DNA of 64,000 nt from Mammaliicoccus sciuri (GCF_025561425.1 NZ_CP094824.1:2790001-2854000); one strand, 5' to 3'; numbered from the stretch's first letter, positions 1-64,000 are shown. Program-made: numbers and translations. Notes: generated by a model not told the origin, from the sequence alone.

Positions 1-38
1 GCACTTAATAAATGATCAATCTCTTTGGTTAATTGCAT
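1..38 (-). CDS. N-terminus of a gene running off the left edge, possibly holB
   Basis: An ATG at 38 on the minus strand is preceded by AAGGAGC at good spacing and opens a frame that reads MQLTKEIDHLLS before leaving the window. In staphylococci the gene after tmk and darA is holB, the delta-prime subunit of DNA polymerase III, and the short charged N-terminus would suit it. Twelve residues are too few to prove this, so the product is an inference from position. A hairpin lies between it and darA. Confidence 0.4.
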   Translation of the reverse strand, partial: MQLTKEIDHLLS

Positions 39-56
39 ATTTTACGCTCCTTGCAA

Positions 57-81
57 TAAAAAAGCTGCTCAAACGGCAGCT
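57..81 (-). terminator. Rho-independent terminator-like hairpin after darA
   Basis: On the minus strand AGCTGC and GCAGCT (76-81 and 63-68) enclose a 7-nt loop and are followed by a run of six T. It sits between the darA stop and the next start, so it may attenuate read-through into the downstream gene. Confidence 0.65.
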
Positions 82-90
82 CATCAGTTC

Positions 91-438
<348 letters not shown>

Positions 439-453
439 TTATTATATCATATT

Positions 454-2425
<1,972 letters not shown>

Positions 2426-2532
2426 AAGGCTACCTCTTAATTTTTAGTCTTTATCATTATATCAATGATAAAGTTCAACGTCATTCCTGTAATAATTAAA
2501 ATAAGATATACTTAAAAAAAGGAGTGAATAAA

Positions 2533-2897
2533 ATGTTTATTAGAAATGCAATTGACACAGATATACAACCATTTATGAAATTGCTCAACAAGAAGGTTGG
2601 AAAACATTCAGTATTGAAAAAATCCAACAATTGCTTATGACATCTCATATTATTGTAATAGAAGTAAATAATGAGGTTGTTGGTTATACTAGATTCTTAA
2701 CAGACGAAACTGTCACATTATATATTACAGAACTCGTCGTTACAAAGACTCATAGAAAGAAAGGATATGCTAAAGCACTTATAGACTATTTATTAGCACA
2801 ATATCCATCTGTTCGAATAGAATTATTATCAGAGAACAATTCGTTTTACGAGAAATTACATTTTAGAAATATTGGAACAGGTTATAGACTACCTTAA
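2533..2897 (+). pseudogene. GNAT-family acetyltransferase, frameshifted
   Basis: AAAGGAG precedes an ATG at 2533 that encodes MFIRNAIDTDIQP. The frame then fails, and the adjacent frame continues from about 2571 as IYEIAQQEGWKTF to the stop at 2897. A single deleted base near 2568-2572 explains the break. The downstream part contains the GNAT acetyl-CoA loop as RKKGYAKAL and a typical C-terminal half. It is a small acetyltransferase of unknown substrate, almost certainly inactive. It points toward the rRNA operon, in convergent orientation. Confidence 0.85.
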
Positions 2898-2905
2898 AAA
2901 ATTAC

Positions 2906-2930
2906 AAAAAAAAGAGACCTAACAGGTCTC
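2906..2930 (-). terminator. Terminator of the rRNA operon
   Basis: GAGACCT and AGGTCTC form a perfect 7-bp stem with a 3-nt loop (2914-2930). On the minus strand it is followed by a run of eight T. It lies 35 nt after the 5S 3' end. Confidence 0.92.
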
Positions 2931-2964
2931 GAGTGCGGCTCATCGCATCCATTTATAAACATTT

Positions 2965-3079
2965 GCCCGGCAACGTCCTACTCTCGCGGAACGTAAGCCC
3001 AACTACCATCGGCGCTAAAGAGCTTAACTTCTGTGTTCGGCATGGGAACAGGTGTGACCTCTTTGCTATCGTCACCAGA
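2965..3079 (-). rRNA. rrf: 5S ribosomal RNA
   Basis: About 115 nt. On the minus strand it starts TCTGGTGACGATAGC, contains CACACCTGTTCCCATGCCGA, and ends GTTGCCGGGC, all typical of Firmicutes 5S. It is the last gene of the rrn operon and is followed by the terminator. Confidence 0.97.
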
Positions 3080-3281
3080 CAAATTATTGCTTGAGTCAAT
3101 CGTTTACATACTTCCTCATCACCGCTGTCTTCCTCATTCATTTACGAAAGTAAACTCATTTGTCAGCCATTGTGATTCGTTGTCTATAAGCGTTTTCTCT
3201 ACGCAATACAAATTGAAATGTATTACACATTCAAAACTAGATAGTAAGTAGATTTTACGGCTAAAACCGATTTAAATTTGA

Positions 3282-6204
<2,923 letters not shown>

Positions 6205-6401
6205 GTGTAAAAGCTTGGTCAAACGAATGTATCAATAATGATACTTGTTTACCAGTTTTACGAGTTATTAATCTGTGATGTCGTCTATAAAGACGACGCG
6301 CGATTATTAAGCTTGTTGAATTTCGTTAAAAATTCACTCGTTTTTTTGCTTGGTAAAATCTATTTTACTTACTTATCTAGTTTTCAATGTGCAATTTAAA
6401 A

Positions 6402-6478
<77 letters not shown>

Positions 6479-6559
6479 ATTCTTAAGTTGAATGTTATAA
6501 ACATTCAAAACTGAATACAATATGTCTTCGTTATTCCATGACCTAATGGTCATTCCGTA

Positions 6560-8122
<1,563 letters not shown>

Positions 8123-8256
8123 AGAAGTAAGCTTGATAAGCTCATTTTGATTGGTTAAGCCAATCACTCTGAAGTACTCTTAGTACTCAATTATTGGAAT
8201 TAACGTTGACATATTGTCATTCAGTTTTCAATGTTCATTTTGTCTCACAAGAAAAT

Positions 8257-8285
8257 ATTATACACACTTCTCAATCCGAAGTCAA
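8257..8285 (-). promoter_or_regulatory. rRNA operon promoter
   Basis: On the minus strand a -35 of TTGACT (8285-8280) and a -10 of TATAAT (8262-8257) are separated by exactly 17 nt. An A/T-rich block lies just upstream, as in UP elements. Transcription would begin near 8250, giving a leader of about 128 nt before 16S. No other gene lies in 8123-8421. Confidence 0.88.
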
Positions 8286-8421
8286 CAACTTTTTAAAATT
8301 AATTTTCAAAGTATTTTGATGTTTCATTTATCTCTCGCTCACAAGATATAACTATACACGCTAAATACCCTTTACTCAAGCATAAAAATTACACCAAAAC
8401 ACTCAATACACTCAAATAAGC

Positions 8422-9270
8422 TTAATTCTCAACATATTCTTTTAATTTATCGTATATTTTTTCAGCATCTTTATATCCTTGTTTGTATAAAGCATCTAAT
8501 TTTCTAGGGTTTTTCTCGATTCTATCAACAGATAATGAATCAGAAGGTCTGATAACAAACAAATTACCTTTCTCTTCTTCCGCTTCTATCCATTCTAAAG
8601 TCTGATTATAATGTTTATATCTAATTGCCATTAAGTGATTTATTTTAGGATATGCTTTCAATCTAAATACTTTTGAAAATTTACTTTGTTTTTTGCGATA
8701 GCCTTTCGGTCTTGTCAAAATCAAAACATTTTTCTTATAGCCTTCTTCAATTGCTTTATCAATTGGAATAGGATTGACGATACCATCATCTAATAAAGTA
8801 TGACCTTTATATTGAACTGGGTTGGCCATCATTGGTAAAGAACTTGTTGCCTCTAGAGCAGTCAATATAGAACCTTCTGTTTCTTTCTTATTGAAATAAA
8901 CCGCTTCTCCTGTGTCACAGTCTGTCGTTACAACAACAAACTCTTCCTCTGCTTGATCAAACTTTTCAAAGTCAAAAGGTTCCAAGTAAGTTGGTATATG
9001 ATGATACACAAAGTCCATACCAAATATTTCTTTATTTTTTACATAATTTGATAGCGAAATATAGCGCTTATCTTTAATGTATTTAGTTGTGACACGATGA
9101 TTGCGTCTAAATTGTCGAGATATATAACTTGCAGCCATAGATGCGCCGGCTGAAACGCCAATATTATATTTAAAATATAAATCTTTCTTAATGAAGAAAT
9201 CTAGCACACCTGCTGTGTACATACTTCTCATTCCGCCACCTTCTAATATTAATGCTGTGTCTTTTATCAT
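8422..9270 (-). CDS. Patatin-like phospholipase family protein
   Basis: Predicted cytoplasmic serine lipid acyl hydrolase of the bacterial patatin (RssA/YlbK-like) type. The oxyanion motif GGGMRSMY is near the N-terminus, the nucleophile elbow is GVSAGAS, and the DG of the Ser-Asp dyad is in LLDDGIVNPIP. I place the start at 9270 (MIKDTALILEGGG), after AAAGAAG. The upstream extension to 9321 would read through the inverted repeat at 9309-9340. The substrate is unknown. It lies between recR and the rrn promoter. Confidence 0.85.
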   Translation of the reverse strand: MIKDTALILEGGGMRSMYTAGVLDFFIKKDLYFKYNIGVSAGASMAASYISRQFRRNHRVTTKYIKDKRYISLSNYVKNKEIFGMDFVYHHIPTYLEPFDFEKFDQAEEEFVVVTTDCDTGEAVYFNKKETEGSILTALEATSSLPMMANPVQYKGHTLLDDGIVNPIPIDKAIEEGYKKNVLILTRPKGYRKKQSKFSKVFRLKAYPKINHLMAIRYKHYNQTLEWIEAEEEKGNLFVIRPSDSLSVDRIEKNPRKLDALYKQGYKDAEKIYDKLKEYVEN

Positions 9271-9308
9271 AGTTACACTTCTTTCTATATTATTAGTTGA
9301 ATGAAAGC

Positions 9309-9340
9309 GAGGCTGAGACATTCTTCATTGTCCCAGCCTC
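9309..9340. terminator. Staphylococcal-type GAGGCTGRGACA hairpin
   Basis: GAGGCTGAGACA (9309-9320) and TGTCCCAGCCTC (9329-9340) form a 12-bp stem with one G·U-type mismatch. This kind of hairpin recurs between staphylococcal genes. It follows recR on the minus strand and probably ends or stabilises that transcript. The downstream T-run is weak. Confidence 0.6.
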
Positions 9341-9351
9341 AATTATTGTTA

Positions 9352-9951
9352 TTAAATTTCTGTTCTTCCAGTTATAGCTTTCGAAAGTGTTACTTCATCA
9401 GCGTATTCTAAATCCCCACCTACTGGTAGACCATGTGCTAGTCTAGTTGTCTTAATACCAATCGGTTTAACAAGTCTAGATATATACATTGCTGTTGATT
9501 CACCTTCTATATTAGGATTAGTCGCTAATATAATTTCTTCGATTTCATCATTCTTCAATCGTTCTAATAATGAGGGAATATTAATATCTTCAGGTCCAAT
9601 ACCTTCCATTGGAGATATCGCTCCATGTAATACATGGTATAACCCTTTATATTCACGCATTTTTTCCATAGCTATGACATCTTTAGAATCTTGAACAACA
9701 CACACAACTGAACGGTCTCTTTGTTTATCTTGGCATATATGACAAGGCGAAACATCCGTAATGTGTCCGCAAGTTTCACAATAAGTCAGTTCTCTCTTAA
9801 CATCTACAAGAGATTTGGCAAAAAGTACAACGTCGTCTTCCTTCATATCTAATACGTGGAAAGCTAAACGTTGTGCAGTCTTCGGACCTATTCCCGGCAA
9901 TTTCATAAAGCTATCGATGAGTTTAGATATTGGTTCTGGGTAGAACATCAT
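9352..9951 (-). CDS. recR: Recombination mediator RecR
   Basis: A 199-aa RecR with the helix-hairpin-helix [15 protein letters not shown] at about residues 19-33, a C4 zinc finger ([16 protein letters not shown]) at about 57-72 and a Toprim domain with the DINIPSLL segment. It acts with RecF/RecO to load RecA at gapped DNA. Its ATG overlaps the ebfC stop by one base (TAATG), so the two are translationally coupled. Full length. Confidence 0.97.
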
Positions 9952-10271
9952 TACATCATTCCAGGAATGTTTAGACCTTTTGTATGTTTACCTAAACGAT
10001 CTGCTGTTACATCATCTGCTTTAGATAAAGCGTCATTTGTTGCTGCTAGTACTAAATCTTGTAGCATTTCAATATCTTCAGGGTCTACTACATCTTCTTT
10101 AATGATAACGTCTAATACTTCTTTATGACCAGATACAACAACTGTAACCATTCCGCCACCAGCTGTTCCTTCAATTCTTTCTTCTTTTAGCTTTTCTTGT
10201 TCCTCAGCCATTTTCTTTTGCATTTTTTGCATTTGTTTCATCATTTGTTGCATATTTCCGCCACCGCGCAT
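9951..10271 (-). CDS. ebfC: Nucleoid-associated protein EbfC/YbaB
   Basis: A 106-aa YbaB/EbfC-family DNA-binding dimer. It has a methionine- and lysine-rich N-terminal helix ([15 protein letters not shown]) and the conserved [16 protein letters not shown] core. AGGAGG precedes the ATG at 10271. It sits between dnaX and recR, the conserved Firmicutes order. Confidence 0.95.
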
Positions 10272-10362
10272 AATTTCGTCCTCCTAATTTCTAATTTATA
10301 CATTTAAAGTTATTAATTTTTGTCATATTCATTATACATGCCTTTAGAGGCGATGTCATGTA

Positions 10363-12054
10363 TTACTCATCCGTAACATGTACGGTATCTTCACCAAACA
10401 ACTCTTGAGCTTTCTTTACAACATCCGCTTCTTCCGGCTTTTCTTCTTGCTCAACTTCACCTTGAGCCGTATTCGCTTTTTTAGATTGAATATACTGTTG
10501 ACGGACTTGTAACCATTGTGAATTTGGTACGCCAACAACTTTTACATTCTTGTTAACGATTTCGCATACAATCGCTTCGATATGATTTCTTTTTTCATCA
10601 TTCTTATTCACGATTTCGCAATGAATATCCTCGTCAAATTTCACGAGCACATGATCTTCACTTGCTGCAACGGGTTCAGAGTTTAAGAGCAGACTGACTA
10701 GCGCTCTTTGTTCTTTCTCTTTAACCGATTCAATTACAGCTTGCCATTTTTCTTTAAGTAAATTCAAATCATCACGATTAGCATGGTCAAGCACACGTTC
10801 GATTTGACGAATAGAGAAGACATGCTTAGATTGTTTACGAGCGATATTTTGTTTATTTTCAACTGGTTTAGCCTTTTGACTGACGCCATTTTGAGCTAGT
10901 TGCTGAATCGTCGCTTCAAGTTGTTGGATTTTATCCATCACTTCACTAGAGCCAGCGTTTTGGTTTGAACTGACAGATACTGTTTGTCCACTATTATTCT
11001 GATCAATTAATTCCGTTAACTTAACGATTAGTATTTCTATATGAACATTTTGGTTAATTGCAAATCTCATTGAAACTAATGTGTCGTTAATACAATCAAT
11101 CATTTTGTACATTGTATTTAAGTCTACTTGATTCAGTGCGTGGTCGTCTTCAAATTGTTCAGTAGTCTTAGCGACAATTGAATCTCTTATGAAATAAATC
11201 ATATCATTTACAAGCCTATTCACTTCTTTACCAGCAGCTATAAATTCATGATACCTAGTAAAAGCTTGTTTAATATCTTTAGCCACCATGTCTTTAAACA
11301 AAGCATTTAAAGCCGCTTTATCTACACTACCCGTTACATTCAAAGCATGTTCGAGTGATAAGTGCCCATCTCCAAAAGCGATTGCTTGGTCCATGATACT
11401 TAATGCATCTCGCATACCACCTTCTGAAACTTGAGCGATAAATGCCAAAGCTTCTTCTTCGTAGGTAATGTTCTGCTCATTAGCGACAAACGCGAGTCTA
11501 CTTTCTATTTCACCAGAATGGATGGCTTTAAAATCAAATCTCTGACATCTAGATATAATAGTAGGTGGTATCTTGTGAGGTTCAGTAGTTGCGAGTATAA
11601 AAATAGCATGACTTGGTGGTTCTTCAAGTGTCTTTAAAAGTGCATTGAAAGCACCTGTTGTAAGCATATGCACTTCATCTATAATATAGACTTTAAATTT
11701 AGATTCACTTGGTGCGTATTTTACTTTATCTCTAATATTACGTATTTCATCTACACCGTTATTACTGGCAGCATCAATTTCAATGACATCTGAATTTGTT
11801 CCGTGTGTAATGCCTTTACAAATCGCGCATTCATTACAAGGTTCCCCATTCATATTCTCTGTACAGTTAATTGCTTTAGCGAAGATTTTAGCAATACTTG
11901 TCTTACCAGTTCCACGTGGGCCATTAAACAAGTAAGCATGTGATTGCTTTTCTTTTTGGATGGCGTTTCTTAATGTTTTTGTGACATGTTTTTGACCGAC
12001 AACATCTGCAAATGATTGTGGTCTATACATTCGATACAAAGCCTGGTAGTTCAA
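10363..12054 (-). CDS. dnaX: DNA polymerase III subunits gamma/tau
   Basis: Clamp-loader ATPase, 563 aa. Walker A GPRGTGKTS is at residues 45-53, a four-cysteine zinc module is near 64-79 (C, CNEC, C), and Walker B VYIIDEVHML follows. The sensor segment SRCQRFDF lies near residue 170. The less conserved C-terminal tau region ends in an acidic tail. It is followed by ebfC and recR. I saw no obvious frameshift site that would indicate a separate gamma product. Confidence 0.97.
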   Translation of the reverse strand: MNYQALYRMYRPQSFADVVGQKHVTKTLRNAIQKEKQSHAYLFNGPRGTGKTSIAKIFAKAINCTENMNGEPCNECAICKGITHGTNSDVIEIDAASNNGVDEIRNIRDKVKYAPSESKFKVYIIDEVHMLTTGAFNALLKTLEEPPSHAIFILATTEPHKIPPTIISRCQRFDFKAIHSGEIESRLAFVANEQNITYEEEALAFIAQVSEGGMRDALSIMDQAIAFGDGHLSLEHALNVTGSVDKAALNALFKDMVAKDIKQAFTRYHEFIAAGKEVNRLVNDMIYFIRDSIVAKTTEQFEDDHALNQVDLNTMYKMIDCINDTLVSMRFAINQNVHIEILIVKLTELIDQNNSGQTVSVSSNQNAGSSEVMDKIQQLEATIQQLAQNGVSQKAKPVENKQNIARKQSKHVFSIRQIERVLDHANRDDLNLLKEKWQAVIESVKEKEQRALVSLLLNSEPVAASEDHVLVKFDEDIHCEIVNKNDEKRNHIEAIVCEIVNKNVKVVGVPNSQWLQVRQQYIQSKKANTAQGEVEQEEKPEEADVVKKAQELFGEDTVHVTDE

Positions 12055-12123
12055 AGTGGCACCTCCAAAATTTAATAAGATATTGGCTATATTATATCAC
12101 GAATCAATAGGTACACCCTATTA

Positions 12124-12660
12124 TTAATTATCAAAAGCTTCTGGGTAGTGAACAGTGCCTTTAATTTCTTTTGTTGGATGATCCCATAAATATTTAAACA
12201 TGAAATTCTCATCTGGCACTTCAAATGGTGGGTATATATTAAACTCTGAAGCTGCATGATAACCTAATTTATGATAATAATCAGCATGACCTAGTACGAC
12301 TACACCGACATAGCCATTTTCATAAGCTCTATATTCTAAAGCTTCTATTAAAGCTTTCCCTATTCCTTTATTTTGATACTCTGGCAAAACCGAAACAGGT
12401 GCAAGCGCTAATACTGTATGCGTTTCTTCATCAGAATTAACGGTCACTTCTGACATCATGGCATGCCCTAGAATTTTGCCTGATTCTGTCTTTGCTACAA
12501 CTTCAAGTTCTGCATTATAATTCATTGATTTTCGTATTTTACCGATTAATTCGTGTTCTGTTCCATCAGAATAACGTTCATCTTCGAATGCTGCTTTAAC
12601 GACTTCTTTAGCTAATTCATATTCCGATTCTATAATCGTTCCAATTAGTAATTGCGTCAT
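12124..12660 (-). CDS. GNAT-family N-acetyltransferase
   Basis: A 178-aa protein with one GNAT domain. The beta-strand LALAPVSVLPEYQ leads into the acetyl-CoA loop QNKGIGKALIEAL, followed by VVVLGHADYYHKLGY. It resembles the YhbS-like predicted acetyltransferases. The substrate is unknown. It lies between the SRP RNA and dnaX and ends 69 nt before dnaX. Confidence 0.85.
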   Translation of the reverse strand: MTQLLIGTIIESEYELAKEVVKAAFEDERYSDGTEHELIGKIRKSMNYNAELEVVAKTESGKILGHAMMSEVTVNSDEETHTVLALAPVSVLPEYQNKGIGKALIEALEYRAYENGYVGVVVLGHADYYHKLGYHAASEFNIYPPFEVPDENFMFKYLWDHPTKEIKGTVHYPEAFDN

Positions 12661-12683
12661 GTATAAAATATCCCCCTGATATT

Positions 12684-12713
12684 AGAAAAAGGGTGACCGC
12701 GGTCACCCTTTTG
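12684..12713. terminator. Bidirectional terminator after SRP RNA
   Basis: AAGGGTGACCG and CGGTCACCCTT (12689-12710) form a perfect palindrome flanked by A-run and T-run. On the minus strand it lies about 40 nt beyond the SRP RNA and just before the acetyltransferase start. Confidence 0.85.
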
Positions 12714-12750
12714 AATTTATATATAATTTGATAAGTTTATAAAATTTAAA

Positions 12751-13022
12751 ACCGTGCACCTTTGCTTTGAACAAACATCACAAGCGTTACCTCAGTCGTT
12801 AGCTAAACTTCGGCTACCCTACGGCACATACAATGATCCACTTAATGCTGCTTCCTTCCGGACCTGACATGATTCATGGGTTTGTATTGCATAGGACCGA
12901 CGTCTTCAGACACCACGTGCTGAGGGCAGACCTCACAATAATATGTCCGCGGCAAAGGAATTCAGTCTTGCATAAGCGGATTTCAAGTACAGGGAACCGC
13001 TACCTCCCCACTTAGCACGGCA
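12751..13022 (-). ncRNA. ffs: Signal recognition particle RNA (large Gram-positive type)
   Basis: About 270 nt. The minus strand starts near TTGCCGTGCTAAGTGGGGAG and ends AAAGGTGCACGGT, so the two ends pair (CCGTGC with GCACGG). The helix 8 signature GTCCGGAAGGAAGCAGCA is present, as is the Alu-domain GGTAGCGGTTCCCTGTA. It is the scaffold for Ffh in co-translational targeting. The position between treR and the dnaX region matches staphylococci. Confidence 0.95.
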
Positions 13023-13028
13023 ATATAT

Positions 13029-13058
13029 ATACTACAACAAAATGTTATGATTTGGCAA
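13029..13058 (-). promoter_or_regulatory. Promoter of the SRP RNA gene
   Basis: TTGCCA (13058-13053) and TAGTAT (13034-13029) are spaced by 18 nt on the minus strand, about 7 nt before the RNA 5' end. It starts 17 nt past the treR stop. Confidence 0.65.
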
Positions 13059-13074
13059 GAAAAAACTACTTCAA

Positions 13075-13803
13075 TCAAAGCGTTTTATGAATCACTCTGC
13101 GAGAAAAATCTACAAACTTGAATTCCGTCGCGATATGCCTTGAAATGTTATATTGAAATTTTTCTGCATTATTAAGATACACAGTACCTCTAACTGTTGC
13201 TGTATAAGGCGGATTCAACTCTCCAAAATATAATATTTCGTTCTCCGTCATCTGTTCAAATGTAATAGACTTGTTCGAGTAACTGATTTCTACATGCATT
13301 TCTTGTTCAATAAATTTATAGATGGATTCAGCCGCGACTTCTTTAGTGAGTTGAGGAATAATCTGACATATAAAGTAATCCTCATCCATAATATGCACGG
13401 CGTCATCTTTCGTTCTCGTTCTAATGACATGCCACAACTTATCTTGGTCTCTTAATTCAAGCGCATGTTGAACGACAGGAACGTCTTTAGCATCTATAAC
13501 CTCAAGTAATTCAACTTTAGTTTCATAATCAAGTCCTAAACGTTTATTAATTTCTTGAAAACTCACCATTTCCGATATCGGAAATTGAATAACATCTTCA
13601 TAAATAACGACAGACCCTTTGCCTCTTAACTTTTGAATATAACCTTTTTCTTGCAATAAATTTAAAGCTTTCCTTACAGTCTCTCTAGAAGTTGAATATA
13701 TCTTTGTTAATTCATTTTCTGAAGGTAGTTGCTGTAAATGAGCATATTCACCATTTAAAATTTTTTCACAAATAGATTGGTAGATTTTCATATACTTGTT
13801 CAT
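13075..13803 (-). CDS. treR: Trehalose operon repressor TreR (GntR family)
   Basis: A 242-aa GntR/HutC-type regulator. The N-terminal winged helix (residues about 1-68) has LPSENELTKIYSTSRETVRKAL, and a UTRA effector domain follows. In the family it binds trehalose-6-phosphate and releases the tre operator. It is the third gene of the treP-treC-treR order, 28 nt after treC. It is intact, although both structural genes upstream carry premature stops. Confidence 0.9.
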   Translation of the reverse strand: MNKYMKIYQSICEKILNGEYAHLQQLPSENELTKIYSTSRETVRKALNLLQEKGYIQKLRGKGSVVIYEDVIQFPISEMVSFQEINKRLGLDYETKVELLEVIDAKDVPVVQHALELRDQDKLWHVIRTRTKDDAVHIMDEDYFICQIIPQLTKEVAAESIYKFIEQEMHVEISYSNKSITFEQMTENEILYFGELNPPYTATVRGTVYLNNAEKFQYNISRHIATEFKFVDFSRRVIHKTL

Positions 13804-13831
13804 GCGTTCACCTCTATACCTTCAACATCAA

Positions 13832-15475
13832 TTAGTCACCACTTACTTTTACGACAAAAGCATCGAATGGTTGCAAAGCGTTACCCTTTAAATCGTTATT
13901 TGTAATCATGATTTCACCCTCTAAATCGATATCTTCTGGGATATCAACGATTTGATTAGAGTAGTTTGCAACAACTAACCAAGTTTCATTATTTAAATGT
14001 CTCTTGTAAACGAACAACTCTGGATGCTCCATATGAAGTGGTTCAACTTCTCCATAAGTTATCACATCGTGTTCATGACGTAATTGTATTAACTTTTGAT
14101 ACGTATAGAATATAGAATCTTTATCTTCCAATGCCGCTTCAACATTAATATGCTTATAATTTTCTGGGATACCAATCCATGGTTCTCCAGTTGTAAAGCC
14201 TGCCTCAGCATGCGCATTCCATTGAATAGGCGTTCTAGAATTATCTCTAGATTTCTAACCTATTACTTTCATAATCATTTGTTCATCCATACCGCGTTCT
14301 TTTAATAATTTGTATGCATTAAGCGATTCGACATCTTTATATTGATCAATATCCGTGAAACCTGGATCTGTCATGCCAATTTCTTCACCTTGATAAATAT
14401 ACGGCGTACCTTGAAGCATGTGTAATGATATCGCAAGCATCTTAGCAGATTTAACTCTTTCTGCTTCTGTATCATCTTTACCGAATCTCGTTACGACTCT
14501 AGGTTGATCATGGTTACACCAGAAAATAGCATTCCATCCGTTACCTTTTGCGATATTCACTTGCCAATCCATTAATATACGTTTCAGTTCAAGAAAATCA
14601 AATTTCATATCTGACCACTTTTCACCATCTTTATAATCTACTTTTAAATGATGAAAATTAAACACACTACTTAACTCATTACGTTCTGGATTTGTATATT
14701 TAATACAATTATCAATCGTTGTTGATGACATTTCTCCAACTGTCATAATATCTTTATTGCCAAATGTTTGTTTATTGAGTTCTTGTAAATACTCATGGAC
14801 TTTTGGTCCATCTGTATAAAATTCTTTACCGATTGCTGTTGAATTTTCGAAAGCACCTTTGGAAATTAAGTTGATGACATCAAATCTGAAACCATCTACG
14901 CCAAAATCAATCCAATAATTAATCATTTCATATATTTCAGCCTTTAAATTGTCATTCTCCCAATTTAAATCAGCTTGAGAAACATCAAACAATCTTAAAT
15001 AATAACTTTCTGTTTGTTCATCATAAGTCCAAGCATTACCACCAAACTTAGACTCCCAGTTAGTTGGCGGCTCTTCTTTAGTGCCTTCTTTCCAAATATA
15101 ATAATCACGATACGGATTATCTTTAGACTTGCGAGATTCTACAAACCAGTGATGTGACGTCGAAGTGTGATTGATCACAATATCGAGCATCACTTTAATA
15201 CCTAAACTGTGCGCTTCATCTAGTAATGTTTTGACGTCTTCCTTTGTACCAAAATCAGGATTAATTTGATAATAATCACTAATATCATATCCATTATCGT
15301 TCATTGGTGATTGATAAATTGGTGTTAACCAAATGTAATCTACACCTAACGTTTGTAAATAAGGTAATTTTTCTATAATACCTGGTATATCACCTTGTCC
15401 ATTTCCAGTCGTATCATTGAATGACTTTGGATAAATTTGATAAACAACGGACTTCTTCCAATCTGAAACTGCCAT
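13832..15475 (-). pseudogene. treC: Phosphotrehalase TreC with one in-frame TAG
   Basis: Glycoside hydrolase family 13 enzyme that splits trehalose-6-phosphate into glucose and glucose-6-phosphate. The reading frame of 548 codons is full length, and the catalytic region FRFDVINL and GEMSSTT are intact. Codon 407 (14257-14255) is TAG, between KVIG and KSRDNSRTP. Relatives are expected to have glutamine there, so CAG to TAG is the simplest history. The frame resumes without shift. AAGGAG precedes the ATG at 15475. It would yield a protein lacking the C-terminal beta domain. Confidence 0.9.
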
Positions 15476-15503
15476 ATAGGTATACTCCTTTTATTTATAT
15501 ATA

Positions 15504-16940
15504 TTATTCTTGAACCATTTCTTTAGCTTTTTCATTAGCAAAGTTTGAAAGCACAATCGTTAGTATAGCTGGTAATACTATCGCAATCAACGTCGCAATA
15601 CCGAACACACCCCAATATTCTCTTTGAATAGAGATAATTGCAGGTACACCACCTACACCTACGCTACCTAACACTTTATTAGCACCAATAAATGCACCTA
15701 GTAAACTAGACGAAATAATTGCTGCAAAGAACGGATATTTCAATGGTAAGTTGACACCGAACATCGCTGGTTCAGTTACACCTAAGAATGCTGAAATACC
15801 AGAAGTAGCCGCTAAACCTTGTTCTTTAACCATCTTACGTTGTTTGTATACTACCCAAGCGCCGAATGCTGCTGAACCTTGACAAATATTAGATATTGCC
15901 ACAATTAGCCATAAGTACGTGCCGCCTAAAGGACTTCCCATGAGTTGGAAATCTACCGCTAAGAACATATGGTGTAATCCTGTAATAACAAGTGGTGCAT
16001 AGAATAATCCATACACTGCGCCACCTAACCAGCCAGCAGTTTCGAAAATTGCTTTAATACCGTTTGTAATTAACGTACCTAACTCTAACGCTAATGGACC
16101 AATAACGATAAATGCTAAAAATCCAGTAATTAATAACGCTACAGGACCTACTACGAGCATTTTGATAGAATCATGTACACGTTTAGCTAAGAATTTCTCA
16201 ATAATAGATAATATCCAAGTTGCGAATAATATCGGTAATACTTGACCTTGATAGTTTAATTACTTAATTTCTAAACCAAATATGTGCCATACAGGAATTT
16301 CACTCGATTTACCGCCACCTAAATCATACTGAGAAGCAAGTTGCGGATGTAACAAGATTAAACCTAATACTAAACCTAGAATTGGGCTACCACCAAATAC
16401 ACGCATAGCTGACCAACCAATTAAAGCCGGCAAGAAGATAAATGCGGTACTTGCGATAACGCTAATGATGTTTGCAAAGTCTGCAAGCCATGCATATTGT
16501 TCAACAAGTGGCTTAGCGCCAAATAATTTTTCTGCTGTTAATACATTGTTTAAACCTAATAGTAAACCTGCTGTTACGATTGCAGGTAAGATTGGAATGA
16601 ATACATCACCCAACAATTTAATTAAACGTTGAAATGGATACATCTTCTGTTCAGAAGCTTTCTTCACATCATCTTTCGAACTTTCTTCAACACCTGTTTC
16701 TTGTTGAAAAATTTTATACGCCTCATCAACAGTTCCCGGTCCAATTACAATTTGAAATTGATTGTTTGCTGAGAAGGACCCTTTCACTAAATCTATTTGA
16801 TCTAATGCATCTTTATTAACTTTACTTCCATCATTTAATACAAGTCTTAACCGTGTGACACAGTGGGTTGCGGCATTTACATTGTCTTGCCCACCAATAG
16901 CATCAATAATCTGCTTTACATCTTCTCTATTCACAGCCAT
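15504..16940 (-). pseudogene. treP: Trehalose PTS EIIBC TreP with one in-frame TAA
   Basis: Membrane permease that imports and phosphorylates trehalose. The EIIB domain is N-terminal, with the phosphorylated cysteine in NAATHCVTRLRL, followed by the EIIC membrane domain. I place the start at 16940 (MAVNREDVKQI), after GGGGAG. Codon 227 (16262-16260) is TAA within LEIK-stop-LNYQGQVLP. The frame continues unshifted to 15504, so a CAA to TAA change is likely. The total frame of 479 codons is full family length. Truncation would remove most transmembrane segments. Confidence 0.9.
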
Positions 16941-16971
16941 TAAACTTACTCCCCTAACTTTATTTAGTTGA

Positions 16972-17000
16972 ATTATAACTTGTATATACAAGTATGTAAA
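16972..17000 (-). promoter_or_regulatory. tre promoter with TreR operator in the spacer
   Basis: On the minus strand TTTACA (17000-16995) and TATAAT (16977-16972) are separated by 17 nt. The spacer holds the 16-bp perfect palindrome ACTTGTATATACAAGT (16978-16993), which matches the known TreR operator type of Bacillus. Bound TreR would occlude polymerase directly. The element is intact despite the broken treP and treC. Confidence 0.88.
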
Positions 17001-17059
17001 GGCTTACAATTAATATTATATAAATAATGTAGTATGATTGTGTAAAGGAGGTTTTTCAT

Positions 17060-17806
17060 ATGTCTTTTTTAACACATGAATATATCGATCATGACAACGT
17101 TGCACTCGATTTTGCAAAAGGAGATTCTATCATTTTCACAAACCATCACCACGAAAAAATATTTGAATCAGCAAGTTTAATTAAATTGCCTATTATGATT
17201 TATATTTATGAAAGTACAACTCAAGAAGATAGAAAAGCACTCGTTCAAATCAACCATAAAGTTGGCGGCAGTGGTGTTCTAAAAAATATGAATATCGATC
17301 AACTGAGCGTTCAAGATTTAATCTACTTAATGATCGTTGTTTCAGACAATACGGCGACGAATACATTAATCGATCATTTCGGACTTCAACATATTAACTT
17401 ATTTATTCAAGAAACATTGCAATGTGAACAAACGCAGTTAAATCGTTATATGATGGATGCAGAAGCAATAAGTGAAGGGAAACAGAATACAACGTCTTCT
17501 CAAGATATGATTCATATTCTACGCTTTATTGCAGAACATAAACATCATCAAGACATGATGAACATCATGAATGACCAACATTTAAATGATAAAGTTTCAA
17601 TCTATCAATCATTTTACGAAGATACACTTAATTTCCACTCTAAGACAGGGGAGTACGACAATGCTGTCAATGATGTAGGTATTATCCAACATGAAGACGA
17701 GCTATATTATTATTGTTTCTTATCCAACACAAATAAACCCAAAAAGGCGATCGATTTCTCTCACCAATTTGGGTCATATATTATTCAATCTATATTAGAT
17801 ATTTGA
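17060..17806 (+). CDS. Class A beta-lactamase-like serine hydrolase, no signal peptide
   Basis: A 248-aa protein with the three penicilloyl-transferase motifs: SLIK (S39-K42), SDN (95-97) and KTG (195-197). There is no signal peptide or lipobox, so it probably acts in the cytoplasm and is unlikely to be a secreted resistance enzyme. AAAGGAGG precedes the ATG. It converges with the muropeptide-recycling operon and overlaps the 3' end of ykfC by 12 nt, so a role in peptide or murein fragment turnover is an inference from place. Confidence 0.75.
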   Translation: MSFLTHEYIDHDNVALDFAKGDSIIFTNHHHEKIFESASLIKLPIMIYIYESTTQEDRKALVQINHKVGGSGVLKNMNIDQLSVQDLIYLMIVVSDNTATNTLIDHFGLQHINLFIQETLQCEQTQLNRYMMDAEAISEGKQNTTSSQDMIHILRFIAEHKHHQDMMNIMNDQHLNDKVSIYQSFYEDTLNFHSKTGEYDNAVNDVGIIQHEDELYYYCFLSNTNKPKKAIDFSHQFGSYIIQSILDI

Positions 17807-18703
17807 TAATCGGGCAGCTTTAGCTAATATCTTTTGATAGTAACTACCTGATAACTTAATGATTTCGATACTTTTCGGTGTATGTGGTGCATGAATCATC
17901 ATATCTTCTCCCATGTATATGCCAACATGTGATAGAAAGCCTTTATCTTCTGGTTTACTGAAGAACAGTAAATCACCTGGCAAAAAGTCTTGTGATGCTA
18001 TCGAAATATCCGTCATTGCTTCATATTGTTCATCAGCATCTCGGGGGATGTGGAAGTTTTGACTTTTGTACATTTGGAAACATAATCCTGAACAATCATA
18101 ACCATAGCTAGACATTCCTCCCCATAAATAAGGTAAGTCTAAAAAGCGCTTCGCATTTTCAATGACGCCTGCCATCGTGCCAATTTCGAATGCACCAGAT
18201 TCATCACTGAATTCTACATCATTCGCACTAATAAGACCCTTGCCTTCAGGTGTATCAACTTCAATAAAAGGCTCATCTTTCTTAATAATAGGTAAAATCG
18301 TATTAAATGACAGAATTTGTTTCGTAGTAAAATCTAAATTAAACAATGTCGTCTTAGGTACATTAACACGAAGGCGTGGATGTGTATCGTACGCCTTCAT
18401 CTCACCTAATTGACTCGTCGGAATAAATCCTGGATATCCCTTTGGATGCTGTTTAGACGGTTGCTCTAAACAGATAACGTAACTCCATCCATCTTGTTCT
18501 TCAACGACTTCTACTTTTTCGCCATAAAGTATTTGCGTATCTATTCTACTATCTTCCGTAAAAGATAATTTCTGTTCTAAATTAAGTTCAAGTAACCAAC
18601 GTTGAATATTTGCTGGATACATGATGCCATCTCTATCAATTTCTCTAGCTTTATCAAAGCTTCTCCATATTGTCCCGACATTTACTCTGCAATATTTAAT
18701 CAT
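17795..18703 (-). CDS. ykfC: NlpC/P60 gamma-D-glutamyl-L-diamino acid endopeptidase (YkfC-like)
   Basis: A 302-aa protein with N-terminal SH3-like regions and a C-terminal NlpC/P60 domain. The catalytic cysteine is in YDCSGLCFQMY, the histidine in HVGIYMGE, and a third polar residue is in IHAPHTP. It has no signal peptide, as in cytoplasmic YkfC of Bacillus cereus, which cleaves L-Ala-gamma-D-Glu peptides. Its ATG overlaps the epimerase stop by 4 nt. The order ykfA-ykfB-ykfC forms one pathway. Confidence 0.83.
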   Translation of the reverse strand: MIKYCRVNVGTIWRSFDKAREIDRDGIMYPANIQRWLLELNLEQKLSFTEDSRIDTQILYGEKVEVVEEQDGWSYVICLEQPSKQHPKGYPGFIPTSQLGEMKAYDTHPRLRVNVPKTTLFNLDFTTKQILSFNTILPIIKKDEPFIEVDTPEGKGLISANDVEFSDESGAFEIGTMAGVIENAKRFLDLPYLWGGMSSYGYDCSGLCFQMYKSQNFHIPRDADEQYEAMTDISIASQDFLPGDLLFFSKPEDKGFLSHVGIYMGEDMMIHAPHTPKSIEIIKLSGSYYQKILAKAARLSNI

Positions 18704-19800
18704 GAGCTCACCTTCTTATATAAAGATTCACGATCTATTCCTAACCCTGTTCCTTCTGAAACGGTTACTTTAGCACCTTCATAAGTAATACCACCATCAA
18801 CTTGTCGCTCAACCACCATTAAAGGCGCATCAAAATCAACACGATTCACTTGTTCTGCTGCTAAACTAAAATGCAAAGCTGCCGTAACGGATACATGTGT
18901 TTCCATCATACATCCAACCATGCAAGGTATCGCTTCACCTTTAGCAATATCATGTATTTTTAATGCTTGATGAATACCACCAGTCTTCATCAGTTTTATA
19001 TTCCATATATTTGTCGCACCAACTTCTACAAGCCTCTCGGCATCATGTATACTAAACAATCCTTCATCTACCATTAAAGGTATTTTGAATTCTTGAGATA
19101 GCGCACCTAGTACCTTATACTCATATCTCCCTACAGGTTGTTCGATGCTCTCAATATTTAAATCTGCTTCATCAAAATGTTTCAATGCATGACGCGCGCC
19201 TTTTTCATCCCATGCTTGGTTTGCATCCGCACTTAAAATAACCTCACTTGGTAAAGAAGAACGTAATGCTTGTAATCTATTTAAATCTGTAGAGACATCA
19301 TCTTTACCCACTTTTATCTTCAAATGGTTAAAGCCATCTTCTACATATCTCAAACCATCTTCTACCATTTCATCAGCATCGTTTAGACTCACGGTATAAC
19401 AAGTTTCTAAAGATTTATTTCCTGGGTTATGATTAATATATTGATATAAAGGCAATTCTGCTTCTTGTGCTAATAAGTCATAAAGCGCAATATCTATTGC
19501 AGCTTTAGCACTTGTATTACCTACTATGACTTGATGAATTTCATCTAGTAAGTCTTTCGTTAAAGGTCGGTTAATTAATAGTGGCTTAAAGACTTCTTCA
19601 ATCGCAGCTTCTATACCACCTTTTGTATCACCGGTAATAACATATGTAGGTACAGCTTCACCAACACCTATAACATCTTCATAATTCGTTTCAATAAATA
19701 CATATATACTTTCAATAACCTCTACTGTTCTCAGTGCTGTTTTAAAAGGCTTCTTCAAAGGTGTTTCATATCTATAGTATTTTATATCTGTTATAAACAT
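18700..19800 (-). CDS. ykfB: L-Ala-D/L-Glu epimerase (dipeptide epimerase)
   Basis: A 366-aa enolase-superfamily member. The second-shell lysine motif LKIKVGKD is near residue 160, metal ligands are in SADANQAW and ESIEQP, and the second catalytic lysine is in WNIKLMKTGG. It converts L-Ala-D-Glu released from murein peptides to L-Ala-L-Glu. It lies between LD-carboxypeptidase and NlpC/P60 genes, which strongly supports the dipeptide substrate. The start at 19800 is 12 nt after the upstream stop. Confidence 0.87.
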   Translation of the reverse strand: MFITDIKYYRYETPLKKPFKTALRTVEVIESIYVFIETNYEDVIGVGEAVPTYVITGDTKGGIEAAIEEVFKPLLINRPLTKDLLDEIHQVIVGNTSAKAAIDIALYDLLAQEAELPLYQYINHNPGNKSLETCYTVSLNDADEMVEDGLRYVEDGFNHLKIKVGKDDVSTDLNRLQALRSSLPSEVILSADANQAWDEKGARHALKHFDEADLNIESIEQPVGRYEYKVLGALSQEFKIPLMVDEGLFSIHDAERLVEVGATNIWNIKLMKTGGIHQALKIHDIAKGEAIPCMVGCMMETHVSVTAALHFSLAAEQVNRVDFDAPLMVVERQVDGGITYEGAKVTVSEGTGLGIDRESLYKKVSS

Positions 19801-19812
19801 ATAACTTCCCCT

Positions 19813-20736
19813 TTATTCTATAATTACACCTGACTCTATATTTAATATTTTATTGTCCACATCTAATGTAGCTTCCGTGCCAAACGGTATCGCAAAATGC
19901 GGTGTGCAGTGTCCTATATTCAAATCATACGCTGCTGGTTTATTTAATGGCGTTATAAAATCATCTAACACTTCTTTCATCGTTAAAGATTTCTTTGGAT
20001 TTTTAGGCTCGCTATCTGTGAATGGCCCGAAAATAAATCCAGAAGCATCATCTAACTTGCCAGCAGATTTGAGTTGTTGTAAAAATCCATCTACCTTATA
20101 AGGCACTTCCCCAATATCTTCTATAAATAAAATTTTGCCCTTAGTGTCGATTTCATATGGTGTTCCTAAACTTGAAACAAGTAAAGATAAACAACCACCA
20201 ACAATTTCTCCTTCAACGTGACCACCAACCAACGATTTAAACGTTAATTGATCTGTAGGATAAGACACAGCTTCACCATTAAATAACTGCTCAAAGCTCC
20301 CAATAGAAATCTCATTATAAGTATCGCCTATATCAGATGCGATCATGGGACCTTGAAACGTCGCCAATCCCGTTTGTTGTCTAATAGCATTATGTAAGCA
20401 TGTTATATCACTATATCCCCATATAATTTTAGGATGTGCTTTTACAAGATTATAATCAATACGTTCCACAATTCTAGGTGTACCATAACCACCACAGGCA
20501 CATATAATACCTTTCACTTCATCATCTTCTAACATGTCATGCAAACTACCTAATCGTTCATCATCCGTTCCCGCTAAATGACCATGAACGCGGTCTATAT
20601 TTTTCGCTAGTTTAAACCGAATACCATATCTCTCTTCTAAAAGTTTCAACCCGTTCTTTAAATGCTTTTGGTTTGGTGGACTCGCTAATGCTACAACACC
20701 CACCACATCTCCTCTATTTAATCCCTTTGCTTTCAT
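19813..20736 (-). CDS. ykfA: Murein tetrapeptide LD-carboxypeptidase (peptidase S66)
   Basis: A 307-aa S66 serine peptidase related to LdcA/YkfA. The nucleophile elbow is IWGYSDITCLHNA, the substrate loop CACGGYGTPRI is present, and the histidine of the triad is in LNIGHCTPHFAIPFG. It removes the terminal D-Ala from cytosolic tetrapeptides. It is the first gene of the minus-strand recycling operon. Confidence 0.87.
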   Translation of the reverse strand: MKAKGLNRGDVVGVVALASPPNQKHLKNGLKLLEERYGIRFKLAKNIDRVHGHLAGTDDERLGSLHDMLEDDEVKGIICACGGYGTPRIVERIDYNLVKAHPKIIWGYSDITCLHNAIRQQTGLATFQGPMIASDIGDTYNEISIGSFEQLFNGEAVSYPTDQLTFKSLVGGHVEGEIVGGCLSLLVSSLGTPYEIDTKGKILFIEDIGEVPYKVDGFLQQLKSAGKLDDASGFIFGPFTDSEPKNPKKSLTMKEVLDDFITPLNKPAAYDLNIGHCTPHFAIPFGTEATLDVDNKILNIESGVIIE

Positions 20737-20879
20737 TAAGACACGACCTTTTATCAGAATATTCTTATATTATAGCAAAGTTGTTATCCTTTTGTGAAAA
20801 CAAAAGAAATTGTTAAAAAAGCATGATGCTATGAGGTTAGATATATGCGCGAGTTAGGTTGGATCCCGGTCCGAGTAAC

Positions 20880-21200
20880 TTCCATTTTTCTGAATTCTGG
20901 TAATTAGAACGCGCTAACTTCCATTTTTCTGAATTCTGGTAATTAGAATGCTGTATCTTCCATTATTTCGAATTCTGGTAATTAGAGTTCGCTAACTTCC
21001 ATTATTTCGAATTGTGGTAATTAGGAGGGCGCTCTCTTACGGACATTTCTCGGAATTCTGTCCCTAACGACATCTCTTACCGACATTTCTCGGAATTCTG
21101 TCCCTAACAGCACCTCTTTCGGACATTTCTCAGAATTCTGTCCCTAACAACGCCTCTTAGAGACATTTCTCGGAATTCTGTCCCTAACGACACTTCTTAC
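20880..21200. repeat. Tandem hairpin repeats: four 39-bp units then four 40-bp units
   Basis: Four units starting TTCCAT at 20880, 20919, 20958 and 20997 (period 39) are followed by four units starting at 21041, 21081, 21121 and 21161 (period 40). Each unit has a 9-nt left arm, a 13-nt loop close to TTTCTCGGAATTC, and a roughly complementary right arm. Arms read about TAACTTCCA/TGGTAATTA in the first set and TTACGGACA/TGTCCCTAA in the second. No open frame or promoter is evident here. The array ends exactly where the IS256-like element begins. Confidence 0.9.
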
Positions 21201-21206
21201 GAATAT

Positions 21207-22604
21207 GTCCATATAATTGTGTAATAAAAAAAGAGCCACATATAGCTCACTTTGGTACAATGTAATCGACTAAGAAAAAATTGTAGAGGTGACTATATAT
21301 GACTCAATTAAATGTTAACTTAGATTATGAAGAATTGGCAAGTGCTATTTTTGGAAGTGATATGAATGCGTCTATGAAAACAATAGCTATGACTGTCATA
21401 AATGCATACATGGAAATGGAAAGAGACAAGTATGTTAATGCTGGATATAAACAAAAGAATTCAGGAAGAAACGCACAACTTAATGGCTATTATGAGCGTG
21501 ATTTCCTGATGCCTATTGGCAATCTGACATTAAAAGTTCCAAGAACACGTGACGGTGAATTTACAACTGAAGTATTTAATCAATATTCGCGTTCTGACCA
21601 ATCGCTTATTTTAGCGATGACAGAAGCATACATTAATGGTGTTTCAACTAGAAATGTTAATAAAATTGTGGAATCCCTAACGGGAAAATCTGTGTCTAAA
21701 TCAACTGTTTCAGGCGTAATAAAAAACCTAGATCCTGAAATTAAAGAATGGGCTGGTAGACCTATTGTTAGTCATCAGTATAAGTATGTATTTGTTGATG
21801 CTATGCACATTAAGGTAAGAGAGAATAATAAAATTGTTTCTAAAGGTGTTTATATCGCTATGGGTATCAACGAAAATAGAAAACGCGACATTATTGGCTT
21901 TAAAATTTCTAATCAAGAGTCAGAATTAGCTTGGTCAGAGTTTTTTGAAGACTTAAGAATGCGTGGTTTAACAACACCTGAACTTATTATCTCTGATGCG
22001 CATTCTGGACTTATTAAATCTATTAAGTCACAGTTTATTGATTCATCTTGGCAACGTTGTACATTCCATTTTCTTAAAAATATTGTAGAGAGATTTCCTA
22101 AAAAGAACTCTAAAGAAGCTAGAATGTTACTTAAATCAATATTCCAAGCACCAACATATCGTCACGCTGTTCAGCTCAAAGATGAATTCATTGCACAATA
22201 TGAAAGTAATCCTAAGTATGTGGAAGCTATTAAAATATTGGATGAAGGCTTCGAAGATGCCTCACAATTCTATAGATTTCCTGCTCAACATCATAAAAAT
22301 CTAAGAACTACTAATTCAGTTGAAAATATTAATATGCAACTCAGAAAACGAGAAAAAATAGTTAAAACATTCCCTAATCTAGATTCAGCTTTTAGATTAA
22401 TTGGCGCAGTACTTATGGATATTCAAGAAAGATTTGATAAGTCTAACAGACCATTTATCGCTTAATTAAGCTACTTATTTTTTAAAAAATAAGTAGTGAT
22501 CAAACAACTATATCTGTTTAAACTTCAAAACATATATAGTTGTTCGATTCATTAAAAAACCAAAGGTTGATTACATTCTAAAGATATTACACAAACATAT
22601 GGAC
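21207..22604 (+). mobile_element. IS256-family insertion sequence, copy 1
   Basis: 1398 bp bounded by imperfect inverted repeats (GTCCATATAATTGTGTAAT on the left, the complement of ATTACACAAACATATGGAC on the right). It carries one transposase gene. A second copy lies inverted at 45502-46899 and is nearly identical. The flanking 8-mers (acgaatat, ttgacttt) do not match, so no target duplication is visible. The ends may extend 3-6 bp further, since GAATAT and TTGACT flank both copies. Confidence 0.92.
21299..22465 (+). CDS. IS256-family transposase, copy 1
   Basis: A 388-aa mutator-type DDE transposase. The first Asp is in VFVDAMHIKV, the second in LIISDAHSGL, and the Glu in TTNSVENINMQLR, followed by the CTFHFLKN region typical of the family. 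It differs from the second copy by one residue (Leu instead of Arg in AQLNGYY), a single base at 21480. A Shine-Dalgarno GAGGTG precedes the ATG. It appears intact. Confidence 0.95.
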   Translation: MTQLNVNLDYEELASAIFGSDMNASMKTIAMTVINAYMEMERDKYVNAGYKQKNSGRNAQLNGYYERDFLMPIGNLTLKVPRTRDGEFTTEVFNQYSRSDQSLILAMTEAYINGVSTRNVNKIVESLTGKSVSKSTVSGVIKNLDPEIKEWAGRPIVSHQYKYVFVDAMHIKVRENNKIVSKGVYIAMGINENRKRDIIGFKISNQESELAWSEFFEDLRMRGLTTPELIISDAHSGLIKSIKSQFIDSSWQRCTFHFLKNIVERFPKKNSKEARMLLKSIFQAPTYRHAVQLKDEFIAQYESNPKYVEAIKILDEGFEDASQFYRFPAQHHKNLRTTNSVENINMQLRKREKIVKTFPNLDSAFRLIGAVLMDIQERFDKSNRPFIA

Positions 22605-23279
22605 TTGACTTTTATATTGAATGATTTCTTGTGGATATCTTATATTTTGTCCAAATTTTTCAAAACTTGCAGGTGGATTTCTGTATGCAATATTTTCTTT
22701 CTGAAGAGATGCATAAATCGCTACAACTTGTAATCTAACTTTTTCACTATCACCAGTTTGATATCCATTAAAACTAGGATCACCAGTCCATTCTTTTAAT
22801 TTTATACTCGCCTCTGAAACAATTCTTCTAATTTCATTATCATTAGGAACAATATATGCCGCTGATAAAGAAGGATAGATTTGTGTACCTAACCAATGTT
22901 GATAAGGTAGGATATTTATTTTATAAGGTTTTTTGAAAATAACATTATCATCTTTATCTAAAACTTCTACAAAAAAGTGAGTGGTAAATCGTTCTATTAT
23001 TTCCCTGAAAAAGTCGTAATTATAATTAATTTTAGGTTTATATATAGTTAAGGATTTCTCACATTCAATACTTGGTATTTCTTGTTCAAATTCATAAATA
23101 AAATTTGTATTTGAGTATACTTTCAACTTAATATTGTCCAAATTACAATCTTCTCTTAAATTTAGAATTTGAATTTCCCTCAATACTGCATAATCATTCT
23201 GTGCTAATGAATAGTTAATCATATCTACATAGTCTATCTTTATATCAAAATCCTTACCTTCTATGAAAGTCGCATCCAC
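22587..23279 (-). pseudogene. N-terminal fragment of a large DUF4011-type helicase, cut by IS256
   Basis: The 230-aa frame matches my memory of the N-terminus of very large DUF4011/DUF3320 AAA superfamily 1 helicases: PYQHWLGTQIYPSLSAAYIV, then EWTGDPSFNGYQTG and ENIAYRNPPASFEKFGQ. Those proteins exceed 1000 residues, while this frame stops inside the IS256 end after YKSQ. The rest is absent from the window. Such helicases are often found in accessory or defence regions. It is a truncated, probably inactive gene; the family call is from recall of motifs. Confidence 0.75.
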
Positions 23280-23452
23280 TTTTAATCATCTCCCCATCAA
23301 ATGATATATAGTATAATTTTACCACAATACTATGCTTTATAAATTAAATTTAATGCAACGCTTTAATTTTTTTCACACTTACTTTTTATGATTGCAAAGC
23401 GATTTTTAATATGAAAGATTTCTTGTTTCTTAGATTGTTTAAACAAAAAAAT

Positions 23453-23489
23453 CCCCCATCCAAATTACTTTTCCTAATTTGGATGGGGG
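23453..23489. other. 15-bp perfect hairpin before the first small toxin frame
   Basis: CCCCCATCCAAATTA (23453-23467) pairs perfectly with 23475-23489 over a 7-nt loop. On the minus strand it is followed by an A/T-rich T-run and could terminate. On the plus strand its 3' arm holds the G-rich segment just upstream of the toxin ATG at 23504, so it may hide the ribosome site, as type I toxins often do. Confidence 0.7.
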
Positions 23490-23503
23490 TGGTTATTTAT
23501 AGA

Positions 23504-23581
23504 ATGACTGATTATGAAATTCTAATGGTTGTCATATCAATCATTGGTTTAATATTAATTAGCAACAATCAAAAAAAGTAA
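23504..23581 (+). CDS. Small hydrophobic toxin-like peptide, type I TA locus 1
   Basis: A 25-aa frame beginning MTDYEILMVVIS, with one hydrophobic segment and a basic tail (NNQKK). It resembles the staphylococcal putative holin-like type I toxins. A predicted antisense RNA on the opposite strand overlaps its 3' end. The ribosome site may be masked by the hairpin at 23453-23489. Too short for ordinary gene callers. The family call is from size, composition and arrangement. Confidence 0.7.
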   Translation: MTDYEILMVVISIIGLILISNNQKK

Positions 23582-23698
23582 CCATTCCGACTTTTGACCG
23601 AGTTCCGGAATGATTACTTATTATTGTTCTAAAAACTATGGTCACCGTCTTTCGAACGGGCTCATCGGGCAACGTGTTAGCGCACGCCGACATTTTAT
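23571..23698 (-). ncRNA. SprF-like antisense antitoxin RNA 1
   Basis: A promoter with TAGACA (23734-23729), 18-nt spacer and TATAAT (23710-23705) would start an RNA near 23698. It carries the conserved hairpin block CCCGTTCGAAAGACGGTGAC shared with the second locus and known from SprF RNAs of S. aureus. It ends in a stem (23578-23589 with 23606-23617) followed by seven T. It overlaps the toxin stop region tail-to-tail, the type I arrangement. Confidence 0.75.
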
Positions 23699-23773
23699 AA
23701 TTAAATTATACAATAACCCATATTATTATGTCTATAACAACCAAAAATAATGTTACAAATACTGGTAATTTGG

Positions 23774-23779
23774 TATAAT
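23774..23779 (+). promoter_or_regulatory. -10 box of the second toxin mRNA
   Basis: TATAAT at 23774-23779 is preceded by a weak -35 (GTTACA at 23752-23757, 16-nt spacing). The mRNA would begin about 50 nt before the leader frame at 23838. Confidence 0.5.
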
Positions 23780-23837
23780 ATAACAGAGCAAGTTGGATTG
23801 ATGGTGGCTAATCTCAGTATAGAGTGAGGTGGTGCTT

Positions 23838-23882
23838 ATGAAAGTATCTACAAAATCTTTAGAAAGGAGACGCCTTTTGTGA
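23838..23882 (+). CDS. Short leader peptide overlapping the second toxin start
   Basis: A 14-codon frame that begins MKVSTKSLERRRL and stops at 23882. The same KSLERRRL stretch is fused in frame to the toxin in S. aureus SprG1, as I recall it. Here it is in a different frame, and its TGA overlaps the toxin GTG (TTGTGA). It may couple translation, or mark a frameshift that separated an N-terminal extension from the toxin. Confidence 0.5.
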   Translation: MKVSTKSLERRRLL

Positions 23883-23986
23883 TTCCAATTGTCGATGCAA
23901 TTAGGCTGATGATAGATTTCGGTACTTTTATCGTAGTCTTAATTGGCTTAGTCATTACAATTGTGAAATTAAACACAAAAAAATAA
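23879..23986 (+). CDS. SprG/PepG-like hydrophobic toxin, type I TA locus 2
   Basis: A 35-aa peptide starting at GTG 23879 with AAAGGAG upstream. It reads VIPIVDAIRLMIDFG, then a hydrophobic FIVVLIGLVITIV segment and a basic tail ending NTKK. Composition and length match SprG-type holin-like toxins that insert into membranes. Its 3' end overlaps an antisense RNA. A bidirectional terminator at 23978-24024 serves both transcripts. Confidence 0.78.
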   Translation: MIPIVDAIRLMIDFGTFIVVLIGLVITIVKLNTKK

Positions 23987-24099
23987 CCATCTCTAACTTT
24001 GACAGGTTAAATGGTTACTTTTTTGTAATATAAAAACTTCAGTCACCGTCTTTCGAACGGGCTCATCGGGCAACGTGTTCCACCACGTTGTCCTTTTTC
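23984..24099 (-). ncRNA. SprF-like antisense antitoxin RNA 2
   Basis: Promoter TAGACA (24135-24130), 18-nt spacer, TATTAT (24111-24106), the same layout as locus 1. The RNA would read through CGTTGCCCGATGAGCCCG and the CCCGTTCGAAAGACGGTGAC block, then terminate at the AACCAT/ATGGTT stem (24011-24017 with 23984-23990) followed by T residues. It overlaps the toxin stop. Sequence and layout match the SprF antitoxin family. Confidence 0.78.
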
Positions 24100-24163
24100 A
24101 TTTACATAATATCATAATTTGGTATATTTTGTCTATTTTCTATGTTCTTTTAGTTATTAACAC

Positions 24164-25075
24164 CTACCTCTCTTTAAATCGCATTATTGCTAAGTTTAAA
24201 AAGACACTTGCTACTTTTGAGATATCATAATGTTTATTATATGCAATTGCTACTGTGTTCTTATAAACGAACTCATTTAATTTAAAATACTTTACGTTTT
24301 GATGTGATGATTTCATTTTCACACTTGCTGGCACGACTGTTATGCCTAAGCCTTCGTTTACTAAGTAAAGTGCATTATCTACATTAATGGTTTCTACTAT
24401 TGTTTGTGGTTTCAAATCATGATCTTCAAAAAATGTATCTGTCACTCTGCGTAATGTCATATTGTTCTTAAGCAGTATAAATTTTTCTCGATTCAATTTA
24501 TTAATCGCAAATGGTAATTTATGTTCTGAAGATTATACATATTTCGCTAATGGATTCTGGTCTGGGATGGCTAAGTACAATGCTTCTGTATATAACGTCT
24601 CATAATCTATTTCTTCATTATTGATTGGTAATATGGTTATGCAAATATCTATTTTATGTTCTGCAAGTAACACTTCTATTTGATTCGCGCTGTCTTCTAT
24701 TAATTCAACTTCGATACCTGGATAGTTCTTTATAAATTCAGGCAAAATATTATATAAAGTATGTGATGCTAGAAATGGGTTCACGCCTATTTTTAAGCGT
24801 CCTTTTTCTAAATTGGCGATTTCTTGTAATTCATAAGCCATTTTTTGAGAGATATTCTCCATTTCTTCTGCATAAGCTAAATAACGTTCTCCTGCGTAAG
24901 TTAATGTTAAAGGATTACTTTCTCTGTCAATGAGTTTAACCCCTACTTCTGATTCTATATCTTTCAAAAATTTACTTAAATATGGTTGTGAAACGTATAA
25001 ATGTTTAGCTGCATGCGAAATGTTTCCAAATCTCACAATAGCCTCTAAATATGATTTAGCATGTAATTTGTTCAT
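24164..25075 (-). pseudogene. LysR-family regulator with one in-frame TAA
   Basis: A full-length 304-codon LysR frame. The N-terminal HTH (GNISHAAKHLYVSQPYLSKFL) is intact, followed by the effector domain (KIGVNPFLASHTLYN). Codon 181 (24535-24533) is TAA after NPLAKYV, and the same frame resumes SSEHKLPFAINKL to 24164. CAA to TAA is the simplest origin. It is divergent from the GntP permease, with a palindrome in between, so it probably regulated that gene set. Confidence 0.88.
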
Positions 25076-25145
25076 AGGTTCATGTCCCCTTTATGTCTAT
25101 CTTTATAAGCGTAACCCCTTATGATACTTGCTTTCATACACCTCT

Positions 25146-25161
25146 ATAACTAATTAGTTAT
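25146..25161. promoter_or_regulatory. Palindrome in the LysR–permease intergenic region
   Basis: ATAACTAATTAGTTAT is a perfect 16-bp palindrome of the T-N11-A kind bound by LysR proteins. It lies between the divergent LysR and permease starts, with a looser repeat (CTAATAACTA) just downstream. Confidence 0.6.
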
Positions 25162-25257
25162 CACGCTAATAACTAAACAAGTCTTTTACTTCAGGCGATT
25201 TCAGGCGAATAATAGTATATGTAATCACATAAATCGTAATTGTTATAGAGGGATTTT

Positions 25258-26579
25258 ATGGAAACAATAGGTACGATTGGCATCATTATAGGTATCCTCG
25301 TCATTATTTATTTATCAATGAAAGGTTATTCTATTTTGGTTATAGGGCCAATAGCTTCAATTATTGTTATTCTAACAAATGGCTTACCGTTCTTTAATTC
25401 TTTAGTGGGTACTGAAGAATCGTATATGACTGGTCTCGCCGGTTTTTATTATTAGTTTCTTTGGTGTATTCATTCTAGGTTCACTACTCGCGAAGTATAT
25501 GGACCAAAGTGGTGCAGCACAATCTATCGCTGAAAAAATCATTAGCAAAGTTGGTACAAACAATCCTTACTCTATTTTAGTAGCAATCTTCTTAATTACT
25601 GCTATTTTAACATATGGTGGCATTAGCCTGTTTGTTGTTGTCTTTGTTATTGTGCCTTTAGCTAAACCATTATTCAAGCAATTAAATATCGCTTGGAACT
25701 TAATTGGGATTCCAATCATGTTAGGTTTAGGTACGTTCACGATGACGATGCTCCCTGGTACACCGTCAGTACAAAACGTTGTCCCTACTAAATATTTAGG
25801 TACAACTTTAACAACCGCACCTTTACTAGGTATTATCGGTGCAGTTGTCGCAATAGTATTTGGGTTATGGTATATGAAATATGCATTAAATAAAAGTCTT
25901 AAAAAAGGTGAAACATTCGATGACTTTAATGTCGAACAAGACGATTCTGATCAAATTAAAAATAAAACACCGAACTTTTATTTGAGTATTTTACCAATTA
26001 TCGTGTTAATAGTAATCAATATTGTGGGTAGTATATTAAGAGTAGACAATGTTATTCTGATTGGTTTAGCAGTGTCCATTATCTTATCAGCAATACTATT
26101 TTATCAATATATTCCTAAACAAAAAGCAATTATTAATGATGGTGCAGTAAGTTCTATCTTACCTATGTTCTTAACAGCTTCGGCTATCGCATTTGGTACT
26201 GTTGTCACATTAGCACCAGGATTTGATGGTATTAAGACTTTCATCTTAAATATACCAGGTAATCCATTAATTAGTTTATCAATCGCATCTGCATTATTTG
26301 GTGTGATAACTGAATCTGCGTCTGGTTCACTAGGTATCGTGATGCAAGCATTCGGTAAACAATATGTTGATATGGGACTCAATCCAGATGCTATTCACAG
26401 AGTAGCTACAATGTCTTCATCAATCTTTACAAGTTATGCCGCACACAGGCGTTGTATTAACATTCTTCGCTTTAACAGGCTTAACGCATAAAAACGGCTT
26501 TAAATATTTATTCATTACGAACACAGGTGCAAACTTACTCGCACTTATCGTTGTTATTTTAGCATCAATTATTCTATAA
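25258..26579 (+). pseudogene. GntP-family permease with two frameshifts
   Basis: A gluconate/hydroxybutyrate-type permease of about 440 residues, all hydrophobic. The first frame (25258-25455) ends after TGLAGFYY. A one-base loss in the T-run near 25443 explains the shift into IISFFGVFILGSLL and the long frame to about 26440. A second one-base loss near 26438 breaks before PHTGVVLTFFALTGL, which continues to 26579. The neighbouring SDR suggests 3-hydroxybutyrate or a similar hydroxy acid as substrate. Inactive as written. Confidence 0.85.
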
Positions 26580-26599
26580 AATTCAGGAGGTTTTACATT

Positions 26600-27352
26600 A
26601 TGAGAAACGTAATCGTAACAGGATCAGGACAAGGTATTGGATATGCAATCGCACAAGCTTTTGATAAAGAAGGTGACCGTGTATTTATTTTTGATATGAG
26701 TAAAGAAGTAGCTGATAAAGCAGCACAATCTTTAAACAACGGTGTCGCTTATCAAGTAGACGTAACAGATGAACCAACTATTGAAAAATCAATTAAAGAA
26801 ATCACTGAACAATATGGTCCAATAGATGTACTTGTTAACAATGCAGGTATTCAATTTATTTCTAAAGTAGAAGACTTCCCATTAGAAAAATGGAACCAAG
26901 TTATCGGTGTTATTCAAACAGGTACATTCTTAATGACTAAACACGTATTACCAAGCATGAAACAACAGAAAAAAGGTCGTATCGTTACAATTTCATCAGC
27001 ACATGGTGAAATGGCAGACCCATTCAAATCAGCTTACGTTGCTTCTAAATTCGCTCAAATTGGATTTGCTAAAACAGTTGCACTTGAAGTTGTAGCAGAT
27101 GGTATTACTTCAAACGCTGTATTACCAGGACCAGTTCGTACTGCTTTAATTGAAAATCAACTTGCACACTTAGCAGAACAAGACAATTCTACTGAACAAG
27201 AAGCAATGGAAAAATACATTACAGGTAAAATGCCAATGAACCGTTTATTAGAACCATCAGAAATTGCAGATACTGTAATATTCTTAGCATCAGATGGTGC
27301 TTCAGCAATTACTGGTGAAACAATCAGTGTATCAGGCGGTTCTAACGCATAA
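26600..27352 (+). CDS. SDR-family oxidoreductase, 3-hydroxybutyrate dehydrogenase-like
   Basis: A 250-aa classical short-chain dehydrogenase. The NAD motif TGSGQGIG is at residues 7-14, NNAG near 86, the catalytic Ser in TISSAHG, and YVASK near 155. The segment PGPVRTALIENQLAHLAEQ resembles D-3-hydroxybutyrate dehydrogenases. AGGAGG precedes the ATG. It is 20 nt after the permease and probably co-transcribed with it and the lipocalin-like gene. Intact, unlike a related SDR at 46906-47568. Confidence 0.83.
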   Translation: MRNVIVTGSGQGIGYAIAQAFDKEGDRVFIFDMSKEVADKAAQSLNNGVAYQVDVTDEPTIEKSIKEITEQYGPIDVLVNNAGIQFISKVEDFPLEKWNQVIGVIQTGTFLMTKHVLPSMKQQKKGRIVTISSAHGEMADPFKSAYVASKFAQIGFAKTVALEVVADGITSNAVLPGPVRTALIENQLAHLAEQDNSTEQEAMEKYITGKMPMNRLLEPSEIADTVIFLASDGASAITGETISVSGGSNA

Positions 27353-27388
27353 TTTATAAATAAACAAATTATCTAAGGAAGTGTTCAA

Positions 27389-27811
27389 ATGGCTAATTTA
27401 AAAGATCAATTAATCGGAACTTGGAAATTAGTAAGATATCAAGATGAAACTGAAAACGGAGAAATCTTTTTCCCATTAGGTAAAGATGCAACAGGTTTTA
27501 TCATGTATAACCCAGACGGCTATATGTCAGCACAATTAATGCAACAAGGTCGTCCAGCATATGAATCAGGAGATTTACACACAGGTACTCAAGATGAAAT
27601 GGCTACAGCAGCACACGGATACGTAGCATATTCAGGTAAATTTGAATTAGACGAAGAAAATTCAACAGTGTACCACACAATGGAAGTAAGTATGAATCCA
27701 ACATGGTTAGGAGAAACACAACCAAGAATCTTCACATTAGAAGGCGATACACTAAGTATCATAAACGGTAACGTTCCCAACCAAAAACTCGTTTGGGAAC
27801 GTGTGAAATAA
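27389..27811 (+). CDS. Lipocalin-like domain protein
   Basis: A 140-aa protein with the lipocalin-like (Lipocalin_5) pattern: LIGTWKLVRYQDE at the N-terminus, GFIMYNPDGYMSAQL, then YSGKFELDEE. No signal peptide is present. Its function is unknown; related genes often accompany oxidoreductases. It follows the SDR by 36 nt with AAGGAAG as ribosome site and ends at a terminator. Confidence 0.8.
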   Translation: MANLKDQLIGTWKLVRYQDETENGEIFFPLGKDATGFIMYNPDGYMSAQLMQQGRPAYESGDLHTGTQDEMATAAHGYVAYSGKFELDEENSTVYHTMEVSMNPTWLGETQPRIFTLEGDTLSIINGNVPNQKLVWERVK

Positions 27812-27829
27812 TTAAATAATAATGATGAG

Positions 27830-27862
27830 AAAACCGGGACTAGCATGGCAGCCCCGGTTTTT
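27830..27862 (+). terminator. Terminator of the permease–SDR–lipocalin unit
   Basis: AAACCGGGaCT and AGcCCCGGTTT pair across about 9 nt and are followed by six T on the plus strand. It lies 20-50 nt past the lipocalin stop. Confidence 0.85.
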
Positions 27863-27870
27863 TCTATTTT

Positions 27871-28060
27871 GTGAAGGGTGAGTGGGGCTGGAAGGTGGAG
27901 TGGCTGGTGGATCTTTTGGGTAGGCTGATGGATCTGGGGTGGATTGGAGGAGTGATCGGATTGGATTGGCGGTTTGGCGGGAAGATTTGGGGGAGATTGG
28001 TCGATTGGATTGGCGGTTTGGCGGATGGAAATAGGGAAAGTGGGCGCTATGTTGCTAGAT
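27871..28060 (+). repeat. G-rich, C-poor intergenic block with a 22-bp direct repeat
   Basis: The plus strand here is built almost wholly of G, A and T, with many TGG and GGATTGG words. A 22-bp unit occurs at 27959-27980 and 28003-28024, 44 bp apart, containing GGATTGGCGGTTTGGCGG. The composition contrasts sharply with the A/T-rich surroundings. Frames on both strands through it look like composition artefacts and show no ribosome site. Confidence 0.7.
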
Positions 28061-28065
28061 TGGGA

Positions 28066-28270
28066 TGTCTTGCAATATACGGGAGGTCTATGTTGCTTGT
28101 TTGGGGAGTCTTGATAAATACGAGGCGCATATTTATCTTGTTTCACTAGTCTTGATAAATACGAGGCCGCTATTTATCTTGTTTCACCAGTCTTGATAAA
28201 TACAACGCGCCTATTTATCTTGTTTGGGCAGTCTTGATAAATACGAGGTCCTGAACATTGCTAGTCGCAC
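28066..28270. repeat. 41-bp tandem hairpin repeats
   Basis: Units aligned on AGTCTTG occur at 28107, 28148, 28189 and 28230, with a diverged one at 28066, all 41 bp apart. Each has a left arm (GATAAATA), a 9-nt variable loop such as CGAGGCGCA, and a right arm (TATTTATC), then CTTGTTT plus four variable bases. In the 28066 unit both arms change together (GCAATATA with TATGTTGC). The last unit has lost its right arm and joins another fragment ending near 28300. Confidence 0.88.
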
Positions 28271-28401
28271 CCCACTTGCAATATTCACACCTCCAACATC
28301 CCCCATTCCCACCATACATTCTCGATAGACCTCCCTTATATTTCTGTTGTATAATTATAGTATTAATTTTCTCTCGGAGGTCATTTTTATCTGTGTCTAA
28401 A

Positions 28402-28809
28402 ATGTATTTTTATGTAAAAGTTAAGCGCTTGGATGGACGTGTTCTGAACTATCAATTGCCTAATGATTTACAGGAAGCGATGCGTATATATCGAAAAGAA
28501 AATCCGAAGACTTGGACTAAGATGTTCAAACATGCTTTAATTAACATTCCTTTAGAACCATATAGCGCAAAGAATCATTATCGACCATTAATTGGTGTCG
28601 GCTTAATTAAAAATGTATTCTATCTCAATAAACCAAAAGCACTGCGCACAAGAGGTCAGTTTCTAACATTTGATAATTGGTCAAAGAAAGGTTGGAAACA
28701 CTTTTGGAGAAGCTCTGCTTTTTTAAGACACGATCATAAATTGAAGTCTAAGATTAATATCATGTATCAATACTACCAATGGAAAAAATGGCATAAAAAA
28801 ATAAGCTAA
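28402..28809 (+). CDS. Hypothetical protein, basic and aromatic-rich
   Basis: A 135-aa protein that I do not recognise. It begins MYFYVKVKRLDGRVLNY and ends in a lysine-rich WKKWHKKIS tail. It has no signal peptide or membrane segment. GGAGG at 28376-28380 serves either the ATG at 28402 or a GTG at 28393; the longer frame back to 28258 lies in repeat DNA and is unlikely. A -10 box TATAAT lies at about 28349. A strong hairpin overlaps its stop. Confidence 0.65.
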   Translation: MYFYVKVKRLDGRVLNYQLPNDLQEAMRIYRKENPKTWTKMFKHALINIPLEPYSAKNHYRPLIGVGLIKNVFYLNKPKALRTRGQFLTFDNWSKKGWKHFWRSSAFLRHDHKLKSKINIMYQYYQWKKWHKKIS

Positions 28810-28834
28810 CTATATTCGCAGTATAGTTAGCTTA
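28802..28834. terminator. Hairpin at the end of the hypothetical gene
   Basis: TAAGCTAACTATA (28802-28814) pairs perfectly with 28822-28834. No long T-run follows, so it may act as a stabiliser or bidirectional terminator between two facing genes. Confidence 0.65.
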
Positions 28835-28893
28835 CACCTATTAAGGTTCGTTTGGTATTCACAATCCACCTGTGATTCTTTACTTATTAACCA

Positions 28894-29800
28894 TCATTTC
28901 ACCGACTGTTCTAAGCTATTCGGTAAAACATTTCCTTGTTGTTCTATATTTAATTCTTCTTTGAGTTGTTTATTGTATTGCTGCTTTAGGGTTGATTCGT
29001 ATTTATGTGACCATTGTTTTAGACTGACGTAATACAGAACGCCTACTACAATAGCGAGTACTACGACCACTGGCCAGAACAATGATGAAACGATATTCTC
29101 CGATGAGGCTAATCCTATCGGTGAGAACAATACGAATGTAAAGATTATTGACCCAAATAAGACTACTATCACTGGAATGGTATATTTCCATGGTGTCATA
29201 TCTACTTTAGGATTTAGTTTAAATTGATAAGGTGTACTTAATGGCTTAATTGCTCCAATGATAACCATTAAAAGTAATTCAATGACAAGCAATAATCCAA
29301 ATTGATTGTTCGTACGTAATGCCAAACATATTGGGTATATCAAAAATTTGTATCACAGCTAATGAGCCTGAATACTGTACTGAAGGAATGGTAATGAAAC
29401 CATAACCCACCATAAATAACACGACAATTAATAGTCTCATTTGATGGTCGAAACGCGTATTTATAAATTCAGGAAGCGTCGTAAAGGCGCCTCCTAAATA
29501 TTTGGGTAATAGAATAGTCGCTAATATAATGACTGAAAATCCAGCTGTTACTTCCCATCCCATACTTGATAAGTTATTCTGATAACCTTGTCCGTTTAAT
29601 CCTATTAATTGCTCGGCAGATAAATTGGTAAGAATTAAGGCACCTGCGATAAGTCCACCCGTTAGTCCTCTTCCACCTAAGAAAAATCCTCCAGAACTAT
29701 TTACTGTATTCTTCGTCTTATAGTAAGAACACCAAGCGACAATACCGATAAAGAATGCACATGAAACAAGTGTAAAAGCTACATACATATTAATGTCCAA
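28894..29800 (-). pseudogene. Sodium:solute symporter (SSS family) with internal deletion
   Basis: The N-terminal part (29800 to about 29290, 170 aa) contains the SSS motifs GGFFLGGRGLTGG and NLSAEQLIGLNGQGY. A different frame (about 29320 to 28894) gives the C-terminal membrane segments, with IGAIKPLSTPYQF. Family members have 500 or more residues, so some 200 are missing at the junction near 29290-29330 and the frame is also lost. Probably a sugar or sialate-type symporter remnant. It cannot work as written. Confidence 0.82.
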
Positions 29801-29840
29801 ATCTTCAGAAGCATAACAGCTTAAACTGTTTTATTCGTTC

Positions 29841-31148
29841 CTAACTATGTTGCTTTGCATAACTTAATCCAATTTTTTCTCGTAATGTTCCTTCGCTATA
29901 ATCTTCTTGTACTAATCCTCTATCTTTTAATATTGGAACCACTTTATCTACAAATAATTGGAATTGTGTAGGATTGAGTGGTGCCATAATATTAAAGCCA
30001 TCTGCAGCACCTTTCGTAAACCATTCTTCCATTCTATCTGCAACATCTTCAGGTGTCCCAACGATAATATGATGACCTCTTGCGCCAGCTACATGTTTCA
30101 TAACATCTTCAAGTGTAGAATGATGTTTCTTAGCTGTTTCTTTAATCAAATCAACACGACTTTGAATATTGTTTCCTTGATCGATTTCAACATCCTCAAA
30201 TGGTGTATCTAATTCATATCCACTTAAATCTGTATCACCTAAATAAGAAGATAGTAATTCTAATCCCATTTCTTTCGGAATCAAATCTTGCAACTCATTA
30301 TAATTCTTTTCCGCCGCTTCTATCGTCTCACCAATAAACGGGAATATTCCAGGCATTATCACAACTTCTTGGTGATCGCCTCTTTTTTCTTTAACTTTAC
30401 TTTTTAAATTTTCAGCAAAACATACAGCTGCATCCGCATCATTCTGGGCAGTAAACACGACTTCTGCATACTTAGCCGCAAAATCAATGCCTTTCTTAGA
30501 AGAACCCGCTTGCACAAGTAAAGGGTGACCTTGAGGCGGTTGTTCAATATTTAATGGACCTTTCACACTGTAAAATCGTCCTTTATAATCAATCGTCTTA
30601 GGTTGATAATCTGGCAATAATCTACCCTCATCATGTAACTTTTCAGGATTCACATCATCCCATGAATGCCATAACTGTTTAGAAACTTCTACAAATTCAT
30701 CCGCTTGCTCATACCTTAAATCATGATCCACATTATTTGTTCCATTAAAATTCGATGCAGTCGCATTAATTCCAGAAGTAACAATGTTCCAACCAGCTCT
30801 ACCATTACTATAATGATCTAAAGAAGCAAAGATTCTTGCTAGATTAAACGGTTCAGAATATGTCGTTGAACCCGTTACAATAAGCCCCAAATGCTTCGTT
30901 TCTCTAGCTACAATAGACATGAGTGATAAAGGTTCGAAAAATGAAAACATATCAGGATGTGTCTTCTTATCAACATACAAACTGTCTGATACAAACAAGA
31001 AATCAAACTTAGCTTTTTCCAAAATCTTTGCCTGTTCAATCGTCTTCTCTAAATTCATACCACCCTTTTTAATAGACTCAGGATGTCTACTACTCGCAAC
31101 ATGATGTCCAAAACCTGTTAAAAAATATCCTAATTTCATTCTTTTCAT
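29841..31148 (-). CDS. NtaA/SnaA-type FMN-dependent monooxygenase
   Basis: A 435-aa bacterial-luciferase-like protein of the NtaA/SnaA/DszA group, which uses reduced FMN to oxidise small organic substrates. Diagnostic segments are DFLFVSDSLYVD, HYSNGRAGWNIVTS near residue 115, and PLLVQAGSSKKGIDFAAKYAE. GGGGAAC lies just before the ATG at 31148; Met4 is an alternative start. The substrate is unknown; sulfonates, chelators or heterocycles are known for relatives. Apparently a single gene. Confidence 0.87.
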   Translation of the reverse strand: MKRMKLGYFLTGFGHHVASSRHPESIKKGGMNLEKTIEQAKILEKAKFDFLFVSDSLYVDKKTHPDMFSFFEPLSLMSIVARETKHLGLIVTGSTTYSEPFNLARIFASLDHYSNGRAGWNIVTSGINATASNFNGTNNVDHDLRYEQADEFVEVSKQLWHSWDDVNPEKLHDEGRLLPDYQPKTIDYKGRFYSVKGPLNIEQPPQGHPLLVQAGSSKKGIDFAAKYAEVVFTAQNDADAAVCFAENLKSKVKEKRGDHQEVVIMPGIFPFIGETIEAAEKNYNELQDLIPKEMGLELLSSYLGDTDLSGYELDTPFEDVEIDQGNNIQSRVDLIKETAKKHHSTLEDVMKHVAGARGHHIIVGTPEDVADRMEEWFTKGAADGFNIMAPLNPTQFQLFVDKVVPILKDRGLVQEDYSEGTLREKIGLSYAKQHS

Positions 31149-31254
31149 CTTTGTTCCCCTTCATTATTTATTATTCCTATTGGATTAATAAGAAATATCT
31201 TACCATTGTCTATTTATAGAGTCAATTTACAATTTTCAAAAAAATTATTTTAGA

Positions 31255-31289
31255 ATTAAAAAACCTACCAACATCAATTATTGGTAGGT
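31255..31289 (-). terminator. Terminator after the small membrane peptide
   Basis: ACCTACCAA (31263-31271) and TTGGTAGGT (31281-31289) form a 9-bp stem followed on the minus strand by T residues. It lies 35 nt past the stop of the peptide at 31324. Confidence 0.75.
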
Positions 31290-31323
31290 ATAGATAATTC
31301 AATTTATATAAAAAGTCGAAAAC

Positions 31324-31404
31324 TTATTTTTTCTTCTTTTTCTCTTCCATAATCCCAAGAATAATAAAGCCAACAATGAATACAGGAATGAATGCAGCAA
31401 TCAT
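31324..31404 (-). CDS. Small membrane peptide, 26 aa
   Basis: A frame beginning MIAAFIPVFIVGFIILG and ending EEKKKKK, with GAGGTG 9 nt upstream of the ATG and its own terminator downstream. It has one hydrophobic segment and a strongly basic cytoplasmic tail. I do not recognise a family. It could be a small regulatory membrane protein or a toxin-like peptide. Confidence 0.55.
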   Translation of the reverse strand: MIAAFIPVFIVGFIILGIMEEKKKKK

Positions 31405-31560
31405 TTGAAACACCTCTTATCTTAATATTCTTTATATCATGCTGATCATAACAAGAAATAAGATAAGCTCATGGTAAACGAGTATGGTGTGATGGGAAAT
31501 TAAAAAATTATTTAATATTTTGAAGTTCATGTGTTCATTTAACTTACAAGTTTTCATAAT

Positions 31561-31605
31561 TAAAAGCAGTAAAACCTCAATAGTTAATTGAAGTTCTACT
31601 GCTTT
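31561..31605. terminator. Terminator of the sugar ABC operon
   Basis: AAAAGCAGTAaAAC and its complement near 31591-31605 form a long stem around the TAGTTAATTG loop. It lies 35-80 nt beyond the ATPase stop. Confidence 0.7.
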
Positions 31606-31639
31606 TTCTAATATATTTATGATCCGTTTGGGCACCATT

Positions 31640-32740
31640 TTATAACAACAAATTACGTCCACTATCAATATCAAAGAAATGACATTTATTTATATCAATT
31701 GCTAATTCAATTTGATCTCCAACTTTCAAATCATTTCTTGCATCAATTTGAGCTATCACATTTTCACCATTTAATTTAAAATGTATCATAATATCTGATC
31801 CTAATAATTCAGAAACCTCTACTTTTGCAGTCAATTTTGTATTTTGACTCGCATTTATAAATACTGGTTCTGCCTTAATATCTTCTGGACGTATGCCAAA
31901 GTTAACGTCTTTGTTCATATACCCTAATTCTTTTAATTTATCGTGTTGATTTCCGGTAAACTGGAATACATGCTCTCCAATTTTAACTCCTTCATCAGTG
32001 ATTTTACCTTGTACAATATTCATAGCAGGTGACCCTATAAATTGTGCAACAAATATATTGCTTGGCGCATTATAGACTTCTCTCGGAGTTCCAATTTGCA
32101 TAATGTCACCTTTGTTAAGTACGACTATTCTAGATGCCATAGTTAACGCTTCAGTTTGATCGTGTGTAACATAAATCGTAGTCGTATCTAGCCTTTCGTG
32201 AAGCTTCAATATTTCTGCTCTCATTTGAACTCTGAGTTTAGCATCTAAGTTAGATAAAGGTTCATCCATTAAAAATATATTGGCATCTCTTACTATTGCA
32301 CGTCCGAGTGCTACCCTTTGTCTTTGACCTCCTGATAATGCTTTTGGTTTTCTATCTAGGTATTCTGTTAAGCCCAATATTTCTGCAGCTTCATTTACCC
32401 TTTTCTTAATTTCTTGTTGATTAACTTTTCTTAGTTTGAGACCAAATGCTATATTATCGTATACTGTCATATGTGGATACAATGCATAGTTTTGAAACAC
32501 CATTGCAATATCTCTATTCTTAGGCTCAACATCATTCATACGTTTACCATCAATTGTAAAGTTTCCTTCTGAAATACTTTCTAATCCAGCTATCATTCTT
32601 AACGTAGTAGACTTCCCGCACCCTGAAGGACCAACGAACACAATAAATTCTTTATCTTCAATAGAAAGATTAAAGTCTTTTACAACGTGAGTTATACCAT
32701 CATACGTTTTTTTAATATGTTCTAATTTAATTTCAGCCAT
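31640..32740 (-). CDS. Sugar ABC transporter ATPase (MsmK/UgpC type)
   Basis: ATP-binding subunit of a CUT1-type sugar importer. Walker A GPSGCGKST, signature ALSGGQRQRVALGRA, Walker B NIFLMDEPLSNLD and the H-loop YVTHDQTEA are intact, followed by the C-terminal TOBE regulatory domain. I place the start at 32740 (MAEIKLEHIKK), seven bases after GAGGAGGG, giving 366 aa. Last gene of the operon. Such ATPases can serve several importers. Confidence 0.92.
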   Translation of the reverse strand: MAEIKLEHIKKTYDGITHVVKDFNLSIEDKEFIVFVGPSGCGKSTTLRMIAGLESISEGNFTIDGKRMNDVEPKNRDIAMVFQNYALYPHMTVYDNIAFGLKLRKVNQQEIKKRVNEAAEILGLTEYLDRKPKALSGGQRQRVALGRAIVRDANIFLMDEPLSNLDAKLRVQMRAEILKLHERLDTTTIYVTHDQTEALTMASRIVVLNKGDIMQIGTPREVYNAPSNIFVAQFIGSPAMNIVQGKITDEGVKIGEHVFQFTGNQHDKLKELGYMNKDVNFGIRPEDIKAEPVFINASQNTKLTAKVEVSELLGSDIMIHFKLNGENVIAQIDARNDLKVGDQIELAIDINKCHFFDIDSGRNLLL

Positions 32741-32796
32741 CCTTTCACCCTCCTCTTTCGACATTCTTTTCACCTTTACATTTTAAAATGTAATCA

Positions 32797-33219
32797 TTAC
32801 TCGAATTTATAAACTATTTTTTCTACTTCATTTGATTCATCATTGTTTGTCCAACCTACTTTATGAGCTTCTCCTTGGAAGAAAATCACGAATTGATTTT
32901 CGTTAAAAGGCGTAATCAAATAATCTTTATTTTTTGGCTTACCCAGACTAAAATCATCTTGTTCTTCATATGCCTTTTCAATAATATAACTATTTTCACC
33001 AACCATACCGATAAATTCTTTACCTTCTATCATGATATGCAAATCTATATATTTCTGATGTTGTTCAAAAGGCTTTTCAGATTCTGTTTTATAATGAATA
33101 AAATTCTTTATGATTTCGTTATTAGTAGTTCCGTTTAAATTTGTTTTGATATCATCATATATTTCTTTAGGAATAACACTTTTATATAAGTCTATATTTT
33201 TTAATTCATCAATTATCAT
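32797..33219 (-). CDS. YhcH/YjgK/YiaL-family sugar-associated protein
   Basis: A 140-aa DUF386 protein. The conserved histidine and glutamate region is QKYIDLHIMIEGKEFIG, and the C-terminal QVVFFQGEAHKVG-like segment appears as FVIFFQGEAHKVGW. Family members occur with sialic acid, beta-galactoside or uronate genes and may be anomerase or lyase-like. It overlaps the Gfo/Idh stop by 11 nt within the ABC operon, so it likely handles the imported sugar. Confidence 0.85.
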   Translation of the reverse strand: MIIDELKNIDLYKSVIPKEIYDDIKTNLNGTTNNEIIKNFIHYKTESEKPFEQHQKYIDLHIMIEGKEFIGMVGENSYIIEKAYEEQDDFSLGKPKNKDYLITPFNENQFVIFFQGEAHKVGWTNNDESNEVEKIVYKFE

Positions 33220-34330
33220 TTGCTACTACCTCTTCTATTTTGACTTTTCTATTTTCCTCTTTAGAAATAGTTAATGCATCAGCAGTAGCAATAGAAGACA
33301 TTGCCGCAGTTCCATCAACCAGTGGTTTAAATTCTTCTGATACTTCTTTCCCATTTAATAACTCATGTAAGTAAGCCATTTCTCTTTCCATTATCCCTTG
33401 TAACCAAAGTGGTGGTTTCTTATTAGGATTACCATACATAATAGCACCATCATCTTTACTACCTTTGTATATATTAGTTCTATCCTCATCTTCTTCTTTA
33501 CTTCGGTGTAATAAAAATTGTTTATCTTCATTGTTTTTTCTTAGTACAACTTTAACGTCTTGTAAATCTATCAAAATAGCACCTTTAGTACCTTGGATTT
33601 TGACATAATGATCTGACCATCTAAAAGCAGAACCATATTGTAGCGTTGCATATCGATTATTTTCGAACTCTAAAGTGATTAACAACATATCATCTTCATC
33701 ACCAAATTGTTCACCATTATGCGCAACATTTCCTCCAACCATCGTTGCTTGCTTTGCAGATCCCATTATAAATTGAATGAAATCTAACTCATGAATATGA
33801 TGATACAAGTGACCACCTGATATATCTCTTTTTTTCTTCCAACTTATTGTTTCCTGTGGTTCTTCCCAACCATTTCTTTCCGCATGACAAAATAATACGT
33901 CACCAATTTCACCATCATTTATGAATTGTTTAACTTGTCTAACACCATCCATAAAATTCATCACATGACCTGCCATGAAAAATACATTATTTTGTTTAGC
34001 TGCTTCAATCATTTCAAAACAATCTTTGTAGTTAAGTGCTATTGGTTTCTCACAAAAAATATGCTTTTTATGCTTAGCTGCTAATAGTGCTGACTCTTTA
34101 TGATAACCATTTGGCGATGCAATAATAATTGCATCAATATCTGGTCTACTACAAATTACCTCCAAATCTTCATCAAAATCACAATTAACTTCTTGTGCTA
34201 AACTTTTACTGTTTTCATTATCTACATCATAAACAGAAACTACTTTAGCATTTTCAATCTTTGAAAGTATTCTAGCTAATTCTTTACCAAAGTATCCTGC
34301 TCCGATTACACCGTAGTTTATTTGTTTCAT
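33209..34330 (-). CDS. Gfo/Idh/MocA-family oxidoreductase
   Basis: A 373-aa NAD(P)-dependent sugar oxidoreductase. The Rossmann motif GVIGAGYFGKEL is at residues 7-18, and the catalytic lysine is in HIFCEKPIALN near 96. The histidines GGHLYHHIHELDFI match the family's substrate site. The substrate is a sugar or inositol derivative imported by the linked ABC system. It lies between the MalG-like permease and the YhcH protein. Confidence 0.88.
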   Translation of the reverse strand: MKQINYGVIGAGYFGKELARILSKIENAKVVSVYDVDNENSKSLAQEVNCDFDEDLEVICSRPDIDAIIIASPNGYHKESALLAAKHKKHIFCEKPIALNYKDCFEMIEAAKQNNVFFMAGHVMNFMDGVRQVKQFINDGEIGDVLFCHAERNGWEEPQETISWKKKRDISGGHLYHHIHELDFIQFIMGSAKQATMVGGNVAHNGEQFGDEDDMLLITLEFENNRYATLQYGSAFRWSDHYVKIQGTKGAILIDLQDVKVVLRKNNEDKQFLLHRSKEEDEDRTNIYKGSKDDGAIMYGNPNKKPPLWLQGIMEREMAYLHELLNGKEVSEEFKPLVDGTAAMSSIATADALTISKEENRKVKIEEVVANDN

Positions 34331-34344
34331 ATTTTTATTCCTTT

Positions 34345-35172
34345 CTATTTAACTGAACCATCTGATAGTCCAGCTGCGATTTTTTTCTGTATAAACATAA
34401 AGAATATAATTGAAGGTAAGACAATAATGACTGATGCTGCTAGCATTTGTCCCCAACTTAATATTTCTGATCCATTTAACGAATACAATGCAATTGATAT
34501 TGGCATTTTGTTTGTACTATTAATAAGTAACAATGCAAATAAAAATTCATTCCAAGTATTAATAAACGTATATACTGCTGTTGCGACTAGACCTGGCATA
34601 ACAATTGGTAAAACAATTTTACAAAAAATTGTTAATCTGCCAGCACCATCAATCATAGCCGCTTCTTCAATTTCATAAGGTACAGTGTTAAAGAATCCTA
34701 TTAACATCCATATTGCGTATGGGATTGAAAATGATAAATACGTAATAACTAAACCAGTCCAAGTATTCATCAATCCCATTTGTACGATTACAATTGTGTA
34801 TGGGATTGCTAATAATATTGGTGGAAACATATACGTCGCAATAAGCATTTTTGTCATTAATTTACCAAATCTCGGAAAGAATCTCACAATACCGTATGCA
34901 CCTAAGGCAGACACAATTATAGTAATGAGTGTTGCAGCCAAAGATACAATCAAACTATTTCTGATATTTGTTACAAATCCTAAGTCGAATAATACTTGTT
35001 TATAATATTCGATTGTAAATTCCTTTGGTATTAAAGTTAATGGGCTGTTTGCTAACTCATTTGCTGATTTAAATGAGGATAATAATATCCAAAGAAATGG
35101 GAATACGGCAATTATTGCTAAAATAATGATGATTGCATATAACCCAGTGTTTACTAAATGTTTTTTCTTCAT
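34345..35172 (-). CDS. Sugar ABC permease, MalG-like
   Basis: Integral membrane subunit of a carbohydrate importer with six predicted transmembrane segments. The EAA loop that docks on the ATPase reads EIEEAAMIDGAGRLTIFCKIVLP. I place the start at 35172 (MKKKHLVNTG), after GTGAGGAT; it is one base past the MalF-like stop, so the pair is coupled. The longer start at 35187 lies inside the upstream gene. Confidence 0.9.
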   Translation of the reverse strand: MKKKHLVNTGLYAIIIILAIIAVFPFLWILLSSFKSANELANSPLTLIPKEFTIEYYKQVLFDLGFVTNIRNSLIVSLAATLITIIVSALGAYGIVRFFPRFGKLMTKMLIATYMFPPILLAIPYTIVIVQMGLMNTWTGLVITYLSFSIPYAIWMLIGFFNTVPYEIEEAAMIDGAGRLTIFCKIVLPIVMPGLVATAVYTFINTWNEFLFALLLINSTNKMPISIALYSLNGSEILSWGQMLAASVIIVLPSIIFFMFIQKKIAAGLSDGSVK

Positions 35173-35173
35173 A

Positions 35174-36079
35174 TTATCTATCCTCACTTTCCCATTTATC
35201 TAATACTTTGAAATAAATTAGACTAATTGAAATTAGAAAAATTAATAACAGTATTGTTATTGAAGATGCTGTACCTAGTTGCATCAATCCCCAACCTGTT
35301 TTATATGCATATATCGGTATAGTTGTTGTTACACCACTTGGGCCACCACCAGTGATTAAAAATAGTAATTCAAAATTGTTAAAGACCCATATTGTTCTTA
35401 GTACAACTAACAAACCAATGACACTTCTTATATGTCTCAAAGTAATATTAGTAAATGATTGCCATGCATTAGCGCCATCCATAACTGCTGCTTCATATTG
35501 CTCTTTAGGTATTGTTTGTAATGCTGACAGAATATTTACCATAAATAACGGTGCACCAAACCATATATTTATAAATACAACCGTTCCAAATACAAGCATA
35601 TCGTTAGATAAGAAATCTAAATTAACGTTAGTTAAACCGATTGTTGTTAATAAATTAGGTATAAATCCAGAAACATCATTTAATAGCCACTTCCATGTAA
35701 AACCAATAACAATAGTTGGAAATGCCCAAGGAATAATCAGTAATACTCTAAATAATCCAGAGAACTTTGGTAGTTTATTTAAAGTTAAAGCCGCAATAAA
35801 ACCAATTACTAATTGTCCAACTATCGATAATATCGTCCACTTTACTGAAACCCATAATGCCTCATAAAACTCAATTGAACTTAGTACAAATTTAAAATTT
35901 TCAAATCCGACAATATCGTAGTCCGACTTAATCAAGTTCTTAGATGTAAAACTAAAATATATACTTGAAAAAATAGGATAGATCAGTAACAATACAACAA
36001 TTAATAGAGAAGGTAGGATAAACAACATACCTACTTTATCCATTTTTTTAAAGTTTTCTTTCAATTGATACATTTTCAT
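35174..36079 (-). CDS. Sugar ABC permease, MalF-like
   Basis: Second membrane subunit, about 301 aa, six predicted segments. The EAA loop reads EQYEAAVMDGANAWQSFTNITLR. Start choice is uncertain: GTG 36082, ATG 36079 and ATG 36073 are in frame, and AGGTAGG best serves the last two. It begins immediately after the solute-binding protein stop (36083) in the same operon. Confidence 0.9.
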   Translation of the reverse strand: MKMYQLKENFKKMDKVGMLFILPSLLIVVLLLIYPIFSSIYFSFTSKNLIKSDYDIVGFENFKFVLSSIEFYEALWVSVKWTILSIVGQLVIGFIAALTLNKLPKFSGLFRVLLIIPWAFPTIVIGFTWKWLLNDVSGFIPNLLTTIGLTNVNLDFLSNDMLVFGTVVFINIWFGAPLFMVNILSALQTIPKEQYEAAVMDGANAWQSFTNITLRHIRSVIGLLVVLRTIWVFNNFELLFLITGGGPSGVTTTIPIYAYKTGWGLMQLGTASSITILLLIFLISISLIYFKVLDKWESEDR

Positions 36080-36082
36080 CAC

Positions 36083-37408
36083 CTACCTATTCATAATTTG
36101 AAACTGTCTATTTAATTTATCTTCTGCTTTTTTTGCAGCATCTTCAGTACTAATATCAGTTGTAACGATTTCTTGGAACATCTCTTCAATGATATTCTGC
36201 GTCGTTAATATACTTGCCTCTACATTTGGACCATCTTCCATACCAATTGCAGTACCATGAGAGATTTGTCTTTCAATCATATCTATCTCTGGTTTAAATG
36301 CTTTTATCGTTTCATTTGATTTGTACTTAGGATTATCTGACACACCTTTCATTACAGGTAACATACCTCCAGGTGTTGAAAGTAAGAAATCTACATAATC
36401 ATCTTCTTGATAAAGTTCTTTTATAAATGCTCTAGAAATATCTTTATGTTTACTATGTTTCCATTGGACTAAAGGTACATTTGTTGTTTCAATTCCTTCA
36501 CTTTTTTCAGAACTTTTTTGTGTCGGTATTGGAGCTGCACTAATTTTCTTCAATAAATCAGGAGAGTTTGCTTTAACACCTGAAATTTGGAACCCACTAT
36601 TGAAATCAAATGCTGTTTTCCCTTGATAAAATAATGTAGCTTGATCAAGAACTTTGAAGTTGATAGATCCTTTAGGTGAACTAGAATGATATCTATTAAC
36701 CCAATAATTAATTCCATCTATAGCTCTTTTATTTGTTAAATCTGCTTTCCCGTTTTTAATCAATTTTTCTCCATGTGATCTAACATAAAAATTCAAAAAT
36801 CTAGTAGCCATCATATCTCCAGTACCCATTGGAACTGATATGCCAAAGGTACCTTCTTTAGAAATTTTATCTGTAACTCTTTCAAAGTCATCCCATGTTT
36901 TTGGAACTTCTTCATTTACTTTTTTAAGTAAATCTTTTCTATACCACATTACTTGAGCATGAGAATATAACGGAATTGAGTAATGCTTACCATTCTTCTC
37001 ACCTTCTTTTAAAGGACCACTATAAAACTTATCTTTCCCTATATCATTTATAATCCCATCGACATCTGACAAGACATTAGCATCTATCATAAGTGACACA
37101 TCATTTGGCATCGCTGTAGAAATATCAGGTACTTGTCCAGCTTGAACACCAGTTGTCCATTTTGTATGAAATTCTGGCCAAGCAAAAGTTTCGATTTTTA
37201 TTTTTACTTTTGGATGTTTCTTCATAAACACTTCAGCCTTTTTCTCAATGTATTCTTTCCTAGGACCTTGAGTGAAAGAATGCCAAAAAGTGATTTCACC
37301 TTCTAACTCATTTGAATTTTTATTAGAAGTTTCTGTTTCATTTTTTTGACCACAAGACGCTAAAATAAGAATAGAAACAAGTAACAAATATAAAATTTTA
37401 CTTTTCAT
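36083..37408 (-). CDS. Extracellular sugar-binding lipoprotein
   Basis: ABC solute-binding protein, 441 aa from the ATG at 37408, preceded by AAGGAGG. The signal peptide ends in a lipobox (ILILASC), so the mature protein is anchored by a lipidated cysteine. The body is of the CUT1 family: GEITFWHSFTQGPRKEYIE, QVPDISTAMPND, and FYVRSHG. The ligand cannot be read from sequence; YhcH and Gfo/Idh partners suggest an oligosaccharide or acidic sugar. A cre site lies just upstream. Confidence 0.9.
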   Translation of the reverse strand: MKSKILYLLLVSILILASCGQKNETETSNKNSNELEGEITFWHSFTQGPRKEYIEKKAEVFMKKHPKVKIKIETFAWPEFHTKWTTGVQAGQVPDISTAMPNDVSLMIDANVLSDVDGIINDIGKDKFYSGPLKEGEKNGKHYSIPLYSHAQVMWYRKDLLKKVNEEVPKTWDDFERVTDKISKEGTFGISVPMGTGDMMATRFLNFYVRSHGEKLIKNGKADLTNKRAIDGINYWVNRYHSSSPKGSINFKVLDQATLFYQGKTAFDFNSGFQISGVKANSPDLLKKISAAPIPTQKSSEKSEGIETTNVPLVQWKHSKHKDISRAFIKELYQEDDYVDFLLSTPGGMLPVMKGVSDNPKYKSNETIKAFKPEIDMIERQISHGTAIGMEDGPNVEASILTTQNIIEEMFQEIVTTDISTEDAAKKAEDKLNRQFQIMNR

Positions 37409-37424
37409 CGACTTCCCTCCTTTT

Positions 37425-37440
37425 AAGTAAGCGCTTACAA
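37425..37440. promoter_or_regulatory. CcpA cre site upstream of the sugar ABC operon
   Basis: The core GTAAGCGCTTAC (37427-37438) is a perfect palindrome inside TTGTAAGCGCTTACTT, a near-ideal catabolite-responsive element. It lies about 20 nt before the lipoprotein start, so CcpA would repress the operon when glucose is present. Confidence 0.85.
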
Positions 37441-37513
37441 AATAGTATATATAACCATTTATACAAAAAATAGCATATAAATCAATTAAAACTAGCACAA
37501 ATCAATGATTGTG

Positions 37514-38350
37514 CTAGTTTATATAATTTCTATATGCCCTTGGTGATAATCCATATATTTGTTTAAATTGCCTCGTAAAATAATTGGCATCTTCATATCC
37601 CACTTGTAACGCGATTTCATTTATTTTTAAGTTCGTATTGAGTAATAATTCAGCTGCCGAGGTCATCTTGTATTCATAAATATAAGTTTGAGGTGATTTA
37701 CCCGTATAATTTTTAAATAATAATCTAAACTGTGATTCACTTAAATCAATCATACTCGCTAATGTAACAATTTGATGAGAAGTACTTAAATTATTTTTAA
37801 TATAGGCTATAGTCTGAATAATTCTTTTATCATTACGATTATTAACTACCATTTCAGAATCTAACCTAGGTGTAATGACTGAACTTTTTAAATGAGACTT
37901 TATAGTACCTATTAAATAATATAATTGTCCTAATAATTTATAATTTTGACCCGTGTCATCATGTGTAAATAATTGATTCATCTTAATAAATAATTCCCCA
38001 CAAATGTTTGTTATCTCAGAATCATCAAATCGAATATGATTCGGAAGATCGACAGTTAATAATTTTTGTAATGCTCCATACCTATGCAAATCAGCTCTAT
38101 ATCTTAAACTTATAAACTCTATATTCGATTCAATAGCTTCACTTTTTAACGTTGCATTTTGTGGAATACACAAAATATCCCCTTCTTGTACTTGATAATT
38201 TTCTCCATTAATCGTGAAACTACCAGACCCTTTTACAATATAGCGAATAAGCGAAAATAATACCCCATCATCATAATCCTTCCACCCTTGTAAGAATCTA
38301 TAATGATTGATATATAAAAATTGCAGTGTATATAAGTTTGCCAAAACCAC
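37514..38350 (-). CDS. AraC-family transcriptional regulator
   Basis: A 278-aa protein with an N-terminal cupin-like sensing region (GSGSFTINGENYQVQEGDILCIP) and two C-terminal HTH motifs (IVTLASMIDLSESQFRLLFKN; NEIALQVGYEDANYFTRQFK). It lies directly upstream of the sugar ABC operon in the same direction and probably activates it on sensing the sugar. AAGGAGG is close, and TTG 38344 may be the true start rather than GTG 38350. Confidence 0.87.
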   Translation of the reverse strand: MVLANLYTLQFLYINHYRFLQGWKDYDDGVLFSLIRYIVKGSGSFTINGENYQVQEGDILCIPQNATLKSEAIESNIEFISLRYRADLHRYGALQKLLTVDLPNHIRFDDSEITNICGELFIKMNQLFTHDDTGQNYKLLGQLYYLIGTIKSHLKSSVITPRLDSEMVVNNRNDKRIIQTIAYIKNNLSTSHQIVTLASMIDLSESQFRLLFKNYTGKSPQTYIYEYKMTSAAELLLNTNLKINEIALQVGYEDANYFTRQFKQIYGLSPRAYRNYIN

Positions 38351-38475
38351 CCCTCCTTACTCACTTTTATTATACTGATACTAATGAGATTGATACAATT
38401 CTTTGTTATAGTGTTCTCATTCTCATTTTTCACGCAAGAAAGCCAAGACACATGATATGCCTTGGCTGTTAATCT

Positions 38476-39816
38476 CTATTCTTTATTTACACATATATTA
38501 CTAAATAACGCTTCAAATGCTTGCGCTTGTATTGAACTTGCATGCTTCAGTTGAATTTCTCGTTTAGTATCAGCTAATGAAGGTTCCGCTTCTATCTCTT
38601 TTAACGCATTGATTAATTGATCTTTATGTTCTAACGAGAATTGATTTTCTTTTGCAATATAATCTGCATTATGCACTGTTTCTTTATATCCTAAAATCAA
38701 TAACTTGTGCTCAAATGCTACTTTAATAGCATCTAGAATTTCATTACCTTTGTTAATATCTAAATAAATGTCGCATGTTTCATACAAAGTATGAATTTTC
38801 TCTTTAGTTGCTACAGGATATAGCGTGACATTATGATATTTATTAAGTTGAAGTAACTTTTGAGACATTCCAGTAATAGCTGCAATATGAAATTGATATT
38901 GCGGATGAGCTTTAACGATATCTTCAATATGTGGAATTTGATCAGAGTTCGTTAATGTGAGCACATTGCGTGCTTCTTTATGATTATTTTTAAACTCGTA
39001 TACATAACCTGCTTTCGCAATTCTACTTTGATGTTCATATTCTACAAGTTCACGTACTTTATCGTATTCCTCGTTACTTGGTACTAAAATTTTACTACCT
39101 CTTGTCTTATCAGCTAACATAAGCTTCATATTTCCCGGTAAATGATCTTTCATTTGTTCTTGCCAATACAAATAGTCGTGTCCTTCTACTTTTAAATCAT
39201 GAAGGACTGCGAAAGGTATAGATAAAGAATTGACTAAAAAGCTTTCTAAAGGGGTTTCGCTCATTTTCAAATAAAATATGACAAACTGTACTTTTGATTG
39301 GAAGATATATTCTTTATCATTCCATTTCAACATAATATCGTTCGTTACGAAATTCTCACTTATAATTTCTTCATTTCGATCGTTGAACCATCGTTTAATA
39401 ATCCTTCTTTGATTATCATCAACCATTAATTGCGCATACTTTAAACCTTTATCATTATAATAGTCAATGACTTGCGTTCTACCTTGTTTGTTCAACCATT
39501 CAATTCGCTCAACTATTCTGAAACCGTAATTCTTCTTATATATAATTCTACCTTTTACTTCGCCCATATTTTTAATTTCTGCTGAATTATTATTACCTCC
39601 AATTTCCCAAAATCTTGGCAATGGCACTTGATTAAAGAATAAAGGTTTTGAAGCATGATCATCATTATTTGCGAAAAACTGATAAGGTGTTATGACATTT
39701 GAAGGCAAGAATCCATCTTCTTCAATGACAATGGTCTGTACATTCACCTTTGCGTTCTCAAATGTTTTATAAAGTCTTTGTGTTCTTATATCGAAAGATT
39801 CAAATAGATTAATCAT
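38476..39816 (-). CDS. gtfB: GtfB-like glycosylation chaperone of the accessory Sec system
   Basis: A 446-aa protein like GtfB (Gtf2), the non-catalytic partner of GtfA in O-GlcNAc modification of serine-rich repeat adhesins. The frame begins MINLFESFDIRTQRLYKTFE, after GAGGTG. It has the extended beta-sheet region (LKYAQLMVDDNQRRIIKRWF) and a Rossmann C-terminus (VLTLTNSDQIPHIEDIVKAH). It overlaps the gtfA 3' end. With gtfA broken and no secA2, asp genes or adhesin in the window, it is probably a non-functional leftover. Confidence 0.82.
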   Translation of the reverse strand: MINLFESFDIRTQRLYKTFENAKVNVQTIVIEEDGFLPSNVITPYQFFANNDDHASKPLFFNQVPLPRFWEIGGNNNSAEIKNMGEVKGRIIYKKNYGFRIVERIEWLNKQGRTQVIDYYNDKGLKYAQLMVDDNQRRIIKRWFNDRNEEIISENFVTNDIMLKWNDKEYIFQSKVQFVIFYLKMSETPLESFLVNSLSIPFAVLHDLKVEGHDYLYWQEQMKDHLPGNMKLMLADKTRGSKILVPSNEEYDKVRELVEYEHQSRIAKAGYVYEFKNNHKEARNVLTLTNSDQIPHIEDIVKAHPQYQFHIAAITGMSQKLLQLNKYHNVTLYPVATKEKIHTLYETCDIYLDINKGNEILDAIKVAFEHKLLILGYKETVHNADYIAKENQFSLEHKDQLINALKEIEAEPSLADTKREIQLKHASSIQAQAFEALFSNICVNKE

Positions 39817-40829
39817 GTAGCACCTCTTCAATTAAGTGAAACCACTTTTGTTTAATATTGTCAGTCTTGAATTGTTCAGCAAGTTCATAAGATTTCTCAT
39901 GAAATGATGAAGTATCATTTTTGAAAAATTGAACAACCGCATTAGCTAAATTATCGACGATTTCTTGTTCTGATTGTTGACTTTTATCGAATGGAATTAA
40001 ATAACCATTTTCATGATGATTGATAAATGTTGTGTTTCCATAATCGACATCAAATCCTATCATACCTAGACCAGAGCCGACAGCTTCCATCAATGTTAAT
40101 CCGAAACCTTCACTCGTTGAACCTGCGAAAAACAATTCATAATTCGCATATACATCTTGTAACTTCACATGTCCTAAAAGTTTGATATAGTCATTTGCTT
40201 CATTTTCATTGATTAATTTTTGAAGCATGTTTCTTTCTGCACCTTCTCCGTATATATCAAATATCAAATCTGGAATAGATTGTTTTGCTTTGACGACGGC
40301 TTTCACTAACCAATCTATATGTTTTTCACTGGCTAATCTTGATGCCGTTATGACTGAATAAGGCTTTCTATTATCCGGTATAACCACATCGTGAATACTA
40401 CCAACAGGCACTGTATAAATCTTTGGTTGTGTACCGTAATATTTATTAAATTGATTGCTGAGAACTGTTTTTTGTCGGTCTGTTGCTGCAATATAAAAAT
40501 CAATTTCTCTTCAATGAGAAAATACATATTCATAATAATTATTCCATAGAATATAATCATCAGTTGTTGAATTTTCACTATAATGTTCAGCATGAATGAC
40601 AACGCCTAATTGAGACTCGCCTTTATTTTGAATAACAGGTTGAGCCATTCCTTTAGACCGGTCAATAAGCACAATATCCTTTGATGTTAAATGCAGACAT
40701 TTCATGAAATAAGCTACAAATTCTTCTTTAGAATAGAAAATTTGATCCTTAAACATGTATAACTGACCGTTATTATTTAAATACTCGTTATAAGCAATAG
40801 AACCATCTTCATTATAGAATTGTCTCATA
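39809..40829 (-). pseudogene. gtfA: GtfA glycosyltransferase remnant: 5' end lost to IS431, in-frame TGA
   Basis: Family GT4 O-GlcNAc transferase of the accessory Sec locus. The remaining 340 codons begin directly at the IS431 edge, so about a third of the N-terminus is missing. TGA at 40513-40511 interrupts YVFSH-stop-REIDFYIAATDRQ, with the same frame continuing. The donor-binding region GSTSEGFGLTLMEAVGSGLG is intact. A deletion next to IS431 most likely removed the rest of the locus. Confidence 0.87.
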
Positions 40830-41619
40830 GGTTCTGTTGCAAAGTAAAAAAATATAGCTAACCACTAATATGTCATGTCAGTGTTCGTTTAACTTGCTAG
40901 CATGATGCTAATTTCGTGGCATGGCGAAAATCCGTAGATCTGAAGAGACCTGCGGTTCTTTTTATATAGAGCGTAAATACATTCAATACCTTTTAAAGTA
41001 TTCTTTGCCGTATTGATACTTTGATATCTTGTCTTTCTTACTTTAATATAACGGTGATCTTGCTCAATGAGATTATTCAGATATTTCGATGTACAATGAC
41101 AGTCAGGTTTAAGTTTAAAAGCTTTAATGACTTTAGCCATTGCTACCTTCGTTGAAGGTGCCTGATCTGTAATCACTTTTTGAGGTTTACCAAATTGTTT
41201 AATGAGACGTTTGATAAATGCATATGCTGAATGATTATCTCGTTGCTTACGCAACCAAATATCTAATGTATGTCCCTCTGCATCAATCGCACGATATAAA
41301 TAGTTCCATTTTCCTTTTATTTTGATGTACGTCTCATCAATACGCCATTTGTAATAAGCTTTTTTATGCTTTTTCTTCCAAATTTGATATAAAATCGGGG
41401 CATATTCTTGAACCCAACGGTAGACCGTTGAATGATGAACATTTACACCACGCTCCCTTAATATTTCAGATATATCACGATAACTCAATGCATATCTTAG
41501 ATAGTAGCCAACGGCTAAAGTGATGACGTCCTTGTTAAATTGTTTATATCTGAAATAGTTCATACAGAAGACTCCTTTTTGTTAAAATTATACTATAAAT
41601 TCAACTTTGCAACAGAACC
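40830..41619 (-). mobile_element. IS431/IS257 (IS6 family)
   Basis: 790 bp bounded by the standard inverted repeats GGTTCTGTTGCAAAGT at both ends. The flanking 8-mers (gtctcata, attattga) differ, so it did not arrive by simple transposition at this spot; adjacent deletion or recombination with another copy is likely. Confidence 0.96.
40889..41563 (-). CDS. tnp: IS431 transposase (IS6 family)
   Basis: A 224-aa DDE transposase beginning MNYFRYKQFNKDVITLAVGY. The acidic residues lie in WRIDETYIKIKG, VITDQAPS and LIEQDHRYIK. Sequence and length match the staphylococcal IS431/IS257 transposase. It looks intact. Confidence 0.97.
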   Translation of the reverse strand: MNYFRYKQFNKDVITLAVGYYLRYALSYRDISEILRERGVNVHHSTVYRWVQEYAPILYQIWKKKHKKAYYKWRIDETYIKIKGKWNYLYRAIDAEGHTLDIWLRKQRDNHSAYAFIKRLIKQFGKPQKVITDQAPSTKVAMAKVIKAFKLKPDCHCTSKYLNNLIEQDHRYIKVRKTRYQSINTAKNTLKGIECIYALYKKNRRSLQIYGFSPCHEISIMLAS

Positions 41620-41699
41620 ATTATTGATCTATTAAAGCAAAAAAATAGTAAAACATCCTACTTTTGTAGACTGCTTCGCTATTTCATTATGACTGAACC

Positions 41700-42563
41700 C
41701 TACCTCCCCCACAAAAATTCTACTATCTCTTTCGCGACTTGTTTGTTTTCATGTAGTTCGCTGTGTTGGGCTGTTTTACCTTCGTATTTGGATTCTTTAT
41801 AGCTTTTCGGGCTATTTCCTAGTAAATATTTCAACGATTTTGATGAGCTGTTGGATACGCGCCCGTCTGAGTTGGTACCGTCTTGTAAGTCACCATATAT
41901 GTTTAATACTTCTATTTCTTGTCCTTTATAGATATCTTTCAATTGTTGCAGTTCTGGATATGGTGGGTTCATTCGACTTGGTTTACCGCTTCTATCCACA
42001 CTAATTTCATTTACTTGTTCATTCATATTTAATACACCGTTAAACGTACCGGCAATGTTCACTTCTTTATTCAATTGAGGTAATGTTTCATCATCCCCGT
42101 ATTTCAACATATATTTAGCGAATGATAAATTCCCCATTGAATGTCCGACAAAGTTAAATTTCTTAATGCCATATTCAGTTTGTAATTTCGTTAATACGTT
42201 TTTAAACCACTCTGCATTGAGATCCAGGTCACCTTGTTTATTATTTTCAAGTTCTATTTGAACAATAGGATTCGTCGCATCTTTTTTAAGTTTTCCTTTT
42301 AATTCAACTTTTCCATCTTCAGATACATATGCTGTGATGACTTCTTTAGTGACGCCCTTTTTCTTCGCTTGTTGAACCATATATTTCTCTGAATTCGCAC
42401 TTCCTGCATAACCATGTAGAAATAATGTCGGTATTTGGCTTTTTATATAAGTTGAGTCTGTTGATTTAACTGTTGCTGAATGATGTTCGTTAGATGGTTT
42501 CGTCATTATCACAATGATCATCAGCATAATAATACCAATCCCCAAAATCCATAACTTCTTCAC
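41700..42563 (-). CDS. Membrane-anchored alpha/beta hydrolase (DUF915)
   Basis: A 287-aa protein with an N-terminal transmembrane anchor or uncleaved signal (WILGIGIIMLMIIVIM). The catalytic domain has the oxyanion region TLFLHGYAGSANSEKYM and the nucleophile elbow FVGHSMGNL; the final histidine is probably in AQHSELHENK. It is a DUF915 lipase-like hydrolase common in staphylococci, acting outside the membrane. Substrate unknown. Confidence 0.85.
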   Translation of the reverse strand: MKKLWILGIGIIMLMIIVIMTKPSNEHHSATVKSTDSTYIKSQIPTLFLHGYAGSANSEKYMVQQAKKKGVTKEVITAYVSEDGKVELKGKLKKDATNPIVQIELENNKQGDLDLNAEWFKNVLTKLQTEYGIKKFNFVGHSMGNLSFAKYMLKYGDDETLPQLNKEVNIAGTFNGVLNMNEQVNEISVDRSGKPSRMNPPYPELQQLKDIYKGQEIEVLNIYGDLQDGTNSDGRVSNSSSKSLKYLLGNSPKSYKESKYEGKTAQHSELHENKQVAKEIVEFLWGR

Positions 42564-42698
42564 TACGATAACCTCAATTCTGTTATTTTGATTTAAGTAT
42601 AAAATATGTTTACATAAATTTCCTTATGTATTACTTATAAACCCCACAAGAGTCAGTCTGAGGGTTGTCTGATGTCATACTGCTCGCCCTATAAAAAC

Positions 42699-42744
42699 AA
42701 GCATATCACTTTCAAACTGAGGTTGTCAGTTTAGTGATATGCTT
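42699..42744. terminator. Long hairpin after the efflux pump gene
   Basis: AAGCATATCACT and AGTGATATGCTT, extended by AAACTGA/TCAGTTT, form a stem of about 19 bp around a short loop. It directly follows the MFS stop (42752) on the minus strand. Confidence 0.8.
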
Positions 42745-42751
42745 CATTTCG

Positions 42752-44149
42752 CTACGCTTCTTTATAGCCTTTTTTAGATGTTGGGTTGATAATTGCTAAT
42801 ATTAAGCCGAGTACTGCTACGATACATATAACAACGTATGCGACGCGTACGCCGTGTACTAATCCTTCTATTCCATATTCATGTGGATTTAAGATGGCTG
42901 TATTCATAACTGTTACTAATATTGCTGAACCCATTGCTGCGCCGACTTGTCTCATTGTATTATTCATCGATGTTCCATGTGGTACTAATTCACGTGATAA
43001 ATTGTTTAACGCAGCTGTTGTTAATGGATTAAAGACCATCGCATTTGCTGCGAGTGAAATGGCAAAGAATATTGTGACATAAGCGAATGATGTGTGTGCA
43101 TCGAGTTGTGTGAAAGCTAAGGATGTAATCACGACAATTGAAACGCCTATGATGGATAATAACTTACCGCCGTATTTATCGAATATTTTACCTGTGAATG
43201 GTGAAAGTAGACCTGTTATAATTCCACCTGGCATCAGTGCTAATCCTGACATTAATGGTGAATATCCGTGTAGATTTTGTAAGTAGAATGACAATACTGT
43301 TTGACTTCCTATAAATGAAACAAAGACGATACAGACGATAATCATATTGATCGTAAAGGATTTATAGGTGAAGACGCGTACGTTAAGAAATGGCTCAGTC
43401 ATGCTTAATTGTTTCACGATAAACATTGTTAAGATGACAATACCTGCAATGATCATTGAATAAACTAAAGGATGATGCCAGCCTAAATTACCCGCTTCGC
43501 TAAAGCCAAATAACAATGCCGCAAAGCCCAATGTAGACAGTGTGACAGATAGTTTATTAAGCTTCGGTTTCGTAACATCTGTTACATTCTTCACGAATTT
43601 CAACGCAAATAATAAGTCTATAATGACTACGATTAATAAAATATAAAATATCACTTTCCAACTGTAGTGAGAAACAACCCAACCTGACAATGTTGGACCA
43701 ATTGCTGGTGCGAAGCTGACAACTAATCCAAACATCCCCATAGCTTGCCCTCTTTTATCAGCTGGATAAACAAGAAATAGGACTGTCTGCATTAAAGGCA
43801 TCATAATCCCAGCACCCATTGCTTGAACTGCACGTCCTACGAGTATGACACTGAATTGATCCGTTATAACACAAATAATAGAACCTACTATAAAGAATGT
43901 TAAAGCTGCAAAGTATAACGTTCTTGTCGTAAATCGCTGTGTTAAATATGCGGTAATGGGAATCATGATTCCATTCACTAACATAAATATAGACGTCAGC
44001 CATTGTACTGTACTGCTCGTTAAATGCATTTCTTTCATAATACTTGGTAAGGCTGTAGTCATGAGTGTCTGGTTCAAGATGGCCACAAATGACCCTACCA
44101 TCAAAATCGTAATGAGCAAGGTTTTTTCCCTTTGTTTCAACTCTTCCAC
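42752..44149 (-). CDS. DHA2-family multidrug efflux MFS transporter
   Basis: A 465-aa membrane protein of the EmrB/QacA (14-TM, DHA2) family. Motif A region is LTQRFTTRTLYFAAL, motif C is GMFGLVVSFAPAIGPTLSGW, and the N-terminus NQTLMTTALPSIMKEM is diagnostic. It is close to the LmrB/MdeA-like proteins, but I cannot say which drugs it exports. Single gene, divergent from the dihydrouridine synthase. Confidence 0.88.
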   Translation of the reverse strand: MEELKQREKTLLITILMVGSFVAILNQTLMTTALPSIMKEMHLTSSTVQWLTSIFMLVNGIMIPITAYLTQRFTTRTLYFAALTFFIVGSIICVITDQFSVILVGRAVQAMGAGIMMPLMQTVLFLVYPADKRGQAMGMFGLVVSFAPAIGPTLSGWVVSHYSWKVIFYILLIVVIIDLLFALKFVKNVTDVTKPKLNKLSVTLSTLGFAALLFGFSEAGNLGWHHPLVYSMIIAGIVILTMFIVKQLSMTEPFLNVRVFTYKSFTINMIIVCIVFVSFIGSQTVLSFYLQNLHGYSPLMSGLALMPGGIITGLLSPFTGKIFDKYGGKLLSIIGVSIVVITSLAFTQLDAHTSFAYVTIFFAISLAANAMVFNPLTTAALNNLSRELVPHGTSMNNTMRQVGAAMGSAILVTVMNTAILNPHEYGIEGLVHGVRVAYVVICIVAVLGLILAIINPTSKKGYKEA

Positions 44150-44369
44150 GACGACATCTCCTCAAAATCTTTCTCTAATATTATCATGTTATACAAAGGC
44201 ATATGATAAAGTCAAAATGCATGCTTTACGTATCAAAATGTTTAGATGTTACGATAGATAATTTGCATTAAAATGAGTAAATATCCTTTTGTATAAGTTG
44301 CACTTTTATGGTAATATCATCATGGATAAATATTTAATAAATTAATAAATAAGAAGGTTAAAATATATT

Positions 44370-45350
44370 ATGAAAGAAAATTTTTGGAGTGAATTGCCAC
44401 GTCCATTTTTTATTTTGGCACCTATGGAAGATGTTACGGATATCGTCTTTCGTCACGTAGTCAGTGAAGCAGCGAGACCGGATGTCTTTTTCACTGAGTT
44501 TACAAATACGGAAAGTTTTTGTCACCCTGAAGGTATACACAGTGTTCGCGGACGCTTAACGTTCAGTGAAGATGAACAACCTATCGTCGCACATATATGG
44601 GGCGACAAGCCAGATCATTTCCGAGAAATGAGTATCGGAATGGCAGAAATGGGCTTTAAAGGTATTGATTTGAATATGGGCTGTCCTGTGGCAAATGTTG
44701 CAGGCAAAGGTAAAGGTTCTGGCTTAATTCTAAGACCTGAACGTGCCGCTGAAATTATTCAAGCAGCTAAAGCTGGTGGTCTACCGGTAAGTGTTAAGAC
44801 ACGCCTCGGTTATTATGATATAGAAGAATGGAGAGATTGGTTAAAGCACGTCTTCGAACAAGACATCGCAAACTTATCTATTCACCTTCGTACGCGTAAA
44901 GAAATGAGTAAAGTAGATGCACATTGGGAATTAATCGAAGCGATTAAGAATTTGCGTGACGAAATCGCACCAAATACATTGTTAACAATTAACGGTGATA
45001 TACCTGATAGAAAGACAGGTCTTGAACTTGCTGAAAAATACGGCATCGATGGTGTTATGATCGGTAGAGGTATCTTCAATAATCCATTTGCATTTGAGAA
45101 AGAGCCTCGTGAGCATACAAGTAAAGAACTATTAGACCTACTCAGATTACATCTCACATTATTCGATAAATACGCGACAAGTGAAACAAGACAATTCAAA
45201 AGCTTACGTAGATTCTTCAAAATATACGTACGTAGCATGAGAGGCGCTAGCGAATTAAGACATCAATTAATGAGTACAGAAACAACAGATGAAGTACGCG
45301 CATTACTAGATGAATTCGAAGCTCAAATGGAAGACGTCGTTGAATCTTAA
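44370..45350 (+). CDS. dus: tRNA-dihydrouridine synthase
   Basis: A 326-aa FMN-dependent enzyme that reduces uridines in tRNA D-loops. Its N-terminus [19 protein letters not shown], the catalytic cysteine in [11 protein letters not shown] near residue 115, KTRLGY and the FMN-phosphate loop [13 protein letters not shown] are present. Intact with a good terminator. The 220-bp gap upstream is divergent from the MFS gene and shows no other gene. Confidence 0.93.
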
Positions 45351-45365
45351 AGTGAATCAATAAAG

Positions 45366-45402
45366 AGTCCCCTGTTAACGTTGGAGTTAGCAGGGGATTT
45401 TT
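45366..45402 (+). terminator. Terminator of dus
   Basis: TCCCCTGTTAAC and GTTAGCAGGGGA pair around a short loop, followed by six T on the plus strand. Confidence 0.9.
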
Positions 45403-45430
45403 TGTTGGGTATTATGGGATTGTTGGGAGA

Positions 45431-45488
45431 GTTAATTACAAAAGTTAGGGAATCTGTAATTAACGGGCGTCTTAGTTACAAAACTCGG
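45431..45488. repeat. Hairpin repeat related to the 20.9-kb array
   Basis: GTTAATTACA (45431-45440) and TGTAATTAAC (45455-45464) form a perfect 10-bp stem over a 14-nt loop (AAAGTTAGGGAATC). A second unit begins 40 bp later (45471, TTAGTTACAAAACTCGG) and is cut off shortly before the second IS256 copy. Period, loop and layout match the repeats at 20880-21200, with different arms. Confidence 0.8.
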
Positions 45489-45501
45489 CACAAGTAGTCA
45501 A

Positions 45502-46899
45502 GTCCATATGTTTGTGTAATATCTTTAGAATGTAATCAACCTTTGGTTTTTTAATGAATCGAACAACTATATATGTTTTGAAGTTTAAACAGATATAGTT
45601 GTTTGATCACTACTTATTTTTTAAAAAATAAGTAGCTTAATTAAGCGATAAATGGTCTGTTAGACTTATCAAATCTTTCTTGAATATCCATAAGTACTGC
45701 GCCAATTAATCTAAAAGCTGAATCTAGATTAGGGAATGTTTTAACTATTTTTTCTCGTTTTCTGAGTTGCATATTAATATTTTCAACTGAATTAGTAGTT
45801 CTTAGATTTTTATGATGTTGAGCAGGAAATCTATAGAATTGTGAGGCATCTTCGAAGCCTTCATCCAATATTTTAATAGCTTCCACATACTTAGGATTAC
45901 TTTCATATTGTGCAATGAATTCATCTTTGAGCTGAACAGCGTGACGATATGTTGGTGCTTGGAATATTGATTTAAGTAACATTCTAGCTTCTTTAGAGTT
46001 CTTTTTAGGAAATCTCTCTACAATATTTTTAAGAAAATGGAATGTACAACGTTGCCAAGATGAATCAATAAACTGTGACTTAATAGATTTAATAAGTCCA
46101 GAATGCGCATCAGAGATAATAAGTTCAGGTGTTGTTAAACCACGCATTCTTAAGTCTTCAAAAAACTCTGACCAAGCTAATTCTGACTCTTGATTAGAAA
46201 TTTTAAAGCCAATAATGTCGCGTTTTCTATTTTCGTTGATACCCATAGCGATATAAACACCTTTAGAAACAATTTTATTATTCTCTCTTACCTTAATGTG
46301 CATAGCATCAACAAATACATACTTATACTGATGACTAACAATAGGTCTACCAGCCCATTCTTTAATTTCAGGATCTAGGTTTTTTATTACGCCTGAAACA
46401 GTTGATTTAGACACAGATTTTCCCGTTAGGGATTCCACAATTTTATTAACATTTCTAGTTGAAACACCATTAATGTATGCTTCTGTCATCGCTAAAATAA
46501 GCGATTGGTCAGAACGCGAATATTGATTAAATACTTCAGTTGTAAATTCACCGTCACGTGTTCTTGGAACTTTTAATGTCAGATTGCCAATAGGCATCAG
46601 GAAATCACGCTCATAATAGCCATTACGTTGTGCGTTTCTTCCTGAATTCTTTTGTTTATATCCAGCATTAACATACTTGTCTCTTTCCATTTCCATGTAT
46701 GCATTTATGACAGTCATAGCTATTGTTTTCATAGACGCATTCATATCACTTCCAAAAATAGCACTTGCCAATTCTTCATAATCTAAGTTAACATTTAATT
46801 GAGTCATATATAGTCACCTCTACAATTTTTTCTTAGTCGATTACATTGTACCAAAGTGAGCTATATGTGGCTCTTTTTTTATTACACAATTATATGGAC
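45502..46899 (-). mobile_element. IS256-family insertion sequence, copy 2
   Basis: 1398 bp, inverted relative to copy 1 and nearly identical to it, including both inverted repeats. Outer sequences share only AGTCAA and GAATAT with copy 1. No 8-bp target duplication is present. It interrupts an SDR gene on its right side. Confidence 0.92.
45641..46807 (-). CDS. IS256-family transposase, copy 2
   Basis: A 388-aa transposase, the same as copy 1 except Arg for Leu in AQRNGYYERDF. The catalytic acidic residues (VDAMH, SDAHSG, TTNSVEN) are intact. The near identity indicates recent duplication. Confidence 0.95.
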   Translation of the reverse strand: MTQLNVNLDYEELASAIFGSDMNASMKTIAMTVINAYMEMERDKYVNAGYKQKNSGRNAQRNGYYERDFLMPIGNLTLKVPRTRDGEFTTEVFNQYSRSDQSLILAMTEAYINGVSTRNVNKIVESLTGKSVSKSTVSGVIKNLDPEIKEWAGRPIVSHQYKYVFVDAMHIKVRENNKIVSKGVYIAMGINENRKRDIIGFKISNQESELAWSEFFEDLRMRGLTTPELIISDAHSGLIKSIKSQFIDSSWQRCTFHFLKNIVERFPKKNSKEARMLLKSIFQAPTYRHAVQLKDEFIAQYESNPKYVEAIKILDEGFEDASQFYRFPAQHHKNLRTTNSVENINMQLRKREKIVKTFPNLDSAFRLIGAVLMDIQERFDKSNRPFIA

Positions 46900-46905
46900 A
46901 TATTC

Positions 46906-47568
46906 CTAATTTAGACAACGTCGTGCGTGACTTTAAAGAAAAAGGGTTTGACTGTATCGGTATTCCAGCAGATGTTTCGAATGAAGATGATGTCATAAAT
47001 CTTGTCGAAGAAACTGAAAAACATTACGGTCGTATAGATGTTTTAGTAAAATAACGCAGGCTTACAACATGTCTCAAATATTGAGGATCTCCCAACAGCT
47101 AAATTCAAACAAATGATTGATATTATGTTAGTGGGTACATTCATCATGACGAAACATGTATTACCTATTATGAAAAAACAACAATTTGGTCGTATCTTAA
47201 ATATGTCTTCTATTAATGGCGTTATCGGATTTTCAGGAAAATCTGCATATAACAGTGCCAAACACGGCATTATCGGTTTAACAAAAGTCACTGCATTAGA
47301 AACTGCAGAAGACGGTATCACAGTAAATGCCATATGCCCAGGTTACATTGATACACCACTTGTACGTGGCCAAATGGAAGACTTAGCCAAAACAAGAAAC
47401 GTAAGTGTTGATCAAGTACTTGATGAAGTATTATTCCCAATGATTCCTCAAAAACGACTTGTAGACATACAAGACGTAGCAGACTATTCCGTATTCATTG
47501 CCAGTGACAAAGCCAAAAGCGTAACTGGTCAATCTATCTTAATAGACGGCGGATATACAGCACAATAA
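46906..47568 (+). pseudogene. 3-hydroxybutyrate dehydrogenase-like SDR, 5' end lost and frameshifted
   Basis: Starts directly at the IS256 edge with PNLDNVVRDFKEKGFD, so about 35 N-terminal residues with the NAD-binding glycine motif are missing. One extra A in the run at 47048-47051 shifts the frame just before NNAG. The rest is a good SDR ending LIDGGYTAQ, with PGYIDTPLVRGQMEDLAK typical of hydroxybutyrate dehydrogenase. It is a paralogue of the intact SDR at 26600. Terminated at 47573-47616. Confidence 0.88.
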
Positions 47569-47572
47569 TAAA

Positions 47573-47616
47573 AAACTCAGGCTAGGACATAATGTATGTC
47601 TCAACCTGAGTTTTTA
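47573..47616 (+). terminator. Terminator after the SDR remnant
   Basis: AAACTCAGGcTaGGACAT pairs with ATGTCtCAaCCTGAGTTT, followed by T residues. The core is the staphylococcal GRGACA/TGTCYC hairpin type, as at 9309-9340. Confidence 0.82.
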
Positions 47617-47806
47617 TTATTTCATACGTTATAGAATAACTTGATTTCTTGAAAACCTTTTAAAAATTCTTCCTCGCTATAATCATTTTCTCCTCTAGAA
47701 CACCACCTGATATGCTAGATAATGTTTTCTATTAATTTATAAATTTATTGCTATTTTTTATTAATAGGACTATTATCTTTATATCTTATAATGCAGGTGA
47801 TAAAAA

Positions 47807-49111
47807 ATGAATACTATATTCAAAGTTACTATGATTTATCTAACACTATTTTTAACGACTACAATCATAGGTTCGATATTACTCTACTTGCCAGTTACTG
47901 GACGAAAACCTATTGATTTTGTTGATGCTTTTTTTATCGCTACAAGTGCATTTACAGTAACAGGGCTTTCAACTGTTGATATACCTAACCAGTTTAATGA
48001 ATTAGGATATTTGGTAATACTTCTACTGATTCAAATTGGTGGGTTAGGAATTGTTACTTTAATGATCTTTATAATGATTTTCACTAGAAAAAACATTACG
48101 TACAAAAATAGAGAATTATTAAAGTATACGTGGAGTCTTGATAATGATTCAGGATTACTAAATATAACTATACGCCTTGTTTTATTCAGCTTTATTATCG
48201 AGATTTTGGGTGCTATTCTTTTATCGCTTGTCTTTATACCAGATCACGGTCTTGCTAGAGGTGGGTTCATCAGTATATTTACTTCTGTATCATCATTCAA
48301 TAACGCTGGTTTTTCTTTATTTTCAGATAGTCTGATGAGTTACAGTGATAACTTAATTGTGAACGTCATTGTTCCATTGTTAATTGTAATTGGCGGTATA
48401 GGTTATATTGTTATATTAGATTTGTGGAAAGCTAATCGCTTAAGTAAATTAAGTCTACATTCAAAAATCGTATTAACTACTACAGCCATATTAATCGTGA
48501 TTGGATCACTTTCATTTTGGCTATTAGAAGCAAATAATGTATTAAAAAACGATAATTGGATTGTTCAAATCTTTAAATCCGTTTTCCAATCGATATCAAC
48601 TAGAACTGCTGGATTCAATACCGTTGACATAGGTCAATTACACGACTCTACTCTATTTATATTTGATTTATTAATGTTTATTGGTGCCGCACCTATGAGT
48701 ACCGGTGGTGGTATAAAAGTTACGACCTTTGCTATCATTATCGTATATTTATATACTTTATTAAAAGGTCAGACACATCCACATATATTTAAGAAAAGTA
48801 TTGTGACGGAACAAATAAATAAAGCAATAACTGTATGTTTTTTATCAAGTTCTATAATTTTTATCTCAACATTGAGTATTTTAATTCAAAATCCAAAACT
48901 TGATACAACAAAGGTATTATTTGAAACGATTTCAGCTTTTGCAACAGTTGGACTTTCAACTGGCATAACCGCTGATTTAAATTCGATGTCTAAAATTATA
49001 CTCATTTTGCTAATGATAGTTGGTAAAATAGGCGTACTCATTATCCTTTCGATATTTGTACACCTCAAAAAAGAGTTATACTTTTACTCAACAGAAAAGA
49101 TTCATTTATAA
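47807..49111 (+). CDS. KtrB/TrkH-family potassium uptake channel subunit
   Basis: A 434-aa membrane protein with four M-P-M repeats. Selectivity-filter glycines are visible in the four pore loops: FTVTGLSTVD, FNNAGFSLF, RTAGFNTVD and ATVGLSTGI. It would need a cytosolic KtrA/TrkA gating partner, which is not in the window. AGGTG lies near the ATG. The location among ars and stress genes suggests an accessory rather than core copy, but that is inference. Confidence 0.88.
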   Translation: MNTIFKVTMIYLTLFLTTTIIGSILLYLPVTGRKPIDFVDAFFIATSAFTVTGLSTVDIPNQFNELGYLVILLLIQIGGLGIVTLMIFIMIFTRKNITYKNRELLKYTWSLDNDSGLLNITIRLVLFSFIIEILGAILLSLVFIPDHGLARGGFISIFTSVSSFNNAGFSLFSDSLMSYSDNLIVNVIVPLLIVIGGIGYIVILDLWKANRLSKLSLHSKIVLTTTAILIVIGSLSFWLLEANNVLKNDNWIVQIFKSVFQSISTRTAGFNTVDIGQLHDSTLFIFDLLMFIGAAPMSTGGGIKVTTFAIIIVYLYTLLKGQTHPHIFKKSIVTEQINKAITVCFLSSSIIFISTLSILIQNPKLDTTKVLFETISAFATVGLSTGITADLNSMSKIILILLMIVGKIGVLIILSIFVHLKKELYFYSTEKIHL

Positions 49112-49127
49112 TTCTATAAAAATAATC

Positions 49128-49167
49128 GCCCGATACGTAGTAGTGAACTACAGAATCGGGCGGTTTT
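49128..49167 (+). terminator. Terminator of the potassium transporter gene
   Basis: CGCCCGAT and ATCGGGCG form the outer stem, with an inner GTAG/CTAC stem, followed by GTTTTGTT. Confidence 0.8.
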
Positions 49168-49175
49168 GTTATTGT

Positions 49176-49290
49176 GAAAATTTTGCGAGGCAGTCTAACC
49201 AGTCTTGATGTCCATTAATCATAGGATGCTTCTCGTCTTGCGCCATTTGTTGTTCTGGTATGCCAATTTGTGATTCTTTAAATCTTTATT
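49176..49290 (-). pseudogene. C-terminal gene remnant, unidentified
   Basis: A short open stretch reads ESQIGIPEQQMAQDEKHP and ends DWLDCLAKFSQ before the stop at 49176. It has no start or ribosome site of its own, and I do not recognise the parent protein. It abuts the HxlR remnant in 49112-49498, a gap otherwise without genes. Confidence 0.4.
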
Positions 49291-49387
49291 TTCTATCTAA
49301 TAAATACCAAAGTATAATCGGTTTATAATTGCCTCCTATTAAACTTATAATCGCTTCAACAGGACAATTAAACAATCTTTCTTTCAT
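49286..49387 (-). pseudogene. N-terminal remnant of an HxlR-family regulator
   Basis: A 33-codon frame beginning MKERLFNCPVEAIISLIGG and continuing NYKPIILWYLL, which is the start of the HxlR winged-helix domain with its redox-type cysteine. HxlR proteins have about 110 residues, so this is a truncated gene. Confidence 0.65.
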
Positions 49388-49498
49388 ACTTAACCTCTTC
49401 TTCCCCCACCTACTTATGATAACTTTCTGCTTATCAGTTAATGATGCGGTTTATAAAGTAAGATGAATTTTACTTATTTATATATAATTACACCCTAT

Positions 49499-49906
49499 TC
49501 AATTTTTAAGGAATATTTCTTTATATAATTGTATTCTACTTCCGATTTCATCTCTAATACGTTGAAATTCTGACCATTCTTTTCCTGCTGGATCATCAAA
49601 GCCCCAGTGTTCTTTTTTGACGTTAGGTGGTATGATGGGACAATTATCATCTGCATTGCTACATAATGTTATGACTAAATCTGATTGTCTTAAGATATCA
49701 TTATCAATCAAGTCTGATGTATGATTTGAGATATCAATACCTACTTCTTTCATAGCTTCTACTGCTTTTGGATTAACACCATGTGTTTCAATTCCAGCAG
49801 AATAGACATAAAAACTGTCACCTAAAATTTTCTTTCCCCAACCTTCTGCCATTTGGCTACGACAAGAGTTGCCAGTACATAAAAAATAAATTGTTTTCTT
49901 ACCCAT
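49499..49906 (-). CDS. arsC: Thioredoxin-coupled arsenate reductase ArsC
   Basis: A 135-aa low-molecular-weight phosphatase-fold reductase. The P-loop CTGNSCRS starts at Cys10, and the redox pair Cys82 and Cys89 lies in [11 protein letters not shown], the exact arrangement of S. aureus pI258 ArsC. It reduces arsenate to arsenite for export. Last gene of arsR-arsB-arsC, 18 nt after the reconstructed arsB stop. Confidence 0.95.
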
Positions 49907-49999
49907 AGTTAAAGCCTCTTTTCTTAAAATATAATTAGTGTGAGATATAAACCTAAGAGTGTGACAAATAGTACCGGAATAGTAATAATGATTCCTGTT

Positions 50000-51214
50000 T
50001 TAAAGTATGTTCCCCCAAGAAATTTTTACCCCTTTTTGTGTTAAAACATGAAGCCACAATAATGTCGCTAACGAACCTATTGGCGTAATTTTAGGTCCTA
50101 AATCAGAACCTATAACATTCGCATAAACCATACCTTCTTTTAATATGCCTGTTGCACTAGATTGTCCAATTGCGATTGCATCTATTAATACAGTAGGCAT
50201 ATTATTCATAATGGAAGATAAAAATGCTGATATAAAACCCATGCCCATAACACTACTGAATAATCCATGACTTGAAATATTAGATAATACTTCAGCTAAA
50301 ATTGATGTGATGCCAACGTTTTTTAATCCAAATACAACTAAGTACATACCTATAGAAAATAGAACAATATTCCATGGTGCACCTTTAATCACTTGTTTAG
50401 TATGAACTGCAGGAGAATTACGAGCTAAGATCACAAAGATAAGTGCAATCGTACAAGCAATGATCGATACAGAGATTTGAATAAACTCACTAACAAGATA
50501 GCCTACAAGTAATATTGCTAATACTAGCCAAGAAATCTTAAATAATTTTAAGTCTTTAATTGCATCATTTGGGTTCATAAGTTTCTTTTTTTCGAAAGTT
50601 TTTGGTATAGATGTTCTGAAATAAAGCCATAATACAAATATGCTAGCGATCAGAGAGAATATATTTGGAATAATCATTCGACTAAAGTACTCAATAAATC
50701 CAATATTGAAGTAATCAGCAGAAACGATATTTACTAAATTACTCACAATTAATGGAAGTGATGTAGTATCAGCAATAAGTCCACTTGCAATAATAAAAGG
50801 GAATATCGTTTTTTTACTGAAACCCAAATTTCTTACCATCGCTAATACAATTGGCGTTAAGATTAAAGTAGCACCATCATTTGCGAAAAATGCAGCTACT
50901 ATTGATCCTAATAGCATGATATATACAAACATTTTTAAGCAGTTACCGTTTGAAGCTTTGACCATATGTATTGCAGACCATTCAAAAAATCCAATCTCGT
51001 CTAATATTAATGAAATAAGAATAACAGCTACAAATGTTAAAGTGGCATTCCAAACGATACCTGTTACCTCTAGTACATCAGAAAAGCTAACAACACCTGT
51101 AATAATAGAGATGACCGCCCCAATTAAAGCTGTAATACCAATATCTAAACCTTTAGGTTGCCATATCACAAAGATTAAAGTTAAAAGAAAAATTACAATT
51201 GCTAAAGTCGTCAT
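50000..51214 (-). CDS. arsB: Arsenite efflux pump ArsB, C-terminus frameshifted
   Basis: Arsenite/antimonite:H+ antiporter with about 12 membrane spans. The start at 51214 ([13 protein letters not shown]) matches family ArsB and lies 2 nt after arsR. The frame stops at 50000 after KISWGNIL. Removing one base in the GGGGGAA tract near 50012 restores [16 protein letters not shown] through a last membrane span to a stop at 49924, giving the usual length of about 430. As written it lacks that final span and may be unstable. Confidence 0.88.
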
Positions 51215-51216
51215 AA

Positions 51217-51531
51217 TCAACATTCACCTGATTTTATATTTTTACATACACAACGTTGGTTAGATGTGTTAATAATGTTTATATTTTGATTGATATCATC
51301 TAAAATAACATGATTAAGTTGATACATATGCTTGTTACCATCTTTACGTGTATAAACTAATTCGTTATCTACTAATAACTTCATATGATGACTGAGTGTT
51401 GGTTGTGAGAATTGAAAGTGCTCCAACAAATCACAAGCACATAATTCATCACAAGAAAGTAAGTCTAATATTTCCAATCTGCTTGGATCTGATAACACTT
51501 TTAATATTATTGAGAGTTCTTTATAAGACAT
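51217..51531 (-). CDS. arsR: Arsenical resistance repressor ArsR
   Basis: A 104-aa winged-helix metalloregulator of the ArsR/SmtB family. The arsenite-sensing cysteines are in [13 protein letters not shown] (ELCxC), and the recognition helix is [13 protein letters not shown]. It represses its own operon until arsenite binds. First gene of arsRBC. The usual imperfect dyad is plausible around 51550-51600 (ATCTATATTGATATATGTCTATATAGA). Confidence 0.94.
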
Positions 51532-51656
51532 ATATGTACCTCCTAGATATTAAATAGATTAAAATCTATATTGATATATGTCTATATAGATGTTTGACTG
51601 TATCGTAATTACAAGTATTAAAATCGGGATGAAGAGTAGTTAATGTCGTTTCAATA

Positions 51657-51713
51657 AAAAAGGCACATCCACATTATTGAACAATTCGTCAATATGTGAT
51701 GTGCCTTTATTAC
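51657..51713. terminator. Terminator between the merA and ars units
   Basis: AAAGGCACATC and GATGTGCCTTT, extended inward by CACAT/ATGTG-type pairs, form a long stem flanked by A-run and T-run. It follows the merA stop on the minus strand. Confidence 0.85.
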
Positions 51714-51725
51714 ATTTATATATAA

Positions 51726-53048
51726 TTAAATATTAAATAAATCATTAAATGATTCTATCATAGTAGGATGTGTATATATATTGTCACGTAAAACTGTATA
51801 GTCAATATTTTGGTCAATTGCCAGTTTTACTATATTAATGATTTCCTCAGATTGTAAACCATATAAGGTAGCGCCAAGTACTTTATTTGTTGTTGCGTCT
51901 ATCACAACTTTAAACAGACCTCTAGGATCATTATTAATTTTGTGACGAGGTATATTACTTACTGGTAGTTTACCTTCTTTAATTTCATACCTTTGTTCTT
52001 TTGCTTCTTTAGCAGTCAATCCCACACGAGATAATGGAGGATCTATAAATACCGTATAAGGTACCGCACCTCTATTTTCTGTAGTGCGAGCAACTGAACC
52101 GAATAATTTGTCTTTAACAATTCTAAAGTCATCTAAAGAAATATAAGTGAATTGCATGCCACCTTTTACATCACCTATTGCATAGATATGTTTTACAGCT
52201 GTTTCCAACTGATTATTGACTTCTATTTCGCCACGTTCACCTAGTTTAATATCAGTGTTTTCTAAATTTAAGTCAGTATTTGGCTTTCTACCAATTGCGA
52301 GTAATACCGCTTCTGCTTCAAAATCACCTTTATTCGTTTTAGCGATTGTATATCCATCTTTATCTTCAAATTCTGAAGTTTGAGCACCTAACTCGAATTT
52401 TACACCTTTATCTTCTAAATCTTTAATCGCATGTGAAACGATTTCTTCATCTTCTCTTGCCATTAATTTATCATTCGCTTCTAATACAGTCACTTGTGTA
52501 CCAAAGTTTGAAAACATAGATGCGAATTCTAAAGAAATATATCCTCCGCCAACAATAACTAACCGTTTAGGTTGTTCGCTTAAATTCATTATTCCTGTAG
52601 AATCATATAAATGTTTAGATTCTTTAATGCCTTTGATATCAGGAATAACAGGTGTTGCACCAGTATTTATCACAATGTCATCTGCTGTTAAAGTATCTAC
52701 AACTTTGCCTTGTTCATCTAATAAGTCTACTTCCGTATTGGATTTAAAGCTAGCCTTGTAATCTAATACTGTTATATTTTCATCGTCTGCTAAATTATGA
52801 TAATTCTTTTTATTAAGGGCCGTTACGACTTCTTCTTTACGCTCAAATGCTTGATTGAACGATCCACTTTCTAATCCTTCGTGCACTAATGTTTTAGATG
52901 GAATACAGCCGATATTGATACATGTACCACCATACATTTTTTTGGATTGTTCAACAACTGCTACTTGTTTCCCTTGAGCTGAAGCTGTTTTTGCTAGTGT
53001 TTTTCCACCTTTACCAAACCCTAAAATTAATAAATCATACTTTTTCAT
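51726..53048 (-). CDS. merA: MerA-like flavin disulfide reductase (HypR regulon)
   Basis: A 440-aa class I pyridine nucleotide-disulfide oxidoreductase. FAD motif GFGKGGKT is at residues 10-17, the redox pair Cys43/Cys48 in GGTCINIGCIPSKT, the NADPH-site GGGYISLEFASMF near 165, and the C-terminal YTHPTMIESF. It matches S. aureus MerA, which protects against hypochlorite and allicin. It lacks the N-terminal HMA domain of true mercuric reductases. Its ATG overlaps the hypR end by 14 nt. Confidence 0.88.
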   Translation of the reverse strand: MKKYDLLILGFGKGGKTLAKTASAQGKQVAVVEQSKKMYGGTCINIGCIPSKTLVHEGLESGSFNQAFERKEEVVTALNKKNYHNLADDENITVLDYKASFKSNTEVDLLDEQGKVVDTLTADDIVINTGATPVIPDIKGIKESKHLYDSTGIMNLSEQPKRLVIVGGGYISLEFASMFSNFGTQVTVLEANDKLMAREDEEIVSHAIKDLEDKGVKFELGAQTSEFEDKDGYTIAKTNKGDFEAEAVLLAIGRKPNTDLNLENTDIKLGERGEIEVNNQLETAVKHIYAIGDVKGGMQFTYISLDDFRIVKDKLFGSVARTTENRGAVPYTVFIDPPLSRVGLTAKEAKEQRYEIKEGKLPVSNIPRHKINNDPRGLFKVVIDATTNKVLGATLYGLQSEEIINIVKLAIDQNIDYTVLRDNIYTHPTMIESFNDLFNI

Positions 53049-53469
53049 TGTAACCCTCCATTAATATATCGTTTAATATATCTCCAATAGAAATATTTTG
53101 ATAATATTTTTCAATTATTTCAAATTCTTTTCGATGATAGTTGGACATTACTCGACTCATTTCATTTGAGATTTTACAGTCACTTTCTTTTGTACCTGTA
53201 TAAATTCTGCCAAATGATTGACTAGAAGCGAATAATTTAAATAAATTGGATAATGGCGTATCTAACACATTACCATTTATACGATACCCTCCATATTTGC
53301 CCTTTTGTGTTGTAATGTAACCTTCTTCTAATAGTTTACTCATAACTCTTCTTAATTGCACAGGATTAACACAAACTTTTCATGACAATTCGACACTACT
53401 AAATCTTTCAGATGAATGTTTACTTAAGAAAGTTAATACGTGAACCGCGATATTAAATTCTAAATTCAA
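53035..53469 (-). pseudogene. hypR: Rrf2-family redox repressor HypR with in-frame TGA
   Basis: A 144-codon Rrf2 frame starting at TTG 53469, after GGAGATGATTCA. It reads LEFNIAVHVLTFLSKHSSER, then TGA at codon 30 (53382-53380), then KVCVNPVQLRRV. The cysteine after the stop falls at position 33 and another at 98, matching the sensing pair of S. aureus HypR. The remaining frame from Met43 (53343) lacks the start of the HTH. Loss of the repressor should leave merA derepressed. Confidence 0.87.
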
Positions 53470-53540
53470 TGAATCATCTCCTTTTAAATGTAACTATAAT
53501 AATTATATTTAAACATATCTACTTCTTAAGTTCAAATAAA

Positions 53541-53575
53541 AAAATCACGCCTATAATAAGACGTGATTTTTTCTT
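53541..53575 (-). terminator. Terminator of lytM-like gene
   Basis: AAATCACG and CGTGATTT form the stem with an A/T-rich loop, followed by T residues on the minus strand, 7 nt after the endopeptidase stop. Confidence 0.8.
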
Positions 53576-53581
53576 ATAAAA

Positions 53582-54544
53582 TTATTGATTGTTGTTGATA
53601 TAAGAATCTGGATTAACTGAATATTCATTACCTACGCCACCTTGCATACGTTGGAAATGTAAATGTGGTGCCGTTGAATTACCAGTATTACCTGATTGTC
53701 CAATTTGTTGACCTGCTTTCACTTCGTCACCTTTATTTACATTTAATTTATTCATATGCATGTACCATTGATAATAATCACTATTTTTCTCTTTTATTGT
53801 TACTTGGTTACCACCACCGTAGTTACTCCAACCACTTTGAATCACAGTTCCATCTGCTAAAGCGTATACAGGGGTATTTTCTTCCATAGCATAATCTACA
53901 CCGTAATGTGCACCTCCGCCGTGATATTGACCATATTCTTGTAACTTTTTATTTTTAGTAAGCCAATTTGATGAAGCTTCTGCATTACCTTTCGCTTCCT
54001 TAGTGCTAGTTGCATCGTTGTTATGAGTAGATTGTTCTTTAGAAGCAGTATTGTTATATTGAGCTGTTTCTTGATTATCATTTGTTTCATTAGAAGTCGC
54101 TACATGTCCATTACTTCCTGTTTCATTATGCTTAGCTGTTTGATTATCATTTGCTATCGTTTCTTTATTTGTTTCAGATGTTTGATTCTCTTCTCCATTA
54201 TTTACTTGATAACCTTTATCCTTAATTGATTGATTTGATTGAGATGGTGAATAATCATTATCATCTTTTTCAAAATAGTAATAATGCGTAACACCATTTT
54301 GATCTACTTCATACGATTTATATTCTTTATGTTCAAACATAGATTGATTCCAATTGCCATCTAATGTGTGATGATAATTCCCTTTACTATCTATTGTGTA
54401 ATAAACATCATTTTCAATTCCCGTATGGTTGTGAGTATTTTGCGTAGATACACTACTTTGTTCTTCAGCTTGTGCGTCTTGTTGAGCAATACTCATAGTT
54501 AGAATTCCAATAGTCGCTATTGAAGTTGTTAGTATTTTTTTCAT
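53582..54544 (-). CDS. lytM: LytM-like glycyl-glycine endopeptidase (M23)
   Basis: A secreted 320-aa peptidase that cuts pentaglycine cross-bridges. The signal peptide is residues 1-27 (cleavage near AQA-EE). A propeptide region resembles S. aureus LytM ([20 protein letters not shown]). A low-complexity linker rich in Asn, Thr, Ser and Glu covers about 95-195. The M23 domain has HxxxD in [10 protein letters not shown] and HxH in APHLHFQRM, the zinc ligands. The linker sequence differs from S. aureus. Intact. Confidence 0.92.
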
Positions 54545-54962
54545 TTTAATAAACCTTCCTTTTCTTAAACTATAGAACTCAATCTATCACGTGCTTAAAT
54601 GAAAATAAATACTTGTAATCGATTTGTGTATAGTAAATAAAAAGTTGTAATATTTTCAAAATAATATTACTGATTTCTGAATTTTTGATATTAGTATCAT
54701 TCCTTATTACACATAGGATGTATACATTTAATGGGCTATTTTCAAAAAAATTCATTACAAGTTAAGAATCTAATAACTTTCAAAAGATACCTAAAGGGAC
54801 ATTCTTATTACTCATAAAATTAGATGTTGAATTAACTAGCATTTAAATAATAAATATAGAGGCAAGGATATTAGATGATATCCTCGCCTCTATATTTATG
54901 ATCGATTTAATTTTTACACCATCCAATTTAAATACTCTTAAGTACTGTATATAATAGTAATA
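54545..54962. other. Gene-free intergenic stretch with one hairpin
   Basis: No convincing frame is present. On the minus strand ATAGAGGCGAGGATAT pairs with a complementary arm at about 54858-54895, a likely terminator for the remnant at 54963. The rest is A/T-rich and probably holds the lytM promoter. Confidence 0.6.
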
Positions 54963-55390
54963 TTAATATGCCGACACATAATTTACTAAGTGCTTTTGAA
55001 CTATTTCTTCCCAACCATCGTCCATAATACTTTGTACTACAGAATGAGGTTGCCCAAATTTTGTTTTTTTATTTTCATTCCATCCAGAATGAATCAATGT
55101 AAATTCAGTTGTGTGCTGATCAATGTCTTTCAATTTGAAGGTAAGATTCCAATCTTTCCCCCAATCAAAACTAACTATACTTTTTGGTTCAATTTTAGTT
55201 ACTTTACATGGAGAATCACCAAAATTACCAGCTTGTAATGTGAAATCTTTCCCTTCTTCTGCTACAAAGTCATTTGGCATCCACCAACCAGCAATACCTT
55301 CAGATGTTGCAATAGCATCCCAGACTTTATCTTTACTTTCATTTAAAATTACGCTTTTTTAATTTCTTTTAACTCAGAGTTATTAGACAT
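54963..55390 (-). pseudogene. SRPBCC/AHSA1-family protein, frameshifted
   Basis: The ATG at 55390 follows GGAGG and encodes MSNNSELKEIKKA before a stop. Adding one base to the A-run near 55356 restores VILNESKDKVWDAIATSEGI and then GWWMPNDFVAEEGKDFTLQ to the stop at 54963. The fold is the START-like ligand-binding domain of AHSA1 proteins (about 142 aa). Inactive as written. Confidence 0.83.
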
Positions 55391-55408
55391 ATAAGTTCCT
55401 CCATTATT

Positions 55409-55700
55409 TCATTTTTTACTTATACCATGTGCAACACGAATACCACTAAATATACAACCACCTAAAAAAGTACCTTCTAAAGATCGATATCCATGTACGC
55501 CACCACCAAAACCTGGTGCTTCTCCAGCAGCGTATAGCCCTTCAATTAATTGATTATCTTGGTTAAATGCTTGTCCATCTAGGTTGGTTTGAATACCCCC
55601 TAATGTTTTTCGACTAATTAAATGAAGTTTAACAGCAATTAATTTATTATTACTTAGTAATTTATGTGGTTTTGCAGTTCTAATAAATTTATCTCCTAAA
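55409..55700 (-). pseudogene. C-terminal remnant of an FAD-binding dehydrogenase
   Basis: About 96 codons ending in a stop at 55409, with RKTLGGIQTNLDGQAFN, GLYAAGEAPGFGGGVHGY and LEGTFLGGCIFSGI. These are typical of the C-terminus of KstD/fumarate-reductase-like flavoproteins of about 550 residues. The 5' part is absent, and homology stops near 55700, right before the RadC-like gene. This marks a junction with inserted DNA. Confidence 0.82.
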
Positions 55701-55705
55701 AACTA

Positions 55706-56149
55706 ATGCATAAAAAGAAAATCAATATCGTATCAATACAAATGGTTAAAGAGAAGGTTATGTGGTACCCAGAACGAAAGGTATCATCACCAGAAAATGC
55801 TGCTAAGATTATGCGAGAATTTGTAGGTCCCTCTGACAGAGAAGTATTTGTTCTCCTTTCACTAAACACTAAAAATGAACCAACTCACATCGAAAAAGTA
55901 TCAGTAGGTTCGCTCAATGCTTCCATCATACATCCAAGAGAAGTATTCAAATCAGCTATACTATCAAATGCCGCTAACATCATACTGGGACACAATCATC
56001 CAAGTGGTCATCCTCAACCATCATATGAAGATATCGAAGCTACAAAACGTCTATATGAAGTAGGTAAATTGATTGGAATAGATGTCCTCAATCATATCAT
56101 CTTTACAGATGATTCATTCATTTCACTAAAAGAAAGTGGTCATCTCTAA
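55706..56149 (+). CDS. Stand-alone RadC/JAB-domain protein
   Basis: A 147-aa protein with only the RadC-type JAMM domain. The metal motif is LGHNHPSGHPQPSYED (HxHPSG...D), and the glutamate is in LLSLNTKNEPTHIEKVSVG. Chromosomal RadC has an added helix-hairpin-helix domain; this short form is typical of plasmids, integrative elements and prophages. Its function is unsettled. No ribosome site is obvious, so the true start may be a later Met. It starts at the junction that cuts the FAD gene. Confidence 0.8.
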   Translation: MHKKKINIVSIQMVKEKVMWYPERKVSSPENAAKIMREFVGPSDREVFVLLSLNTKNEPTHIEKVSVGSLNASIIHPREVFKSAILSNAANIILGHNHPSGHPQPSYEDIEATKRLYEVGKLIGIDVLNHIIFTDDSFISLKESGHL

Positions 56150-56182
56150 AGGTTAGACATTATGTGTCTGACCTTTATTTTT
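56147..56182 (+). terminator. Terminator after the RadC-like gene
   Basis: AAAGGTTAGACA and TGTCTGACCTTT pair with one mismatch around a 5-nt loop and are followed by ATTTTT on the plus strand. Confidence 0.82.
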
Positions 56183-56292
56183 CCTACGATTTGTCAACTA
56201 CTACGTAGTAAAAAATATTTAAAATTGGCATCACTAAATAAGCCTTTATTATTTAATAATTTTTTCAATATGTTATGATTTAGATGAATATA

Positions 56293-57504
56293 TTATCCGT
56301 GTGGAGACAAGTGATAATCATATTCTTTATTATTTATTACGAGATAATGAATGGTTTTAAGTAGTTTGTTAATGCAAGCTACTGATGCAGTCTTGTGGCC
56401 TTTGCCATTAGGCTGCTTTTTTAATTTGTAATAATAGTCGATAATATGATTTTTAAATAACCTTTGACCCAACAGAAAATTTTTAATGATTAAGTAAAAT
56501 AATGATCTAGCATGTTTGTTTCCACGTTTGTTTATTTTATCTTTAAAATGCGTTTTACCAGACTGATATCTTTTTATATCAATACCTATATATGCATTCA
56601 ATTGCTTATGAGAATCAAAGGATTTGATATCACCTAATTCGCCAATAATCATTATGGCAGTTAAATCACCAATGCCAGGAATAGATTTAATTATTTTAAA
56701 TTCTTCAAATTCTTCAGCTAACATTAATAATCTTTGTTTTATAGAAGCATGCCGTTTCATTAGGCTTAATAAATCTTCAATCACATAAACTAATTTATCT
56801 GTTAAAAATGAATCTTTAGAAACAGAAGGATAACTGACCATAGAGAACTCTACGAGTTTATTTGCATATTGTGCTTTCTTTTTCTCTGATAGATTTTTTT
56901 CTGTACAACTATTAATTATCTTTTTTAGTTCTTCTATATCATTAGAATCAACAAAGTCCGGATGTGGGAACTTACTAGCTACTTGTAAAGCCAATTTTGA
57001 ATATCTGTCCTTAAATAGGTTTTGTAATTCTGGAAAAGTCATATCTAGTAACTGAATCAATTGGTTTTTTAAGTAATTTTGTTGATTGTTAATTTCTTCA
57101 TAGTATCTTGTCAGCTCTCTAATTTTTACATACTTTTCTTCCAATAAATTTCTAGAAGGTTTTTTGTTTATATTTTTAGCTAAAACAGCAAGTTTATGTG
57201 CATCAGATTTATCTGTTTTCCAGTTTCTTAAAGAATTAGTTAGTAATTTTGCCTCTAGAGGGTTAATTACACAAAACGAAATCTTATTAACGGTACAAAA
57301 TTTCTCCAATACTTTTGAATATATACCAGTAGCTTCAAACAAGAAATATACTCCTGAGAAATTCTTTATATATTTCTTTAGTGAATCAAAACCATTATTA
57401 TCATGGGTAATTTCAAATTCTTTAACAAATTCATTGTTTGAATAATGTGCAATAAAACTCTTTCCTTTTCCAACATCTATTCCAAAATATTCGATAAAAA
57501 CCAC
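56293..57504 (-). CDS. IS110-family transposase
   Basis: A 403-aa DEDD transposase. The N-terminal RuvC-like domain begins FGIDVGKGKSFIAHY, with YFLFEATGIYSKV and NWKTDKSDAHKLAVLA. The C-terminal domain has IPGIGDLTAIMIIGELGDI and AYIGIDIKRYQSGK with the serine-containing region NKRGNKHARSLFYL. IS110 elements lack terminal repeats, so the ends are not defined, and a guiding bridge RNA may lie in the flanking DNA. Start is GTG at 57504. Confidence 0.92.
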   Translation of the reverse strand: MVFIEYFGIDVGKGKSFIAHYSNNEFVKEFEITHDNNGFDSLKKYIKNFSGVYFLFEATGIYSKVLEKFCTVNKISFCVINPLEAKLLTNSLRNWKTDKSDAHKLAVLAKNINKKPSRNLLEEKYVKIRELTRYYEEINNQQNYLKNQLIQLLDMTFPELQNLFKDRYSKLALQVASKFPHPDFVDSNDIEELKKIINSCTEKNLSEKKKAQYANKLVEFSMVSYPSVSKDSFLTDKLVYVIEDLLSLMKRHASIKQRLLMLAEEFEEFKIIKSIPGIGDLTAIMIIGELGDIKSFDSHKQLNAYIGIDIKRYQSGKTHFKDKINKRGNKHARSLFYLIIKNFLLGQRLFKNHIIDYYYKLKKQPNGKGHKTASVACINKLLKTIHYLVINNKEYDYHLSPHG

Positions 57505-57939
57505 TCCTAATCTTCTAATTTAAGAAGTTTTAACTTCACTGAACCTTACTTAGTTCATTTTCCTGTACACGATCTCAGTGGACCCAACATACTAAAATCG
57601 AATTCATAAGGAGAGTGAAGTTCTCCAGTTTTTATTACGGATTCTTTGACCCTAAAATCTATTCGGAGTACTTCTCTCTTCTACTATTTCATATTCTTAA
57701 AATAACTACCAACGGTAAGATAAAGAATATAAAAAAGTAGCGAAGCTCATCTACCGTCGTAGATTACTTCGCTACTAATCTTAGTATGTTTTTATTGACG
57801 ATTTGTCACATCCATATATAAACAAACAGATTTTTCATCATCCCATATATATGTAAAAACTATACAAAATTTTTAGAGAGTGACATGAGGTGTCTAATCA
57901 TTTTTATAAAATATAGATACAGCGATAAGGAGTGGATTG
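57505..57939. other. Gap between IS110 and the WYL operon
   Basis: No gene seen. It contains a hairpin at about 57735-57776 (AAGTAGCGAAG with CTTCGCTACT) that looks like a terminator. The stretch just upstream of the IS110 gene is where a bridge RNA would be expected. The A/T-rich region 57850-57930 should hold the promoter of the WYL operon. Confidence 0.55.
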
Positions 57940-58854
57940 ATGAACAAAGCACAACGTCTTCTAACGATCTATACTCGTCTTCTTAATAATCAAGGAGTTA
58001 ACAAGATGAATCTAGCTGATGAGTTAGAAGTCGATGAAAGTACAATACAACGAGATATAGACGATATTAGAAACTATCTATTCGATAATGAAGAGCACCA
58101 ACAAAGAATGGAAGTTACGTATCAACATAAATCGAATGAGTATCGACTAGTAAGAAAAGAATCCGTACTCGATAGCAGCACCTTCTCTTTACTTATAACG
58201 CATCTACAAGGTCATTCAACAGTCATTACGCAAGATATATACGAACTATTAAAGCAAATCATCTACAAGTTCTATAACCATGACGGAAAGTACTTATTAG
58301 AACAGCTGAAGAAATTCACAGTGATAAATGACGTTCCAACCAGTACGGTCTCTAAACTCCAGGTTGCAATAAAGTACCAAAATAAGATTAGCTTCCTTTA
58401 TGAAGGAGAAAGAATTACTGGTATACCTGTCAATATAACAAGTAATCATAGTCAGTACATGTTGTGGCTAAAGAAAAGAACTTTGAAATTTTCTATAAGA
58501 GATATTAAAGATTTACAGATTATAGGCACAGAACACCTTCCCAACGAAAAAGTCGTACTGAAGATGACAAAAGATGTTTGGCATATTCTTAGGCACCAGT
58601 ATAAAGTCGATACAATAGAAACCTTTTCTGATGATCAAATCACTGTAACATTCGACATGAATTATCCTGAAGTAATGAATGTTTGTATACTCTATAGTCC
58701 TCATATCATGTTAATCTCACCTTCTTATATGTATCAACCCTTAGTCAATTTCATATTGGCAATAAACGCTGTATATATGAACCAACAGATACAAATCAAT
58801 AATGAAAGTAAGGAGATTGACAATGAAGATAAAGAACAAAGAGGAATTAAATAA
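57940..58854 (+). CDS. HTH–WYL domain transcriptional regulator
   Basis: A 304-aa regulator. The N-terminal DeoR-like winged helix contains NKMNLADELEVDESTIQRDIDDIRNYL. The WYL domain spans about residues 130-205 (IKYQNKISFLYEGE, then MLWLKKRTLKFSIRDIKDL), and a C-terminal WCX-like region follows. AAGGAG is 7 nt before the ATG; an in-frame TTG lies 3 nt upstream. WYL regulators often control defence operons by sensing nucleic acids or nucleotides. It heads a run of seven genes and overlaps the next by 32 nt. Confidence 0.86.
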   Translation: MNKAQRLLTIYTRLLNNQGVNKMNLADELEVDESTIQRDIDDIRNYLFDNEEHQQRMEVTYQHKSNEYRLVRKESVLDSSTFSLLITHLQGHSTVITQDIYELLKQIIYKFYNHDGKYLLEQLKKFTVINDVPTSTVSKLQVAIKYQNKISFLYEGERITGIPVNITSNHSQYMLWLKKRTLKFSIRDIKDLQIIGTEHLPNEKVVLKMTKDVWHILRHQYKVDTIETFSDDQITVTFDMNYPEVMNVCILYSPHIMLISPSYMYQPLVNFILAINAVYMNQQIQINNESKEIDNEDKEQRGIK

Positions 58855-59296
58855 AGCAAAGAAAGCCGCTATGAAGATTGTTAAACAACGTTCTACAGCA
58901 AGTGGAGCAATTGCGGCTATTCCTGTTCCAGGAGTAGATTTAGCTGCAGATGTCGGTTTAATCATGGAAGTAGTCAATAAGGTAAATAGAAAGTTCGGCT
59001 TATCACACGAAGAAATCGAGGAACTAGATGCCGATGAGAAACAAAAAGTACTTGTGATTGTCACTTCAATCGGTAATCAATTTGTAGGTAAAGTACTTAC
59101 AAAGGAACTTGTAACTCGTACTCTAAAAAAGATTGGGATTAAGAAAGTCACACAGAAACAAGTAGCAAAATATATCCCTTTTGCAGGAGCTGCTATTTCT
59201 GGTGGTATCAGTTATGCCGCTATGTATTCGTTAGGCAAAAATCATGTAGAAGAATGTTACGAGATATGTCTCCAATTGCTAGAAGAAAAACAATAA
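58823..59296 (+). CDS. DUF697-like small membrane-associated protein
   Basis: A 157-aa protein starting at ATG 58823, after AAGGAG (a start at 58802 is less likely). A hydrophobic hairpin-like segment GAIAAIPVPGVDLAADVGLI covers about residues 19-40, and a second (YIPFAGAAISGGISYAAMYS) about 112-135. The pattern recalls the DUF697/YcjF domain of bacterial dynamin- or IRG-like GTPases, but no GTPase domain is present. Its start lies within the WYL gene, so the two are coupled. Confidence 0.65.
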   Translation: MKIKNKEELNKAKKAAMKIVKQRSTASGAIAAIPVPGVDLAADVGLIMEVVNKVNRKFGLSHEEIEELDADEKQKVLVIVTSIGNQFVGKVLTKELVTRTLKKIGIKKVTQKQVAKYIPFAGAAISGGISYAAMYSLGKNHVEECYEICLQLLEEKQ

Positions 59297-59319
59297 CTAA
59301 TGGAGGATGCTAAATAAAT

Positions 59320-59511
59320 ATGATTAATATCATAAAAACAATAGCAAGAATCCCATTTTTAAAACAAATAAAAGATAAACCTCTTAGAGATGACGTGATT
59401 ATTATCGGAAATGATTATAAAAATTTATCAGACCAAAAACTTATGGATATGTATAAATATCATAAAAACAATGAAAATTTTCGAGAATATATCCGTATAA
59501 AAAAACAATAG
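59320..59511 (+). CDS. Hypothetical protein, 63 aa
   Basis: A charged, lysine- and asparagine-rich small protein beginning MINIIKTIARIPFLKQIKD with no membrane span. GGAGG is 13 nt upstream, a long spacing. I do not recognise it. It is retained because it is co-directional and closely packed in the WYL operon, 23 nt after the preceding stop. Confidence 0.5.
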   Translation: MINIIKTIARIPFLKQIKDKPLRDDVIIIGNDYKNLSDQKLMDMYKYHKNNENFREYIRIKKQ

Positions 59512-59557
59512 AAGATAGAGGATACTCAATTAATGAAGAATAATGGAGGAAAATATT

Positions 59558-59842
59558 ATGAGTGAACTGTTAAATAAAGCTGGCTCAATAGCTGGAAAAG
59601 TCGCACGTGGTGTAGGAATGGCAGTTGTAGGTTTAGGCGTAGGTATATTTCAGGAAGGTAAGAATGCAGTAAATAAGCGTCTAAAAGAGATTGAAAAATT
59701 TGAAGGAGAACTTAAACACAAGACTGACTCATCATTACAAAGTGAATATAGAAGTGCTCAAGGTGCTAAAAAAGTTGCGATTAGAAACTTATTAAAAGGG
59801 CGAGGTTACAAATACGACGAAGACACAAAACGTTGGCACTAA
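59558..59842 (+). CDS. Hypothetical small protein with glycine-rich hydrophobic N-terminus
   Basis: A 94-aa protein starting at ATG 59558, 8 nt after GGAGG. Residues about 7-31 (SIAGKVARGVGMAVVGLGVG) form an amphipathic or membrane-active glycine-rich segment. The second half is charged and ends with LLKGRGYKYDEDTKRWH. No known function. The pattern of a hydrophobic head and a soluble tail recurs in the operon. Confidence 0.65.
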   Translation: MSELLNKAGSIAGKVARGVGMAVVGLGVGIFQEGKNAVNKRLKEIEKFEGELKHKTDSSLQSEYRSAQGAKKVAIRNLLKGRGYKYDEDTKRWH

Positions 59843-59864
59843 AAGAAAGGGATATTAAAACATT

Positions 59865-60308
59865 ATGAAGAAACGAATACTAATCATCATCGGTATAATC
59901 ATCGCATTATTTTTAGCTTTTAAAATCGTGTTACCTAAGACTATTGCAATTAATCAATATGAACCTGTAAATATTCAAAATTTGCAGGTAAAAATTCAGA
60001 ATACAGGTAGTTATTACAATGTTGTTCAAGTCGAATTAGATATCTTACCTAATAAAAGTTCCGGTAAATTTAATCCTTATAAGGACTTTGCGATGGTAGC
60101 AGACGGAAAGAACTTAAAGTTACATGCACTTAACGATAAGAAGGCAATAGCCAAGAAATACAAAGTGACAGGCTATGCTGACAGTCGTTGGATAGTGGAA
60201 TATGAATACAATGAACGACCAACCGATTTAAAATTTCAAATTATCGACAGAAAGCTATTTGGAAATAAAGTGTATGAATACAACATGGAAACACATTACT
60301 TAAGGTAA
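59865..60308 (+). CDS. Hypothetical membrane-anchored protein, 147 aa
   Basis: One N-terminal membrane segment (ILIIIGIIIALFLAFKIVL) without a lipobox is followed by a domain predicted to be beta-rich and extracytoplasmic (VKIQNTGSYYNVVQVELDIL, YADSRWIVEYEYNERPTDL). GAAAGGGA lies upstream of the ATG. It may expose a sensing or scaffolding domain outside the membrane. Not recognised. Confidence 0.65.
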   Translation: MKKRILIIIGIIIALFLAFKIVLPKTIAINQYEPVNIQNLQVKIQNTGSYYNVVQVELDILPNKSSGKFNPYKDFAMVADGKNLKLHALNDKKAIAKKYKVTGYADSRWIVEYEYNERPTDLKFQIIDRKLFGNKVYEYNMETHYLR

Positions 60309-60322
60309 CAGGAGGAAACACA

Positions 60323-60664
60323 ATGGCAGATTATAAGAAGATTGCTAAGGATAAAATTCGTGAAGCTAAATTAGAAGAAAAAGCAAAAACATATTATGCA
60401 AAAGGAAAACAGTTATCACAGGATAAAGACTTGAAGAAGAATTCTGCTGAATATGGCAAAGGATTCATTAACGGACTAAAAAATATGGAAACTATCCCGG
60501 TGCTAGCATTAACATTCGTTATGATGTTATTACTATGGATACCGATGATGTACGGATCCATGACGATTTCTCTACTTACAGGTCAAGACGGTATGAGTAA
60601 TAAAGAAATGCGTGAACTAGACGGCAGATTACAAGAGCGCTATAACGATATGATAGGAGAATAA
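60323..60664 (+). CDS. Hypothetical membrane protein, 113 aa
   Basis: A charged N-terminal half likely helical (IREAKLEEKAKTYYAKGKQL), one or two membrane segments at about 55-82 (IPVLALTFVMMLLLWIPMMYG), and a charged C-terminal tail. AGGAGG precedes the ATG. It ends 2 nt before the next start. No family recognised. Confidence 0.65.
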   Translation: MADYKKIAKDKIREAKLEEKAKTYYAKGKQLSQDKDLKKNSAEYGKGFINGLKNMETIPVLALTFVMMLLLWIPMMYGSMTISLLTGQDGMSNKEMRELDGRLQERYNDMIGE

Positions 60665-60666
60665 CA

Positions 60667-60858
60667 ATGACAGCATCTAAAATTATACAGTTACTATTAT
60701 TACAATTCCTTTGCGTATTCATCGTAATACAAATAGGATTGGTGATGGTTGGATTTTCACTCATAACCATCCTCTTCTGGTCATACTTACTGTTTGTGAT
60801 TATCTATGTTGGATTTTTAGCACCTCGCTGGAAGAAAAAAGACAAGGTTGTTAAATAA
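60667..60858 (+). CDS. Hypothetical two-span membrane peptide, 63 aa
   Basis: Nearly all hydrophobic, with two predicted spans (LLLLQFLCVFIVIQIGLVMV and LITILFWSYLLFVIIYVGFL) and a basic tail (RWKKKDKVVK). It follows the previous gene by 2 nt with AGGAG inside that gene. Last gene before a strong terminator. Could be a pore-forming or anchoring part of the unit. Confidence 0.65.
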   Translation: MTASKIIQLLLLQFLCVFIVIQIGLVMVGFSLITILFWSYLLFVIIYVGFLAPRWKKKDKVVK

Positions 60859-60860
60859 TA

Positions 60861-60902
60861 AATACGCTCATCTCTAATTGTAGAGATGAGCGTATTTTTT
60901 TC
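60861..60902 (+). terminator. Strong terminator of the WYL operon
   Basis: AATACGCTCATCTCTA (60861-60876) pairs perfectly over 16 bp with 60881-60896 around a 4-nt loop, followed by a long T-run. It closes the unit that began at 57940. Confidence 0.94.
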
Positions 60903-61017
60903 TTTTTTTAGTTTTTAACTATATGTAAATATTCTAAATTTACATGGATAATTTTACACAATACGTATATGTCATTATAAAATAATAATAACAAAATCAA
61001 TCATCAGGAGGCACTTT

Positions 61018-61404
61018 ATGATACTTGCCGATAGAATTAAAGACCTTATCTATATCGATTATAAAATCAACCAAGACCTAAGAGACTATGGCAGTTGTTA
61101 CATTGGAAAACAAGATATCAACGAGTTGCATAAAGCGTTAAAAGTCCTTAATGATAGCAATAGATTTCGTTTCATAGTGGGCTATAACGCTGACAATCCA
61201 GAAAATATTACCTACGAACGCTTCGATGAGAAGAAGACTGCTCGTGTGTCGCCTGAAGCGGTTATTAAGCAGTTACAAGATACCATCGATACTATTCAAC
61301 ATTTAGTCGATGAGGATAGACTTGCAATGATTATTAAAGATGGTAACTCCATATTAGTACAGTCAATTACATTAGATGAGTTCACAATAGACGTCATAAA
61401 ATAA
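61018..61404 (+). CDS. Hypothetical protein, 128 aa
   Basis: A soluble, acidic protein beginning MILADRIKDLIYIDYKINQD, preceded by CAGGAGG. A helical segment lies at about 80-98 (EAVIKQLQDTIDTIQHLVDE). It is outside the WYL operon terminator and has its own promoter region (60903-61017). Not recognised. It may be another accessory gene of the same acquired segment. Confidence 0.6.
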   Translation: MILADRIKDLIYIDYKINQDLRDYGSCYIGKQDINELHKALKVLNDSNRFRFIVGYNADNPENITYERFDEKKTARVSPEAVIKQLQDTIDTIQHLVDEDRLAMIIKDGNSILVQSITLDEFTIDVIK

Positions 61405-61534
61405 GTATTATATTTTTTTATATCTAATACTACAATTTCGTCAATACATAAACTGGATCTATATCAAGAATACGGACACAGTAAAAAGAGAATTCTACCG
61501 CGCTTCGCTTGCTTGCCTCGCGATTCATATTCTT

Positions 61535-62440
61535 TTAAAGGACCAAAATTATATGAATCGCGAGGATGTTTTTATGCATATTTTTCTCAAATTCAATTGG
61601 ACTCATATAATTTAGTGTCGAATGAATTCTTTTTGAGTTGTAAAAAGTAAGAATGTATTCCATAACACTGAACATTACTTCATCCCTTGTTTTGTAGTCA
61701 CAATGGTGAATTAATTTTTTTTGATAATACTATGAAATGATTCTATACACGCATTGTCATAACAGTTTCCTTTTCTACTCATGCTTGTTTGAATTCCTTT
61801 TTCTTTAAGTAATGTCTGATATTCTATAGAAGCATATTGACTTCCACGGTCTGAATGATGAATCAGTCCTTTTCTTGGTTCTTGTATTGTACATGCTTTT
61901 CTAAAGGCTGATAACACAAGATCTTTAGTCATTCTTGAAGACATTGACCATCCAATAATTCTTCGTGAAAATAAATCCATGACTGTTGCTAAGTATAGCC
62001 AACCTTCTCTCGTTTATATGTACGTTATATCTGCGACCCAAACACTTCCTAATCCGGATACTTTAAATGATTGGTTTAATATATTGGGATATACAGGAAG
62101 TTGATGTTTGGAATTTGTTGTAGCCTTATATTTCTTTTTTGTTATTGATTTAATACCTAATTCATTCATTATCCTACTGACTGTTCTTTGTGTGACCGTA
62201 CATCCTTTGCTTCTTAGTACTTGTGTAATTTTAGGACTACCATAACGTTTTTGACTTTGAATATAAATTTGATAAATATGTTTTTTCAATACATCATGTC
62301 TAATTGTACGTTTACTTGGTTTACGATTCTTCCAACCATAATAGCCACTTTTTGAAACACCTAACACTTCACACATCTTTATAACACGAAATTCATGTCG
62401 GTGTTCTTCAATAAACCTGTATATTACTTCTGGTCTTTGG
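61535..62440 (-). pseudogene. IS3-family OrfB transposase, nonsense and frameshift
   Basis: DDE integrase part of the OrfAB transposase, entered by -1 frameshifting near 62430. The frame passes MCEVLGVSKSGYYGWKNRK and VWVADITYI, then meets TAA at 62016-62014, resuming TREGWLYLATVMDLFSRRIIGW in the same frame. One base lost in the A-run near 61715 ends the frame after HSIIKKN; the next frame gives YNSKRIHSTLNYMSPIEFE to 61535. It cannot make an active enzyme. Confidence 0.87.
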
Positions 62441-62720
62441 CAAAGATGTGCATAGCCTTTTTTAATATCTTATTTTCTTCTTCTAGCTCTTTTAATCTTT
62501 TTTGTAGATCAACTTCAGACTGTTTCTTAGGGGTACGTCTACCACTACCAACAAATCCTTTTTCACCTTCTTTACGATAAACACTTAGCCATTTGGTTAA
62601 TGTTTGAATAGGGATGTCTAAATCTCTTGAAACTTCTGTTGCTTTTCTACCAGATTCTACTAACTGAATTGCTTCCATTTTAAAGCTATGATCATATTTT
62701 CTTTTAGACATAACGAACAC
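62424..62720 (-). CDS. IS3-family OrfA (HTH protein)
   Basis: A 98-aa DNA-binding protein. The helix-turn-helix is in KATEVSRDLDIPIQTLTKWL, followed by a leucine-zipper-like coil (LQKRLKELEEENKILKKAM) and ending FAKDQK. It appears intact, though its partner OrfB is not. Confidence 0.88.
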   Translation of the reverse strand: MFVMSKRKYDHSFKMEAIQLVESGRKATEVSRDLDIPIQTLTKWLSVYRKEGEKGFVGSGRRTPKKQSEVDLQKRLKELEEENKILKKAMHIFAKDQK

Positions 62721-62796
62721 TCCTGTAAATTGATTACTTTCATTATAGCTTAATTTATTATCAATTTACTGTGTCTGTTATTCAGTCTAGCATCAT

Positions 62797-63471
62797 CTAT
62801 TTGTTGTCATTAGATGGCTCCTTTAAATTATAAATATAACAAAAATCTACAAAAAGATCTGTTAATAATACATCATCTTTAATTATATTCTCTAGATATT
62901 CTCCATGACATTTACGAATTTTCAATCCACTCCCACATAAACACTCTAAATGACCTCTATATTTCTCTTTAAATAATAACAGCGCAAATTTTTTAAATAA
63001 TTCTTCATCAACATTCCATTTTTCAAGATAATATTCTAACATTCCCACTCTGCCATGTGACCTCTTACCAAATGGGTATTGTTTATATCGTCCAAACCAT
63101 TCTAAGGAAAAAAAGAACGAATGAAAAAACTTATTTATAAAATTCAAAACGGTGGGTTTTAATCTTAAAAACGATCTGACCTCCGTATAAGCAGCTAAAC
63201 AAATGCTACCATCTGGATTTACATGTTCCATATCAGATGGAATATCTTCAATAAATAATTTAATATCTGATTGAGGGAAATTTTTATAGATATGTATCAC
63301 GATGTTTTTGGAGTTTGAATACCTAGTGCTAGCGTAAGATACATCATAATTATATTGGCCTTTTAAAATAAATTTTTCTTCATCTTCACATAGTATTAAA
63401 TTAGGTTGGTGAATCATTAATTCATCAATTTGTTGATGTAAATTTGTGATAATATTTATTCTCCCTTCCAT
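62797..63471 (-). CDS. E2-like protein of a short type II CBASS operon
   Basis: A 224-aa protein with a UBC-like E2 fold signature: EHVNPDGSICLAAYTE places the predicted catalytic cysteine at residue 91 after His83. A C-terminal Cys/His cluster (CLCGSGLKIRKCHG, residues 177-190) resembles a SEC-C zinc motif. In single-E2 CBASS the E2 conjugates the C-terminus of the cognate CD-NTase. Its ATG lies inside the 3' end of the CD-NTase gene (16-nt overlap), so the two are coupled. Assignment is from motif plus partner. Confidence 0.78.
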   Translation of the reverse strand: MEGRINIITNLHQQIDELMIHQPNLILCEDEEKFILKGQYNYDVSYASTRYSNSKNIVIHIYKNFPQSDIKLFIEDIPSDMEHVNPDGSICLAAYTEVRSFLRLKPTVLNFINKFFHSFFFSLEWFGRYKQYPFGKRSHGRVGMLEYYLEKWNVDEELFKKFALLLFKEKYRGHLECLCGSGLKIRKCHGEYLENIIKDDVLLTDLFVDFCYIYNLKEPSNDNK

Positions 63472-64000
63472 GGTTTAATTTCACTAACATCATTTTCATT
63501 AGTATCTGAACTTACAGGGAGATGTAGCTCATTACGAACTTCTTGTTCAAATTTTCTAGTTTCAATATTTAATAAATATTTTTCAATATGATTTAACCAA
63601 TCAATCATTGATTCATGGTGTTTGCGAGTCCAACCATAATTTATCACTTCAGAACTATCAATCGGATTTATTATATTAACCCCATGCATAATTGGGATTG
63701 CACCTTTCTTATATCCATTAATAAAGATATTAATTATCTCATCCACACTCAAGTTATCTTCATGTTCAACAGCACTAGCAACTAATGATGTTAATAAAAA
63801 CGTAGAAGGTTTATAACGTTGATTAGTTTTACGCTCATAATAAACATCACGAATTCTTTTTAATAGCTGAACTGATCTCTGTAGGCTAGAACGATAAAGG
63901 TAAGTTGGTATTTCCTCTGCTGAAGCATACAAACCTCTCAACTCATATAGTAATCTACTTCTCTGTTGGATTATCTGTGACTCACTCATATGTCTATTAC
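63456..64000 (-). CDS. C-terminal part of a CBASS CD-NTase (cGAS-like)
   Basis: The frame is open to the right edge and ends at 63456. It contains RSSLQRSVQLLKRIRDVYYE and KPSTFLLTSLVASAVEHE, the helical region typical of CD-NTases after the nucleotidyltransferase core; the core itself lies outside the window. The ATG at 63989 is probably internal. The protein ends in PWKGE, with a glycine before the last residue, of interest because E2 partners process and conjugate the CD-NTase C-terminus. The effector would be upstream, beyond the edge. Confidence 0.75.
   Translation of the reverse strand, partial: NRHMSESQIIQQRSRLLYELRGLYASAEEIPTYLYRSSLQRSVQLLKRIRDVYYERKTNQRYKPSTFLLTSLVASAVEHEDNLSVDEIINIFINGYKKGAIPIMHGVNIINPIDSSEVINYGWTRKHHESMIDWLNHIEKYLLNIETRKFEQEVRNELHLPVSSDTNENDVSEIKPWKGE

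Follow-up and report, generated by a model that had tools for sequence, protein, structure and literature searches.

Sequence comparison shows that a gene for a WYL-domain regulator in the window (the whole stretch of 64,000 nucleotides of Mammaliicoccus sciuri DNA that was analyzed) heads a group of mostly membrane-associated proteins that is borne on SCC, is under selection, and can be exchanged. Methicillin resistance is carried between staphylococci by SCC elements, and to our knowledge, most of the uncharacterized genes in them lack an assigned role. This fixed slot for a regulator, placed just after the replication and recombination genes and followed by interchangeable small membrane proteins, constitutes a unit that can be recognized, searched for, and tested. 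As far as the searched literature shows, a WYL-headed SCC module is undescribed: among papers outside subscription journals, titles and abstracts on SCCmec and WYL contained none. An eLife article about the genes for SCC replication mentions DUF950, DUF960, and DUF1643 but neither RadC nor a WYL module (PMC7581432).

Inspection of positions 57940-60902 bore out the gene count, order, strand, spacing, and coordinates given in a preliminary description of this DNA. On the plus strand, gene A (57940-58854; 304 aa), which encodes a transcriptional regulator with HTH_11 and divergent WYL domains, is overlapped by B (58823-59296; 157 aa), encoding a small protein that probably belongs to the DUF697/EcsC superfamily. 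These are followed by C (59320-59511; 63 aa) and D (59558-59842; 94 aa), both of a family designated C/D/X, in which C is a truncated member and D is placed by alignment; E (59865-60308; 147 aa), which is weakly DUF4352-like with an N-terminal membrane anchor; F (60323-60664; 113 aa), with one hydrophobic segment and a conserved motif; and G (60667-60858; 63 aa), which encodes a very hydrophobic membrane protein. An intrinsic terminator on the plus strand closes the operon (60860-60897); its existence was upheld, and its stem comprises 17 pairs and is followed by T-rich sequence. The statement that at least four products contain hydrophobic segments held clearly for E, F, and G only, B being marginal and D having no segment at the threshold. 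Downstream, H (61018-61404, plus strand; 128 aa) forms a separate transcription unit and is a conserved neighbor of G in SCC and on mecB plasmids.

Values of dN/dS between the window and two related loci were 0.02-0.44 for RadC, A, B, D, E, F, G, and H, which shows that these genes have been kept by purifying selection. The ratio was not measurable for C, which was too similar to its one close relative (0 synonymous changes and 1 nonsynonymous change over 59 codons). The operon genes are accordingly regarded as real, beyond what chance would give, because their order is kept in two other genomes and because of these dN/dS values. Clear matches to a known transporter or phage module, which the preliminary description had named as grounds for refutation, did not appear in profile searches, and for C to G, there was no significant match to transporter, holin, or phage families in Pfam, NCBIfam, or PHROGs. 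A known transporter, a phage module, a toxin-antitoxin pair, and a validated defense system were all rejected as identities for lack of profile matches. No phage DNA matched the module, and no structured RNA was detected in the 55-64-kb region.

Protein A matched the Pfam HTH_11 profile at 1.6e-6 and the PADLOC WYL model at 3e-11, and its residues 1-198 scored 95% against YafY-type WYL proteins in an hhalign profile comparison. The original assignment as a WYL regulator is upheld by the last two results, with the qualification that the domain is divergent and gave no match to Pfam WYL. The predicted architecture of A conforms to the HTH plus WYL (Sm/SH3-like) make-up of WYL-domain transcription regulators. 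The WYL motif is degenerate, and ligand binding may therefore be altered. In common with BrxR, PafBC, and SiwR, WYL regulators associated with defense or DNA damage, A has an N-terminal HTH and a WYL-like domain and adjoins its probable targets; it differs from them in that its WYL domain lies below Pfam detection and in that the adjoining genes encode small membrane proteins rather than BREX or repair enzymes. A sequence search for a solved structure related to A found none, and an AlphaFold2 model built from a two-row alignment had a pLDDT of 46, too low for interpretation.

The plus-strand region upstream of the operon (57789-57939) has been kept from SCC and contains a TTTGTCAC box at ∼57802 together with a conserved TGACA...TGTCTAA. 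The box is common to most close relatives of the window's WYL gene, whereas ∼0.01 exact copies would be expected per upstream region. We infer that TTTGTCAC is a candidate regulatory box and that A may bind its own upstream DNA. In a tree of WYL proteins, that of the window grouped with both Macrococcus SCC copies described below and with two truncated relatives. A single SCC-only WYL clade was ruled out, as the tree requires three or more label changes to account for the SCC-linked WYL genes. At two loci (L099 8401-9063 and L101 7187-8487), a truncated gene related to the WYL gene of the window was observed beside metal-transporter-like genes; the second locus is also beside rlmH. In each of three related elements from different species (L105, L108, and L129), the WYL gene is split over two frames.

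Two Macrococcus genomes repeat the order RadC-A-B-C-D-E-F-G-H, namely L035 (its genus being our inference from a genus code shared with the named genome) and L043 (identical to L036; Macrococcus sp. TMW 2.2395). Both copies read rlmH, H-G-F-E-D-C-B-WYL-RadC, and then DUF1643, DUF960, SaUGI, ccrB, ccrA, and cch; in L035, the identities of CcrA, CcrB, Cch1, SAUGI, DUF960, DUF1643, and RlmH were confirmed by profile. Judged by the ccr recombinases and rlmH, the segment in these two genomes is cargo inside an SCC element. The window's B protein is 98-100% identical to the Macrococcus copies, and F and G are 96-98% identical. Homology to L035 starts with the RadC start codon, runs through all of H (55705-61391, 89-96% identity), and is broken only by an IS110 element into segments at 55705-56199 and 57789-61391. 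The gene set is conserved beyond this locus, contrary to the other ground for refutation named in the preliminary description, which had missed the SCC origin and the exchange of cargo. The original proposal of an acquired multicomponent membrane system is supported by SCC cargo that is near-identical in another genus and lies in a slot behind ccr-SaUGI-DUF960-DUF1643-RadC.

The RadC-like JAB-domain protein (55706-56149, plus strand; 147 aa; Pfam RadC 6e-41) is 99% identical to the RadC encoded directly before the L035 WYL gene and is the ancestral neighbor of the WYL gene in SCC. The IS110-family transposase gene (56293-57504, minus strand; Pfam IS110 domains) lies outside the module and represents an insertion between RadC and the WYL gene, since the homology to L035 is continuous across it. 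RadC, previously described as stand-alone, is therefore part of the same conserved segment, split by IS110; the reported CBASS operon (cyclase and E2) was indeed found next door. The sequence ACGATTTGTCA occurs on both flanks of IS110 (∼56180-56200 and 57797-57808), at the site of the TTTGTCAC box.

In Macrococcus and Staphylococcus, the module lies directly behind the SCC/SCCmec block formed by cch, ccrAB or ccrC, SaUGI/DUF950, DUF960, and DUF1643 (PMC7581432). The window copy corresponds to a displaced piece of the same segment; ccr, SaUGI, and DUF genes are all missing from this copy, and it lies away from rlmH. Its designation as a displaced SCC fragment follows from three observations: rlmH lies ∼118 kb from the operon, the window genome contains no SaUGI gene, and the only ccr genes near the copy are a distant, partly broken pair ∼30 kb away. 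No SCC att core was found in the window. The dS between the window and L035 was 0.04 for B and 1.06 for A, and such sharp gene-to-gene variation in divergence is as expected for a recombining mosaic.

The 63 aa first given for C are not its natural length, the protein having been cut from 74 aa by a 1-bp deletion relative to L035. The deletion removes a conserved C-terminal RGY motif held in common with D, and because of this truncation, the window module may be functional only in part. Protein D has a glycine-rich N terminus and a C-terminal "RGYxYDxxTxRW" domain; this domain is common to C, D, and X and is found almost only in SCC. In the L043 copy from Macrococcus, an additional C/D/X-family gene was seen between B and C (9198-9446).

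Alone, B matched DUF697 at 0.007, which is under the curated cut-off. Within its family, 15 of the 21 members matched DUF697 (E up to 0.01, best 4e-8), and four matched EcsC, so that B probably belongs to the DUF697/EcsC superfamily. A relative of B, the core paralogue, was present in all 108 Staphylococcaceae genomes searched (108/108). B also matched the C-terminal part of PDC-S30 at 1.9e-7 in PADLOC, and in the L093 SCC, a 260-aa EcsC-like protein encoded after E-F-G matched PDC-S30 at 1.9e-99. B therefore shares its C-terminal part with PDC-S30/EcsC-DUF697 proteins, of which L093 carries a complete example behind E-F-G, but differs in being only 157 aa, in being without the N-terminal part, and in having a ubiquitous chromosomal paralogue. 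PDC entries, PDC-S30 included, are unvalidated PADLOC defense candidates (PMC12813430). A search by sequence for a solved structure gave nothing significant for B. A fixed WYL-B pair across bacteria was ruled out; relatives of B occur on Paenibacillus, Chimaeribacter, and Acinetobacter plasmids without the WYL-E-F-G operon. A second, diverged WYL-B pair (32% and 69%) was seen on a Macrococcus chromosome next to a contig end (L037 7718-9083). At two further loci from other genomes of the family (L041 3182-7016 and L042 6652-9417), WYL-like regulators stand beside a PDC-S30-related EcsC protein and a DUF4870 protein, with a 69-aa or similar protein also in both neighborhoods; at L041, a GTPase that appears dynamin-like by eye is nearby.

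With a hydrophobic segment at residues 1-30, E consists of an N-terminal membrane anchor and a probably extracellular domain. Its homologue in L058 matched DUF4352 at 8.7e-4, under the cut-off; a structure search by sequence gave nothing significant for E, and an AlphaFold2 model from a two-row alignment had a pLDDT of 38.5, likewise too low to be of use. Protein F has a lysine-rich N terminus and one hydrophobic stretch, followed by a conserved WxPMMYGSMT...TGQDGMSNKE motif, and G is almost wholly hydrophobic. Among 157 genomes from the order, eight carried F, and G adjoined it in all of them (8/8). Phage origin was ruled out: viral contigs yielded one weak partial WYL relative only and no relatives of E, F, or G, and no relative of the L058 WYL protein was found in phage records.

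The distribution of the regulator slot was surveyed in SCC loci found via SaUGI, a set that includes related genomes; the slot behind DUF1643 was visible in 45. RadC and WYL were both present in 9, RadC only in 1, WYL only in 1, and neither in 34. Thus, WYL occupies the same slot in 10 of the 45 loci, once without RadC, and heads swappable sets of small membrane proteins. Counts for the RadC-WYL association are inflated by related elements, and after a by-eye collapse, the association was weaker (p 0.02). An SCC with ccrC (L058) reads SaUGI-DUF960-DUF1643-RadC-WYL-E-F-G and is without B, C, and D. In the L093 SCC, WYL is followed by part of E, F, and G and then by the 260-aa EcsC-like protein. 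At four other loci, WYL is followed by X, a C/D-like protein, and a 162-aa protein, to which two probably secreted low-complexity proteins are added in three of the four. E(part)-F-G also adjoins a mecC-blaZ-mecR1-mecI locus, and F-G with part of H occurs on two Macrococcus mecB plasmids. Spread of the whole module on staphylococcal plasmids was ruled out, the only matches being these two F-G-H remnants and one of 183 nt.

As the best explanation, held at a little under even confidence, we propose that the operon is an SCC accessory module in which WYL-switched membrane proteins guard cells or the SCC against phages or rival elements. The WYL protein would bind operators in its own upstream region, and a nucleic-acid signal such as ssDNA or degradation products, arising when a phage or the SCC replicates or when DNA is damaged, would alter this binding and so switch on the downstream genes. 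The products would then assemble at the membrane, where F and G would form an obligate pair and E would expose a domain on the outside; B, C, and D would also be membrane-associated. The outcome would be a membrane effect that shields the cell population or the SCC from phages or competing elements. The defense or stress role first suggested is, on this evidence, a possible one. Defense is ranked first because of the PDC-S30 relative and because CBASS and restriction-modification genes lie nearby; apart from such island neighbors, the PDC-S30 relative encoded after E-F-G in L093 is the sole link to defense. BrxR-family WYL regulators are located near defense systems in 48% of cases (PMC9122601), and a WYL activator in DNA-damage regulation binds ssDNA (PMC10693628). 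When run on window proteins, PADLOC returned the WYL model, partial matches to the unvalidated PDC-S29, PDC-S30, and PDC-S02, and weak matches to HamB and CARF/Cas; the seven operon proteins matched none of its validated defense systems. Counting against defense, relatives of both A and B are also found among ordinary chromosomal genes at a distance from defense loci, and the DUF4870 protein and secreted low-complexity cargo behind the same regulators resemble envelope biology. If the module is a defense or competition system, it would help to explain SCC persistence.

Several of the same observations could be accommodated by a role in the SCC life cycle, which we consider unlikely but the strongest of the alternatives. 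Here, the WYL protein would sense ssDNA of the replicating excised SCC and switch on membrane proteins that aid persistence or exit; conceivable means would be anchoring SCC DNA at the membrane, transfer, or a change in the envelope. The module follows immediately on RadC and the genes for replication and recombination, RadC and WYL co-occur, replication of the excised SCC with protection of the new DNA by SaUGI has been proposed (PMC7581432), and ssDNA is bound by the WYL domains of a DNA-damage regulator (PMC10693628). However, the 34 of 45 SCC loci that have neither RadC nor WYL argue that the module is no general SCC requirement, and the cargo varies from element to element. Service in SCC replication or transfer would bear on SCC spread.

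A somewhat less probable reading takes the genes as envelope or stress cargo, that is, small membrane proteins that benefit the host under a stress-sensing WYL regulator, outside both defense and the SCC life cycle. The weak DUF4352 likeness of E, the DUF4870 membrane protein and secreted low-complexity proteins found as alternative cargo, and the ordinary chromosomal core paralogues of A and B are consistent with such a role, but extensive transfer, a mosaic make-up, and the swapping of cargo are seen more typically in conflict genes, and the C/D/X domain occurs almost exclusively in SCC. That the operon of this strain is a broken piece of SCC without any present function is improbable: C is frameshifted, IS110 lies upstream, rlmH is 118 kb distant, the SCC backbone is absent, and E-F-G remnants in other genomes are likewise partial, but the remaining six genes are intact and subject to purifying selection, and both the terminator and the region upstream have been kept.

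The protective module favored above may be one instance of a wider arrangement. We put forward with considerable doubt, and less firmly than the protective role itself, an SCC-wide modular system of WYL-switched membrane effectors, in which replication intermediates of SCC or of phages would be the trigger and the element or the host would be protected. Were this so, it would be a general conflict system of methicillin-resistance cassettes, with swappable effectors (E-F-G, B/PDC-S30, and C/D/X domain proteins) in one regulator slot.

The neighboring defense genes occupy window positions 62797-64000 and continue into L039 (1-4337); the CBASS cyclase and E2 genes are followed by a cytosine methyltransferase gene. 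Two further ORFs match one half each of a single type II restriction enzyme model, and this nuclease gene may have been split by a frameshift.
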